This document shows, piece by piece, positions 1 through 64,000 of a stretch of 64,000 nt of DNA. The position numbers were made by a program, and so were the translations under genes. The notes below the pieces were generated by a model. The model did no database searches. It saw nothing but the letters and a program-made list of their open reading frames with translations, and was not told the DNA's origin. The stretch is from Sialis fuliginosa (taxonomy: Eukaryota > Arthropoda > Insecta > Megaloptera > Sialidae): the NCBI GenBank assembly GCA_961205875.1, contig OY540812.1, positions 32,497,098 to 32,561,097 of the forward strand, given 5' to 3'. Within the stretch, counting starts at the first letter, position 1, and the number at the start of each line of letters is the position of its first letter.

Positions 1-1013
1 GTTCAATGGGAAAATCAAGCGCTCCGTTATTTTTCCTAGGGTCGCATTTTGTATTCTCTTTACAATTATGATATAAAAATAACATAGTATTAAAACATAA
101 AACAAACATTGAGATCTACATTTTGACACCCCACATGTCTCGACATAAACCTTTTTATTTTTTTTGGTGGGGGGGGGGCATTACTTTACAAGTTCAGTAA
201 AAATTTTATATTTCTAGCTCATATAGTTTGCAAGATATTTTGCTTTGACTGAAAAGGTCGATCGGACAACAAAGTGAGATTTATTAAAGGTTCCTTCGGA
301 ACTATAAATAAATACTCGCAGTTATTGAAAAATAAAAAATACTAATATAATAATCCTTAAAACAATTAACGCTTAAGCTAACATTAACAAACAACAATAT
401 ATGGTAGTGGCACCAGTCTTGGATATGACCCCATTAATGGCTATTTTCTTAAATTAAATGTATTGAATTAGAAATATTTGTTGATATTTGATTACTACCT
501 TTTCTGAATATTAAACTATACATTTAACTGTCTTACAGCGTGATTTGTGACAATCGGTCAATAGGTGTCAAAATGGTGGACATTTAAACTAATTATTAGT
601 ATAATTTATTTATTAAGTATTATATTATCATAGCAACTGCTTTACATTGTTTCAATTTTGACGATTCTTTATTTTATATCTTTCGTGTCGTAGTATCATT
701 AACAAGTGTCCATCACTGCGTGCTCATTACTGGTTTTACTTTATCCATTACTGGAGAAAAAAAACATAAACAAAATAAAAGGGTATAATTTAAAAACAAA
801 CTATATTTGCGAACTTTGGTAATTAAATTGATTAAATAAAGAGTTACTTGTTTTATTAGTAACATGAATTCATAAGAATTACAAAAATGAAGCCCGTCAA
901 TCACAAAAACAGTAAACCTTGCTCTTATAGCGGCCATAACTGGTGCCAGTACCTTATTTATGTACTTGGTGTTCGTCAATACCGGATTCACGATCTATCT
1001 ATTTACGTTTCAG
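1..1013. other. Upstream intronic/intergenic sequence with repeats
   Basis: No coding exon is recognisable here. Positions 100-200 hold a fragment of the repeat unit seen again at 2.0-3.0 kb and 10.0-10.6 kb ('GAGATCTACATTTTGACACC'), followed by a poly-G run near 168-177. Positions 402-954 are a TA-flanked MITE, listed separately. Because the exon at 1014 opens with an acceptor and no start codon, this stretch is most likely intron of that gene. Confidence 0.5.
402..954. mobile_element. MITE, family M1 copy 1 (TA target site)
   Basis: Non-autonomous DNA transposon of about 553 bp. The left end reads TGGTAGTGGCACCAGTCTTG and the right end is the inverted ACTGGTGCCAGTACCT; both are flanked by TA, the target-site duplication of Tc1/mariner-type elements. 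An internal block near 545-590, with 'GTGTCAAAATGGTGGACATT', recurs in copies 2 (8224-8507) and 3 (14193-14889). Its right end is 59 bp upstream of a coding exon. No transposase is visible. Confidence 0.8.
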
Positions 1014-1785
1014 GTCCGTTGGGGAGACAAGCACGGAGGTTACGGCGAACACTACTGGGACTACAATCACGCGGGACACGGGGGAGACGACGGCGAGCAC
1101 GGCGCGGACGAGTCCCAGGCGGTACACGAGTACGACTCGTACGAGCCAAGCGGCAGTTCCGCCGTGTCTCACACGTCCCAACCCGAGTACACCTCTGCAG
1201 ATAGGTCAGTATTTTCTAATGAAAATATTTTAACTTCGCAAATATCATTTAATCATGACCCCCAGTCCCCACATCCTATCGCGGGCCCCCTACTAAAAAA
1301 TCTAACGAACCAAAAAAAAGCTCATTGATTTACCGCGCCGGGCCCCCAGGCTAAAGCCCTGTCAGCCCTCCACCCCCAGGGCCGTAACTAGAGGCTCTGG
1401 GGCCCCAATGCTACAAGAGACCGAGGGTCTCTCACTATATGCAAAGAAAATTGAAGATCTTTTTTGCTGCTACGTCAGTCTACAATTTTTGCTTCTTTTT
1501 TTTGTTCCTCAATCTTGCTGACCTCAATTTTTACGTTACTGTGGGGAGGCCTACACTGAGGGCAACGGGTACTGGTGGTAGTTACGGCCCTGCCCCTCCC
1601 CCTTTTGTACATTTAATGTTTTTTTTTATCTTAATGTTTACAGTAATGGATATACAAGCGGATCTCAAAGGGCAAAAAGACAACAAAAACAACAGATTCC
1701 AAGACTGGTGTACGACCCTACAACAGGTTACGTCAAAGATGAATTATCAGGGCAGTTATATCGTTTGCAACCAATCCAACAATAA
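1014..1785 (+). CDS. Secreted-looking His/Gly-rich protein, 3' two exons (5' partial)
   Basis: Two spliced exons are supported: 1014-1204 (after acceptor TTTCAG, ending at donor GTCAGT) and 1644-1785 (after acceptor TTTACAG, stop TAA). The split codon AG|T restores one frame across a 439-bp intron. The part in the window is about 110 residues. It starts with VRWGDKHGGYGEHYWDYNH, then a Gly/His/Asp-rich stretch, an acidic Tyr/Ser/His-rich stretch, an RAKR basic site, and a neutral tail ending DELSGQLYRLQPIQQ. The [R/K]WG...GEHYW block resembles the mature peptide of the gene at 7513-9271, which suggests related secreted or cuticular peptides. RAKR fits furin-type processing. No named family is recognised. 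The start codon and signal peptide lie upstream of the window. Confidence 0.75.
1377..1592. mobile_element. Short hAT-type MITE, family M4 (CAGGGCCGTAACTA ends)
   Basis: A 216-bp element with inverted ends CAGGGCCGTAACTA and TAGTTACGGCCCTG lies in the intron of the gene at 1014-1785. Longer relatives are at 22560-23592 and 24772-25635. The GC-rich flanks do not form a clean 8-bp duplication here, so the class is inferred from the 24772 copy. Confidence 0.7.
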
Positions 1786-1855
1786 CAATATTTATAAATA
1801 TAGTTATTAATGTTATATATTTGTAATTAGTTCATAAATACGTTTTTTATTGTAA

Positions 1856-1861
1856 AATAAA
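1856..1861 (+). promoter_or_regulatory. Polyadenylation signal AATAAA
   Basis: AATAAA lies 71 bp after the TAA stop at 1783-1785, an ordinary distance for the end of this transcript. Confidence 0.6.
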
Positions 1862-2029
1862 TAAATTAAAAATGTATGTATGTTTTATTTGCCCAAAAAA
1901 ATGAAAGATTTAAAACTAGAACAATCGTCTAGAATATGTAACGAAACGTTGGCCGAAATACGTAATAATCACAAAATAAAAAAAGTGAAGAATGTAAATT
2001 ATAAATAATAATAATTCGGGCAAGACATA

Positions 2030-3010
2030 CACGAGTGTATGACATAAGGGTTCCGAAGTACGTACTACGTGAAATGTTTGGAACCACTTACAGGTGCATT
2101 TTTAAGTTAGAAAAAAATATAAAAAAGTGACAAGTTTTACTAACTGAGATCTATATTTTGACACCCCACTTGTCTAGATATCAAAATAAAAAATTCTATG
2201 ACGCCCCTCTCGATAATTCAAAAATTTAAAATTATATTGTTGACTTTAGTATTTGTGGTTGCTAGTCCCACCAAAGCCTCGTTACCAAATTTTTTAAAGA
2301 TTTTTTGAACCAGTTGTTACAAAGATATAGGTGGTGGGGACAATGTAACAATATGCTTTAGGCCCCCTACAGGCGCCGTTTTTAAGTTAATTTTTTTTTT
2401 TAAATATCGTCATATTCTACTAATTGAGATGTACATTTCGACATCCCACATGCCTAGATATAAAAATAAAAATTATAAATTCTATTACACCCCTCCCTAT
2501 TATTCCAAAATTTAAAATTATATTGTTGACTTTAGTATTTGTCGTTGGTAGTCCCACCAAAACCCCATTACCAAATTTTTTTCAGATTTTTTGAGCCGGT
2601 AGTTAAAGAGTTAGATGGGGGGGACAAAATAAAATACTGCTTTTAGCCCCCTACAGGCGCCATTTTTAAGTTAGAAAAAAAATAAAAATATGCTCAAATT
2701 CTACTAATCGAGATGTACATTTTGACATGCCACACGTCTTGGTATACAATTTTTTTGTTTTTTTTGGATTTGCTACAGCTTATGATTTAGAAAAAAAATA
2801 GAAAAAGGGTCAAATTCCGCTTGTTTGGTTATACATTTTAACGTGCCACATGCCTTGGTATAAAAAAAAATATTTTTTTACCTAGATTTAGCTCCTTATT
2901 TACTAGAGGGAGTCATATGTCAAAATGTACATCTCAATTAGTAGAATTTGACCATATTTTTTATTTTTTTCTAACTCAAAAATGGCGCCTGTAGGGGGCT
3001 AAAAGCAGTA
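2030..3010. repeat. Diverged tandem array of about 280-bp units
   Basis: Units recur at roughly 2090, 2370 and 2650, each with 'ACAGGCGCC'-type starts, an A-rich run, 'TCTACTAAT(T/C)GAGAT', a 'CCACATGCCTAGATAT'-like box and 'TTGTTGACTTTAGTATTTGT'. At about 2900-3005 the unit appears in inverse orientation ('GGCGCCTGTAGGGGGCTAAA'), so the block ends in an inverted repeat. The same sequence, with the lead-in 'TTCCGAAGTACGTACTACGT', occurs at about 9990-10580. It looks like part of a dispersed transposon; no protein is seen. Confidence 0.6.
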
Positions 3011-3052
3011 TTTTATTCTGTAAAATATATTCTCTACGTAATGACAATTTTA

Positions 3053-3394
3053 TGTCCGGTATTATAAAGAAGCTCGCAAATTTGCTGGCTTGCAAGCACT
3101 CTCAAATGAGATATCAAACTTATATGTGCTTATATGACAGTTCTTTTGGAGTTTCATGAAGACTTTGACAAGTTTCGTACACGCGTTGTAGGTAAACAAC
3201 AACGGTATTAAAACAGTAGTGATATTATGAAAATTATTTTGTACGGTGAAAGTCGCCAACTGTGTTACAATTACTTGAAGTATCACTGCTCTAAATTCCA
3301 TAGCTAATCCATATATACTAGTACAGAATTAATACCCTATTTGAGAGTGCTTGACTGCTAGCAATTTTTGCAAACTCCTTTTTAATACCGGACA
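3053..3394. mobile_element. Harbinger-like MITE, family M2 copy 1 (TTA TSD)
   Basis: 342-bp element with ends TGTCCGGTATTATAAAG and TTTTTAATACCGGACA, flanked by TTA on both sides (3050-3052 and 3395-3397). A 3-bp TTA/TAA duplication is the signature of PIF/Harbinger insertions. The element holds an open frame on the - strand beginning MEFRAVILQ that recurs in copies 2 and 4. Confidence 0.85.
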
Positions 3395-5749
3395 TTAATG
3401 TTTTGATTTAAAAAAATCATAAGAAATAACGAAAACAAAGAGCAATTGCAAAAATTAAACGCGATATTCCATAAATTTTAAACAGGATTTTTAATTTTAC
3501 TGATATTAATCTATTTTTAATTTATTAATTATATTATTAATTATATATGGTTGAATTGATTAAAAGTGATAAATTTACAGAAAAAAATGATATTAAAAAG
3601 GTTACAAATAGAACATAATAATTAAGAAGTGAATTTTTTAACAAAAAAAATGGTTTTCATTTTTTTAACTTTGATCTAACCCTTCGAAAAATCTGAATAA
3701 ATTATGTTATCTAGAGGTACATGAGCTTTGAAAAAAAATTATTTCATAATTGTGTTCGAAAAACATCATAGTTAAAAAAAATAAACAAATATAAAATAAT
3801 TTTTTTTCCAGGGTTAATACCAATAAATTTTGCTTTAATTTTTTTATGAGAAGCTTCTATAGGCCTCTGAAACATATAAATTTTTTATCAAAATCGGTTT
3901 ATCCAATCCGAAGAAATTTTTATTTTTTTATTTTCACGTTTTTTTTTATTTTCCTTAAACCAGTTGAGGTTCGGGGCTGAAATTTTCAGGATCTTAGTAT
4001 TTTTATAGTATCAACATATCCTGAAATTTTCAATCCAATATCTTTCGGGGGAAATTTTCATATGCTTATCCCCTTATGCCCTTTATTTTTGTTTGCGAAG
4101 TTGGTAAGATGTTTTCATAGAGAAATGTAAAATAAACGACTCCTATTGTTGAAAAAGACGAAATGTTTATAAAAAATAAAAAGAATGTTATATCTTATAT
4201 AACTATTTTTCTTATTGAACCAATGACCTTAAACCTCGCAAACAAAAATAAATCTTATTTATGTATTAACACAGACTTTATTTAAAAAAATCTATCCTTC
4301 CCAGTTCATTTTATTATGAAAATATCAATTGTATTTTTGTAATACGTGCCTGACTTAATTAAATTATTATTTAGCCGAAAGTATAGGCTTTCAAACAGTG
4401 AAAGTCTCATTAAATTAGGTTCAGTACTTTTCGTGTTAAGTCGATATTTTTATTATTAAATATCAATTGTAAATTTTCCTTAATACGGGCCTACACTAAT
4501 TCAACTATCATACAACATAAACTAATTCTTATGAACTGTGAAAGTTCTAAAACTTTTTCTTCTAAAAACTCATAATACAAGAAGAAATAATATCTAAATA
4601 AAGAATAAGAAATAAAATAATCATTTCTAAGTAATTTTAAATACTATTTCTTATTATATTTTGAATAGCTTATACTGCAAATCAGATTTCTCTCATACCC
4701 CCACATATATCTAATTGATGATACATGTTTTATAATAATAAAATAAAATACACATACTAAAGTATATATTGTATATTATTTTTGAATCCAATCTAATTTT
4801 AACATACGTAAGATTAATGTAACAATAAAAACACGTCTAATGCAATTAAATAATACTTTCACATTATCAGGTCCCTTGTCATTCGATACTAAATCATATA
4901 TGAATTATAATAAACTTTCACTGTATTACTTATATGTATACCGCATTTCACATAAACTATACAAGTATTTATTGTACCTTAATTATTTTATCTCAAATAT
5001 ATAAAAATATAATATTTGCATAATTAATTACGTAAAAAGTGTTATTTAAAATGTTGAATACTATTTACTATACAGGCAGAATCATATATCGATATTTTCT
5101 CCAATTACTTATTCGGAATTATTAATTTTGCTTCCTCGCGTCATCATATCAAAGATCGTTTTTTAAAGAGAAAATAAAAAACTACTAAAATTTAGCTAAG
5201 TTTTGTACTTACACAGAGAAAAATGGAACTCTTTTAGGAAAAATTACAATACCTAAATAAAATTTTACTATCCATATTGCAATAATTTACAGTTTTATTG
5301 TATTTTTAAATAAAATATTATAATTTTTATAATAAGTCTGAAAATTGTTACAATACGGATAGTACATTTTTATTTGGGAATTGTAATTTTTCTTAAAATT
5401 TGATTCAATTTTTTTTTTTTTTAATATTAAATAAAAACTAATTTTAGGCTAAATTTTTGGAGGTCTGTAGTTCCTCACAAAAAAATTTCTTTGTTCCACC
5501 TGATATGGCTCATCCTGTATATGTATAAACATTTTACAACTCTCTTTCATAATATACAATCACAATGTATATCATTATTATAATTAGGGGGGGGGGGGGG
5601 GATACTCCTCATAATATTTATTTATTAACTACGTAAATAGCGCCAAAGTTTAGTTTTAAATATTGAATTAATTATAGAAGATATATGTCCTTTTATTTTT
5701 TATATTAAAATTAATAATATTCCAAAAAAATTAAAAGTTTGTCGATCAA

Positions 5750-5966
5750 AATGAACTGTGTGTGGACTTTAATTTATAAAATGTACCTTAAACTAAAAAT
5801 ACACCTTAACCACAATAAAACAATGTCACTCGACACGTGTTTCGACTTCACAAGAAGTCCTCATCAGGAGCCTAACAGTTCCAGACTGATATATTATAGA
5901 TATATAGACTGTATATTTTTAGTTTAAGTGACTAGAAACCACAGTTTCTCCGTTTTTCCAGTGTAT
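5750..5966 (-). mobile_element. Hammerhead-bearing retroelement end (Penelope-like?), inverted copy
   Basis: This is a second copy of the element at 14630-14771. On the - strand, 5867 down to 5831 contains CTGATGAG, a 6-bp stem II with TTGT loop, GAAAC, a CACGTG stem III and a TC cleavage site. On the + strand, the block 'TTTTTAGTTTAAGTGACTAG' with 'CCACAGTTTCTCCGTTTTTC' (about 5915-5962) is the tail that follows the ribozyme in the other copy. It is here inverted relative to the ribozyme part, so the locus is an inverted pair of element ends. Confidence 0.7.
5831..5874 (-). ncRNA. Type I minimal hammerhead ribozyme, copy 1
   Basis: All conserved core elements can be read on the - strand: CTGATGAG (5867-5860), stem II GACTTC/GAAGTC with loop TTGT, GAAAC (5843-5839), a 3-bp palindromic stem III CAC/GTG, and TC with predicted cleavage after C5832. 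Stem I pairs GCTC with GAGT. Hammerheads with so short a stem III are known from Penelope-like elements and schistosome satellites, where they cut best as dimers. Activity is inferred, not shown. Confidence 0.75.
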
Positions 5967-7432
5967 ATTATAATTTAATAAACGACCCCTCCCCTTAAGC
6001 TACGACTCTGACTTGGTTATTTTATTAACTATAACTCGATTTGTATCATTTCATTCATTCTTAACTAAATAGTATATTGATTATAATCAAAGAATTAATT
6101 ATTATTAGTTTTTTACTTTCTTATACCAATGATAAGATCATATATTAAAAATACTATATAGTATGTTTAATATATGATAAGATGAAATATTCATATAGCA
6201 GGGGTTATTTTAAGAAAAAAATTTCTTTTTTTCTCTACATTTTGCATATTTCTCTCTTACAAATTTTAATGACCTTTTTTTGCTATACATTTACACTTTT
6301 AAATATTTTTTTTTCTACATGCAATTTTTCAACTACTCAAATTAAATTTTACAACTGCAGTTTTCATTTTTGAACTGCAGAAACAAGCTACAACTACACA
6401 CTAAAATAACCCCTGTCATATAGTAAATATTGTAAAACCGATTTTTTTCGAAATCCGGATTTTGATGAAATTACTTATCCATTTTGAAATTCCCTGAATC
6501 CATTCTATTTTCGCCATGATGTCTGTGTGTCTGTCTGTCTATAAGACAGTAACTCAAATACGACAAATCATAGAAAGGTGAAATTTTATATTTAAAATTA
6601 ATTTTTGTCTGGAAAGAAAACCTATTTTTAAAAACGATCAGTGCGGAAAATGGCTAAGTTAAAAACTATAGGTAATATTATTTATAATTTATGGTCTATT
6701 CATTTAAAAAAAAAAAAAATTCGAAGAAAAAAAATTAATTACATTTCAAATGAATTATAACAGAGACTTTCTTATACGTATTACAGAGATTGAACAATGT
6801 ACGTGTTTGTCACAGGTACCATGGGACATTCTTATACTTAATACTCAGAGTGTACAGTGTAGGTAATCCTAATTAATTATGTAAAAAAATTCATAATTCA
6901 TAATTGTTGGAAAAAATATATGGGACAGAAATTATAGATAATAACATACTCGACAATTTTTAACTAAAACATGTTTTTTTCAAAAATTCAAAATTGACAA
7001 GAGTAAACATCCGTTTCTGGTTAAGTAGTTACTTACTAAACATTATTTGAAAATGTTGTAGAGAATATTATTTTCTGTAATTAATGTCTCACTTATTTTA
7101 TTCTTTTATTAATTTGTCAATTTAAAAAAATAAAATTAGAATCATGTGCACTATTCACTCTCAATATTACGTATATAAGAAAATCGCCCGTGGCTCACAT
7201 GACAGATTTTTTAATTTCATACGAATAGCTAGTATCAGTACGTAGATTTTTTATGTCTAAATTTTAAGACGAATAATTATTTTAGAAGAAAAATCAACTG
7301 CATTATAACTTTCCAATAATATCAAACCGTGCAAAGTAATTTATATTTAAAAAAAGTACAGAATCATTGTAGTACTTACAATGGCACAAACAAGAACGTT
7401 GAAACCGCATGTTTCGGTTGAATGAAACCCAA

Positions 7433-7468
7433 TATAAAAGACAATTTCAAAACTGTTAATCGATCAGT
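7433..7468 (+). promoter_or_regulatory. Core promoter: TATA box and initiator
   Basis: TATAAAAG at 7433-7440 is followed about 31 bp later by ATCAGTT (TCAGT at 7464-7468), the arthropod initiator. The start codon is at 7513, giving a 5' UTR of about 47 nt. The spacing is canonical, which supports the gene model downstream. Confidence 0.75.
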
Positions 7469-7512
7469 TAATCATCAACTTTGAACACAGAAATATTACC
7501 ACATTATTCATC

Positions 7513-9271
7513 ATGGCTTCACTCAAAACTGTAAGTATTCATATTTCTAATTTCAAATAAATACGGGCTTTGATTTCTACTAAACATTAAAAATAAGCTA
7601 CTTCCGGTTTCAACAAGTACGGCAGCGCTCGTAATACAAGTGTTAAGCTTTTGAACTATATACCAAAACCGTGTTGAGATCCGAATTACCTCAATTGTAA
7701 TATAAATAAAGTAACTTAAAATCAAAATCATATTTAATCATTTCGATGGTGTATTCAATAAAAGTTATAAGACTATATAAAATATATTATGACACCAAAC
7801 TTTATTTTGGTGTTGTAAAAGTAGGACGAAGGGAAGATTGCATTAATTTAATTAAGCCTTAGACTATTGTGTTGTTTATTTATGTCCGGTTTTATAAAGG
7901 AGCTAGCAAATTTGTTAGCTAGCAAGCACTTTCAAATGAGATATCAAACTTATATGACAGTTCTTTTGGAGTTTGTTGAAGACTTTGACAAGTTTCGCGT
8001 ACGCGTTGTAGATAAATAACAACGGTATTAAAACAGTGGTGATATTATGAAAATTATTTTGTACGGTCAAAGATGCCAACTGTGTTACAATTAGTTGAAG
8101 CGTCACTGCTCTAAATTCCATAGCTAATCCATAAATACTAGTACAGAATTAATACCCCATTTGAAAGTGCTTGCTAGCTAGCAAATTTTGCTAGCTCCTT
8201 TATAATACCGGACATTAATGTACAATGTACTAAATCAAATATTTGTTATTTGATAACTGCCATTACTAAATCAAAATCTATAGACAGTTAACTGTAAACC
8301 AGCTTAATTTTATAACAATCGGTCAATGGGTGTCAAAATGGTGGACATTTAAACTGTGTATAATCTATTTATTAATTATCTGCTTTACATTGTTTACAAT
8401 TTTACAATTATTCATTTTATATTATATATTATTGGAGAAAAACATAAACAAAATAAAAGGCATGTGTTCCTTCCTCTTAAAGCGGCCAAGACTGGTGCCA
8501 GTACCATTTTGGATATAAATAAAATCATAATTGCATTGTACTTTACGTTGATAATAATTCATCGAATATAACAATTTGTTAATTTGTGTTTTTGTAGGAA
8601 TACATTTAGGTGTAGTTATACCTACCTAGTTTATCTTATAAATGGTTAATTATTATTATATTATTTTCAGTTTTCATTGATGTTTGTTATTCTTCTTGCT
8701 TTTGTATGTCAGATATTTGCAAGAACTTATGAATTAGAAAATGGTATGTATCTATTTATTTGTTTTTTAATAGAATATTATTTAGTTTATTTATATAGGT
8801 ATTAACTCACAGCTCATTCAGCAAACGTTTCATTGCAAATTGCACCCATCAACCAGTGAAAATATACAAGTTTTGAGGCTTCCGCGGTGATCTTGATATG
8901 GATCTTGGCTTCTGGGTGTAAGTCACGTCGATTTGGTCGTGTTATCGGCCACCGTTTCGTCACATATTGCAGTGGATATCTAAAAGTGCTTTTAGACGAG
9001 TGAAAATATAATTAATAAAGTTTATTTTATGTTCTTGGACACGTATAACGGTTCCTTTAGATAGTAAAGTTTCTTATTTATAACTTTTCTATAGGTATTT
9101 ATGCTATTCAGAAAAGTATATGATAAATATTTTTCAGAACAACAAGAACGTTTAAAAAGAGACCACAATGAAGGTATCACTGGACCAGTTCACACTTTTG
9201 TAAAGACTGACAAACACGCCAATTTTAAATGGGGGGTGCGTCACCACGTCGGACACCATTATGGACGTTAA
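7513..9271 (+). CDS. 74-aa preproprotein giving a His-rich 36-aa peptide
   Basis: Three exons are supported: 7513-7530 (ATG, six codons, donor GTAAGT), 8671-8743 (after TTTTCAG, donor GTATGT) and 9138-9271 (after TTTTCAG, stop TAA). The phases close into 74 codons. Residues 1-23 are a signal peptide (MASLKT, then hydrophobic FSLMFVILLAFV...). Residues 24-38 form an acidic to basic propeptide ending RLKR, a furin-type site. The predicted mature chain, residues 39-74, starts DHNEGITGPVHTF and ends FKWGVRHHVGHHYGR; it is cationic and His-rich and has no cysteine. The architecture fits a secreted effector, antimicrobial-type or cuticular peptide, but I cannot assign a family. The KWG...HHYG end resembles RWG...EHYW in the gene at 1014-1785. 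Intron 1 carries two MITEs. Confidence 0.85.
7883..8214. mobile_element. Harbinger-like MITE, family M2 copy 2 (TTA TSD)
   Basis: 332-bp element with ends TGTCCGGTTTTATAAAGG and TATAATACCGGACA between TTA trinucleotides at 7880-7882 and 8215-8217. It lies in intron 1 of the 74-aa preproprotein gene. It contains the - strand open frame MEFRAVTLQLIV... also seen in copy 4. Confidence 0.85.
8224..8507. mobile_element. MITE family M1 copy 2, left-truncated
   Basis: The interior matches copies 1 and 3, including 'GTGTCAAAATGGTGGACATT', and the right end 'CCAAGACTGGTGCCAGTACC' is intact. The left terminal repeat is missing. It begins about 10 bp from the end of the neighbouring M2 MITE, so the two insertions abut in the same intron. 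Confidence 0.7.
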
Positions 9272-9689
9272 TAAACAATCAATCGACGATCATACGAAGG
9301 AGCTGTCAGAAAAGGAGAAAATCCAGCTGACAAGAAACACATAGAACAAGAACAAACAATCAATCAATACACATCTGACTGACTATTGTGAAAATAACTT
9401 TGACTGACTAAAATACTACATATATAAGTACTTATCAAAAGATAATACCTACATTTAAACTGACTGAATTTTATATTTTTATACAAGGTCATCGCCAGGA
9501 CATTTTTCATAGGGGAGGGACAAATTATTTTGTCTAGTATTTGTTAAGTTTTAACTATTATTATTATTATTTTAAATTAATGTACGCAAGACTGACAGAC
9601 CAAATTGACTTATTTTTTGAAAACCACATTAACTTATTATCGATAATGAAATGTTAAAAATATACAGACTGTAAATGGGACCATAGAAT

Positions 9690-9695
9690 AATAAA
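9690..9695 (+). promoter_or_regulatory. Polyadenylation signal AATAAA
   Basis: AATAAA lies about 420 bp after the TAA at 9269-9271. It is the most plausible end of the 74-aa preproprotein transcript. Confidence 0.5.
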
Positions 9696-11134
9696 ATATA
9701 TTGTTACTAATGTTGTATTATTTATTAAATATCTGTTTCAAAAATAGTTTAATATGTATACTTACCTATTTAAAGAATTCCATAGATGTATACTCGTACC
9801 TGTTTGTCAACAACTATTAAACTAATCGTCGAAATGATTTAAATATTTTAACACAGAAAATGAATCTTTATAACATACATTTTTAAACCAGTCCCAAGTT
9901 TATGTGTTTATTACTTCCACTGAAATATGTTTGTATCCAGCTGATATACTTGAAAGTACCGATGATAGCTAGTAATAAGTAAAAATAAAAATATACATAC
10001 ACGGGTGTATGCCATAAGAGTTCCGAAGTACGTACTACGTGGACTGTTTGGACACACTTAAAGGTACATTTTTGAGTTAGAAAAAAATATAAAAATAGTG
10101 CCATATTCTACTAATTAAGATCTACATTTAGACACCCCACATGCCTAGATATAAAAATAAAAAATTCTATGACGCCCTTCCCTATTTCTCCATAATTTTA
10201 AATAATATTGTTGACTTTAGTATTTATCGTTGGTAGTCCCACTAAAGCCTCGTTATTTTTTTCAGATTTTTTGAGCCAGTAGAAGGGCGGGGGGTAAAAT
10301 AAAATACTGCTTTGAACCCTTTGTAGGGCCATTTTTGAGAAAAAATAAATAATAATAGGATCAAATTCTAGTGATTTAAATCAACATTTTGATACTCTTT
10401 ATACAATTTTGTCTTTTTTCATTTGCTTCAATGCCCCCTGCAGGTGCCATTTTTGATTTAGAAAAAATAAGAAAGAGAATCAAAGTCCACTGGTTTGGTT
10501 ATGCATTTTGATGTACCACATGCTTTAATGGTATAAAAAAATATATATTTTTTACCTAGCTTTAGCACCTTAGCGCCTCCCCCCCCCCCCCAGAAAAATT
10601 ATTTTTTCAAAAAATGTGTACATATTTTACTATAGTTTATTCTTGTTTTCAATACAATCAAAGAAGTACAAATTCGACATTGCAAAATCATAAAAAGCTG
10701 TCAGAAGTCAGAGCCACATAACGTATTGCTTCCTTAATGGACCAAATTTCTGTGACAGCTTTTTTATGATTTTGTAATATCGAGTTTGTACTTCTTTGAC
10801 TGTATGTGTTATTAAAATATCAAAAATACGAAAATAAAGGAATTTTTTGTAATTGATATTCAATTATACATTTATAACATTTGAATATGTCTTCGTGGTG
10901 ACGTCAATTCCCGCGCCAACACTGATTAGTCAAGGAGCTAATAAGGCTACCTTGTGTTTATATACCTTGGTATTTACCTACAAATGAATAAATAATAAGA
11001 CCACATTATATATGTATAAAAAATAATAATACGTATATTTATTTCTAACTAATACAATCACACTTCTTCTAGAAGAATAAACATTAAATTACACAATAAC
11101 ATTCTGATATACAACTAAATAAAATAGGAAGGTG

Positions 11135-11140
11135 TTTATT
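11135..11140 (-). promoter_or_regulatory. Polyadenylation signal AATAAA
   Basis: The + strand TTTATT reads AATAAA on the - strand, only 6 bp after the stop of the cuticular protein gene. Further AATAAA copies lie a little downstream, so the exact 3' end is open. Confidence 0.45.
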
Positions 11141-11146
11141 AATTAT

Positions 11147-14100
11147 TTACTGCTGCTGATAAACTATCCTCTGCTTCTGGGAAGCTGGGATTCCTCCAAC
11201 TGGTCGTGAAGCCTACAATTAATAAAAAATATAATGTTGATTTACTATATATTACTTATACCCCCCTCCCCCGAATCCTACACACTTACAAGACCCAAAT
11301 AATTTACTATCCTAAATTAATAATAAAAGGCCTAGTGTGTATTAGGCACGCACATGATAGGGTTCCGTAGTCATTCTTGCTCCCGCAAGCACGTAGGCCA
11401 TAGGCCCCGTTTTTGCTTTACCCTGTTGACAACGACCCCGTTTCCTTAAAATAATGTTTACGAGAGTTGTTATTGGGAATTTTAGTAGCTTCTCAGTAAC
11501 ATTGCCTTTCGAAATGAACTACATTTTTATACGATATAAAGTAAAAAAATTCTAAAGTGTTCGTTATTGGAAAATACTAATTAAAAACTATATTCCGGAT
11601 TTTTTTTCAGATTTTTTGCATCGATGTTTTGGAAATTAGATTCGGATAACGACTTTAAAAGCAAATATTTCGTGACTGAAGGATAAAATCAAAAGTTCCT
11701 AGAATATTTTTTGTTGCATTTAGACTTACTCTTATCTAAATGGGGTACCTAAAAAAATTCTTGGGGTCAAAAAAATATTTTTTTTTTAAATCTCAATATT
11801 TCTGTTTTTGGGTCATCAATTTACGTCCGTATACCAAATTTTATCTTGATAAGTATATAGATTAGAGAATGGGAGGGCTGTGACATACATACAAACAGAC
11901 AGACGGACTGACCAAAACTATAGGGGTTTCTAGTTTTTTACGGAACCCAAAAAATGTATAAAATCTATATATTAATACGTAAACATCGAAAATTGTCGTA
12001 AGTTTTTTTAGTATTTATTATAAAAGGAGGTGAATGAAACTTATATCATTCGAAAGGTACTGTACCATAGATTTACACAAAAAAAATCATGTGTGTATGT
12101 TGTCGTTAAGGCAGGTAAAATAAAGTTAACATACACACATGATTTCCCCTCTCACAGTTTGTTTATTTCCCCTCGCATCGTTCAACAGCATTGAAATATA
12201 CCTAGCACCATCAAGCGACAAATATAAATAATAGTTTTGGGGTTCTGTCAAACGTAGAGAATGCGTATAGACATTTCATTTCGCGTTCAATTGCAGTGTT
12301 TTTATTTGGAAATTTTTGTTGTAAAAGCAGGTTAGGTTAGGTTAGGTTAGGTTAGGTTAGGTAATATGTCATAGATGTGAACAAAAAAATCATGTGTGTA
12401 TGTTATCGTTAAGGCAGGTAAAATATTGGTCGAATTTCGACCATAAGCGATACTAGTTAATGTAATTACCTCTAAATATTGTTGAATCTGTTGTTGTCTT
12501 AATCCTCCGCGTGGTTCTGTTGGTTGAGGAGCCGGGAACTTGACAACGATGTTAGTCGGTTGTCGATTTACCTAAAAGTGCATATAAAACTGAATTTTCC
12601 TGAGCGTAATTATGTATAACGTGTAAGACTTACCTCAGCTTTGAAACCCTCCTTCGGGTCAGCGGTGTATGTGACAGTTCTGAGGAAGCCGTCGGCATCT
12701 ACGACTGAATACGAGCCGGTGATTTTGTCTCCTTCTCTCTGCTCTTTGCGGTTTTGGTAATTTGTGAACTCGTCGTCTTGTACGTCAAACCCGAATGAGT
12801 ATGGTTGTGGAGGCTGTAATTAAATTATGTTACAATTAGGGGTGTACCGGAACTGGAATTTATTTTTATTATATTTATATTTTATATTTATTTAATATTT
12901 TCAGAACCCATTGTGATACAGTATTTAAACAATAAGTGCCTGATTATGATTTTCGTATATTTTTAGTTTTTTAACAATTTCAATTAATTAAATTAAAAGC
13001 GAAACTACTGGCGATTATTTTATTTTAGAAAGTAAGGAAATATATATGTAGTTTACTATAAAAATTGTATTGAACTTTTTTATAGAAAATTGAATGACCT
13101 ACAAAAAAATTCAATACAATACAAATTTTTTTGTAAATATTTTGAAAAAAAAAAGTTTGAGTAACCGCCCCTCTCCCTACACATGAGTTTGATGATTTTT
13201 ATATGGGACGATTTACTAAATAAACACAACCTTTTCGTTAATAATCATTCGTTAATAATCCGTTCAGTTCTTCATGTGACAAGGAGTAGAGGACATACAG
13301 ACAGACAGACATGGAACAAAACTGTATGTATTAACCTAAAACGAAAATTTTAAAAATCGGAGAACAAATTTTTTTCCTGTTTGAAAAATGTTCACATATC
13401 TATTCCTTCGGATATGGCGAGGAAGCAATACAAGCTTCTTTTTTTTAAATGTCATATTTTTTAGTATGACGTCATATAAAAAAATAGTAAAACTCTAAAA
13501 TATTCAATTCTCTACAACATTAACTGATATATTATACCTACAAGCTAGCTGTTATCCGTAACTTCGTCCGCGTGGAATTTGTATTTTTTAAATCTAATCA
13601 ATTTTCAGTGTCTTTCCTCAAGTTATCTCCCTGCCAAATTTCATCATGATCGGTTCAGCGGTTTAACCGTGAAGAGGTAACTAACATACATAGTTATATT
13701 TGCATTTATAATATAATAAAAATATAATATATATGTATTATCATATGTTCTTGATTAAACGCCGTTTTAAAATCATTACCAACTCTTGACATTTGTTAAT
13801 TCCAAGTTTATTAACCCACGGACAGTGAAAGTGATCACTGATCAGACAACACAAACTAAATAAGCAAAAAAATGTTTCATCTGAGACCACTTTCACTATC
13901 ATTATAATAACAACCTTGCTACAAGATACATATTATAGTATATATATTATATCTATTCCTGCTATGTCCAAACTTATGTAATACCAATCTACTAATTCGT
14001 ATATAGCTACACAGTTATGTTATGTAATGAAAACGTGACTGTCTGCAATATCGATTGTTGTTATTTATTGTTATTTTCAAAATACTATCTTATTGTCTTC

Positions 14101-17100
14101 GCTGAATAATTATGATGAAACTCTTTGTTTTAATGATGTATTATAAACGTAGTAATTAGGTCATGTTTGCAAATTATTCAGAAATACATATAAGGTATTG
14201 GCACCGGTCTTGGACAATACCCCAGTGTTGGACACTTGTTTAATTAAATTTACTCAACTATTAATACTTGTTGATATTTGATTACTGACATTACTGAATC
14301 ATTATCTATAGACACTTAACTGTAAAACAACTTAATTTGATGACAATCGGCCAATGGGTGTCATGATGGTGAATATTTAAACTAATTATTAGTGTAATCT
14401 ATTTACTAATATTGTCATAGCATCTGCTTTACATTGTTTCAAATTTTACGATTCTTTATTTTATAACTTTTGTGTCATAGTACTAATCATTTTGAAATCA
14501 TTAACAAGTGTCCATCACTGGGTGCCCATTACTAGTTTTATTTAATAATATTTATAAAATAAAAAGGTATAATTTAAAAAACAAAACTATATTTTCGGTC
14601 AATGGTAATTAATTTGATTTAATAAAGAGAGAGTTTGGAACTGTTAGGCTCCTGATGAGGACTTCTTGTGAAGTCGAAACACGTGTCGGGTGACATTGTT
14701 TTATTGTGGTTAAGGTGTATATTTTTAGTTTAAGTGACTAAGAAACCACAGTTTCTCCGTTTTTCCAATAGTAATAAAGAGATACTTGTTTAGTAGCATG
14801 AGCTCATGATAATTACAAAAAAGAAGCCCATTAATCCCTAAAAATAGTATACCTTGTTCTAAAAGCGTCCAAGACTGGTGCTAGTACCTTATTTATGTAT
14901 TAACACAGAGATTATTTTGCAAAAACTAGCCTTCTTAGTTGATTTTATTATGAAAATATCAACCGTTTTTTTAATACGTGCCTGATTTAATTTCATTATT
15001 ATTTAGCCTAAACTAAAGATACTAAGCTTTCAAACAGTGAAATTCTCATCAAATTAGGTTTAGTAGTTTACGTGTTAAGTCGATATTTTTATTATTAAAT
15101 ATCAATTGTAAATTTTCCTTAATACGGGCCTACACTAATTCAACTGTCATACATAACTAAGTATTTTGCTTGTGAACTATGAAAGTTCCATAAAAATCAG
15201 TTCAGTAGTTTTCGTGTCAGTTGGAAGAAAAAACAGACAAAATTTCAAAATATATCAAAATGGATTTATTTCTTAAAAAAATTTAATAGTAGGTATCACA
15301 GGTATCAGTTGGATCAAATCATTGTGTCTAAACATGTGCAGGTAGATTAAAAACAGGTGTATTTTAATTTAAAAAAATAAAATTGATCGTTAAAATATAA
15401 AATGTATTAAAATTAATACTTATAATTTTTTTTAGTTAATAGTATAATTAAATGTAAGTAATTAAAAATTGAATGCATTCGTAACGTGAATTAATAAACA
15501 ATGAACGTATCAATTAATAATAATAACTAATTAATTTCAAAATTAGTATAAGTATATAGAGCTTTCACTAAAGAATACACATTTATAAATTGCACGATTT
15601 AGCAAATGGTCATACATGGGTATTCCAGATTCCAAATAACACGTTTATTCTACGAGTACCTACACTTTTTAAATTAATTAATGTGAATATATTTAATTAA
15701 TTTCTTCCATACAATATTGAAGATACGAGAAGTTTTTGTTCTCCGATTTCAAAATTTTAAATTGATCTCTGTTTGTATGTCTGTCGACTGTCTGTATGTA
15801 TGTCCCCTGAATCCTTCACACACATAACTCATGAACATGAACCACTGAACCGATATTAATGAAACTTGTTTGGATGGTTGGGTTTGGGTTGAGGACGGTC
15901 CCATTTCAAAATTATCAAAATCGTGTGCAATGGGAGAGGTGAAAATATTTATTTTTTCAAGATACCTCAAGAACGACACATGTTACGTGAAAATTTTATA
16001 GAATCTTTTTTGTAGAGCATTCAATTTCCTATAATATATGTATATACAACGTTTGCTGTAAAATATTCACTTACAAAGATTAATCTCAATTTGCTTTAAA
16101 AAATCATTTGTTTTTTTTAAATTGATACTTACTTTGACATATTAAATGTCATTTTGAGGGTTGTATAAATTTAGATTAGATTGAAATTGTCAAAAAATTA
16201 AAAATATACGTCTCATGATGGAAAGATATATTTGTACAATGAAGAAAAATTTCGAACTAATATAATAACTAAATTTCACTTAGAATTTAGGCAAAACTAA
16301 CAATAAGTTATAAGTTCGTTTATTTTTTAATTTATACGTCTTTTTTAGAAAATATAATCCATTCTGATATTTAAAAAAAAGTCAATATTAGCAAGCCTAA
16401 AATCTTAATTTAATTTTTTAAGGCTATAATCATTCATTTACGGCAGATCCGTTTTAAGGAAATCAAAGGCAATTGCGTTATTGTTTAACCTTTTCATTGC
16501 TGATTTATAATTGCGTTTTAAGATCAACCAATTAAGCGGGCATTCGCCCATTTTTAAAAACACGCGGTCGTTTACTTCTCAGTAAATTATTATTATATTA
16601 CATTAATTAGCAAAATTCAGAAAGAAAGTATTAACAGTTAATTACCTCGTTATATTCTTCAGGTTCTTGTTGCTGGAGTGGGCTCTTGAGTTGAGGAATC
16701 CTTTGGCGAGGCGCTGGGGGTTGTGGGGCAGCCACGTACCTTACAGCAGTTTGGGGCTGAGGGGCAGGTTGGGCTTGGGGCTGAGGCACGAGTCTGTATT
16801 GGGACTGAACAGGATGGCCGAACTGTTGTTGTAATGATTGCTGAATCTAAATCAAATAGTATCAATTAAAAATAACGTTTCGAGTGAATAGATGTCCACT
16901 GTAACGTCTAACAAAACATTGGCCGAGGTAATGACCAAGATTCACAATCATTATTATCATGTTTTAACTAATATATTTTGAAACAGTGGGAGTTTTTTTA
17001 TCAGAGCCCCGTGGGCTGTAATTTTTAACTTCAAATGTTTTAATTTGTTATACTTACGACTTAGAACTGCATATAGAAAAAATCAATTATGCCATACTTT

Positions 17101-17961
17101 AAAATACAATACTATTTTTACGCGGAATTTTTATGCGTATTTGAAGTTATGCGGTGTGATTTTTCATGCAAATTCAGATATTTCCCGTTTCGGCGAGTAG
17201 GGATTTATCAAATGAAAGCTGACATTTCAAGAATTTTTTAATCAATAAGTTTTTATGAAATAAAATTGAATAATATACTTATTTTATTTTATTTTTATAT
17301 CAATTTCTTTCAGATTTTCGAACTAATATTCTTTGTTTTTTCAGAAACTTTTTTATGTGATTTTCGGCCTATTTTAAATAATTGATTTGATTTTACGCGA
17401 TTTTTGAAAATTATGGAACGTATCTCTAATTTTACAATGTAAGCAATGTCTTTTATCGTGTGATTTTTTATATGCGGTTTTCTGTGGAACGTATCTACCG
17501 TGTAAAAAGATACCCTACTGTATTGAACTAGGGCTTTAATATTCAAAACCTTTGATAAAATGGTAATATTTCTGTGAAATTAAACTTTTTAGGAATTATT
17601 TTAATTGGAACGAATACTTATACTAAGTTGTCAATTTTTACGTAATTTTTACATATTTATGTAAAAATCACCGCGAAAGCCTCAAAATAATGCCAAAACA
17701 CGGTCGAGCACTTACCTGTCGATCAACAGGAGATCTGAATATCTGCTGTGGCGTCCCCGGCAAGAATTGCGGAGCGGGCTGATTGTCTGCTGGAGTGTCC
17801 TCTTTGATCGGAGTGACCGACGGTTGGGGACCACCAGTATACTGTATCAGCCTCTGAGGCTGTGCTTGCTGCAAATACTGCGCCGGAACCTGCTGGTATT
17901 GAGGATATCCCAAAACCGTTCCCACGAAACAAACAAACGCGAAGCACGTCAACTTAGACAT
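11147..17961 (-). CDS. Cuticular protein with Rebers-Riddiford chitin-binding domain, 264 aa
   Basis: Five exons, all split in phase 0: 17961-17716, 16846-16646, 12813-12634, 12571-12470 and 11212-11147 (TAA at 11149-11147). Residues 1-18 are a signal peptide (MSKLTCFAFVCFVGTVLG). Residues 19-149 are Gln/Pro-rich, low-complexity spacer. Residues about 153-212 carry an extended Rebers-Riddiford-type domain: PYSFGFDVQDDEFTNYQNRK, then GDKITGSYSVVDADGFLR and TVTYTADPKEGFKAEV. This fold binds chitin in the insect exoskeleton. The C-terminus is again Gln-rich (ending QRIVYQQQ). It is secreted and built into the procuticle. The aromatic residues of the chitin-binding surface (Y, F, Y) are present. 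The large introns hold MITEs, LINE tails and a hammerhead element. The subtype (RR-1 or RR-2) is not certain. Confidence 0.93.
11338..11950. repeat. Dispersed repeat with GGGTTCCGTAG and ACGGAACCC ends
   Basis: A block of about 610 bp in intron 4 of the cuticle gene begins 'GGCACGCACATGATAGGGTT' and ends 'TAGTTTTTTACGGAACCC', with a CAGACAGACGGACTGACC tract before the end. An inverted relative is at about 40410-41215, with 'GACTACGGAAACCTATCATG' and 'CACGCACTTGGCCG'. This type of repeat is common in lepidopteran genomes. No coding capacity is visible. Confidence 0.65.
11960..12430. repeat. Intronic repeat block with 'CATGTGTGTATGTT' arms
   Basis: 'ATCATGTGTGTATGTTGTCG' near 12088 is followed by 'AACATACACACATGATT' near 12126, an inverted pair, and a third copy lies near 12391. 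The left part ('TAATACGTAAACATCG' to 'AAAGGTACTGTACCATAG') recurs inverted at about 39285-39421 in the protease-homologue gene, and parts recur at about 38430-38780. Confidence 0.65.
12331..12361. repeat. Interstitial (TTAGG)n array
   Basis: Six perfect GTTAG units in a row, the insect telomere motif in permuted form, sit inside intron 4 of the cuticle gene. It is too short and too internal to be a telomere. A shorter degraded relative, CCTAACCTAACCTAA, lies near 38532 in the related intronic repeat. Confidence 0.9.
13555..13735 (+). mobile_element. LINE (RTE-type) 3' tail fragment
   Basis: 'AACTTCGTCCGCGTGGAATT', then 'CCAAATTTCATCATGATCGG' and 'TTCAGCGGTTTAACCGTGAA', form the well-known 3' end sequence of insect RTE-type retrotransposons. 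The 5' part is missing. It lies in intron 2 of the cuticle gene. Confidence 0.65.
14630..14771 (+). mobile_element. 142-bp hammerhead-bearing retroelement insertion with 10-bp TSD
   Basis: The insertion is bounded by TAATAAAGAG at 14620-14629 and again at 14772-14781. The uninterrupted sequence is visible in the M1 copy at 402-954 ('AAATAAAGAGTTACTTG'). The insert carries a hammerhead core, then TTTATTGTGGTTAAGGTG and a conserved tail CCACAGTTTCTCCGTTTTTC shared with 5915-5962. Variable target duplications of about 10-15 bp plus a hammerhead are typical of Penelope-like elements; no reverse transcriptase is present, so this is a non-autonomous or severely truncated copy. Confidence 0.8.
14644..14694 (+). 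ncRNA. Type I minimal hammerhead ribozyme, copy 2
   Basis: CTGATGAG (14652-14659), stem II GACTTC/GAAGTC with loop TTGT, GAAAC (14676-14680), palindromic stem III CAC/GTG, and TC at 14686-14687 with predicted cleavage after C14687. Stem I can pair GCTC with GGGT (two wobble pairs). Every core nucleotide of the consensus is kept. It is on the strand opposite to the cuticle gene, so the pre-mRNA would not contain the active form. Confidence 0.78.
14895..15250 (+). repeat. LINE-tail-like repeat shared with 4255-4560
   Basis: 'TTATTATGAAAATATCAA' through 'AATACGGGCCTACACTAATT' matches the block at about 4255-4560. Both contain tail phrases such as 'CAGTTCAGTAGTTTTCGTGT', typical of RTE-like 3' ends. 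Two tails appear joined in series. It follows the M1 MITE directly. Confidence 0.55.
17107..17520. mobile_element. pogo/Tigger-like MITE (TA TSD), uninterrupted copy
   Basis: A 414-bp element in intron 1 of the cuticle gene ends in ACCCTACTG|TA and starts with a worn version of the same terminal repeat. Interior phrases such as 'TTCATGCAAATTCAGATATT' and 'TCTTTCAGATTTTCGAACTA' match the copy at 27848-29396. It preserves the empty target site for the insertion nested in that other copy. Confidence 0.65.
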
Positions 17962-18001
17962 TATGAAATTTAATTGTTAATTTGAACACTTTTCATATAT
18001 G

Positions 18002-18036
18002 AATGAAAAAAGTGCAATGGTGGGTAAGAATTTATA
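18002..18036 (-). promoter_or_regulatory. Core promoter of the cuticular protein gene
   Basis: On the - strand TATAAA (18036-18031) is followed by an initiator-like TCATT (18006-18002), placing transcription start near 18004, 32 bp from the TATA box and about 43 nt upstream of the ATG at 17961. Confidence 0.6.
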
Positions 18037-19014
18037 CAGTGAGAAATTTTCCCCTACCTTTTATAGATTTGTTCTTTCACTTTTTGTTGCAAGTCGATAT
18101 GTGAGTGTGTGAGTTAAAAAAAGTAGAAAAGAAATGTACGATAAGTATTTGATGGGCTTCATAACTTTAAATGCGTGATTGAGTTTTTTAATTGTTCTTA
18201 GATCGAACTGATAATAATTATTATAATTTAATTAAAAATCTTCATAATTTTACTGGAATTTGAAAGTGAAAATTTTTGAATAGCCCAATCATTTTAGATT
18301 TTTTCACGAGAAAAACTGTCTAGTTAAAACTTTTGACGCAGTTGAAAATAATTTTACGACGTTGATCTTTTCAAACCAATAATAATTAGCAGCAAACTTT
18401 TTTTATATCTCCTACGGCAAGGGTCGCCAAACTTTTCGGACGAAAAATATTCTTGTTGTTGGGATTTAGTCCAGTATCTTTATACATCACAGCATGCGTC
18501 AAATCCGGTAGTTCTGATTTTTTGCAGACTTGTTTATGATGTTGGCCTAATGAATAATCCAAGTTTGTGACCTCGAGCACCGAACGCAACTTTGTCAAAA
18601 TTCGAAAAAACCGCGAAAAAATCGTTATTTTTTCAAATTTTGGCGATTATAACCCTAAAGGACTAGTTTTTGAAAAAACATTCTTAGAACGTTTTTAAAG
18701 TAGACTAAATTTGATACAATATGATACTAGAACTGTCTCTGTAGACCCAATAGTTTCCGAGATTAAGCCTTTCAAAGTTTATCATTTAGATTTTTCTTCG
18801 CAATTTTTTGCAATTCTGTCGTTCTGAATGAATTTTGATCCTGATTATACTATCGAAGCCCTGTACTTTTATGATGGGATGTTAAAAAAGAAAATGAGAA
18901 GTGTGAACGATGATGTTTAAGCTAAGCTACGCATAATGAAGTAAAAAAGATAAGTACAACAAAAGTTAATAAGTTTATTTGTTAGGAAATTGAGTAATAT
19001 TCAAAATCAAAAAA
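18037..19014. other. Intergenic, nothing recognised
   Basis: AT-rich sequence between the cuticle gene promoter and the Cys-rich gene fragment. No supported gene, terminal repeat or RNA was found. Confidence 0.5.
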
Positions 19015-19845
19015 TTAAATTAATTTAGCCCTCTTGGAAGGTCCCGGTTGAGGTTCGTCCATTTCTGGATCGACGTATTGGGATGGCATATCTCCATCAG
19101 GGGATGGTGATGAATCGTCGACGTCTTGTGCCCACAAGTCATCCTCCATTTCGACATCGGACAGATCGTCGCCTTCTGGGATATCTACTTCTGCAACATC
19201 AGGTATATTGTCACAAGAGGCCCCGCTGTAGTGCCTGCAGACTGATGAGCATTTTAATCCTGCCTTCCTGCAGCTGCACGCGTTCCCACAATTCTTCGTG
19301 CAACCACAAGAAATCATCCGCAAGAGGTGTTGTGGGGCTGCATCTCTGGTCATCATTTTGGGGTTGAGGTCTTGTGGCGTGGATATCCACCCCCAGGAGA
19401 GAGGGTTCAGTGTGACTCCCAACCACGCCTGTACCTTTAAGAAGATTTTACATGAGAATAGAAAATGATGAATGATATGTAACTGATGCAAGGACAAATT
19501 TTCACCTGATGGTATGTCCGCAAGGAGTGAAATCGAGCAGAGTCTCGTGTAGGAGGTAACCTGGCTAGATTGAAGCTGGTTTTCGTCGCAGCCCTGGCGA
19601 ATAGTTGGTACCGCAGCTCGTCAAAGTTATGGGTGTTGGGGTTGCTTCCGTATAGAGCAATTATGACTCGCTCTCCTGCTGCTGCTATCTCGTCAGGTGT
19701 AGAGTTGGTGTCGAGAAAAATCGCAGCTTGCTTTTCAACGTCCGGATTTTTTTCGACTATGGACATCATTTGCATCTTCCCTAAGCCAAAGAAGCAGGAT
19801 GTCGAGTCACAACCACTAAAGGCATGGATGGTAGTTACGGCCCTG
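19015..19845 (-). pseudogene. 3' fragment of a gene with a Cys-rich (CXC-like) C-terminus
   Basis: Two exons read well: about 19845-19506 (open at its 5' side; donor GTGAAA) and 19434-19015 (stop TAA at 19017-19015). The joined frame runs VTTIHAFSGCDSTSCFFGLG, then an alpha-helical stretch with NPDVEKQAAIFLD and ALYGSNP, LPPTRDSARFHSLRTYHQ, VQAWLGVTLNPLSWGW, and a Cys-rich block CGCTKNCGNACSCRKAGLKC with SSVCRHYSGASC. An acidic, Pro-rich tail ends KRAKLI. The same layout (HxFxGCDxTS, a WLG-NP-WGW box, then a CXC-like cluster) occurs in many unnamed insect proteins that multiply like transposon-borne genes. Upstream of 19845 the frame hits a stop and no further exon was found, so I regard it as a truncated copy. 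The two exons themselves have no stops. Confidence 0.65.
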
Positions 19846-22488
19846 GACTACTGATATAACGTAAATAATATTAATCAAATGTTTAAATTAAAACAATCAT
19901 GTGCTCGCGTACAATGTAATTATTACTGATTTTTTATTTAAAAATCTTTCTCCGTTGCATAAAAATTCTGCACTCCTTATAATCCCTCTAAATTAGGTCT
20001 GCATGTTTTTTGATTTGTTGCCCCCTTTCAATATAAGGGAGTGAAATCACCCCGAAATATTGGAGAGATATTAAAAAAAAGTATTGACGAAAATCACTCT
20101 ACTGATTTGGAATTCCCAAGAAACAAATTTAATAAAAAATAATTATGTATAATTTTTATTGGTATCTTGAAGGAATAGTTCAAAATAAATATTTAAGATT
20201 TTCAAATAATATAATAACAATATACAGGTACCCCAAAAGTCATGGATTCATATATTTGAAAAAAAAAAACTATTTTTACAAACTGGTAATGACTTTTAGG
20301 AACCTATTTATTATAATTATATTATTTGAAAATCTTTTAGAAGTCATCATATTTTTTTGTGAAATTTATTTATAACTTTTTTCAAATTGTTTAAACAATT
20401 GGGTTTTTGGGGATGCCAAATGATAGATATAAATGACACCAGTTATTCCCTAATTTATAAGGATTATAAGGAGTGCAAAATTTTTATGATACGATAAAAA
20501 TTGAGCCGAAGAAAAAATTTTGAATAGAAAATGAATAATTTTCACACTCTGCTTCGTTTCGCTCGCTTAAATATAAATCTGGTAGCGCGGAGTTTATGTT
20601 CGATCTTTTTATCATACACAGTTCTTTACTACATTATATTGTTCAATATTTAACGGTTTAGGCAGCGTATTGCAAAAGAGCGTTCTGGCGGCAAACTTTT
20701 TTTCGACTTGATTTACTATTACGTCACTGCTTATTCCTTATGTTACCTAACGTAACAAAATATATACTAAAACCTGAGCAATGAACATATCTTCGAATTA
20801 AAAAAAAACCCATAAATCGGATAAGTGGTTCTCGAGTTATAAGCGCACTAACAGACAGAAAGATAGAGAGACGTTGCGTTTTATAATATGTAAGGATTTT
20901 TTCGTCTGCAAGATAAAAAATTATTATTATTAATTATATATAATTATTTGTTACTACACGTATTACCCCTTGGAAGCTTTTAAATAACTCCTAAAAAGAG
21001 ATTAATAGGGTTTATTTTTTGATAGGGGAAAGTATGGTATATTGGACCACTCGCTAAATTGGCCCACCCTTATATCTCGAAAAGTCTTTTTCTGATTTTT
21101 TTAATGGCAACACCATGCGATAGGCGCCTAACTTTATTGCATATCGGCTATATTGTTTTCCTTAACATATTGAATGTTAGTATTTCGTTTTGTAAATAAA
21201 TGATTTTTGATGTAATTTTGAGGGTGTAGTTGGTATATTAAAGGTAAGCATACAGCGTTTTTAATTTAAAGTTTGCAGTAGCAATTTATCAACAACTAAC
21301 TGTCATTGATTGATTGGCGGCTTTGATATGTTATATTTTTGTTAGATTTTTTTTTCTCACATTTCACACTGTTTGTTAAAATAATCCTGACATATGCGAT
21401 GATTGTCTTTGTTGAATAATTTAAATGAAATAATGTAATGAGACTGATTTCTTATAATTTTTTGTTTTAATACTTATGATAAATAATTGTTTGATAGTCT
21501 GTAATTCATAAATATATATTATGTTTTCTTCACAGGTGTATTTTAGTTAATATTCTATTAAAGTCCAAATTAGTAACCCCGTGGTCCAATTTACAGTACC
21601 GGTTGGCTAAATTGAAACAAAACTCCGATCTCACATTTTGTCGAGTTTATAATAATTATGTTGATTAATACTTACAATTAATAAAAACAAAATATATAAA
21701 CTGCCTGTTTCATTTCATAAAAAAATAATTTGTCTAAACCTAAAACCAGTATACTAAATATCTTAATTAAAAAAATGGTCCAAATTAACCGGTTGTCACC
21801 TATTTGAGGGTGCCAGCCGTGGTGATCGATAGTATTAGGTCATAATATGATAACTGCAAAAATATGATTTCTCAGAAGAGCGATTTGAAAGTTTTTCTTA
21901 GATATAATTAAATTACCATTTATTTTAATTATTCTCAAATAAATACAAATAGGGTAAATGAAAGAACATACAAAACTTAATTTTATCAGAAAATGGCTTA
22001 ATTAATTAACCGTTTTAATATTTTTTAAATTCCATTTTTCTTTCGGTTCTTACAATTTTTAATTCTATAAATTGTGTATACAACGAATAAACGTAAATCG
22101 AGATCTATAAATATAAATTAATAATTTTAAATTTCAACTATTTCAAATACGTTCTATTATCTGTTGTCTACATCGATCACACAATCTGTATGTATATTTA
22201 ATCCTTTTAAATGACGAAAAGAGAAATTGTAATATGCTATATGGGTACCAACACCAACAATATTTAAAAATGGTTGTTTTTACTGTAACAAATTTCCGGA
22301 ACAAGTTTTATAAAACCAGTTCACTTCCAGCTCGCAAATCTACAACACTAACTTTTTACTGAAGTGTAACACACACCCACAATTAACAGTGTAGTGGCGG
22401 GACAGCTAACACTCTCGAAATCATAAACAGGGGCATTCTCTATTTAACATAATGTGCAAAGACATAGAGCATGGACCGCGATTCTGTA
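19846..22488. other. Intergenic, mostly repeats and AT-rich sequence
   Basis: No gene is supported. A LINE-tail-like fragment lies at about 20755-20900 ('AATCGGATAAGTGGTTCTCG', 'GCACTAACAGACAGAAAG'), with an inverted relative at about 57065-57220. Positions about 21025-21800 hold phrases repeated as rough inverted pairs ('TTGGACCACTCGCTAAATTG' and 'GTGGTCCAATTTACAG'), probably an old transposon. Confidence 0.5.
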
Positions 22489-22788
22489 TTTCATCAAACG
22501 AACGCGAACGAATTATAACTGACAATGAAATCTTAATTTTTGTTTTGTAGATATACTACCAGGGCCGTAACTAGAGACTCTGGGGCCCCGGGACAGCAAG
22601 TGATCGAGGGGCCCCTTATAAACAAAATTTTGAACAAATTTCATCAAACGAACGCGAACGAATTATAACTGACAATGAAATACTTAATTTTTGTTTTGTA
22701 GATATTCTACCAGGGTCGTAACTAGAGGCTCTGGGGCTCCGGGACAGCAAGTGATCGAGAGGCCCCTTATAAACAAAATTTTTAACAA
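22489..22788. repeat. 150-bp tandem duplication including a transposon end
   Basis: The segment from 'TTTCATCAAACGAACGCGAA' to 'AACAAAATTTTGAACAAA' occurs twice, head to tail, at 22489-22638 and 22639-22788. Each unit contains flanking DNA plus the first part of the M4 element ('AGGGCCGTAACTAGAG' or 'AGGGTCGTAACTAGAG'). The copies differ at a handful of positions. Confidence 0.85.
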
Positions 22789-23592
22789 ATTTCATGTATA
22801 AGACTATTTTCAAAAAGAAATAAGTTTTTAAAAAAATATGTGAAGGCTTTCAATTTTTTATTTTTTGTGAACAATTAAAATTACACCAGTAAATAGGTAC
22901 CTAATTTTATTTTTTTTAAAACAAATAATAATTTTTCATATCAAGCTGCATAAAACTCGATTTATAGTGAAGTCATATTAGTGAAATTTTTTGTACCTTG
23001 TTGAAAAAACGACCATTTTAAAGGTTTTTCGTGCACGTTTTTTTTAAATATCTCCAATTCTATTGACAGGATTGCAAAAATAAAAAAAACATTTTCTTCG
23101 TTATGAATTTCCTTATAAAACTAAGTATTTAAAAAAATTATAATTTTATAACATAACCTAAAAACAGCAGTACTTGTTTTTACAATCGATTTTAATAAAA
23201 TTTTGGAAAAGATATTCCTTATGATTATGATTATAAAAATGTAAGTATGACAAGTTCCAAATCAAAACGGATAAAAAATAAATTAAAAAATAAAAATTGA
23301 CTAGTTGATATCTTGTGGACATCAAATGGTAAAGAGTCGTTTTTTTGTAGATTTTTTATCTACTATGTTACTATGCGATAGCGCTAAAGATAATTCTATA
23401 AATGTTTTGAAAATCTAATTTTTTGGGTTTTTGTTGTTGAAAAATTTTCTCCGTGCTCAATCAAAATGAGTTTAACTCAAAACTTTTTTAAATCCGATTT
23501 CGTAAAAAAAAGTACTTTCCTTTTTCGGGGTCCTCTATGCTCATGGGCCTCGGGATACCGCCCCGGCTTCCCCGGTGGTAGTTACGGCTCTG
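22560..23592. mobile_element. hAT-type element family M4, copy 2
   Basis: Ends CAGGGCCGTAACTAGAG and GGTAGTTACGGCTCTG enclose about 1.03 kb, including GC-rich 'GGGGCCCCGGGACAGC' and 'TCGGGATACCGCCCCGGC' blocks. Flanks TATACTAC and TATATTGC agree at 6 of 8 bases, a worn 8-bp duplication. The interior is the reverse complement of much of the 24772-25635 copy. No transposase is present. Confidence 0.7.
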
Positions 23593-23839
23593 TATATTGC
23601 AAAATATAGAGAAATTTTATTATATATAAAAGTACAGTCTGTCAAACAAGAGCGTGAACGGCCTAACTTGCAGTCGGTAAAAGAAATCACCTCAATATTT
23701 TATATTAGGTTGTAGAGGGAGTCTTTCTCCATGATGGTTTTTGCCACGGAACATTCAGTTGGCTCAAAATTTTTCCCCCAGTTCCACTTAACGCGAAATG
23801 AGTTTCATATACACGCTACGAGGTTGTGTACCTCTGTAC

Positions 23840-24272
23840 TAGAGATGGGAAAAATGAGTCTTTTTAGTGACTCGAGTCATTTGAATCAATTCAGTAATAA
23901 GAATAGTTCTTACTGATTCGTTCAGTGAGTCTTTCATTTATAGAATATGTAAAAAAAAATTGAAGACCTTTTTTTTAAACTTACAAACTGTATTAAATTT
24001 CTGCTAGAACTTATTAAAAAAAAAAGTCAAAATCAAGTAATTAATAATTGAGGACCTTTTTTCTCCTAATTTATAAGAATTGTATACTTTATTTTACTCA
24101 CACAAAAAATTTGTTTATATATCTATTGTAATTATTGTACAATATTATAACAATCTTTTCTTTTATATTTTACAATATAATTAAAAAAAAAAAAAGAACG
24201 ATTCTTTTTTAAAATACTGACTCGAGTCAATTCGTTCACCGAAAAGAATCGTTCATGAATTACACATCTCTA
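23840..24272. mobile_element. hAT-type MITE with exact 8-bp TSD CTCTGTAC
   Basis: 433-bp insertion with ends TAGAGATGGGAAAAATGAG and ACACATCTCTA, flanked by CTCTGTAC at 23832-23839 and 24273-24280. The duplication fits the hAT preference nTnnnnAn. The interior has inverted 'GACTCGAGTCA' blocks. It interrupts the Tc1-like remnant. Confidence 0.88.
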
Positions 24273-24771
24273 CTCTGTACGCATCCGAAAGATCCAAAAA
24301 TGTCCTGTAAAGTTACTGCTAAATACATGGGAGAGTCTAAAAAAATGTTTTAAAGTGGGTTCAGCAATTTAAAGCGACTATAGCGACCAGAAATGTCAAT
24401 GATTTGAATGATTTCACGGAACGTGGCTCCATAATATATATAAGTAAAGTGTCCCCAAAACTCGAGAATTTTACAGTATACTTATACAAAAAAGCTTTAC
24501 CGACTGCCAAGCTTTGGTACATCGATAAAAACAAGGACTAAATCCTTCAGGAGGACAACGATTTCAAACATCGCAGCAAGCTGTGCACCGGGTGAAAAGA
24601 GCAGTCTGGTATTATTACGCTTTATTTGTCCTCGCAGTCACCTGATGCAAATTCAATTGAGAATGTGTAAGTGTACATCAAACACAAACTTCGTGGTAGA
24701 AAATTCTTTTATTTGAAGCAGCTGTCTCGAGAAATTCATCTCATTTGGAGGACTCTGCCGCGTGAGTACGC

Positions 24772-25635
24772 CAGGGCCGTAACTACCGCCGGGGCAGCCG
24801 GGGCTGCGCCCCGGGGCCCCCGCGCTTAGGGGGGCCCCGAAAAAGGAAGATATTTTTTTACGAAATAGGATAAAAAAAGTTTTGAGTTAGTCATTTTGTT
24901 TCAACACGGAGAAAATTTTTCAAAAACAAAAATTCAAAAAAAATTGTTTAATATATTTACAGAATTATCTTTAGCGCCATCGCATAGTACATAAAAAAAT
25001 TTACAAAAAAAGAATGTCCCTTTACCATTTGTGGCTCACAAGATATCAACGAGTCAATTTTTTTTATTTTTAAATGTGTTTTTTAGCCGTTTTGATTTGG
25101 AAAATGTCACATTTACATATTTCTAATCATAAGGAATATCTTCCCACAAAATTTTATTAAAATTGATTTTATTGGTCGTTGTAAATAGGTTCTGTAACAA
25201 AATTATAAAATTTTTAATTTAGTTTTATAAGGAAATTCATAACATGAATATTAAAATGATTTTATTATTTTTGAATTCCGTCCAATAGAATTGGAGATAT
25301 TTAAAAAAATCGTACAAGAAATACTGTAAAAATGGTCGTTTTTCAACAAGGTACAAAAAGTTTCGCTAATATAACTGCACTATATCGAATTTTATGCAGC
25401 TCGATATGAGAAAATATTGTTTGTTTTTTTTTTCAAAAAAATTATTTACTTGTGTAGTTTTCATTGTTTATAAAAAATATTAATAATTATTTAAAAAGCA
25501 ATCACATTTTTATTGAAAAACTTATTTTTTTCGAAAATAGTCATATACTTCAAAATTGTTCAAAAAAATTTTTATATGGGGGGCCCCTGGATCACCTGTT
25601 GCCCCGGGGCCCCCGAGCCACTAGTTACGGCCCTG
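24772..25635. mobile_element. hAT-type element family M4, copy 3, with 8-bp TSD GAGTACGC
   Basis: 864-bp element with ends CAGGGCCGTAACTACCG and CTAGTTACGGCCCTG, flanked exactly by GAGTACGC (24764-24771 and 25636-25643). It is inserted in the transposase remnant between residues reading TLPREYA and ENLIGIS. GC-rich ends contrast with an AT-rich interior. It shares the interior with copy 2 in inverse orientation. Confidence 0.88.
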
Positions 25636-25722
25636 GAGTACGCTGAAAACCTGATCGGAATTTCCGGGTCATTGTTAACTCCGGTGGCTACTGGGCGAAG
25701 TATTAATGAAATTGCATTTTGA

Positions 25723-26647
25723 TCCAAATTATGGACAATGTATTGGTGCATGAGAAAAAAATTCAAAATAATTTTTTTTCTACGCCCATGGTTATTTTAC
25801 ACCGTAAAATTACAATGATTAGATCATTATTGTATAATAACAGATATGTAATGTAACAGTAATAATATTAATGCTGCTTTATCTAGTTTTAAGTCTAGGA
25901 TATCTGAGGTCAAAAGGGCGTTATAATTTTTTAATTCACGATTCTTTATAAATAGAAAGAAAATAAAAATTTAATACACTTTAATGATTTTAAATGGTAG
26001 TAAAAAATTACAGGAGCTGATTAAGGGTTTTTTTGGACCCGGACATTATTGTAAAAATGTTCTGTTTATTATTTTATTTACGTAACCTAATATTGAACAG
26101 TTTGTCCTTTGGGAGTTTAAATGGTCAAATCTACCTCTGTAAAAAAAATTCATAAGACATGCATGCTAACGGGATTTTAATTTAAAAAAAATTATAGATT
26201 CTAAATTTTATTTATTATAGCATTTATATTTATTATTATATTATATTATATTATTATTTATTATAGCAAGTATATTTACAATATAATTAAATATTATACA
26301 AACGTAACAGGGTTGACAAAAAGTATTAAAAAATAATAATATTTCTATAAATAATACAAACCATTGTAATTTGTTCGTAAGGGAATATTTTACAACAAAA
26401 CTTGTAGTAACCTTTTTATAGACAATTTAATGCTCTACAAAGAAGAACCTATACAATTTTGACGTAACATACAACGTTCTTGAAATATTTTAAAAGAAAA
26501 CAACAATTTTTCCAACAAAAATATATATTTCTATCTTTTAAGGCAGTTATTATTGCGATGCGACGCCTAAAAATTTAAGCTTATTTCAGAATATTTTTCG
26601 TAACAAAATAAAATATAATCTTTTCAGTCTTTTTATATGTTTTTAAA
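25723..26647. other. Intergenic, nothing recognised
   Basis: AT-rich sequence with simple TTATTA runs near 26215-26270. No gene or terminal repeat is supported. Confidence 0.5.
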
Positions 26648-27031
26648 CAGGGCTTCGAACCGTTATTTTTTTCGTTTCGGTTTTCGTTCCGGTTCGAGTA
26701 AAAAAATATATTTCGGTTCGGTTCCGGTTTTCGTTCCGCAAAAAATAACAGTTTTTCCGGTTTTCGGTTCAGCTCCGAGTGATTAATTAAAAAAAAATTA
26801 TTTGTATTAAAACAAAATTTTCTACCATAATTTAGAATATTTTATGGTAGGTACTTGTATGATAGCCCGAACAACAATTGAAGTGGGGAATAAGATCATG
26901 TTAACGCGCGTATTTTAACATGTACTGAACCGTAAAAATCGATATTTTTATTTCGGTTCTGTTCCGGTTTTCGTTCCGGCAAAAAATAACGGTTTTTCCG
27001 GTTTTCGGTTCAGTTCCGGTTCGAAGCCCTG
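26648..27031. mobile_element. hAT-type MITE, family M3 copy 1, TSD TTTTTAAA
   Basis: 384 bp with ends CAGGGCTTCGAACCG and CGGTTCGAAGCCCTG, flanked by TTTTTAAA at 26640-26647 and 27032-27039. The interior is built of CGGTTCGGTTCCGG-like motifs. Further copies are at 41916-42764, 43138-43514 and 57717-58055. Confidence 0.9.
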
Positions 27032-27624
27032 TTTTTAAATAATAAAAAAAAATTTGTAGTAAATTTTATAATACTTTGTTTGTGTTTTTTAGAGTCAAAG
27101 TAAATTCCTTGATAAAAAGGTGGTTGGGTGCTGGGAAGCACATCTCCACTTGTAGTGATTTGAAACAAAAAAATCAAATATATTTTTATTTTATAGACTT
27201 GTCTCTATTGTATTACCTAGAATTAGACATTTATATTAATAAATAACAAAATAGCGGATTTGTAAAAAAAATTGCAAAAATTGTTTTTTTTGTTGAAAAC
27301 TGAAAAAAAATAGGAAATTTTTAATAAAAATAAATAATTTTAGGTAATACGATAACTATTAGTGGGTAGAACAACGTGTAAAAATTATAGCCCGATCGGT
27401 TCATTAGAATTTCAGTTCTGCTTCCCATCGACCGAAAAAAGGTAGTTTCGAGAAAAACACTCCGTTGTGGTATAACTTCATAAATACTTTAAATTTCGGT
27501 TTGCAATTTTCAGAGTATACTGTCAATATATTTTACTTTCAAAATATGTATTAAAAAAATCGAAAATTTTAAATTGTCACACCGCAATACTGCCTTAAAA
27601 TACTAAATCATCTTGGCTTCTGAA
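27032..27624. other. 3' flank of the first zinc-finger gene
   Basis: It probably contains the 3' UTR: on the - strand AATAAA occurs near 27186-27191. Nothing else is recognised. Confidence 0.4.
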
Positions 27625-30600
27625 CTAAATCCATTTATGATCCTGTATCACAACATCGTTGGACTCGAGCTCAGGCACCACACTTTCCAGTTTGGTGTAA
27701 ACAATGATATCGTTGTGAATCTTCATGTGGTTCTTCAGATGTGTGCTCTCTTTGAATGTGTTCCCGCATATTTTACACACCTCAAAACAAATTATAATTG
27801 TTAATCTCTTTCCACAGTTTCAAAATCAACAACAAAAGTTAATTATACAGTAGGGTCTCTTTTAATGCGGATTTGAAGCTACACAGTGTGATATTTCATG
27901 CAAATTCAGGGATTTCTTGTTTCGGCGAGTGGGGTATCAAATGAAAGTTGACAATTCAAGAAGTTTAAATATATTTTGTTATTATTAAAATCTTCGTTTA
28001 ACAAGATTTCACAAACGGTGCCAAGTTGTATTTTCAGATAGTGACATTAATTCTGATGAAAAAATATAAAAAAACTATTGTTACTTTTCAATAAAATTAA
28101 ATAAATAAAATTGAAAAATAAACTTATTTTATTTTAAGTTTTATATCAATTTCTTTCAGATTTTCGAACTATAGTCCAGGCTGTCTAGGCTAAAAAGTAT
28201 CTAAAATAGGAATTTTTAGGTACAGTTTTGCTACTTATTTGTTACAAATGTGGTTTAGAATAATACCCTAAGTTTGCTCCGATTTTGGTTGTCCGCGTCA
28301 TGGATTAACCATGGTTCAATTGCAAAATTCTTCAGATTTTCTGATTTTTGCTAAATAGCAATCTAAATAAGTATTATACAAAAAAAAAGTTTCAAATAAA
28401 AGTTTTGTTATAAAATTCCCTACAATCTCCATTTTGAAAAAATAAAAAATAAAATACAAAAATTTTTATCTTTTATCGTTAATCTCGATTACTACTGAAC
28501 CGATTTTAATGCGGTTTTCACCAATAGAAAAATCATTTTTCAGAACAGGTTTTAGGCTATTCTTTTTAATATTACTAGTTTCATGAAACAATTGAATTGG
28601 TTTAAAATAAAAAAACTTAACTATAAGAAGAATTGAAGTATTGACTTTTTTATGGTGGCAATCGATTATTTAAGTCTTGAGAACACATACAAACAGTTGT
28701 GCAAAAATAAAGGTTCTATAAAAACTTTTTTTGATAATCAAAGATAATTAATTATTAACAATTTAATAAAACAATAAAACTTACAGATATCAGGTCCAAA
28801 TTTCTAGTGAATGTTATGTACTACAAAATGTTTATTTTCCAGGGGTATCAACTTAAAAAACGTTAAACTTTATTAGATAGTTACAGCTTAAGTATGTTTT
28901 CAGCCAGTTCTTTCAGCGTAGCAGATAAACAATTGATTTATTTTAATTTTATCAAAATGGAAGTTGTAGGGAATTTTATACGAAAACTTTTATTTGAAAC
29001 TTTTTTTTGTATAATACTTCTTTAGATCGCTAATTTAGCAAAAATCAGAAAATCTGAAGAATTTTGCAATTGAACCCATGACGCAGACAACCAAAATCGG
29101 AGCAAACTTAGGGTATTATTTTAAATCACATTTGTAACAAATCTTATGAGTGGCAAAAATGTACCTAAAAAAACCTGTTTTAGCTTCCACAGCCTGGACT
29201 ACTAAGTTTCTTTGTGTTTTTTTAAGGAATTCTTATTTTCGTGAAATTTCAGAAACTTTTTTTATGCGATTTTCGGCCATAGTTAATTGATTGATTTGGT
29301 TTTGTGCGATTTTAGAAAATTATGAAACGTGTCCCTAATTTTAAAGTGTAAATATTGTCATTTTTTATGCAATTTTTTAAAATATGAACCCTACTGTATT
29401 TTCAAAGGGTTAAGCGTACAACCAGTACATAAGTTTGTTTGCTTGTTTGTTAAAAAAGCTTATACTAAACATCGTGAATGCATAATAGAAAAAGGGTATT
29501 GAGTTTATGAGCGGTACGCTTGTTACCTGCGGACGCTCTCCCGTGTGAACCCTGAGGTGTCTCCGGAGCGAGCCGTACTCTATGAATGTTTTGTCACAGT
29601 ACGTGCATTTGTTGGGCCTGTCACCGGAGTGCCGCTTCATGTGTCGCCACAACGCAATCTTCCATTTAAACGTTTTACCTAAATCATAATTATTATAATT
29701 TACAATTGTATAATGGAAGGTTCAAGCTCTTACCGCACAGAGAGCACGTGAAAGGCTGTGCATCCGTATGTGCGACCGAGTGTGCCCGCATCTCGGTCGC
29801 CGTAGTGAACGGTTTGCCGCAGACATTGCACGCATGCGGCTTCTCCCCGGTGTGGGTGCGTAGGTGAACCCGAAGGTGCGCGTGCTGCCGGAACGCCTTG
29901 CCACAAGCCTCGCACACAAATGGGTTCTCGCCTGTATGCGAGAGCATGTGCTTCACAAGCATGTAGCGATACGGGAACGTCTGAAATGGTTATTTACTCA
30001 AGGAATAGTTATTTGATCTATTGCAATGGTTCTTAACAGGTGTTCTGCAAATATGTTTCAAGTGCTCTGCGAAATAATAAGTAAATTAAATAATACAATA
30101 TTTTTTTTTTTGGGGAGGGGCATATTTCATAAGCACCACCCTTCTCAAAGATATTAATAATTTATATAAAAATTTATTTAGTAAGAGAGTGCTCCGCATC
30201 TTTTTTTTACAATCAAAAGTGTTCTGCAGCTTCAAAAGGGTTAAGAACCACTGGTCTATAGTAGACTAATTAAACACACACACCTTTGGACACACTTCAC
30301 ACATAAACTGCTGCTGTGCCTTGTGCACTTTCCTCTCAGCACCCGTGCCGGCGACCAACGAATGCCCCCTCTTATGTTTGGTCAGCTCGCTGTTGGTTAT
30401 ATAAGACTTTCCACATGCATCGCACTTGAAAGCCTTGTCGCCGGTGTGTATCTTACGGTGCGTCACCATGTGCGCCTTCTGTTTGAAGCCCTTGTTGCAC
30501 AGGTCGCACGTAAATGGGCGCTCATTCGTGTGGCTGCGTAAATGCACGTCCAGCGATGCTCTGTTCGTGAATGACTTGGCACACGTCATGCAGCTGTATG

Positions 30601-32311
30601 CGCTAGGTTCCGCCTCCGAGACTGCAGTCATATCTTCAGAGTCCTGTTCGCATACATGTTTGTTTAGAAGGTCTTTTGATGAGAAGTTCTTGCCGCAGTC
30701 GTCGCAATCTTCACCTGTGTGATAACGAAAGAATAGTAAAAAAACTAAAGTTATTTTATAGAAAAATCTTTTTTTTTTTTAATTAAGAGTTGACATTAAA
30801 AGCGAAAAATAATGATTAATTTTCTGAAATAGAATATCTATTTCAGAATTGTGTGATTTTATAAATACATATTTAAATATATTGACAAAAAACATATGAG
30901 GCGTTTAGATCAAAGACATACAGATTCAATTGAGGAAAAGTTTACACACTATCAGAATTTTAAATTACTTTTTAACAAAAATAGATGCAAACCCTACTAA
31001 ATGGGAGATGTATTTTCTAACGTCTAACCACTAAGTATATTTATCTCTAATTTCATATTCAGAAAATTATTACTTACCCATGTGCAAACGGATATGAACC
31101 CTGAGATGGGCCTCTTCATCGAACTGCGCTTCACAGAGTTCACAGGAATACTTGGTTTCATGGTTTCCTGATACATTATTTTCCTTACAACCACTTTTAT
31201 CACATAAATGCTCTTCTAATTCACTAGAACTCATGAAATCTTTATCACAGTCGTTGCACGAAAATCTAGTCTTGTCTTTCAAAGTATTCAGTTGTAACTG
31301 ATCAAATAGTTTTGGATTATGTGTCTGTATATGAGTTTTTGCACAACCAAATCTTTCGTACACTTTTTTACAAATCGTACAAACATACCTTTTTCCGTTT
31401 TTAGATTTATTCGTTGACATATTTTGTTTTGTTTTTATAAAATATTTTAATAAGTTGTTTTCTTCATTTATTTTATTTGTCTTTGGTTGCAATATTTCAT
31501 AATTTGAGGTACGGTGATGTTTATTTATATGCTCCTGAAGATATTTTAAATATTTAAAACCTTTTCCGCACTCTTTACAAAATAACATGTGTGTTCTCTT
31601 AGAATAAAATAATTTTCTTTTAATTATATTTCTTTTAAATAACAAATCGTTTGATTTTTTTTGACAAACGTTATTTCTATGTTGTTTACAGGCCGTGTAT
31701 GTTTTAAACGATTTATTACAAAAAGGACATTTATAAATAACTTTGATCGCGTGAACACGCAAATGATTTTTTATATTTTTCTCATATCTACATATTTTAT
31801 TGCAAAAATAGCATTTAAAAAAATCTTGTTTCTTTGAGTACGAGTGTGACAAAAAATGATTTCTATATCGTAAAAAAGATTCAAATTGTTTCATACAACT
31901 TTTACATTTCCATTTACTTTTTTTATAACAAGTTCTCTTCACCGATAAATTCTTAATAACTTCATTTTTGATATATTTTTCTTTAGAAGTAGAACTATTT
32001 GCCTGATGTAAAACTGCATTCGATGCAATACAAGCTGTACGGAAATGATATGCGGTTTGTAATTTTTCTACGCAATCACTACAAATGTAACTCGGTAAAC
32101 CATCGTACTGATTCACCTAAAATTAATGTATAAAATAAATACAATGTAAAATAAGAAAAATTAAACTACCTACAAAAACAGGAGCACACTCCATTATTGC
32201 ATTTGCAGGAGTTAGCGTAAAATCTAGCAAAGCACACAGAGAAAATAAATCGTAAAATTCTTCTGAAGGATTCAACTCAGTTCGTAGACACACTCGACAA
32301 CTTGTATTCAT
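27625..32311 (-). CDS. ZAD-C2H2 zinc-finger protein, 720 aa, about 17 fingers
   Basis: Six exons whose phases all close: 32311-32174, 32116-31078, 30714-30284, 29980-29734, 29678-29527 and 27780-27625 (TAG). The N-terminus is a zinc-finger-associated domain (ZAD): CRVC near residue 6, FYDLFSLCALLDFTL, ECAPVF, then DGLPSYICSDCVEKL; the two CxxC pairs bind one zinc and mediate dimer formation. A basic linker follows. Seven fingers, some with a final Cys, are in exon 2, about four and a half in exon 3, and the rest in exons 4-6. TGE[K/R]P linkers (TGEKPHAC, TGERPQVC) between late fingers point to sequence-specific DNA binding. Three splice sites interrupt finger motifs. The tail ends VVIQDHKWI. 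It acts in the nucleus as a transcriptional regulator, target unknown. The paralogue lies just upstream at 33096-34453. I start at ATG 32311, since the codon upstream is TTG. Confidence 0.93.
27848..29396. mobile_element. pogo/Tigger-like element (TA TSD) interrupted by another element
   Basis: Ends CAGTAGGGTCTCTTTTAATG and ACCCTACTG, flanked by TA (27846-27847 and 29397-29398), lie in intron 5 of the 720-aa zinc-finger gene. The interior matches the copy at 17107-17520 on both sides of a 1030-bp insertion (28172-29201). Confidence 0.78.
28172..29201. mobile_element. Long-inverted-repeat (foldback) element with CTA TSD
   Basis: 1030 bp with long inverted arms of about 270-320 bp: the left arm starts TAGTCCAGGCTGTCTAGG and the right arm ends CACAGCCTGGACTA. 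Arms share 'CAAAATTCTTCAGATTTTCTG' in opposite senses. CTA is present at 28169-28171 and 29202-29204; the uninterrupted site is seen at about 17318-17335 ('CGAACTAATATTCTTTG'). No transposase was found. Confidence 0.85.
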
Positions 32312-33095
32312 TTTCAATTAAATATAACGATTATAATAACTAATGAATGATTAATCGAAATGCAGTTCTGTCAAATGACAAGATGACGCTGATGGACCAT
32401 TTTGACAGGACACTTAAAAAAAATCCCGCCATTAAAATTAATTGTTGCAAGTTTAATTATTTTCAAAATTAATGTTAGTAAGTAATTCGTTTAATTAATT
32501 CAGTGCTATTGAGTGATATAAAAAAAGAACATAAGCAGCATTAAAAATATTTTGGTTAATACAGAGAACATTGATGCTCTAATAATAATAATATACACGT
32601 TAAATGTCCTTGATTATGGCAATCTATTGGGGCAAAATCAAATTGATTAGTTTAGGGTTGATTAATTTTCGTTAGGTTAAAAATGAGAATTCAGTCTCCA
32701 CTGCAACAAACTGTTTAAAATAATTCTATCAAATAAAATAAACATATAAATGGTAAAAATGTTCTGGTTACACATGCACATCAACTCTATTCTGAATAAC
32801 TATATTTGTGATTTTTCACAAATCTGACAGCGGACGCCCACGTTCTCCGTATTTACCCATATTTTTATAGATAAAAACTCTAAAATAAGAAATTTATTGC
32901 AAATATAACCACTGGTACATAATATATAATTTTATAACATTTAAAAATAATCAAATATATTGTTATTTCAATATCTTCATTTGATTTAATGAACAAACAT
33001 AACTAATTAACAGTCCAAGATTGTTTTGCACAGTAATTTGGACACTGAAACGATAAGTAAATTTTGATTGTTGCTTATCGTTACAAAACAATCGG
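32312..33095. other. Short intergenic region between the two ZAD genes
   Basis: It holds the presumed promoter of the 720-aa gene (near 32312-32450) and the 3' UTR of the 380-aa gene, with AATAAA on the - strand at 32898-32893. Nothing else is supported. No clear TATA box. Confidence 0.5.
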
Positions 33096-34453
33096 CTATC
33101 TCCCGACAATATTATGTAACTTTTTATGTGCGGCCAGATTACTGCTGGTCTTGAAATACTTGTCGCACAGAACGCAGCCATATGGACGGCTGTCTGAATG
33201 ACTGCGCAAGTGTTTCTTCAAGTTCCCATCAGTTGAGAACTTCTTGTCGCATACTTCACACTGATACCGCTTCTCTTCAGCATGTATTTTTTTGTGGCAG
33301 TTGAAACTCGAGCCATACGCAAACGTCTTGCTACAGAACGGGCATTTGTAGGGACGTTCACCTGAAATATACAATAACGTTTGTTAAAAGTCTGATGCTT
33401 TCTCTTCACTCAAATGTACCTGTGTGGGTGCGCTTGTGGTCAACAAGGGCCCCCTTGGTGGTGTAGTTCTTGCCGCAGAACTCGCAGACGTAGGGACGCT
33501 GGCCCGAGTGCACGTCTTTGTGTATTTTGAAACTGGTGTTGTTGGTGAAAGACTTGCCGCAGAAGTCACACACGTACGGCCTCTCCCCCGTGTGGATACG
33601 TCTGTGTGTCCGTAGCGCCTTGCGGGAACGGTACCTAACACATAAATCAAATCGCACTGAATTTTCAATTTACAATTTTTTCAAAACTATCAGCTACAAT
33701 AATTACTCAAATATCACTAATATTATTAGGATTATCGTACTTCTTATCACACTGGTTACAAGCGTACGGTCTCTCACTTCCGTGGTAAACACTGTGTTCT
33801 CTTAAATCTTTATTCCGTTTAAATATCTTTCCGCAAACTTCGCACTCAAAAATACGTTTTTTCCTTCCCTTCTTTTTTATGGTTTTTAATTCTTCCTTCT
33901 GCACGGGCTCGCTCAATACCTGAACACTATCTGTATTGTGGTCATCCCAGTTAAACGACGATGGTGAATACGATTCTAGTATATTCTCTATCCGAATATT
34001 TGTCTTTGAATTTTCAGTTAAATTCACTAACGGTTCATTATCTGAGCTGTTAAATGAATGATGGCTGTCATCATTAAAATACTCTTTATCTTCGAAATCA
34101 TTTTCAATCTTAATAAGTAGATTGTCTGCCTCTATTTTAACTAAAGATATATCTTTCCGAAGTTCTATGTCTGATTTTATACATAACTCACGAAAGTTTA
34201 AACATACTTGTAGTTTATCGAAACAGCTCATACAGATTTTATCTGGTAATTCATCTTCAGCTGAAATCTGAAATAAGTCGATCAAAACAATGAAAATAAT
34301 AATACAAATGTTATTTACCTGCACAGGAGCGCACTGCATTATAGAGAAAGATATATTTTTGCGTATCCTTTTCTTGAATTTTAATTCTGGTTCAGAGAAA
34401 ATGTTGTAGAAATTTGTGCTCTCATTTGTTAAACAGACACGACACATTAACAT
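33096..34453 (-). CDS. ZAD-C2H2 zinc-finger protein, 380 aa, seven fingers
   Basis: Four exons: 34453-34319, 34267-33741, 33634-33420 and 33361-33096 (TAG). Their lengths sum to 381 codons with stop. The ZAD is MLMCRVCLTNES, FYNIFSEPELKF, MQCAPVQ, then DELPDKICMSCFDKL. An acidic linker (residues about 75-150) precedes a basic stretch KKKGRKKR and seven C2H2 fingers, from FECEVCGKIFKRNKDLREH to YGCVLCDKYFKTSSNLAAH, joined mainly by H-x-GERPY linkers. This is a nuclear DNA-binding regulator, target unknown. The intron in the ZAD is at the same place as in the neighbouring 720-aa gene, so they are tandem paralogues. That intron is only 51 nt and open. The exon 2 donor (AA|GTACGA) is weak but restores the finger CDKKYRSRKALRTHRRIH. 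Confidence 0.92.
34268..34318 (-). other. 51-nt in-frame intron without stop inside the ZAD
   Basis: GTAAATAA...TTTCAG, 51 nt, divisible by three and lacking a stop codon in the coding frame. If retained it would add 17 mostly hydrophobic residues between APVQ and ISAED. The equivalent intron of the paralogue (32117-32173) is 57 nt, at the same codon position, which supports it being a real intron. Confidence 0.75.
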
Positions 34454-34887
34454 TCTTTTGAAAAATTAATTTATAAATTATATAGAATTACACATTGAAC
34501 AAGAAAAATAAAAATAAGAAATCGACTGACATATTTATTTGTACGTAATTATTGGCGCGACAAGTTATAGAAATTTAAAATAGTTTATCAATTAATATGT
34601 ATAATTACTAAAAATCGATATATGTGTATTATTTTTATAATTGTACATAATATATTTTTTTAGTCTATCAGTTCTTTCTCGTGCTAAATTCTGCAAAGGG
34701 AGATAGATATTTGTATTAAAGAGGATATTGTTTTACTAAATTACTTAATGTAATTACCTTTTTATAGAAAATTTAATGGTCTACAAAAGAGATTCTATAC
34801 AATTTTCACGTAGCATGCGCGTTTTTGAGATATTTTGAAAAAATAAGTTTTTGAGAAAAACTGGCATTAGTCGCATTTGACTGTGAT

Positions 34888-34995
34888 CAGTGACGTTACC
34901 ATATTTTTTTAGGGGGTTGGGGGCATTTAAAAGCAACCGTTATATTTATATTATATGGGCAGCCCCCCTAGCCCTATTATATGGTTACGCCACTG
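34888..34995. mobile_element. Short hAT-like element (CAGTGRCGTWACCATA ends)
   Basis: 108 bp, ends CAGTGACGTTACCATA and TATGGTTACGCCACTG. Flanks ACTGTGAT and CTTCTGAT agree at 5 of 8. The end motif resembles that of 46848-47030 (CAGTGGCGTAGC). Confidence 0.55.
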
Positions 34996-35631
34996 CTTCT
35001 GATTGGTTCATCCAGAAATGTGACTAATACAAAAATCGCGTAATGCGAATAATAATATAGCAAATTAGTTTTAAAAAGTTTAAAATTATATTTTTTCATT
35101 TAAAAAATATGAGGGATTGATTATTATGCATGAACAATTCACAAGGATTATTCAAATATTTAATATGTACATATTTATAATTTGTTTAACTGCTATTAAG
35201 TATTATTATTTACCATATTGGAATAACCTTTTGCTTATATTGAATTAATATTAACAAATTACCCATTATACTTTATCTGTAGCTAATAATTATAAATAGG
35301 ATGAAAAAATGAAATAATAATATCAACAAAATTATGTCATTATTATTGAGTATTAAAATTAAATAATCTAATGATGTTAAAGGTTACGAGTTATGAATGT
35401 TATTATAATTATTCATTGACCGCACAAAATACTATGAAAATGAAATTAGTACCTACCTATACGTATTTACATCAATTTTCCATCATAAGCATGCATGGAT
35501 GTATGTGTTTCATAGGAAATAAAACCACATAGAATTTATTTATTAAATGCAGAAAAATGTTATAAAATATTAATTGCGACAAAAAATAGAAAAGTAAAAT
35601 TTTATATTTAGGTTCTAAAGAACATTTCTTA

Positions 35632-35887
35632 TGCCCGGTGTTACAAAGAATTTGCTTGAGTGCAAAATCAAATTAGCTTCCAGCTAATGCTATCTGCTAG
35701 GCATTACATAAAATGACAACACACTCACAGATGTAGCAAATGAAATCGTACATATGATAAGTGCTGCCAATATTTCCATTATTATACATTTATTACCACT
35801 GCTTTAAAATATCGAGCAATTTCCTAACAATTTGACACCTAGCTTATTTGCATTTGCACTCAAGCAAATTGTTTATAATACCGGGCA
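35632..35887. mobile_element. Harbinger-like MITE, family M2 copy 3
   Basis: 256 bp, ends TGCCCGGTGTTACAAAG and TTTATAATACCGGGCA. Left flank TTA, right flank TTT (one mismatch to the usual TTA). The interior is diverged from the other M2 copies, with a palindromic AATTTGCTTGAGTGCAAA-type arm pair. Confidence 0.7.
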
Positions 35888-36586
35888 TTTATTGAAATAA
35901 AAAAACAACATTAATTTAATTTTAATTTTTCGAATTATTGTTGATATTAGAAAAAATGTTTTAAGTAAAAAATTGTCTATAGTTTATGTTCTATTAAATT
36001 ATTTGTATCTCTTATCAATAAACCAAAAATAAAATAGACATGCATGTATAGCTATAATCGCTGCGCAGTGCGCTCCCGACGAAAACTGAAATAAGCACCC
36101 CCATTCTTTTTTTTTATCATGTCGTTTTCAGCGTCCCCTTATGCTGGCTTACCCGTTATATTTTCTATCTCCACTCCGACTGAATTTACCGCCCCCTAGG
36201 CCTTGCGCTTCCAGCGGGAGCCTATTGCACCAACCCCTAGCTACATCATAACGTATAAAAAAGTTCATGCCACCCATTTTATAAAAATAATATATTATTT
36301 TTCGAAAAATGTAGAAAACACATAAGAATTTAATTTCTGTGAATATGGCTGATATACGTAATATTTTGTAACAATTCTATTTTTTCGCTTTTAATGTATT
36401 TATAATATAATTGTGAACAATCTGTGACATCCTGAGTTTAACCTTATCGCGCAAAGGACACATCATAATTCATTGCATTCATATGAAATTTGCAGGAAAC
36501 CCCACAGTGTTAATTAGAATGCAATGCCTATTATATTACATTATAATTCAAATATTCGGTTATTAAATCCCATTATTAAGCTCACA

Positions 36587-36620
36587 TTTAAATACGGGCG
36601 TTAATGAATTTCGTATCAGT
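36587..36620 (+). promoter_or_regulatory. Core promoter of the protease-homologue gene
   Basis: TTTAAATA at 36587-36594 is followed by TATCAGTATA with initiator TCAGT at 36616-36620. Start would be near 36618, leaving only about 15 nt before the first ATG at 36633, which may favour the second in-frame ATG at 36660. Confidence 0.5.
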
Positions 36621-36632
36621 ATAATATTTTTA

Positions 36633-39600
36633 ATGTGCGCGCGCGAACTAAAAAATAAAATGTTGAATTTACGGTGCAAGTCCATTGTGATGTTGATAAT
36701 CTCGCAGATAGTGTCTTTTAATTGTCAAGTGAATTTTCCTGCAGGTGAATTAAAGAGTGTTTCCATTCAATCATTACCGACGCCAATACGTTTATCTGAT
36801 AACAATCATCAACCATTCTTCTTTGGTATCCTAAAGAAAATCAAACTCCTCTGTTTAAAATTAAAACGAACGACGACCACTACAACCACGACCACTACAA
36901 CTACGACCACCACGACAACCACGGCCAGACCAAACACAACCACAACTAGTACGACTAGTTCAACTACACCCACTACTTCAACTAGTACTAGTTCAACTAC
37001 ACCTACAACTTCAACTAGTACTAGTTCAAGTACTTCAACCTCAACAACAACTACTCCGCGACCGTCTTCTTCTACGACCACAAGTACTACAACTATTCCT
37101 TCAACTACTACTACTACTTCAACTAGTCCTTCAACTAGCTCTTCAACTACAGCTTCAACTAGTCCTTCTACTACAGCTTCTAGTACTTCAACTAGCTCTT
37201 CAACTACAGCTTCTAGTACTTCAACTAGCTCTTCAACTACAGCTTCTAGTACTTCAACTAGCTCTTCAACTACAACTTCTAGTACTTCAACTACAGCTTC
37301 TAGTACTTCAACTAGTACTTCATCCACTCCACAACCGTTTTCTTCTACGACTACTGTTCCTTCAACTACTTCTACAAGTACTACAACTATTCCTTCAACT
37401 CCATTATTTAGCACTTCAACTAGTTCTTCGAGTACTTCTACAACAATTCCTTCAACTACTTTAGTTAGCACTTCGAATAGTCCTTCGAGTAGTACTTCTT
37501 CAAGTATATTATCTAGCACTTCAAGTATCCCATCGACCACTATGTCGAATGGTATGGTTGTTAGCACCTCTAGTTCTATGTTTCCTAGTAGCACAACACG
37601 TAGTACCACTGCCAGTAGTACCACTGCAAGTATTAGTAGCACAGTTACAACAATAAGTACAACGTATTCAATGTCTTCTAGCGGGCAAGTCTCTTCTACA
37701 ACTGCTAGCGGAACTGTAACGTCGAGTACAGAGAGTGGTACCACTGTTATTGGTACGACTGTCACTGCTATGCCTTCTACTACTTTACTATCAACTTCTA
37801 TCTTCTCTTCGAGCACGCCACGTAAGTGAAGACCGTCCCGTTTTGGTAGACTTGAGCTTTAAACGTGCGGTTATGTTTTGATAGGTACTACGACTAATTC
37901 ACCGACGACCACAACACAGAGAATCGGGACCAATTGCGGATGTTATTTAATAAGTACTTGTCAGAGCATTAGCGGATCTGGAAATATCGATGTCAGAATT
38001 GTAACACCGGTAAATCAAGTTTAATACATTTTTTGTTAAAAAAAATGAAAAAAAATCCCTTAATTAAATATTTTTACAAGTCTAATTACTTAAAGAATTT
38101 TTAAAATTCGCGATTGTGTTTTTAGGGTGGAACGACATGCCAATCTGGGTACCAGTACTGTTGTTTAAATAACGGTACTAGTCCGACGACGTGCGGAGTC
38201 CGACCAACTATATCCAATAGTCTATCAACTGGTACAGGCCAAGCGCCTTACGGGAACTACCCATGGGCTGCTCTTATCTTAACAAACGATAATTATTACA
38301 TCGGCGGAGGGGTTTTATTAAACTCCAGATATATTCTAACCGCTGCACACAAAGTATACAATTACAGGTAAGTGGAAAAAACGATGTTTAGGCCTTAATC
38401 CTGTTATCCTTGAAGTATGCCTCTACGGTACACACGCAGGTATATAGTTATACGCTACCCTTAATATTTAGTTATTTAGTACCTTTCCCTAGTAACTCGA
38501 GACATTTTTTTGTGCACATCTATGGCACAGTACCTAACCTAACCTAATGTAACCATTCCCCTCCTTTTATAACAAATACAAGAAGATCTTTCAAAACAAC
38601 TTAACAATAGATAACACAAATATATTTTCCGTTTACTTTTAGACAAAAATAAGCGAAATCGTAACTAATTTAAAGCGTAATTATTTACAACAAAAATAAA
38701 CATTGCAATTGAACGCGAATTGATTTGGCATTCTCTACGTTTAACAGAAACCCAAAACTATTTATTTTTGAATAGATTTTCAAAGCAGCGCGTTAAACTC
38801 GTTAAGTTATGCCCGGTATTATAAAGGACCTAACAAAATTTGTTAGCTAGCAATTACATTCATATGGGGTATTAATACTGTACTAGTATCTATGGATTAG
38901 TTATGGAATTTAGAGCAGTGACACTTCAATTAATTGTAACACAGTTGGCATCTTTGACCGTACAAAGTAATTTTCATAACATCACCACTGTTTTAATACC
39001 GTTTGTATTTACCTTCAACGCGTGCGCGAAACTTGTCAAAGTCATCAACAAACTCCAAAAGAACTGTCATATAAGTTTGATACCTCAGTTGAAAGTGTTT
39101 GTTAGCTAACAAATTTGTTAGGTCCTTTATGATACCGGACATTAAACGCGCTGTTGACGCGCCCGGTTGCAAGATTTTGAAGGCTGACTATGATAAAATG
39201 GGTTCTTACTTAGTATACTGTTTACAAATAAATTTTCAGATATTATAAAGTAGTTGCAATATTTTGTCGCTCACCTCTCGGACTATAACGGCAACATACA
39301 CACGTGATTTTTTTGTGCAAACCTATGGCACAGTACCTTTCGAATGATATAAGTTTCATTCTTTTATAATAAATACTAAAAAAAACGTACAACAATTTTA
39401 GATGTTCACGTATTAATATAAATATTATTTTTCAGTTCTTACTCTAACTTAAAAGTTCGTCTTGGAGATTGGGACGCAGTTAATTCAGTAGAGCCGTATC
39501 CGTACCAAGAATATGGAATACAGTCTATCACCGTTCATCCGTCGTTCAACAGCGCTAACCTTTACAACGACGTCGCTGTAATAAGGTTAAACCGCGATGT

Positions 39601-41674
39601 GACCATTGGCGGCAGTCAGCCTAACATTGGTACCGTGTGTTTACCCCCAAGTTCATCAACTTCTTACAATGGCCAATAGTAAGTTCAATCAAACTAAAAA
39701 ATGCCCACCTAGAATTTGATCCATTTTTTTTCACTTAAAAATGGCACCTGCCTGCAAAGGGGCTCCATGCAGTAATTTATTTTGTTTCCCCCGCTAACTC
39801 GGTAATTACTGGCTCAAAAAATCTATCTAATTCTCTAACTTCTTTTTTTCAATAATACAATGTTATTACTAAGAAATTTAAAATTTTCGAAAAAATGTTG
39901 GGTAATTTCCATAAATTTTTTCTATAACTCAACTCTTTTTGTGATAATTTAATTAAAAGAAACACCTCGAATACACATTTTTAGCAAAAATTTCAATACA
40001 TTTACAAAAAAATTTAAAAAAAAACTTCCCGGAAAATCCTTATTTTGACAACATATTCTTAATCAGCGACCTCTAAAACCCCCCCAGATAAAATGTTTTC
40101 ATCGAAAATCGGACTTAATATATGAAATCAGTACATTATACAAATTTTCAAAATTAGAGAGGGGGATTAGGTCCGACGGCTGAAATGTATCTGATTTCAA
40201 ATAGTATGGTATAACGAACATTTAAAAAAAATTGATCAAAATCGGTGCTGTTTCTGAGGGTTCCCAAATTTTGGCGATTTCGAACTTCATTGACTCTACT
40301 ATTGCTCATTATAAGTTAGTCATGTATTGACTTAGGAAGAGTGTCATGGGAAAACCTTCGTTCAAAAAGCGCACCGCGATTTGAAAAAGTTTGGGACCGA
40401 TTTTTAGGTTTCCGTAGAAAACTAGGAAACCTTATAGTTTCGCCATGTCCGTCCTGAAAAATTTAAGCCGATTAAAATGAAATTTGGTATACGGACGAAG
40501 ACTAATAACACAATAAATAATAAATGATAAAATTTTTGACAAAAACAATTTTTTGGACCCCCCTCCCATATACTGAAAAGTGAACTCACATTTTTCTTTT
40601 CACTTACCCTATTGAGTGGGATGTCATTAGATAGATCTCCTTAAATGCAACAAAGAATGTTAAATGATATTTTGATTTTAACCCTTCGGTCACGATATAT
40701 TTACATTTAAATGTCGTTATCATAGCGTCCCCCCCCCTCCCTAATTTCTAAATTATCTATTCAAAAAATCTGAAAAAAATTCAGAATGTAGCTTTTAATT
40801 AGTACTTCCACTGAAAATTATAATGAACACTGTCAAAATTATTTTGGACCCCGTCCCATAGACTGAAAATTTTACTCGCATTTTTATTCACTTACTCCAT
40901 TGAGTGGGATGTCTTTAGATAGGTCTCCTAAAATACAACAAAAAATGTTATATGACCTTTTGATTTTAACCCTTTAGTCACGATATATTTGCTTCTCAAT
41001 GTGGTTATCAGAGCGCTCCCCCCTTCTACTTTCTAAACTATCGATGCAAAAAATCTAAAAAAAATATCCAGAATGTAGCTTTTAATTAGTACTTTCACTG
41101 AAAATTATAACGAACACTGTAGCTAGAATAGTTTATAAAAAAAATTGAAATAACTTTTGTTTATAAATCGTAATGACTACGGAAACCTATCATGTGCGTG
41201 CCCAACACGCACTTGGCCGTTGTTTTAGAAATATAATTCTACCATTATTTTCCAGTTGCTATGTAGCTGGTTGGGGCGTCGATGCATTTGTAACTGGAAG
41301 CTACCAATCGATAATTAAAGAGGTCCAAGTCCCCGTCGTAGATTCTTCAACTTGCCAATCACAACTTCGAAACACCAGACTAGGATCTAATTTCAATCTG
41401 GATCCAAGTTTCCTGTGTGCGGGAGGACAAAGGGACAGAGACGCTTGCACGGTAACAACGCTAAATATAAACGTACAGATCTGTATTTGATATATGTAAT
41501 TCTGTGTTCCAGGGTGACGGTGGTTCAGGTCTGGTCTGTCTCAACAACAATAATCAGTGGGTGGTCGTTGGATTGGTGGCATGGGGCATCGGCTGCGGCA
41601 CTGACCAGGTTCCCGGAGTCTATGTCAACGTACCCTACCTGCTTACTTGGATACAGACGCAATCTTCTGGTTAA
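36633..41674 (+). CDS. Mucin-type clip-domain serine protease homologue (non-catalytic), 718 aa
   Basis: Six exons: 36633-37821, 37885-38009, 38126-38367, 39436-39678, 41256-41451 and 41513-41674 (TAA); all phases close. From the second ATG (36660) the protein opens with a signal peptide (LRCKSIVMLIISQIVSFNC). Residues about 80-395 are a Thr/Ser/Pro mucin-like region. A six-Cys clip domain follows (C414, C416, C422, C443, C450, C451), then a trypsin-like domain from about 470. His is present in LTAAHK (H513) and Asp in NDVAVI (D564), but GDSGG is replaced by GDGGS, so the catalytic Ser is Gly668. The Cys normally after the His is Lys514. This is the CLIPA-type homologue pattern: secreted cofactors of melanisation or adhesion rather than proteases. 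The role here is inferred. Introns hold an M2 MITE and other repeats. Confidence 0.93.
37178..37320 (+). repeat. 33-bp coding minisatellite in the mucin exon
   Basis: The phrase TTCTAGTACTTCAACTAGC restarts every 33 bp (about 37178, 37211 and 37244) with partial copies on both sides. It encodes an 11-residue Ser/Thr repeat (SSTSTSSSTTA). The multiple-of-three period keeps the frame. Confidence 0.85.
38810..39141. mobile_element. Harbinger-like MITE, family M2 copy 4 (TTA TSD)
   Basis: 332 bp, ends TGCCCGGTATTATAAAGG and TTTATGATACCGGACA, flanked by TTA (38807-38809 and 39142-39144), in intron 3 of the protease-homologue gene. It carries the MEFRAVTLQLIVTQLAS reading frame on the + strand. 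Confidence 0.85.
39260..39421. repeat. Inverted relative of the 11960-12110 intronic repeat
   Basis: 'GGCAACATACACACGTGATT', 'GGCACAGTACCTTTCGAATG' and 'GATGTTCACGTATTAATATA' match the reverse complement of 11.96-12.11 kb. The homology stops about 15 bp before the acceptor of exon 4 (39436). Confidence 0.7.
40410..41215. repeat. GGGTTCCG-type dispersed repeat, inverted copy
   Basis: It starts 'GGTTTCCGTAGAAAACTAGG', has internal near-duplicate halves ('CTCCCATATACTGAAAAG', 'GTCCCATAGACTGAAAA'), and ends 'CACGCACTTGGCCG'. It resembles the reverse complement of 11338-11950 and fills most of intron 4 of the protease-homologue gene, ending about 40 bp before exon 5. Confidence 0.6.
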
Positions 41675-41753
41675 TGTCCTACAGTGTTATTGTATTGCGT
41701 ATAATAAGCGTGTGCTTTTGTATCTAATTTATATATATTGTTTAATTATTTGT

Positions 41754-41759
41754 AATAAA
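41754..41759 (+). promoter_or_regulatory. Polyadenylation signal AATAAA
   Basis: AATAAA 80 bp after the TAA of the protease-homologue gene. Confidence 0.6.
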
Positions 41760-41915
41760 TTATAATTAATACCTGATTATTTCTTTTAAATATCCTAAAA
41801 TCAGTGATCAACAACGCGATGCAAGATTTTCTGACCATGTTGCTTGAGTGGCTGCGTGCAAAAATAAATGCAGGGCTGGAAAAAATTAACTTTTGTTTAC
41901 TCATTCATTAAAAAA

Positions 41916-42764
41916 CAGGGCTTCGAACCGTTATTTTTTTCGTTTCGGTTCGAGTAAAAAAATATATTTCGGTTCGGTTCCGGTTTTCGTTCCGAAAAAA
42001 ATAACGATTTTTCCGGTTTTCGGTTCAGCTCCGACTGATTAATTAAAAAAAAATTATTTGTATTAAATATTTTTTTTCTACCATAATTTATAACATGTTA
42101 TAGTATTTGTATGATAGTCCGAACGACAGTAGGCATGTTGCCTAATTTTAAGAAACTATTCTATGATGATCTTACGTGTCTCCTATTACTAAAAAAATAC
42201 TTATTTCTGCAGAAAATAAAAGTTTAATCACTAAAATTGACCCTTTTAAAACTAATTTTAAATTTGACGCCAAAACGCTCGCAGATGTCATGGCGCATTT
42301 TTGACGTCACGCCTATGTAAACACTCACTGTCAACAATAATAAATCCTTGTTCCATCGCTAACGTTTCTCGGTTTTAGTTTTGGTAACACAAAACTGAGC
42401 AAATTGATAATTTAAAACCACAAAATAATTTATAAACAGTGCAGATATTAATGAAACAAAAATGATGTTTACTTAGCCGTTACATCATTTACAAAAATTA
42501 TATTAATCCCACTTTTAATATAAAAATATACTTATACATTTTTTAGAATCTTTTTAACCTATTTCATTATTTAAAATCATAATTTCAGTGATACTTTGTT
42601 ATCATGCCTATTGAAGTGGGAAATAAGATCATGTTAAGGCGTGTATTTTATCATGTACTGAACCGTAAAAACCGATATTTTTATTTCGGTTCTGTTCCGG
42701 GTTTCATTCCGGCAAAAAATAACGGTTTTTCCGGTTTTCGGTTCAGTTCCGGTTCGAAGCCCTG
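41916..42764. mobile_element. hAT-type MITE, family M3 copy 2, with nested insertion
   Basis: 849 bp with ends CAGGGCTTCGAACCG and CGGTTCGAAGCCCTG, flanks TTAAAAAA and TTAAAAAC (7 of 8). It is longer than its relatives because of a separate segment at about 42130-42610, absent from the other copies. Confidence 0.85.
42130..42610. mobile_element. Element nested inside M3 copy 2
   Basis: About 481 bp with inverted ends TAGGCATG and CATGCCTA, placed exactly where the other M3 copies read CGACAATTGAAG. No transposase. The target duplication is unclear. Confidence 0.6.
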
Positions 42765-43137
42765 TTAAAAACACACTAGTCTTAAATATTTTTTATTTTC
42801 ATAAAAAAATGTGCAAAAAATTTGATAAAAATGATCAAAATGAAATTTTTTAAACAAAATTAAAACTTGAAATCTTTAATTTAAGATTCATTAAAAAAAT
42901 ATTTTTTTAAATTGCACCGAGTGGGAAAATTACAGCTAAGTTTGAAAACGTTGAAGTTTTCAACCAAAATAGTCGATTTCACTTCATGAAATTTGAAAAT
43001 TGAACAAATTATTGAAAATTAATCGATTTTTAGCGAAGCTTTTTACGATTTTTTATCAAAACTGTTTTTTAAGCTTTCAGCTACGAAATAGTATTTTAAA
43101 AATTGGAGTTAAATTCCCTTTAACCTGTTGAAAGCTT

Positions 43138-43514
43138 AAGGCTTCGAACCATTATTTTTTTCGTTTCGGTTTTCGTTCCGGTTCGAGTAAAAAAATATAT
43201 ATCGGTTTGGTTCCGGGTTTCGTTCCGAAAATAATAACAGTTTTTCCGGTTTTTTTCGGTTCAGCTCCGAGTGATTAATTTTAATTTTTTTGATTTGTAT
43301 TAAAAATTTATTTTCTACCATAATTTAGAACATTTTATGGTACTTGTATGATAGCCCTGAACAACTGAAGTGGGAAGTAAGATCATATTAACGCGCATAC
43401 TTTAACATGTACCGAACCAAAAAAAACGATTTTTTTTCGGTTCGGTTCCGGTTTTTGTTCCGGCAAAAAATAACGAGTTTTCCGGTTTCGGTTCAGTTCC
43501 GGTTCGAAGCCCTG
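43138..43514. mobile_element. hAT-type MITE, family M3 copy 3
   Basis: About 377 bp. The right end GGTTCGAAGCCCTG is intact; the left end has lost its first bases (AAGGCTTCGAACC). Flanks GCTTAA and CTTGAA suggest a worn duplication. Confidence 0.75.
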
Positions 43515-46500
43515 CTTGAATTGTGGGCTTCAAAATGTTTTTTTCCACAGAGTCCCTGTTGAAAAATATTGACAAGGAAACAAAAAATGAATTCTCATAT
43601 CATATTACACTTATTAGAACATCCACAAAAAATATGTTTGTTCTTGTTGCGGAAAATTTCCTTGTACAGCTAAAATATGCTCTTGTTTGGCTTTAGATTT
43701 AAAATGTTGTTCAGTTTGTAGATGATAAGTATATATAATAAAGAAAATAATTGTGACAGATAAATGTGCAATAAAAATATTCTAAATTTGTATTTTTATT
43801 GAACCTTTCATCGCAGTATTTAAATATTTCAATTATTAAACGAAAATTGTAGCCAGCCATAGTATCCATTTACGGCGTAAAGAGTGAGTTCGGCTCTAAT
43901 GAAGTTTTTACATTTAATTACAGTAATGATCAGAATGAAAAAAAAATATAGTTATAGTTTAAAGTTAGCTGATTCTTTTAGTTTTAGATTTATTCTGATT
44001 GAACAATTGGTTTCCGAGAAAAAAATCACAAATATACGAATTTTTCGCTATTTTTAAAGTTAAAATATTTTTTATTTTCAAAACTATTGATTTTAAAAAA
44101 AAGTTTATGAGACAAAAAATGTTTATTTTAATCCAATGAAGCTTACATAATTTTTTCATATTTTTTAACGCAGATTTAGATTTATTAAACAAAAAGATGT
44201 GTGTACCTATTGAAGGACCGCATAAAAAAATATCATGTATATAGATGTTTTTTCTCAAAAAAATATAAAGAATTTAATAAAATCATTTTTAGCCACTAGA
44301 ACGTCGATTGGTCGGTTAGTGTCATTTCTAAGCGAGCTAGACTGGATAATCCGCTCGCCTATAAAGAATACTCAAAACATTATACTTCAAACGTCAGTTA
44401 ATAAAGTAAGTAAGAGCTAGTTGTATCGTTGTTCGTATGCAGCAGTTTATAAAGAGTGGTAAATTTCTACCCGTGATTTCTCAGAAACGGGGATGAGTTG
44501 ACACCCAAGTCTAACAGGGATTAATTAGTACCTACCTCAACTATTACCATGCGGAGTCTCTACCCGTAACTCGATGCACTTCTGTGACCGTCCCCTCGTA
44601 AAAGAGATACATGCAATTTAAGGACAAATTAAAGAAGACCCACTCTATTGATGAAATGTACATATAAGTAAATTTAATAAATAAGACAGTTTAATTTAAT
44701 GAATATTATTTAATAAATGAATAAAGTTAAATGAACAATATAAAATAATACAATGGCATTATGTAATTGAGGTATATGACATTTTAACATAATTACAAAA
44801 ATATTATATAAATATATCTGACGACGTACGACAAACTCTCAATTCACTTTGTTTATTGGTAAAACGTCACAGCTCTCTGGTAAACGTACATTAGTGCACT
44901 TCAGAAACTAACATACGTCTTTCAAATACATTTCAATGCTAAGTTCATAATTTCATTCAGCTCATTTGACCATATTAATGTAAATTTTAACAAAGTTATT
45001 TAGCTAAAAATATTTAAAATTCAGTTAATTAATTATAGATAAAAATATAATAATTTTAGCAAATGAAATTTAGCTAAATATATTTAAAAATAAGCAAATT
45101 AATTTAGCTAAAAATATTATTAACGATCTAGTTTCAGTTAAAAACGACAATTTAAACAAGGAAATTTTAGTTATGTTTATAAAAATTCTAACAATCGAAT
45201 TCTTAGCCTAAAAAAACAATTTCGGCACACAAAATGTTGATATTTAGCTAAAACTCATATTATTTGCTTTCAGAAATATTAAAATCACAAAATGCACCAA
45301 TACACGATAATATAAAATACAGAATCAATAAAAGCCACTGTGATGGGTCAAAAAATTATCAATGAGAATTTTTTTCATGGGTATAATATTAAAAATTTAC
45401 AAAATTATGAACCTCGATGTGACGACTAAAAAAATAAATTTCTCCATTGTCCCATCGAAATTTCGGTGAAGAGTTATTGAAATTATAAAAACCAAAAATT
45501 ATTAATATTTATATGATAAATAAATATATTTATATTGTACGTAGCTGTTATTTTATAATTTTTAAAGACCTTCTTTTATTCAAGGGGTCTTAAAAATAGT
45601 CATTATTAAAATTTTAAAAATCTACAATTACAAAAATAATTTTTTCTATAAATCAGTTGATATCTTTTGAGTAATCGCTGGGACAAGGTCGAAAAAAGTA
45701 GTTTCAAGAAACGCATTCTGAGGGTCATAACAGGCCGCGCTATCTGCTTTCACTAATTATATATTTTAATTATTTATTTTTGAAAATCTTTAAAAAAATA
45801 AAAACAAAAATAAATTAAAATTTGTAAACCATCACAGTGGCTTTCCCTCTTAACAATAGAGAAAATCAGCACAGTCCAGTTTATTTGATACATTATTTCA
45901 TTTTATTTAAGACCGTCAGCACCGATGTTAAATTTATAAGGAAATCTGTCTCACATACGTCATCATTGTTGTCGAGAGTTCATCGTAGTGCAAAAGTGTT
46001 TGTATAAAGCCATTTAACATCGTAAACAATAAATAGATGGTCAGTAACTCTATACAATATATATTGTGTTATATCACGTACGTTCACATTTAATCATCAT
46101 TTCTTATATATTATGGACAAACTTTTATACAAGTCAATCACCCTCACTATTTCACACATATATAATTTAAACAACAAACTAAACCACAATCAGTTTTCAT
46201 TGAAGGCGCCACCATTTTTCGATCTTTTGAGCCAAATCCATTTTGCTCTTAATCGATGCCCGTGATTGTTATTAATATAATTTATTTTCTTTGTTTGCAT
46301 CAAGATTTTGATATGAAAACATACATTTTAAAGGCCCTTGAATCAATTTTGACCATTCCTTTAAATACATTTATTATGTACAAAATGTGATAACAGTACA
46401 TATTTTTTTTTAATCCGTAAGATTTTTTTACCACAATTAATTAAATTATTATATTAAATCACATAATATAAAAAAAATATTACCAAAAGAAATTACGAGG

Positions 46501-46847
46501 TTTCGATTGAAAATTAAATATTTATTGTGACACAACAGTTTTGCAGAAATAATTCATTTATTGGTTGTTCGTACAGCACAGTTTCAACAAATTATTTCCC
46601 AAATTTTATCAAAAAACTTTATAGCATGCTCAAGTTATGAAATATTTTCCCAAAGCCACTTGATTCTAACAAAACAACTTATCGTAAATCAAAAATTGAA
46701 AAGATTTCCAGATAGACAGATAGTAGGGCGATACATAGTTTTATCAAAATCATGTACGTCGCAGGTTTAAGGAAAAATTTCATAACTTGTACGTTTTTTA
46801 ACGTTTTTTGATAAAATTTATAAAACATGTTGTTGAAAGTGCGTTCT

Positions 46848-47030
46848 CAGTGGCGTAGCGAGGGGGGGGGGGGGGCTAGGCAGTCTATCATGCCCCAGGC
46901 GCTACTCGCAGAGGGGTGCCAAATGGTCCCCAAGATGACGATATTCTATATATTATATTACTTTATGTTTTCTAGGGGCGCCAAAAAGGTATCGTACCCC
47001 AGGCGCCAAATTATGCTCACTACGGCACTG
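46848..47030. mobile_element. 183-bp hAT-type element, TSD TGCGTTCT
   Basis: Ends CAGTGGCGTAGCGAG and CTCACTACGGCACTG, flanked exactly by TGCGTTCT (46840-46847 and 47031-47038). The interior has a poly-G run and inverted 'CCCCAGGCGC' phrases. Confidence 0.85.
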
Positions 47031-47391
47031 TGCGTTCTACAGACATCCAATAAAATAATGATCTGTTAGACATATTCCTAAAACAATAAATACATATAAA
47101 ATATGAACAATAAAAGGAAATAGTGAGGCACCGTAATTATTGTTTATAATAATAAAATATTCTTGATATAACAATAAAAGTCGGTACTTAACATTAAAGA
47201 GACAAACATAGTTTTACTACCATTTTAAATTCAGTCTTCTTGTAGTGTATTTGTCGCGACGGGCTGTCCGTCTCGCCTGCCCGCCGGATAACCCCCGATG
47301 TATAAATTAAGATAAAATGAATAAAACACAACGTTTGTTATAAATATTAACACCCATCTCCTCGCACCTAACTAAATAATTTATACAACGG

Positions 47392-50300
47392 CTAAGGGTA
47401 GTATTTCTGAAATCGGTCTAATTCTTCGCTGATTTCCTGAAAATATAAATAAATACACAATTCAATTTATTACAAATTACAAATGATTCCAAGAAAACAT
47501 TTCAAAGCTGAATCTTCAAGCTTTAAGAAATGGTACCAAACAAATCCAATGTAAGCTGTTTATGTTAAACAAAACATATTGTAGGATTTCAAAGTTATCA
47601 CTAGAGTTATAAATTTTATTATGTTCGAGTTTCTAACGCTAGCCCCTATATTGGAAACAGAATAAAGTGTATTTATTATTGTTAGGAAAACAATTGAGTT
47701 TTTCAGTGCATATTTTTTGATTTCAAGAGTAACATTCACTTGCATTTATTGCAACTTATCTTCACCAATTAAAGTGATATTTAACCCTCTGTCCGACACC
47801 TATTCCGATAACTTTTGGACCGACACATGGTGTCTGGCTGGACCACTATGCATTGCATTTACATGCATTTGTATGAAAATTTGACTCACTTTCACACTCA
47901 TTTCTATCAAGCAAGCAAACATTTTTAATCTCTACCTTTCTCAGTGGTTTCGGCATATGGATATGTTTTTCTACATGTAAACAAAACAAAAATTCCTAAA
48001 ATGTTTTTGAATTGTGAAAAAAAATTGTTTTTTTTTTTGTTTGTTTTTGTATTTTATTTTGAGTTATTTCAATGTTGTTCAAAGAAAAAAAAGATAACAA
48101 TGAATTTTATGATGGAATATGATACGAACTTATTGGTCTTCAGAAATGCAAGCAAAACAAATATATGCGATTTTTTAATATTGCTGACACACGATTTGAG
48201 CACGTTTGCCAGAAAAAACGAGTTTTTCGATGCAGTTTATCGCCTTCTTGTAAACAAAGTCTACGATATCTTTTTAATAAATTGTAAATAATGAATGAAG
48301 ATTTACTATTTATGAATGAGGTTGTTATTTATGAGTTGATTTTATATTAACAAAAAAAATATATAAAATGAATTATATTTATTTATCAAAATTTTGTTTG
48401 GAGGACAAAGAAAAAAGAAACAACATAATAGTAAGATTGTACACAAATAAACGAATGTGTATATAAATATATGCGTGCATGTGTGTAAAGTGAGCATTAA
48501 AGATAGTTTGGATAAATAATTTCTATGAAAAACTAGAAAAAAGCCAAGTAAAATGACGGTATGAAGGTGTACTTTTTAGATGTCCTTATAACAATCTTTT
48601 CTTGATAATTTTTTTATAAATTGATAGCCAATAAAATTTTAAGAAACTACCTGGGAGTAAAAGTCGCTAGCTTAATTAGAAACATATTTAATTTACGATT
48701 TAAATTGAAAAAGGTCTGGCTGGAACCGTGTGTCGGACGGAGGGTTAATTTTATATTTTGAAGCTTCACCAAACAAGTGTTCTTGTTTGTATAATAAGTA
48801 ATACCCAAAAATAATAAAGGTGTAAACAAGTTTTTAGAGATTATTTGTTTTATTGTCTACATAAGACCGATCCACTAAATCGAACGAATCAATACTTGAT
48901 TAAAAGAGGACAAGTACCTTTTGTGGTACTACATACCGGAAACCCTACACATAATATTCCATCAAGACTACTAAAAAATCAATAAAACTTAAGACTTACC
49001 TTTGGTAACGACTGTCTCTCCCATGAGTGCTCGTACTTATTGATAATAATGTTGAGCTGCGCATAGAGGTCACAGAGAATGTCAACGCTACAGTCTTTGG
49101 TGACCTCGACGGCCTTCACCAGACACTGCTCCAGCTCCGTCCTGTCAATGTCCGCAGGCTTGCCACCACCGTCACCGTCTGCCACCTCTGCTTCTGTCAC
49201 AGACTTGATTTCCTTGCACGTGTCTTTCTCTTCCTCCTTCTCTTTCTCCGCCGGTTCCATGTTCTGTTTTACATTTACCTGAAACAGTAAAACGTACGTC
49301 TAGATATCAGACTAAGTCCTGAGATTGACGTATATACCTCTAGCTCCACAGGACTATCCTCTTTGGCCTTCTTTCGCTTCTTGTTGCTGGACAGGAAGCC
49401 ACGTGCCCACGCTGGCACCCGACGCTTCCTAGACTTGGGCTCCGGAGAAGCCGTCACCGGCGTTTTGCTCTCCTGCTCATCCAGATTTCCTACTGAGTTC
49501 TCCGAGTTGTTCTGCTCGTCGATATTGTTTTCAGGAGCGTTTGCTTGCTTTTCTTCTTTCTTATCTAAAGGAAATGATCATATATATTAGCAACTAACTA
49601 TTACCTGCGACTTTGTTCGTGTGGAAGTTAGTTTAAGTAGGAGCTGTCAGATATAAAACTCATGAAAAGTAGAAGGTTAGGTAATACAGATTTCTGTTAT
49701 GATAGTCAATAAAACAGGTCGCACATTTATAACGGTATGGATAACAGTGGACGGGGCATTTTCAAACATCCAAAGTGTTTCTTACTTACCTTCCTCTGCT
49801 AAAGCACGAATGTGTGGCGGCAAGAACTGATAAGGGTCGCTGGTCTTGCGTTCAATACGTTTCTTCGCTATTTTCCTACAGTTGTCCTCGAAATCTGTAT
49901 CCATTTCCGCTTTGATCAGTGCGTACGCGTAATCACGGAACCAGCAAGCTCTGTGCCTGATCTGCTTATCTGCCGGCGTTCTGTAAACACAACAACGTAT
50001 TATATACTAAAACACAACACGGTGAACATTGTCGGGACTTACACGTCCGGATTGTATCTGAGCGCGTTGTTCTGAATCAGATCGACGTCGGACAGGAACT
50101 CTTGGGCACTGTTGTAGCGGTGCAGGTCCACTTTGGTCATCATCGTCTCCAGATCCATCGGTTGAGTCACAATGTCCAAATAATCGGGCACTTCCTCTAA
50201 GTTTACCGGCTTCGTGAACATGAAAAACCTAAAGTCAAATGTCATGAGTTTTTAAATGTCTGTGGCCTTGGTAAAAATTACATATGTATGATTTGAAAAG

Positions 50301-53300
50301 CATTTTGAAGTTCTACTTTCTAATTACAGTCGGGACTCGTTTATTCTAAGCCTTCTGAATCGTTTTGACACGAGGAAGTCGTGTTTATTCTATGTCGAGA
50401 GGGGCTCTCACCAAGTAATGTATATATCCTTGACCAATCAGCATTGCCGCGGGAATTGACATCACCACGAAGACGTATTCAAATGTTATAAATGTATAAT
50501 AGAATATCAATTACAAGAAATCCTTTATTTATTCTTGTCTTCATATTTTTTGATATTTTAACAACATATACAATCAAAGAAGTACAAATTCGACATTGCA
50601 AAATCATGAAAAAGTTTTGTCTATTCGGAAAGTGTAATAAGTTCTGTAATTTTGACAGTTTTTTATGATTTTGCAATGTCGAATTTGTACTTCTTTGATT
50701 GTATGTGTTGTTAAAATATCAAAAAATACGAAAACAAGAATAAATGAAGGATTTTTTTTGTAATTGATATTCTATTACACATTTATAACATTTGAATACG
50801 TCTTCGTGGTGACTTCAATTCCCGCGCCAACGTTGATTGGTCAAGGAACTATGGAGACTATTTATGTAATATCTTTATATACCTTGGCATTTAATATTTA
50901 TCGTTAATAGTTAATCGTGATAGTGAAATAATTTTACTTTACTTTTAATTTCGAATATGAGCAAGGTGATAAGTGTCTAATTAATTCCACAAAAATTTCA
51001 AAAATATATCCGTTTACGCCATGACTTGAGAATGGTGGGAGGTGAAGGAGGAGAAAAAATTTCGAATAAACGAAACTCGGCATTTCAGATAAACAAGACT
51101 TAAAATAAACGAGACTTAGAATAAATGAGTCCCGACTGTACTATTATTATTATCTTATTTAACAAATAGTTAAAATTAAACAGACATTAAATAAATAAAT
51201 GACTGATGCATTTTCGAAAATAGCTCAACTAGAAACCAAGAAAATTTAGATCAAACACTAACAAAATAAACAGTTGTTTATACAAATATACAGGCTGATT
51301 TACAACTAGTGTAAAAAAATTTAACAGTAGTTCGAGGATGTAATTTTAAGCAAAAAACCTGTGTCTGGAAATTCTTCGTGATGGAGTTACAGTCTTTTAC
51401 CCAAAATTAGTGTTTATTTAATATCTAGAGAACCCATTATGGTACAGTTGTGAAATTTGATACGGGGATTGGTATTAATAACTGTTATTGATTTACAGTA
51501 TCAAATAATAATAATTTAGACCAGGGGTGTATGGGGCCAGTGGGCCCGCCGATTTTTATCAAGTATTTTTTTGTTCTTGAATTTTTTCTTGAGTTGGGTA
51601 CTTGTAGAAGATTAAATGATACAAAATACAGAAAGTGTTTTTTGCTTAAAATTACATCCTCGATCTACTGTAAAATTTTTTTACACTAGTTGTAAATCAA
51701 CCTGTATAATAAACTACCATCTTGTATAAAAGAATTATAATTGTTATAATTTGTAAAATGTTAAATTGATTATATTTTGTTGTATTTTACTTTAATTAGT
51801 TCTTCAACTGTAATTTCAACATCTATGAAAATGTAATGAAATAAATAAATGTTTTTTATAAATTCAACCTCCGTAAATAATTAGACAACAAGCTATCGAC
51901 TCACGCTTTATTCCTGGCCAACTTCTTACAGACATCCCTGAGGAATATCCTGAGCTCTATCAGCGTCTCTTCCTCCCTTTCGTACAGTTTCTGCAGTGCC
52001 GCTGGGCTGAGCGGCGATGGGGGCGGTGTTGGGGCCCTCGGCAGCGGAAGCGGTGTCTGCGGCACGCTCGGCTCCGGGGTAGGCGTCTGCATCGGCGCGT
52101 CTAGCACGAGCGGACGGAAGAAACAGTCCCGCTCCTGTGACGTCGGGTTCGATATGTGCAGGATCTCGTTGCGGTAACCATTGAACATGGCCGTAATCTG
52201 TGTAAGTTAACCAGGTCAATACACCAGAGCGACGGTATTGTTAAATTACTAAACACTCACGGATTCTGGCAGTTCGTCGTTAGTGACCTCCGTCGTCGCT
52301 AGGATCAGCACCGAGGGTAACGACGAGACCGCAGAGATGCAGAATGCGGCCTGCTGGTGAAGCAAAGCCGTCACGTTCTCGCCTATCGACTCCCACCAGA
52401 GCTCCACGCGTGGCATAAACACAATGCTGGGCGCAGAGCGACGTGCCTCGTTGAATATCTAACAAAAACAAGCATTAATAAATTTAAACTGCTATTATTA
52501 GTGTTAACTTTCAAACCGTAACAATGAACGCATTATTTGTATAAAAGTGTTAACATTTCATTGGCATACTAATGTCCAGTATTATAAAGGAGCTAACAAA
52601 ACTTGTTAGCTAAAGAGCACTTTCAAATGGGCTATCAAATCTATATAACAGTTTCCTTGAAGTACTGTGAAGTATATGTTTGACAAGTTTCTTGCACACG
52701 AGGTAAGTAAATATAATTGAGTACTAAAACAGTGATGACATTATGAGGATTATCTCATAACATCACCAAATGTACTATAATAAGTTGAAGTAAGTATCAC
52801 TGATCTAAATTCCAAAACAAATTTATATATAATATCGGAATTAATACCCAGTTGAAAGTACTTGTTAGCCCTTTATAAAACCAGACATTAGATAACATTA
52901 GAAATACAGCACAAAAAAATTTACCTGAAGACATGCCTGCTCTGGGCTGGACACGGAGACCGAGTGCAAGGCTGCAACGTCTAGTGACAGCACGGTCACG
53001 TGCTCCATCGCATGCAGTAGCGCGGTGCCGACTATTTGCGACCCGGCGCCTGTCACCAGCAGCTTGGCCGTGCCGGTCTCAATCGCATTCTGGCCTCCCT
53101 GCAACGCCTTCACCCCACTGATGTCGGCCACGGCAAACGGGAACGTCGCGTGTATCAGCGCACGTGCCAACTCTAACGGACGCTGCAGCAGTGGCCTCAG
53201 TGTCGGCGGAAGGCTTGACGCCACATGCAGTGGAGCACCCCTCGACCCGGTAGGAACCAGCGATGCCGCAGCAGTTTCAAAGTCGATTTTGTCAACCTGT

Positions 53301-56300
53301 GTATTATGGTATTAAGATTAGGTTCTTAAAAAATAATAGAATAGATATTTTCTCATGTATTTCTTGTTAATTATTAATATTTACTTCAGAGCATAGAAAG
53401 CACCTTTAAATACCTCGGTCAATATCTACAATAAGTTACCTAATCAATTAGAAAACCTATCATTCACTTCATTTAAAAAACATGAATATATATTTGAAAT
53501 CTAATGTCCAGTTACAACCTAGCTAATAAAATTTGCAAGCTTGCAAACACATTCAAACAGGGTATCAAACTTATATGAGAGTTTTCTTAGTTCTTGACAG
53601 TTAGTAGCTTGCATAATAAGTTGGTCTTTATTCAAGGTTAGTAAATACCATAGACATATAGAATGGACTGAGCAATAGCCTCACAAAATTGACCACTCTC
53701 TTGAAAGAGACAAAGCGATTGTTCGGCCAATACCTGTCTCTTTTCTGTAGGTCAATTAGAATTCTAGAAAGAGACAGTTATTGGCCGAACAATCGCTTTG
53801 TCTCTCTCACACTTTTTTGCCAGTTTTTACTTCACAGCTATAAGTCAATAGTAAATACACTTTAGTAAATATACTTTACATACCTCGGTTTTTACTTTCT
53901 ATGCATGCAACTATCTGTCAAAAACTCAAAAAAAACTGTCAAATAAGTTTGATACCCCATTTGAAAGTGTTTGCAAGCTTGTAAATATTTGTTAGCTAGG
54001 CTGTAATACCGGATATAAGTCATTTTATTTGGTAAATGATATCTATGTTGACAGTTAAGTTCACATGTCTGATGCACGTATGATTATAATAAAGGTTTCT
54101 CATTTTAGAATTACATAATTATACAAGAATCTTTATTTTGTTATATGATAATTGTTTTGTCTATTTCTTATCTATAATTAATAATTTGTGATCTATTGCA
54201 TCTCCTCTGAGAGATTTTGCAAATAAACATGAATATTATTATTATTATAAAAAAAAAACTGACCTTGATGCTGGCAGTGTCGATGAGCAGCCGGTGCTGC
54301 GAGTTGTAGATCTGCGGGTAGGTCCTGCGTACAGCGCGGAGCACAGTCTCGTTGCAGAGAGCCCGCAGGTCAGCCCCACAGTAACCGACACTGCGCTCGG
54401 CTATTGTGCGGACTAGCTCCGTCGGTGGCTTCTCTGGCCACTCGTAGACAAACAGCTTCAGGATTTCTTCTCTTTGCTGCAAGTTACAAAACATTAATAA
54501 GATAAACAAAGATTGATAATATATGATTTTTACCTTTTTTGTTTCATATAACATGAACCAAAATAAACTAATGCTGAGATGAAAATTTATAGAATATTCT
54601 TTTATAATAATTTCAAATATTGCTTGGTTCACCTTACGCTAGATACTGAATTATTCGTATGATTTCAAAAAAGGGTAAAAAATGCATAAAAACTACAAAC
54701 GCGCTTGTTTGACATGTGATTTATATAATTTATAGTTTTATTAATAACATAAATCTTGTATGTTCATTAAGAACATATCCTCAATAAAATTTGTACACAT
54801 GATACTTCATTTTAACGCATGAGTGATAGGTAAAAAGTAGCCCTTATCTACATACCTCCTTTTGTATATTCTACAGTTGTAATTTTGATACTATAATAAT
54901 GAGTACCTTAGCGGCCGGCAACGGGAAGTATATCTCTCTGTCGAAGCGTCCGGGCCTGCGCAGGGCGGGATCAATCGCGTCCGGCCTGTTCGTGGCTCCG
55001 ATGACGATAACGTCGCCGCGGAAGTTGTCGAGCCCATCCATGAGCGCCAGCAGAGATGCGACCACGCTTATGTGCACCTGTTCCTGTCTTGCAGCCCTCG
55101 TAGGAGCCAAACCGTCCAGCTCGTCGAAGAATATAATGGAGGGCGCCATGTCTGCGGCCTGCTTGAACAGCATCGTCATCTGTTTCTCTGTCTGGCCGAC
55201 CCACTTGCTCAGCAAGTCGGCCCCCTTACGCACAAAGAACGATACTTTCTTCCTGCCTACACTGCACTCATTAGCCAGAGCTTTCGCCATCAACGTTTTA
55301 CCGGTTCCTTCAAACAAACAACATCAGTTACCAATTGAAATGTTTATCAAATTAGATGTTATTACCTGGAGGCCCGTGGAAGAGCACCCCCTTTGGCGGG
55401 TTCATGTTGAACCGTTTGAAGATCTCCGGGTACAGCATCGGAAGCACGACCATCTCCCTGAGGGAGCGGATCTGCTCCTCGAGACCTCCAATGGCCGCAA
55501 ACGTTATAGACGAGTCTATCTGCTCGGGGTCGATCGGGGCGATGCACAGGTCCTTGTCCGGTTTACCTTTGTCGCGAGGCGGCGTGTTAGCCCTGCAATC
55601 GTTTCAAACATATTTTTCCATCTCAAAATATTAATGTATTAAGGTAGTTCTCATGCAAACATCATTTTGATAGAATTAAAAAAAAATTCAGGTGATAAAA
55701 AGAACAACAAGGATATCTATTCAAACTTGAAATTATAAAGAGATTGACCGATTTAAACTCGAGATAATTGTCATCAAAGTTTGCAGCTTTTATACATATC
55801 TTTTGATAAAAAGCTAATGAACAGCAAAGGATTATTATTCTGATATGTGATGAATTTAAATATACATTTGTATTTCAAAAACAAAACGGTCAATCATTTA
55901 GAATTTTTCATCACATATCAGAATAATAACCCTTTGCTGTTTGTTAGTTTATTATCAAAATCTGTCAGTGTTTAGTCACAAAATTTAAAAAATGGCCCTT
56001 ATATGTACTAATACAACCATGGAAAGTATTAAACTTTAACAAAGAATCGACATATCGATGGATTGAATAGAATCAATTTGGCAACACTGTGTGCAGCTAG
56101 ATGTGTGTACGGAAAAGAGAGAATTTTCTTGAATTGTTATAATATCCGTTTGAAAGTGCACGTGGCTGGTGGCTCTATTTGTTGATGTGTTTGTAATTTC
56201 AGAAAATAAATTCATAGTATGTGTTTGTAATAATCTGTATAGACGGTTTTGGGTATACACATGATCAAAAATTGTCTGTAACAATGCAATTATTTTCGAT

Positions 56301-59300
56301 ATTTTACCATGGTGTTATGAGCGTAACTTTTTTATAGTACTGTAGCACGAGAACTACCTTAAATACACGTACCTATTTCTGGTGGGTTTGAGCTGCATAG
56401 TGTTGTTCCCGGCGGCAACCGGCTGGCCCAACCTCTTGGGTTCCTTGGACGAGTCAGAGTCGCTGGACGAGTCGTCGCTAGAGCTGTTCCCCCGGCGCCT
56501 CCTAGGCTTGGCCCGTCTACGCAGCCTTCTGTGCGAGTGCCCGTCATCATTGTGCTCAGTTACTGTGTGTTAAACGACACTCCCAGGTTAAACTCTGATC
56601 TATATAATCGTGTACACAGTAATAGATACTCACTCTGGATGATAGGTTTGGGTTTCCTCTGCCGCAGAGTGTACTTAGGACTTCTGTGTTCTCTCTGCTC
56701 CTCCGTCGTACTGTCGCTATCTAAATTAAAGATATAAAAATTATAAGATATGTCTTCTTTTACCGAGAAATAGTTGAATTTGATGAAGTTATTCCTTAAT
56801 ATAAATAAATTTCAGAACGTTTTACGCTTAAAATTTAATTTTCACATGACACATCTAACAAGCTTCATAAAAAATTTGATCCCTATTGAGTAACTCAGAT
56901 GCGAGATATTAAATAAAAATTATTGAAAAACATTAAATTCGGTAAAAGTGATGAATTGGCATTATTGGTAACAATGCACTCAATACTAAATAACGTATGC
57001 ACAAAAATAATAAAAGTTCGAGTTCGACTCATCAGATTTCAATTTGGTTGCCACGCAGAGGCGAACACCCGTGTTCTATATATATAAAGCTCAACATGTT
57101 TTTGTCTGTCTGTCTGTTAGTGCGGTTATCACTTGAGAACCATTTATCCGATTTACGTTGTTTTTTTTAATTCATAGGTACGTTCTCCGGCCAGGTTATA
57201 CGTTAGGTACCATAACAACTAAGCAGTGAAAATAATATCAATAATAATCAAGTCAGAAAAAGTTTGCTTACTAATGAAAATATTCATTTTTTGGCTAAAA
57301 TAACAGTTACAAATGCAAAATAAGGTTTTAAACTTAAGTATCAATATTGTTTGTATTGTAGCATATTAACAACTTTAACTTTCCTACAAGCATTTAAAGT
57401 GAATACTACTTCATACTTAATTTCAATCATTCATTGCATATATAAAAACGCACCGCATATCTTCCTGGTGCTCCGTCTGGTCCTGACCGGGCTCGACGTG
57501 TACCGCATCGTGTTCCGCTTGGACCTGCGGTTCGTGCGCACAATCGGTGGATCCCTCGGCTCGTCCTCCTCGTCGTTCCGCTCAGCCTCAATCTCACCGT
57601 TCTCTCTGACTGTCTCGGAGCTATTCGCTTTCCTGTTGTCCTCATCGTTGTTCTTATCTTTCTTGACCAGCGTTTCTGGTTTCTCTGTATATCAATAAAC
57701 ATGCGCATGTTTATTTCAGGGCTTCGAACCGTTATTTTTTTCGTTACGGTTTTCGTTCCGGTTCGAGTAAAAAAATATATTTCGGTTCGGTTCCGGTTTT
57801 CGTTCCGCAAAAAATAACGATTTTTCTGGTTTTTTCGGTTCAGCTCCGAGTGATTAATTAAAACAAAAAATTATTTGAATTAAAAAAAAAATTTCTACCA
57901 TTATTTAGAATATTTTATGGTACTTGTATGATAGTCCGAACGACAATTGAAATGGGAAGTAAGATCATGTTAACGCGCGTATTTTAACATGTACTGAACC
58001 GTAAAAACCGATATTTTTATTTTGGCTCTGATCCGGTTTTCGGTTCGAAGCCCTGGTTTATTTATCTGTTCAACTTGTGCTTGTTTGACTACACAGGTCA
58101 ACATCAGTTTTGCCCAAGTCACCTGAATAAGTGGTTTTTGGTAAGCTGAAACCCAATCCGATCCCCAAATTTCTCAATTGGCTCAAGCATATATATAATA
58201 CTCCTAATAATATAATATTAATAGTAGTGACGTTAAATATAAATAAAAACAAACTTGTTTGTCTAAACGTCAAAATTTATTCAAGAAAAGGTAATCGCAA
58301 GCTTTCGATTCACAGAATCATCGTCAGGCTATTAATAAAGTCACATGAATATTATTGAGATAATGACATCGTTTTCACATTTAAATCTTTATTAATAGCC
58401 TGACGATGATTCTGTGAATCGAAAGCTTGCGATTATCTTTTCTTGAATAAATTTTGAAGTTTAGACAAACAAGTTTGTTTATTTTTATTTTTTTATAATA
58501 ATATGGCCAATCGCTCATTTGAGCCTGTAAGAGATGCGTGAGATGCAGATAATTAGCTTTTTTTAGCATGCGCGGCACGGTACAATTTGAAATCAAGTTT
58601 TAGATTTCAATTCGCCTTTCAACTTATTAATCGGAAAATACGCTCGTAATGTTTCGGCATGGAATGGTGAACACGAGCATGCGCAGAAGGACGCGCGACT
58701 GAGAAACGATTGTCTGCACTCTAGTGTTGGCTCTGAACTTCTCTCTCGGCTGGTTATGTAGGAGTATTACATATATGGGCTCAAGTTAATTAGATATCCT
58801 AATCTAAAAATATCAAAAATAATGATTTTAGACGTATTTATGAATATATTACCAATCAAGACAATTTTTTTCTAAAGTTTTCGTTTACGTCAACAAATAG
58901 TACTATCTTTCCTCTTTAAAATGAATTTTTACTTTTTGATAAATAACGTCTAGTGTTTCAGACCAGATAGTGGGTGGGCATTTAAGAAACTTGATGTAAC
59001 GTGCAGAGATCAGTTTTACACGCTAGCATAAATTTAAAATCAGTTTATCTCGACACAGAGCAGCTACCATGCAGGTTTTGGTCTCAAATTATAGATCTCG
59101 ATTAGATCTACAAGGTACAAGTAAAACATTTAACCAGTTTTAATGAGTGAAAAACTTTATACCTATTATAAAAAAAACAACAAAAATGTAATTTTGTATT
59201 TCCACGATTGCTCTTGTAAATATTAATTAATTGAATTGAAAAAAAATAACAGTATATAAAAATATATTCTCTACGAGCTAACGTTTTAAATTTTTTTTAT

Positions 59301-62300
59301 TAAAACCCATTTTTTTATCGTACAATTTTTTTTCACTGAAATATACTAGTTTGGAGATATAATATTTTTATTTCTTCAAGCTAGTATATTTCATGTAAAA
59401 AAAACCGTACAGTAAATAGTAAAAACTCATTTTAAAGAGGAAAGAGAGTACCATTTCTTACCGTGAACAAAAATTTTAGAAAAAAATGATCTACTTTGTA
59501 TTAAATTCTTAACCCTTTGCACTCAATGACACTAAATAATCATGTCATAACTTAGATGCTGCCAATATGATAACACAAAATATCCTATCATGGGCCCTCT
59601 ACTAGAACTTGTTGGTGCACCCCCTAAGAAAGATTTTTTTTCAGTAAGTTCTGCAATTGGCACAAAGACGGCAGAAATTTTAGGCGAGCACAAGTATGAT
59701 AAAATTCGCCTGACTTGCTCATATATCTGTGGCGGGCTATAGAGTTGTAATATTGAAAATTCTGTACAGTTTACCCATGCCTGCTTTCTGATAACAACAA
59801 CTTTGTATAACAAAATCATGATTGTTGCTGGTAGGTATATCAGAAAAATCTTCCGAGTGCAAAGGGTTAAACTGCTAAAATCGTCATTATTGGGGATTAG
59901 AATATCTCAAAAACCTGAGCCAATTGAGAAATTTGGGGATCAGATTCAATTTCAACAATTTCTGAAATCACCTATTCAGGTGACTCAGATAGAACAAAAA
60001 TATTTTTTTGTTGACCAGTGTTATCGACCGACCTTGGAGCGTTTCCTCTTGAATGTCGACATTCTCGGTCGAGTTGGAATTGACGTTTAACTGGGACTCG
60101 TTCAGTTTCGACACAGAGCGACTCGTCATATATTTGTAGACGTATTTCTTCCTCAGTCCGCATCCGCTGTTTGTATCGTTTCTAAAATTGCACAAAAATC
60201 AATCTTTTCTCTATAACTTTTTTTTTTTTTTTTAATATTTCACTACACTAAAACGTCAAGGAAACTCAAACTACCTTTTTCTGCTTATTTCCTTAACAGA
60301 AGATTCCAATATCTCGTTTCCGTCTTGTTCTCTTTGTGGATCACGGCTTTCCTACAAGAGCAATTATATAATAAATAAAATCAACAGAACAAAGGCGTAC
60401 AAATGTTACCTTGGAGTCGTCCTCATGCTCTGAAACAAACTCCCTCTTGTAAACCGGGTAACCTCTGATCATCTGGTGCTCTGTGATCCAGCTCGTGTTG
60501 AACGTGTTGTATTTAAACTTACGTTGTCTTGTGCTTCGTCGGACTGGAAACACAATTAAAACTCATTCAGGTGCATTGAGATTTTCAACATAACAATATG
60601 GCCATTCTTTCTCTATAACAAATTTCCCTGACATTCCTCATTTCCAGAAAATGGTCACTGGTTTAGTTTTTATCCTAACGATTGAAGATAAAATATCTTT
60701 GATTTGAATCACTCAATTTAAATTGTTTTAAAGTAGTTATACTCAGGAAAAATCAGCTTTTCAATACTGTGTAAAAAGTTATAAAATACATTTGAAAAAC
60801 AACAAAATATATTCATATTTGTTTTCAAAAGCAGGACAAAGAAACTCATAAAAAATTGGTCTGTTTCAAATCTTTCTAGCTTAAGTTGTTTTCAAAAAAA
60901 TTTCCCGTTCCTTCGAAGTTGGGATTTTAATTTTATTTAACTATAACAAATATAGTTTACTGTATTATAATAATCATACAAATAAGTTCCCTTTGGCTAC
61001 CCCCCCCCCCCCCCCCCAATAACTAGTTTAAGATTATAATTAATTTTATAACTGTTGCTTAAATATGTTTAAATAGTTTGAATACAAATAGTTTTACAGT
61101 GCAATTTCACGGGGAATTAATTTGTATTACTCTTTTAAACACATGCATGCCGGGGGTAGAGGAAAAAAATATATTTTAAGACGTCTCACCATAATTTAAA
61201 TTTAAAATAAACAAATAGTGGCATAGTTTAAAAATTTTAACAAATTATCCGATACATTTTAGTCAAATTTCAGAAAATGTAAACTGAAAATCAGATATTA
61301 GTTTCAAACAAATTTCTAGATTTAATTTAAAACCAAATACAAATAATATACTTTTCTCAACAAATATTATGACTGTGAATGTTGTAACTTATCAATGCAT
61401 TAAAAATACCTCTATCATACCAGTGGCTCTGAAACTTGTTGCTTATTTCAACAAGTATATAATCACTTTTTTAGAAACCCTGGATTTTAAAATGGTCAAG
61501 ACTTTAAAGTATAGAATTAAATTAAAAAAGTTAATGAAGGTAACATTATTTTAATCAGAGAAACTTTTACTTTTTTTTAATAAAACTTAACTTAAAATTA
61601 ACAATGAAATTAAAGTCATGACATGGAATGTCCCATATTTTTTACAGAAAATTAAAAACCAAGAAATATAAGATTGTAAGAATTAAAAAATTGGTAATAT
61701 ATAAAATCTAAGCGACTCACTTTCAATATCGGGTTTCTCATCGCTGCTGTTAGTGACAGTTTCTTGCGAGTATGGCGAGTCTACGTATGACTCCCGCTTA
61801 AGTGGCCGCAGCCCCTCCCTGCTGCGGCGCTCACCAACATCCCCGTTGCGACTCAGACGGTGCTTCTTTGATATTTGGAACGACACCTCGTTAGAACGCA
61901 GCCGATGCCGCCTCTCAGAGTTACGCTCGTTGGAACTGCGGGTACAGTTTCTGTTCAGAATATTTGTGTTTTACATCACGGCAAAAGTGTATTTAACAAT
62001 AAACAACTCACTTTGTAGGCGTGAAGATAAAATCAGAATCGACCATATCCTCTGAATCATCATCGCCATTTCTTGATGAATAATGAGCTCTTCTACGTTT
62101 GTGACTCATTGAGACAGGCTCTTCGTTTCTGCATGAACTCAATAAACGGGTACGAGCTGAAAATCAAAACACTGTTGAAATATTCAGTTTGGATTGTTTC
62201 AGTACGTACTTGTTCGTCCTGTAAAATCTCTTTGTTGGTTGGTGCAGACAAAGCGATTACGTAGCTCCCTGACCCGCCCTGTGTTGGGTCTACGCTGGCC

Positions 62301-62524
62301 CCAACGCGTGTACTGAGAACTCCACGACTCGCTTTCCCTTTCGCCTTCTTCGTCTGTACTTGCTCCTTCGCTGCTTTCTTCGCCGCTAGAGTCTTTCACC
62401 TTTTTAACACATTCGCAAATTAAAGTTTCCTGCGTAGACTATACAATGATTGTAAACTTACCCTGTTTTCAGGAAGTGATCGACGATTTTGTGAAACTGT
62501 TTCAGTTCGTCTGGTACTCACCAT
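47392..62524 (-). CDS. ATAD2: ATAD2-type AAA ATPase with bromodomain, 1375 aa
   Basis: 21 exons: 62524-62462, 62399-62210, 62156-62012, 61950-61721, 60543-60410, 60351-60275, 60181-60033, 57684-57454, 56720-56634, 56562-56373, 55592-55366, 55307-54907, 54476-54264, 53296-52925, 52458-52261, 52197-51905, 50228-50043, 49980-49790, 49564-49338, 49278-49000, 47436-47392. They join to exactly 1376 codons with the stop, close to human ATAD2 (about 1390 aa). Residues 1-500 are charged, with acidic Ser/Asp/Glu runs and Arg-rich boxes. AAA1 has Walker A GPPGTGKT (572-579), Walker B FFDELD (634-639), sensor N681 and arginines R692 and R695. AAA2 (about 790-1000) lacks a Walker A and is structural. The bromodomain (about 1046-1150) keeps the acetyl-lysine Asn in YNP (N1126). 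Family members (yeast Yta7, fission yeast Abo1) are hexameric nuclear H3-H4 chaperones that bind acetylated histone H4. Introns are full of transposons. Confidence 0.95.
47785..48744. mobile_element. piggyBac-like non-autonomous element (TTAA TSD), intron 20
   Basis: 960 bp with ends CCCTCTGTCCGACACC and GTGTCGGACGGAGGG, flanked by TTAA (47781-47784 and 48745-48748). An open frame of 115 codons (47944-48291) has no recognisable transposase motif. Confidence 0.8.
50327..51138. mobile_element. pogo/Tigger-like element (TA TSD) with internal palindrome, intron 16
   Basis: 812 bp with ends CAGTCGGGACTCGTTTATTC and AATAAATGAGTCCCGACTG, flanked by TA. Inside is a long palindrome (about 50415-50893) with arms containing 'TCAAAGAAGTACAAATTCGA', related to 10640-10980. 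No transposase. Confidence 0.85.
51291..51704. mobile_element. MITE (TA TSD) in intron 16
   Basis: 414 bp with ends CAGGCTGATTTACAACTAGT and ACTAGTTGTAAATCAACCTG, flanked by TA at 51289-51290 and 51705-51706. The inner arms 'GAGGATGTAATTTTAAGC' are also inverted. Confidence 0.85.
52573..52887. mobile_element. Harbinger-like MITE, family M2 copy 5, intron 14
   Basis: 315 bp, ends TGTCCAGTATTATAAAGG and TTTATAAAACCAGACA, flanked by TAA and TTA. It fills most of the 466-bp intron 14 of the ATAD2-type gene. Confidence 0.78.
53505..54015. mobile_element. Harbinger-like MITE, family M2 copy 6, interrupted, intron 13
   Basis: 511 bp including a 202-bp nested element. Ends TGTCCAGTTACAACCTAGC and GCTGTAATACCGGATA with TAA on both sides (53502-53504 and 54016-54018). 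Confidence 0.75.
53649..53850. mobile_element. Nested 202-bp element with 8-bp TSD GTAAATAC
   Basis: It lies inside M2 copy 6, flanked exactly by GTAAATAC (53641-53648 and 53851-53858). Ends CATAGACATATAG and CTATAAGTCAATA are imperfect inverted repeats. A strong internal hairpin uses GACAAAGCGATTGTTCGGCC and its complement. Confidence 0.85.
54907..55592 (-). other. ATAD2: AAA1 ATPase-coding exons (11 and 12) of the ATAD2-type gene
   Basis: Exon 11 ends in the Walker A loop (FHGPPG) and exon 12 resumes with TGKT, a splice point inside the P-loop. Exon 12 carries Walker [10 protein letters not shown] and the second region of homology [20 protein letters not shown]. All residues for ATP hydrolysis are present, so AAA1 should be active. 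Confidence 0.92.
55643..56358. mobile_element. TTAA-flanked (piggyBac-like) element filling intron 10
   Basis: 716 bp with ends GGTAGTTCTCATGC and GCACGAGAACTACC, flanked by TTAA (55639-55642 and 56359-56362). A central hairpin (about 55796-55960) has arms containing 'ATCAGAATAATA' and its complement. The right TTAA is 4 bp from the donor GTACGTG (56372-56366) of exon 10. Confidence 0.85.
57065..57220 (-). repeat. LINE-tail-like repeat, inverted relative of 20755-20900
   Basis: 'GTCTGTCTGTTAGTGCGG' and 'CTTGAGAACCATTTATCCGA' match the reverse complement of the 20.8-kb fragment. It lies in intron 8 of the ATAD2-type gene. Confidence 0.55.
57717..58055. mobile_element. hAT-type MITE, family M3 copy 4, TSD GTTTATTT
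   Basis: 339 bp, left end CAGGGCTTCGAACCG, right end CGGTTCGAAGCCCTG, flanked exactly by GTTTATTT (57709-57716 and 58056-58063). It lies in intron 7 of the ATAD2-type gene, 33 bp upstream of the exon 8 acceptor. Confidence 0.9.
58245..58490. mobile_element. Inverted pair of retroelement ends with hammerhead-like cores
   Basis: Two arms of about 95 bp face each other: 'AAACTTGTTTGTCTAAACGT' to 'CAGGCTATTAATAAAG' and its inverse at 58385-58485. Each arm, read outwards, contains CTGACGA, a GATTC/GAATC stem with TGT loop, then GAAA (58400-58424 on + for the right arm). This is hammerhead-like, but stem III is not convincing. The arrangement resembles ends of Penelope-like elements. Confidence 0.6.
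59513..59866. mobile_element. piggyBac-like MITE (TTAA TSD), intron 7
   Basis: 354 bp, ends CCCTTTGCACTC and GAGTGCAAAGGG between TTAA (59509-59512 and 59867-59870). CCCTTT plus TTAA is typical of piggyBac. Confidence 0.85.
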
Positions 62525-64000
62525 CTCAATTTAAATAAATTTCAAACGTAATTAATGGCATAATAACGGGAGATGATTTGCTTTTTTACACAAAACACCA
62601 AAAAAATAAAAACAATGATTGTCACTTATTTAAATTCAATATCGGAATGAAAACTATGATCGTGGTAAAATTATATACAAACGGTACAAATGAGTACAAA
62701 TATATTCTAGACAAAAGAAACTAATAAATGATAGCGTGTTAAAAGTTCAATACGACATGTGAATTTTGCGTTTTGATTATAATATAATAAATACGTCATA
62801 TTTGTATTATGCTTACATTTAATAATAAGAAATAATTTAATAGTTAAACAATGCAATACACAATGTCAAACATATGATGATGGACTCCATAATGGCGGTT
62901 TCTTTTTTTGTATGAATCAGGGCTACCAGCCTAAACGACTGCAAGACATTTTTATCCGCGTAATTTAAATTGGAATTTAATAATTTAATTATACAAAACT
63001 CACTTTTTGGGCATTGATTCTGTATAATTTTTAAGAAAAAATTAACAAGAATATGTTGTATTTTCTCTGATTTTTGAAGAAAACTATTTATTTTTTTCTA
63101 TAATAAAAATTATCTGATGAGATACATTTCTTGTCGATTACTACAGCTCAGTGGTGAAAATTATCTGTTTTGAGATAAAATAAATATATAATTAATATAT
63201 GATACATAGAATAATATGATATACTCATGATCATTTTAACAATGACCTCACAGATTTTAGAAAAGTCATCTAGAGTTGTTTTAAGTGAAGTAAAAGAAAT
63301 ATAACTTTCATGTTCTTTAATATCTTTTTAAATAATTTTTAATATTTAAAAGAAAAATTTCAATGGGATTTGTCAGAAATAAAATTTACCTTTGTATAAT
63401 AACATGTGTATTAGTTTAAAATTCAGATTTTGAGGGTGGTTTTTACCCCTTCAATAACTGTTTAGGCACGTACAAAAAATAAATGTCCCTTAGGTTCATT
63501 TGAACTACAAATGTACCAAGTCCTATCAAAATTAGATTTAATTTAGACGAAAATAGTTACAAAATTTCGAATATTTCTAAAACCCCTGATCCGATTAGCA
63601 CCAAAATCAGTAGGTCTGGAATACTAACTGATACAAACATTTTCCCCACAAATAATTTAGATCGGTGCATTTTTACGGTAGTTATCGTGAACAAAGGAAA
63701 ATTCTACATCCAGACACACACAGCCGCCATGCGGAAATCAACTTTTCTTTAAGTTTTGATTCTGCTCTTGTCTCAGACACGATTTTTCAACGGTATTACA
63801 ATACTTCCATTTCCTTTGGAACATGAAGTAAAAATGATTTTTATAAAGTATAAGATTTGAAAACATAAAAAAATAATCATCTTTTCATTTAAATAAAAAC
63901 ACTTTATTATATCACATAAATATATACATTATAACGAACAATGATAATAAATATACTCTTCAAACAAATTAAAAGGAATTTTTTTCTATGAAAAATCACA
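62525..64000. other. Upstream region of the ATAD2-type gene
   Basis: No TATA box is obvious upstream of ATG 62524, as usual for a housekeeping-type promoter. 'CCATAATGGCGG' at about 62889-62900 resembles a YY1/Pho-type site; this is weak evidence. Beyond about 62.95 kb the sequence is AT-rich and nothing is supported. Confidence 0.4.

What the first reader, a model, noticed from the sequence alone, without database searches (positions are those of the whole stretch)
14620..14781. Hammerhead ribozyme element caught inserted in a MITE with a clean target duplication
The sequence shows a 142-bp insert between two TAATAAAGAG copies. The insert carries a complete type I hammerhead core (CTGATGAG, 6-bp stem II, GAAAC, CACGTG stem III, TC site), and the uninterrupted MITE is visible at 402-954. 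Hammerheads in Penelope-like elements are known; a tiny, apparently mobile ribozyme-bearing unit with a mapped junction is much less usual. That it moved autonomously or by Penelope reverse transcriptase is inference.
Basis: partly seen in the sequence, partly recalled or inferred. Interest (0 to 1): 0.78.

Follow-up and report, generated by a model that had tools for sequence, protein, structure and literature searches.

The report
Ribozyme-bearing leader of a Penelope retrotransposon
The 140-base insert with a hammerhead ribozyme is one of over a thousand copies of the non-coding front end of a Penelope-type jumping gene, and the ends of the copies examined suggest that a complete insertion is built from two DNA copies started at two different places on the RNA.

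Summary
The insert is real: 14632-14771 (140 nt) plus 2 nt of filler between two TAATAAAGAG copies in a MITE. It is not a stand-alone ribozyme transposon but the 5' leader of a Penelope-like element (PLE). PLE copies in the same 392-Mb assembly carry this sequence between TATATATA/TCAGT and the ORF's ATG. The 42-nt core has 1,446 matches. The hammerhead is a minimal PLE type: an extra base after A9, a palindromic stem III, 15.1 bits against a gathering score of 34. Sampled arms mostly end at ~140 (A) or ~104 (B), like the known PLE "tail". Of 43 head-to-head groups, 33 are A/B, 2 B/B, 0 A/A, 8 unassigned. Of 28 testable A/B insertions, 23 are flanked by exact repeats of 8 bases or more. Best model: opposite target strands prime one cDNA each, at A and at B, on RNA not cleaved by the ribozyme. 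Tail, inverted arms, pLTR promoter and hammerhead are already known for PLEs. The leader-only swarm and the near-strict A/B pairing are the additions. Whether leader copies also breed on their own is open.

The parts
14632..14771 (+). PLE leader unit, positions 1-140 (position n = 14631+n)
   Evidence: Boundaries from 76 genome loci and 2 window copies; same sequence in PLE locus L086
14632..14632 (+). Position +1, the inferred start of transcription (A of TCAGT in the parent PLE; this copy lacks the upstream TC)
   Evidence: 70 of 127 arms begin at -12..12; TATATATA at -31 in L086 and L071; initiator consensus recalled; no RNA data
14652..14687 (+). Hammerhead core: CTGATGA 14652-14658, extra G 14659, stem II 14660-14665/14670-14675, GAAA 14676-14679, palindromic stem III region 14680-14686, C17 14687; predicted cut 14687/14688
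   Evidence: 15.1 bits Hammerhead_1, below gathering 34
14648..14651 (+). Stem I, 5' strand (pairs with 14688-14691)
   Evidence: Read; position 58 is G here and A in 102 other arms that cover it, both pair with U19
14703..14752 (+). 3' hairpin with apical loop at positions 100-104 (14731-14735)
   Evidence: Minimum-free-energy fold; z -2.39
14732..14738 (+). RT start site B (positions ~101-107): where tail-less arms of other copies end; not used in this copy
14738..14771 (+). Tail between site B and site A (site A at ~14771)
14620..14629 (+). Target duplication, left copy
14772..14781 (+). Target duplication, right copy
14630..14631 (+). 2-nt filler at the 5' junction
14188..14899 (.). Host MITE copy interrupted by the insert
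   Evidence: Aligns to the MITE at 402-954 on both sides
402..954 (.). Uninterrupted copy of the MITE (empty site)
5787..5892 (-). Second insertion, B arm (positions -4..103)
5910..5960 (+). Second insertion, A arm (positions 85-136); 17 nt of filler lie between the arms; no clear target duplication

Best explanation
The insert is a leader-only retrotransposition product of an endonuclease-bearing Penelope-like element. The PLE is transcribed from its pLTR (TATA at -31, initiator-like TCAGT at +1). The first ~140 nt of its RNA hold a minimal hammerhead, a hairpin with RT start site B at its loop, and RT start site A just before the ORF's ATG. The PLE protein cuts AT-rich DNA with a stagger of about 9-13 bp, and each cut strand primes a cDNA, one at A and one at B. 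When the sites near the RNA's 5' end are used, the cDNAs run to or towards that end and give copies of ~140 and ~104 nt joined head to head. If one arm is lost or never made, a single copy like the one in the window remains. When the second set of sites, 3' of the ORF, is used, PLE body is copied. Shown here: sequence identity with PLE copies, boundaries, A/B pairing, duplications. Inferred: promoter activity, enzymology, order of events, and that the usual template is RNA not cleaved by the ribozyme.
For: Same sequence 55 nt 3' of the ORF in L086, with sister forms in L071, L080 and L083. RVT_1 in L071 and L086, GIY-YIG matches at both places. TATATATA at -31. ATG within about 10 nt after site A in L083 and L068. 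Arms start at -12..12 in 70 of 127 cases. 33 A/B, 2 B/B, 0 A/A of 35 head-to-head groups with both ends assigned, 8 more unassigned; in the pattern sample 15, 2, 0 (P about 0.001). Repeats of 9 or more at 31 of 58 insertions against a control mean of 0.5, maximum 3; of 8 or more at 23 of 28 A/B insertions. Two internal RT starts, optional tail and extension of both strands shown in vitro for a lizard PLE (PMC11167929, parts 1-2 of 4 read).
Against: No enzyme, RNA or cleavage data. TSDs are rare in single-armed copies: 6 of 16 single A and 2 of 9 single B with repeats of 8 or more, and window copy 2 has no clear one. The lizard study reports no difference in RT start between strands, whereas here the two arms differ. 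Two B/B groups exist (L098, L105; both reach the region's edge). B ends scatter (98-114 accepted). The leader copies lack the TATA box and the family's full-length ORF was seen complete once (L071, query itself).
Confidence: 0.85

Rival explanations
1. Self-propagating PLE-dependent SINE (compatible with a PLE origin): leader copies are themselves transcribed and re-copied by PLE RT from sites A/B, so most copies descend from other leader copies rather than from full PLEs.
For: Leader copies far outnumber coding matches found: 1,446 core matches against 57 protein matches (only 55 of 1,187 candidates scored, so a lower bound). The unit contains +1 and both RT start sites. A two-state indel at column 109 (39 A, 28 deleted, 2 G) hints at subfamilies.
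Against: The TATA box lies outside the unit. L086, a PLE copy with an ORF fragment, carries the deleted state at column 109, so subfamilies may simply follow PLEs. Use of the 5' start sites on PLE RNA explains the excess without SINE-like breeding.
Confidence: 0.2
2. Metazoan retrozyme: a circular self-cleaving RNA made by the type I hammerhead, reverse-transcribed and inserted.
For: Type I-like hammerhead in a short non-coding repeat with TSDs; such elements are reported in insects (PMC7229834, sections read).
Against: 0 of 82 groups hold direct tandem arms. 140 nt is below the 150-450 bp repeats and 170-400 nt RNAs reported. Copies share linear ends at +1 and A/B and are not permuted at the cut site; 6 of 127 arms begin at 53-61.
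Confidence: 0.03
3. Self-priming: the first cDNA folds back at its 3' end and copies itself, giving head-to-head arms (model of PMC3846280, passages read).
For: Head-to-head arrangement; variants shared between arms of one insertion 6 against a control mean of 0.7, 0 of 500 shuffles reaching 6, though 5 of the 6 are at the length-variable column 91.
Against: A self-copied arm should end at the same start site as the first; 0 of 35 assigned groups are A/A and 33 are A/B. Flanking repeats adjoin both ends in 23 of 28 A/B insertions.
Confidence: 0.07
4. Twin priming of one RNA as in LINEs, or solo copies left by recombination and deletion of longer PLE insertions.
For: Window copy 2 looks like twin priming (inverted 5' part, direct 3' part). 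Solo pLTRs lacking duplications were attributed to recombination or deletion in a rotifer.
Against: Arms of one insertion overlap over up to 92 scored positions, so they are not two parts of one copied RNA. No poly-A was seen at the 3' ends listed. Duplications flank leader-only insertions including window copy 1.
Confidence: 0.05

Closest known systems
Penelope/Poseidon-type PLEs with pLTR, inverted pLTR and tail, Adineta vaga (PMC3846280, passages read)
   Same: pLTR with TATA and initiator-like motif, inverted pLTRs head to head, a ~31-bp tail optional on one of the inverted pLTRs, 8-10-bp target duplications, solo pLTRs
   Different: There few copies and a self-priming hypothesis, solo pLTRs put down to recombination; here over a thousand leader copies, the tail on exactly one arm in 33 of 35 assigned groups, and duplications around leader-only insertions
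Poseidon of Anolis carolinensis (PMC11167929, parts 1-2 of 4 read)
   Same: Hammerhead at the pLTR/ORF junction, two adjacent internal RT starts, AT-rich targets, both strands extended, insertion not needing ribozyme cleavage
   Different: No strand difference in start site reported in vitro; the RT start lies 111-118 nt inside the ORF, here just before the ATG
Minimal type I hammerheads dispersed in animal genomes (PMC7761336, section 8 read)
   Same: Minimal hammerheads without a proper stem III, scattered in non-coding DNA and present in PLE pLTRs
   Different: The review calls their role a mystery; here the dispersed copies examined are read as PLE leader insertions
Metazoan non-LTR retrozymes (PMC7229834, abstract and three sections read)
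   Same: Short non-coding repeat with a type I hammerhead; PLEs suspected as mobilisers
   Different: No direct tandems among the groups examined, shorter, linear ends, no circle known

Membership tests
Penelope-like element (endonuclease-bearing), as a leader/pLTR derivative | Parent ORF with RT and GIY-YIG domains in the same genome, joined to this sequence | tested here: met
   L086: RVT_1 1.2e-12 and GIY-YIG 17.9 bits (below its cut-off 22.6), same unit 3' of the ORF; L071: RVT_1 6.2e-15, GIY-YIG only in the genome search at 20.2 bits, also below the cut-off
Penelope-like element (endonuclease-bearing), as a leader/pLTR derivative | Optional 30-40 nt tail and inverted arms | tested here: met
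   A and B ends ~36 nt apart; 33 A/B of 35 assigned head-to-head groups
Penelope-like element (endonuclease-bearing), as a leader/pLTR derivative | Short target duplications at AT-rich sites | tested here: met
   31 of 58 with repeats of 9-13 nt, 80% A+T against 68% in the window
Penelope-like element (endonuclease-bearing), as a leader/pLTR derivative | Minimal hammerhead in the pLTR | tested here: met
Penelope-like element (endonuclease-bearing), as a leader/pLTR derivative | Mobilised by the PLE protein | not testable with these tools
   Inferred from insertion anatomy only
Canonical type I hammerhead (Rfam RF00163) | Score at or above the gathering threshold | tested here: not met
   15.1 bits against 34
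Canonical type I hammerhead (Rfam RF00163) | Helix II directly after A9 | tested here: not met
   One unpaired base between; the same in 10 of 10 motif sequences found in PLE loci
Canonical type I hammerhead (Rfam RF00163) | Self-cleavage | not testable with these tools
   Needs a bench assay
Metazoan retrozyme | Direct tandem repeats with one hammerhead per unit | tested here: not met
   0 of 82 groups with direct tandem arms within 60 nt
Metazoan retrozyme | Circular RNA | not testable with these tools
   No RNA data
SINE | Internal promoter driving its own transcription | not tested
   Only sequence resemblance of +1 to an initiator; TATA lies outside the unit

The most novel reading that the evidence does not exclude
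The 140-nt leader is a self-sufficient PLE-dependent SINE, and every complete PLE insertion is an obligatory two-primer event in which the two target strands use two different RNA start sites, A and B. That would be a mode of retrotransposition distinct from LINE target-primed synthesis, with the ribozyme acting beside or after copying rather than before it.
Probability: 0.2. Interest if true: 0.78.

Novelty: new variant of a known kind. Interest (0 to 1): 0.52.

Why it matters
How Penelope elements insert is unsettled: self-priming was proposed in 2013 and internal RT starts were shown in vitro in 2024. This genome offers a large natural set of tiny insertions in which both ends, both arms and the target can be read. 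In the part examined, the ends favour two cDNAs primed on opposite strands at two distinct RNA sites, with uncleaved RNA as the usual template. The set also gives a source for at least some of the scattered minimal hammerheads of animal genomes, and a 140-nt RNA small enough for direct biochemistry.

Tried and rejected
Two pattern scans of viral contigs, with the hammerhead and with the tail, found 0 matches. Rfam at gathering threshold found nothing in the window. In 7 PLE loci together at E up to 10 no hammerhead was listed, although L086 holds the same motif that scored 15.1 bits in a 401-base search, so one search is a less sensitive search rather than a contradiction.

Rejected: palindromic DNA transposon (copy 2 looked like terminal inverted repeats until genome copies showed two arms), retrozyme, twin priming, recombination-born solo pLTR, self-priming (see rivals). 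I looked for a pile-up of 5' ends at the ribozyme cut (position 57) and found none: 6 of 127 arms at 53-61; by eye two of them, L097 and L108, may begin at 57 itself. Comparing variants between arms could not tell one RNA from two. A possible downstream promoter element at +28 inside stem II was noted as an idea only and not tested. The number of copies extending upstream of +1 could not be counted genome-wide: the search did not complete (last try). The paper searches made list no paper whose title or abstract start announces a PLE-derived leader-only SINE; only listings were seen for most of them.

Full report
Observation. The 142-bp insert between two TAATAAAGAG copies is real, and the MITE at 402-954 shows the uninterrupted site. 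The 42-nt hammerhead core has 1,446 matches with 3 mismatches or fewer in the window's own 392-Mb assembly. Positions 62-87 have 1,804 with 2 or fewer, positions 1-30 have 1,187 and the tail 1,093, each with 3 or fewer. The reversed control is 0 in all four.

Samples. I fetched 39 loci, the 40 scored best DNA matches less the window's own copy. This sample favours long copies with the tail. I also fetched 37 regions covering 41 of the first 45 of 100 listed exact matches to positions 62-87, all on contig C1. This second sample does not depend on where copies begin or end outside 62-87. With the two window copies they form 82 groups.

Boundaries. Arms whose 5' end lies at a region's edge were dropped; 127 remain. 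Of these, 70 begin at position -12..12, 18 run on upstream into PLE sequence, and 39 are truncated (19 at 13-52, 6 at 53-61, 14 at 62 or later). Most ends are either A (CCAGTAG, ~140) or B (TTTAAGTGA, mostly 101-107); some fall elsewhere. The window copy is 1-140 and abuts its duplication.

What it belongs to. A GIY-YIG search gave 150 matches at E up to 10, many over the family's cut-off. Of 20 PLE regions fetched, L071, L080, L083 and L086 hold the same hammerhead motif 55 nt 3' of an ORF, and L081 a diverged form. L086 matches the window unit's subfamily; L071, L080 and L083 are a sister form. In L086 and L071 the unit is preceded by TATATATA at -31 and TCAGT, which resembles the arthropod initiator (recalled, not from a call). 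In L083 and L068 the ORF's ATG follows site A within about 10 nt, and their proteins align from residue 1 at 54% over 514 residues. So the unit is the PLE's 5' leader. A protein search with L071's ORF gave 57 matches; the only one over the whole query is L071 itself, and 55 of 1,187 candidates were scored, so this is a lower bound.

How insertions are built. Head-to-head groups: 43, of which 33 A/B, 2 B/B (L098 and L105, both reaching a region's edge), 0 A/A and 8 unassigned (B accepted from 98 to 114). In the second sample alone: 15 A/B, 2 B/B, 0 A/A, 7 unassigned (P about 0.001 for independent assortment of the assigned ends). Eleven PLE-body insertions in three hammerhead families (L051, L067, L068, L075, L078, L080, L082, L083, L085, L086, L087) also show the tail on one arm only, read by eye. 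The script missed L051's tail because of an indel and took a chance match in L068 for a tail. L069, where insertions adjoin, was left out, and other hammerhead families (L073, L076, L079) were not classed.

Duplications. Groups at region edges or running into PLE body were left out, leaving 58. Exact repeats of 9 or more flank 31 of them, against a mean of 0.5 and a maximum of 3 in 200 shuffles of partners; of 7 or more, 36 against 5.7. Repeats of 8 or more occur in 23 of 28 A/B, 2 of 4 A/x, 0 of 1 x/x, 6 of 16 single-A and 2 of 9 single-B. The two-armed form therefore looks like the complete product, made when both target strands prime. Window copy 1 is a single A copy with a duplication; window copy 2 is A/B without a clear one. 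The fold places a loop at positions 100-104, at site B. Two adjacent internal RT starts and extension of both strands were seen in vitro for a lizard PLE; that study saw no difference of start site between strands, which is a tension with the A/B rule here.

The ribozyme. All 12 core positions checked are intact in 76 of 91 arms that span them. Helix II pairs only when one base after A9 is left out. This holds for 10 of 10 motif sequences with a helix II of 5 bp or more in PLE loci L048-L087, with 0 at the canonical offset; four of the ten were seen once. An extra core nucleotide is known from a viroid hammerhead (title in a reference list). The free-energy fold does not form the core. The lizard PLE hammerhead needed protein to cleave, and insertion did not need cleavage. 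The lack of a pile-up at position 57 points the same way. I expect weak or protein-assisted cleavage that is not needed for making the copy.

Verdict. The finding is real but is part of a known kind of element. pLTR, tail, inverted arms, TATA/initiator and hammerhead are described for PLEs. What this genome adds is the leader-only class with duplications in large number, the near-strict A/B pairing in the part examined, and the consistent extra base in these PLE hammerheads. Whether leader copies breed on their own is the open question worth testing.

Noticed in passing
14620-14781; L009; L093: The MITE is a repeated target: flanks of 10 of 78 sequences match it at E below 1e-10. L009 hit the same MITE site as the window copy (positions 432-442 of the 402-954 copy) and L093 a site just beside it (441-448).
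   Followed up: partly
402-954 and 14188-14899: The MITE family is large: a 30-nt internal motif has 7,769 matches with 3 mismatches or fewer, control 0.
   Followed up: partly
L048-L087: All 10 distinct hammerhead-like motif sequences in PLE loci have one unpaired base between A9 and helix II; in several the base makes an ATG overlapping the ribozyme core.
   Followed up: partly
L069, L075, L081, L082, L087: Another PLE family with its own hammerhead ends in or next to (TA)n runs, suggesting a microsatellite target preference.
   Followed up: no
7879-8215 and 38809-39145: Inverted repeat pair of 337 nt, 91% alike and 30.6 kb apart, with related copies near 3129 and 52570.
   Followed up: no
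31070-34465 (-): Two zf-AD zinc-finger genes, a type typical of insects (recalled).
   Followed up: no
36567-37829 (+): Open frame of 420 codons coding an extremely Ser/Thr-rich, mucin-like stretch.
   Followed up: no
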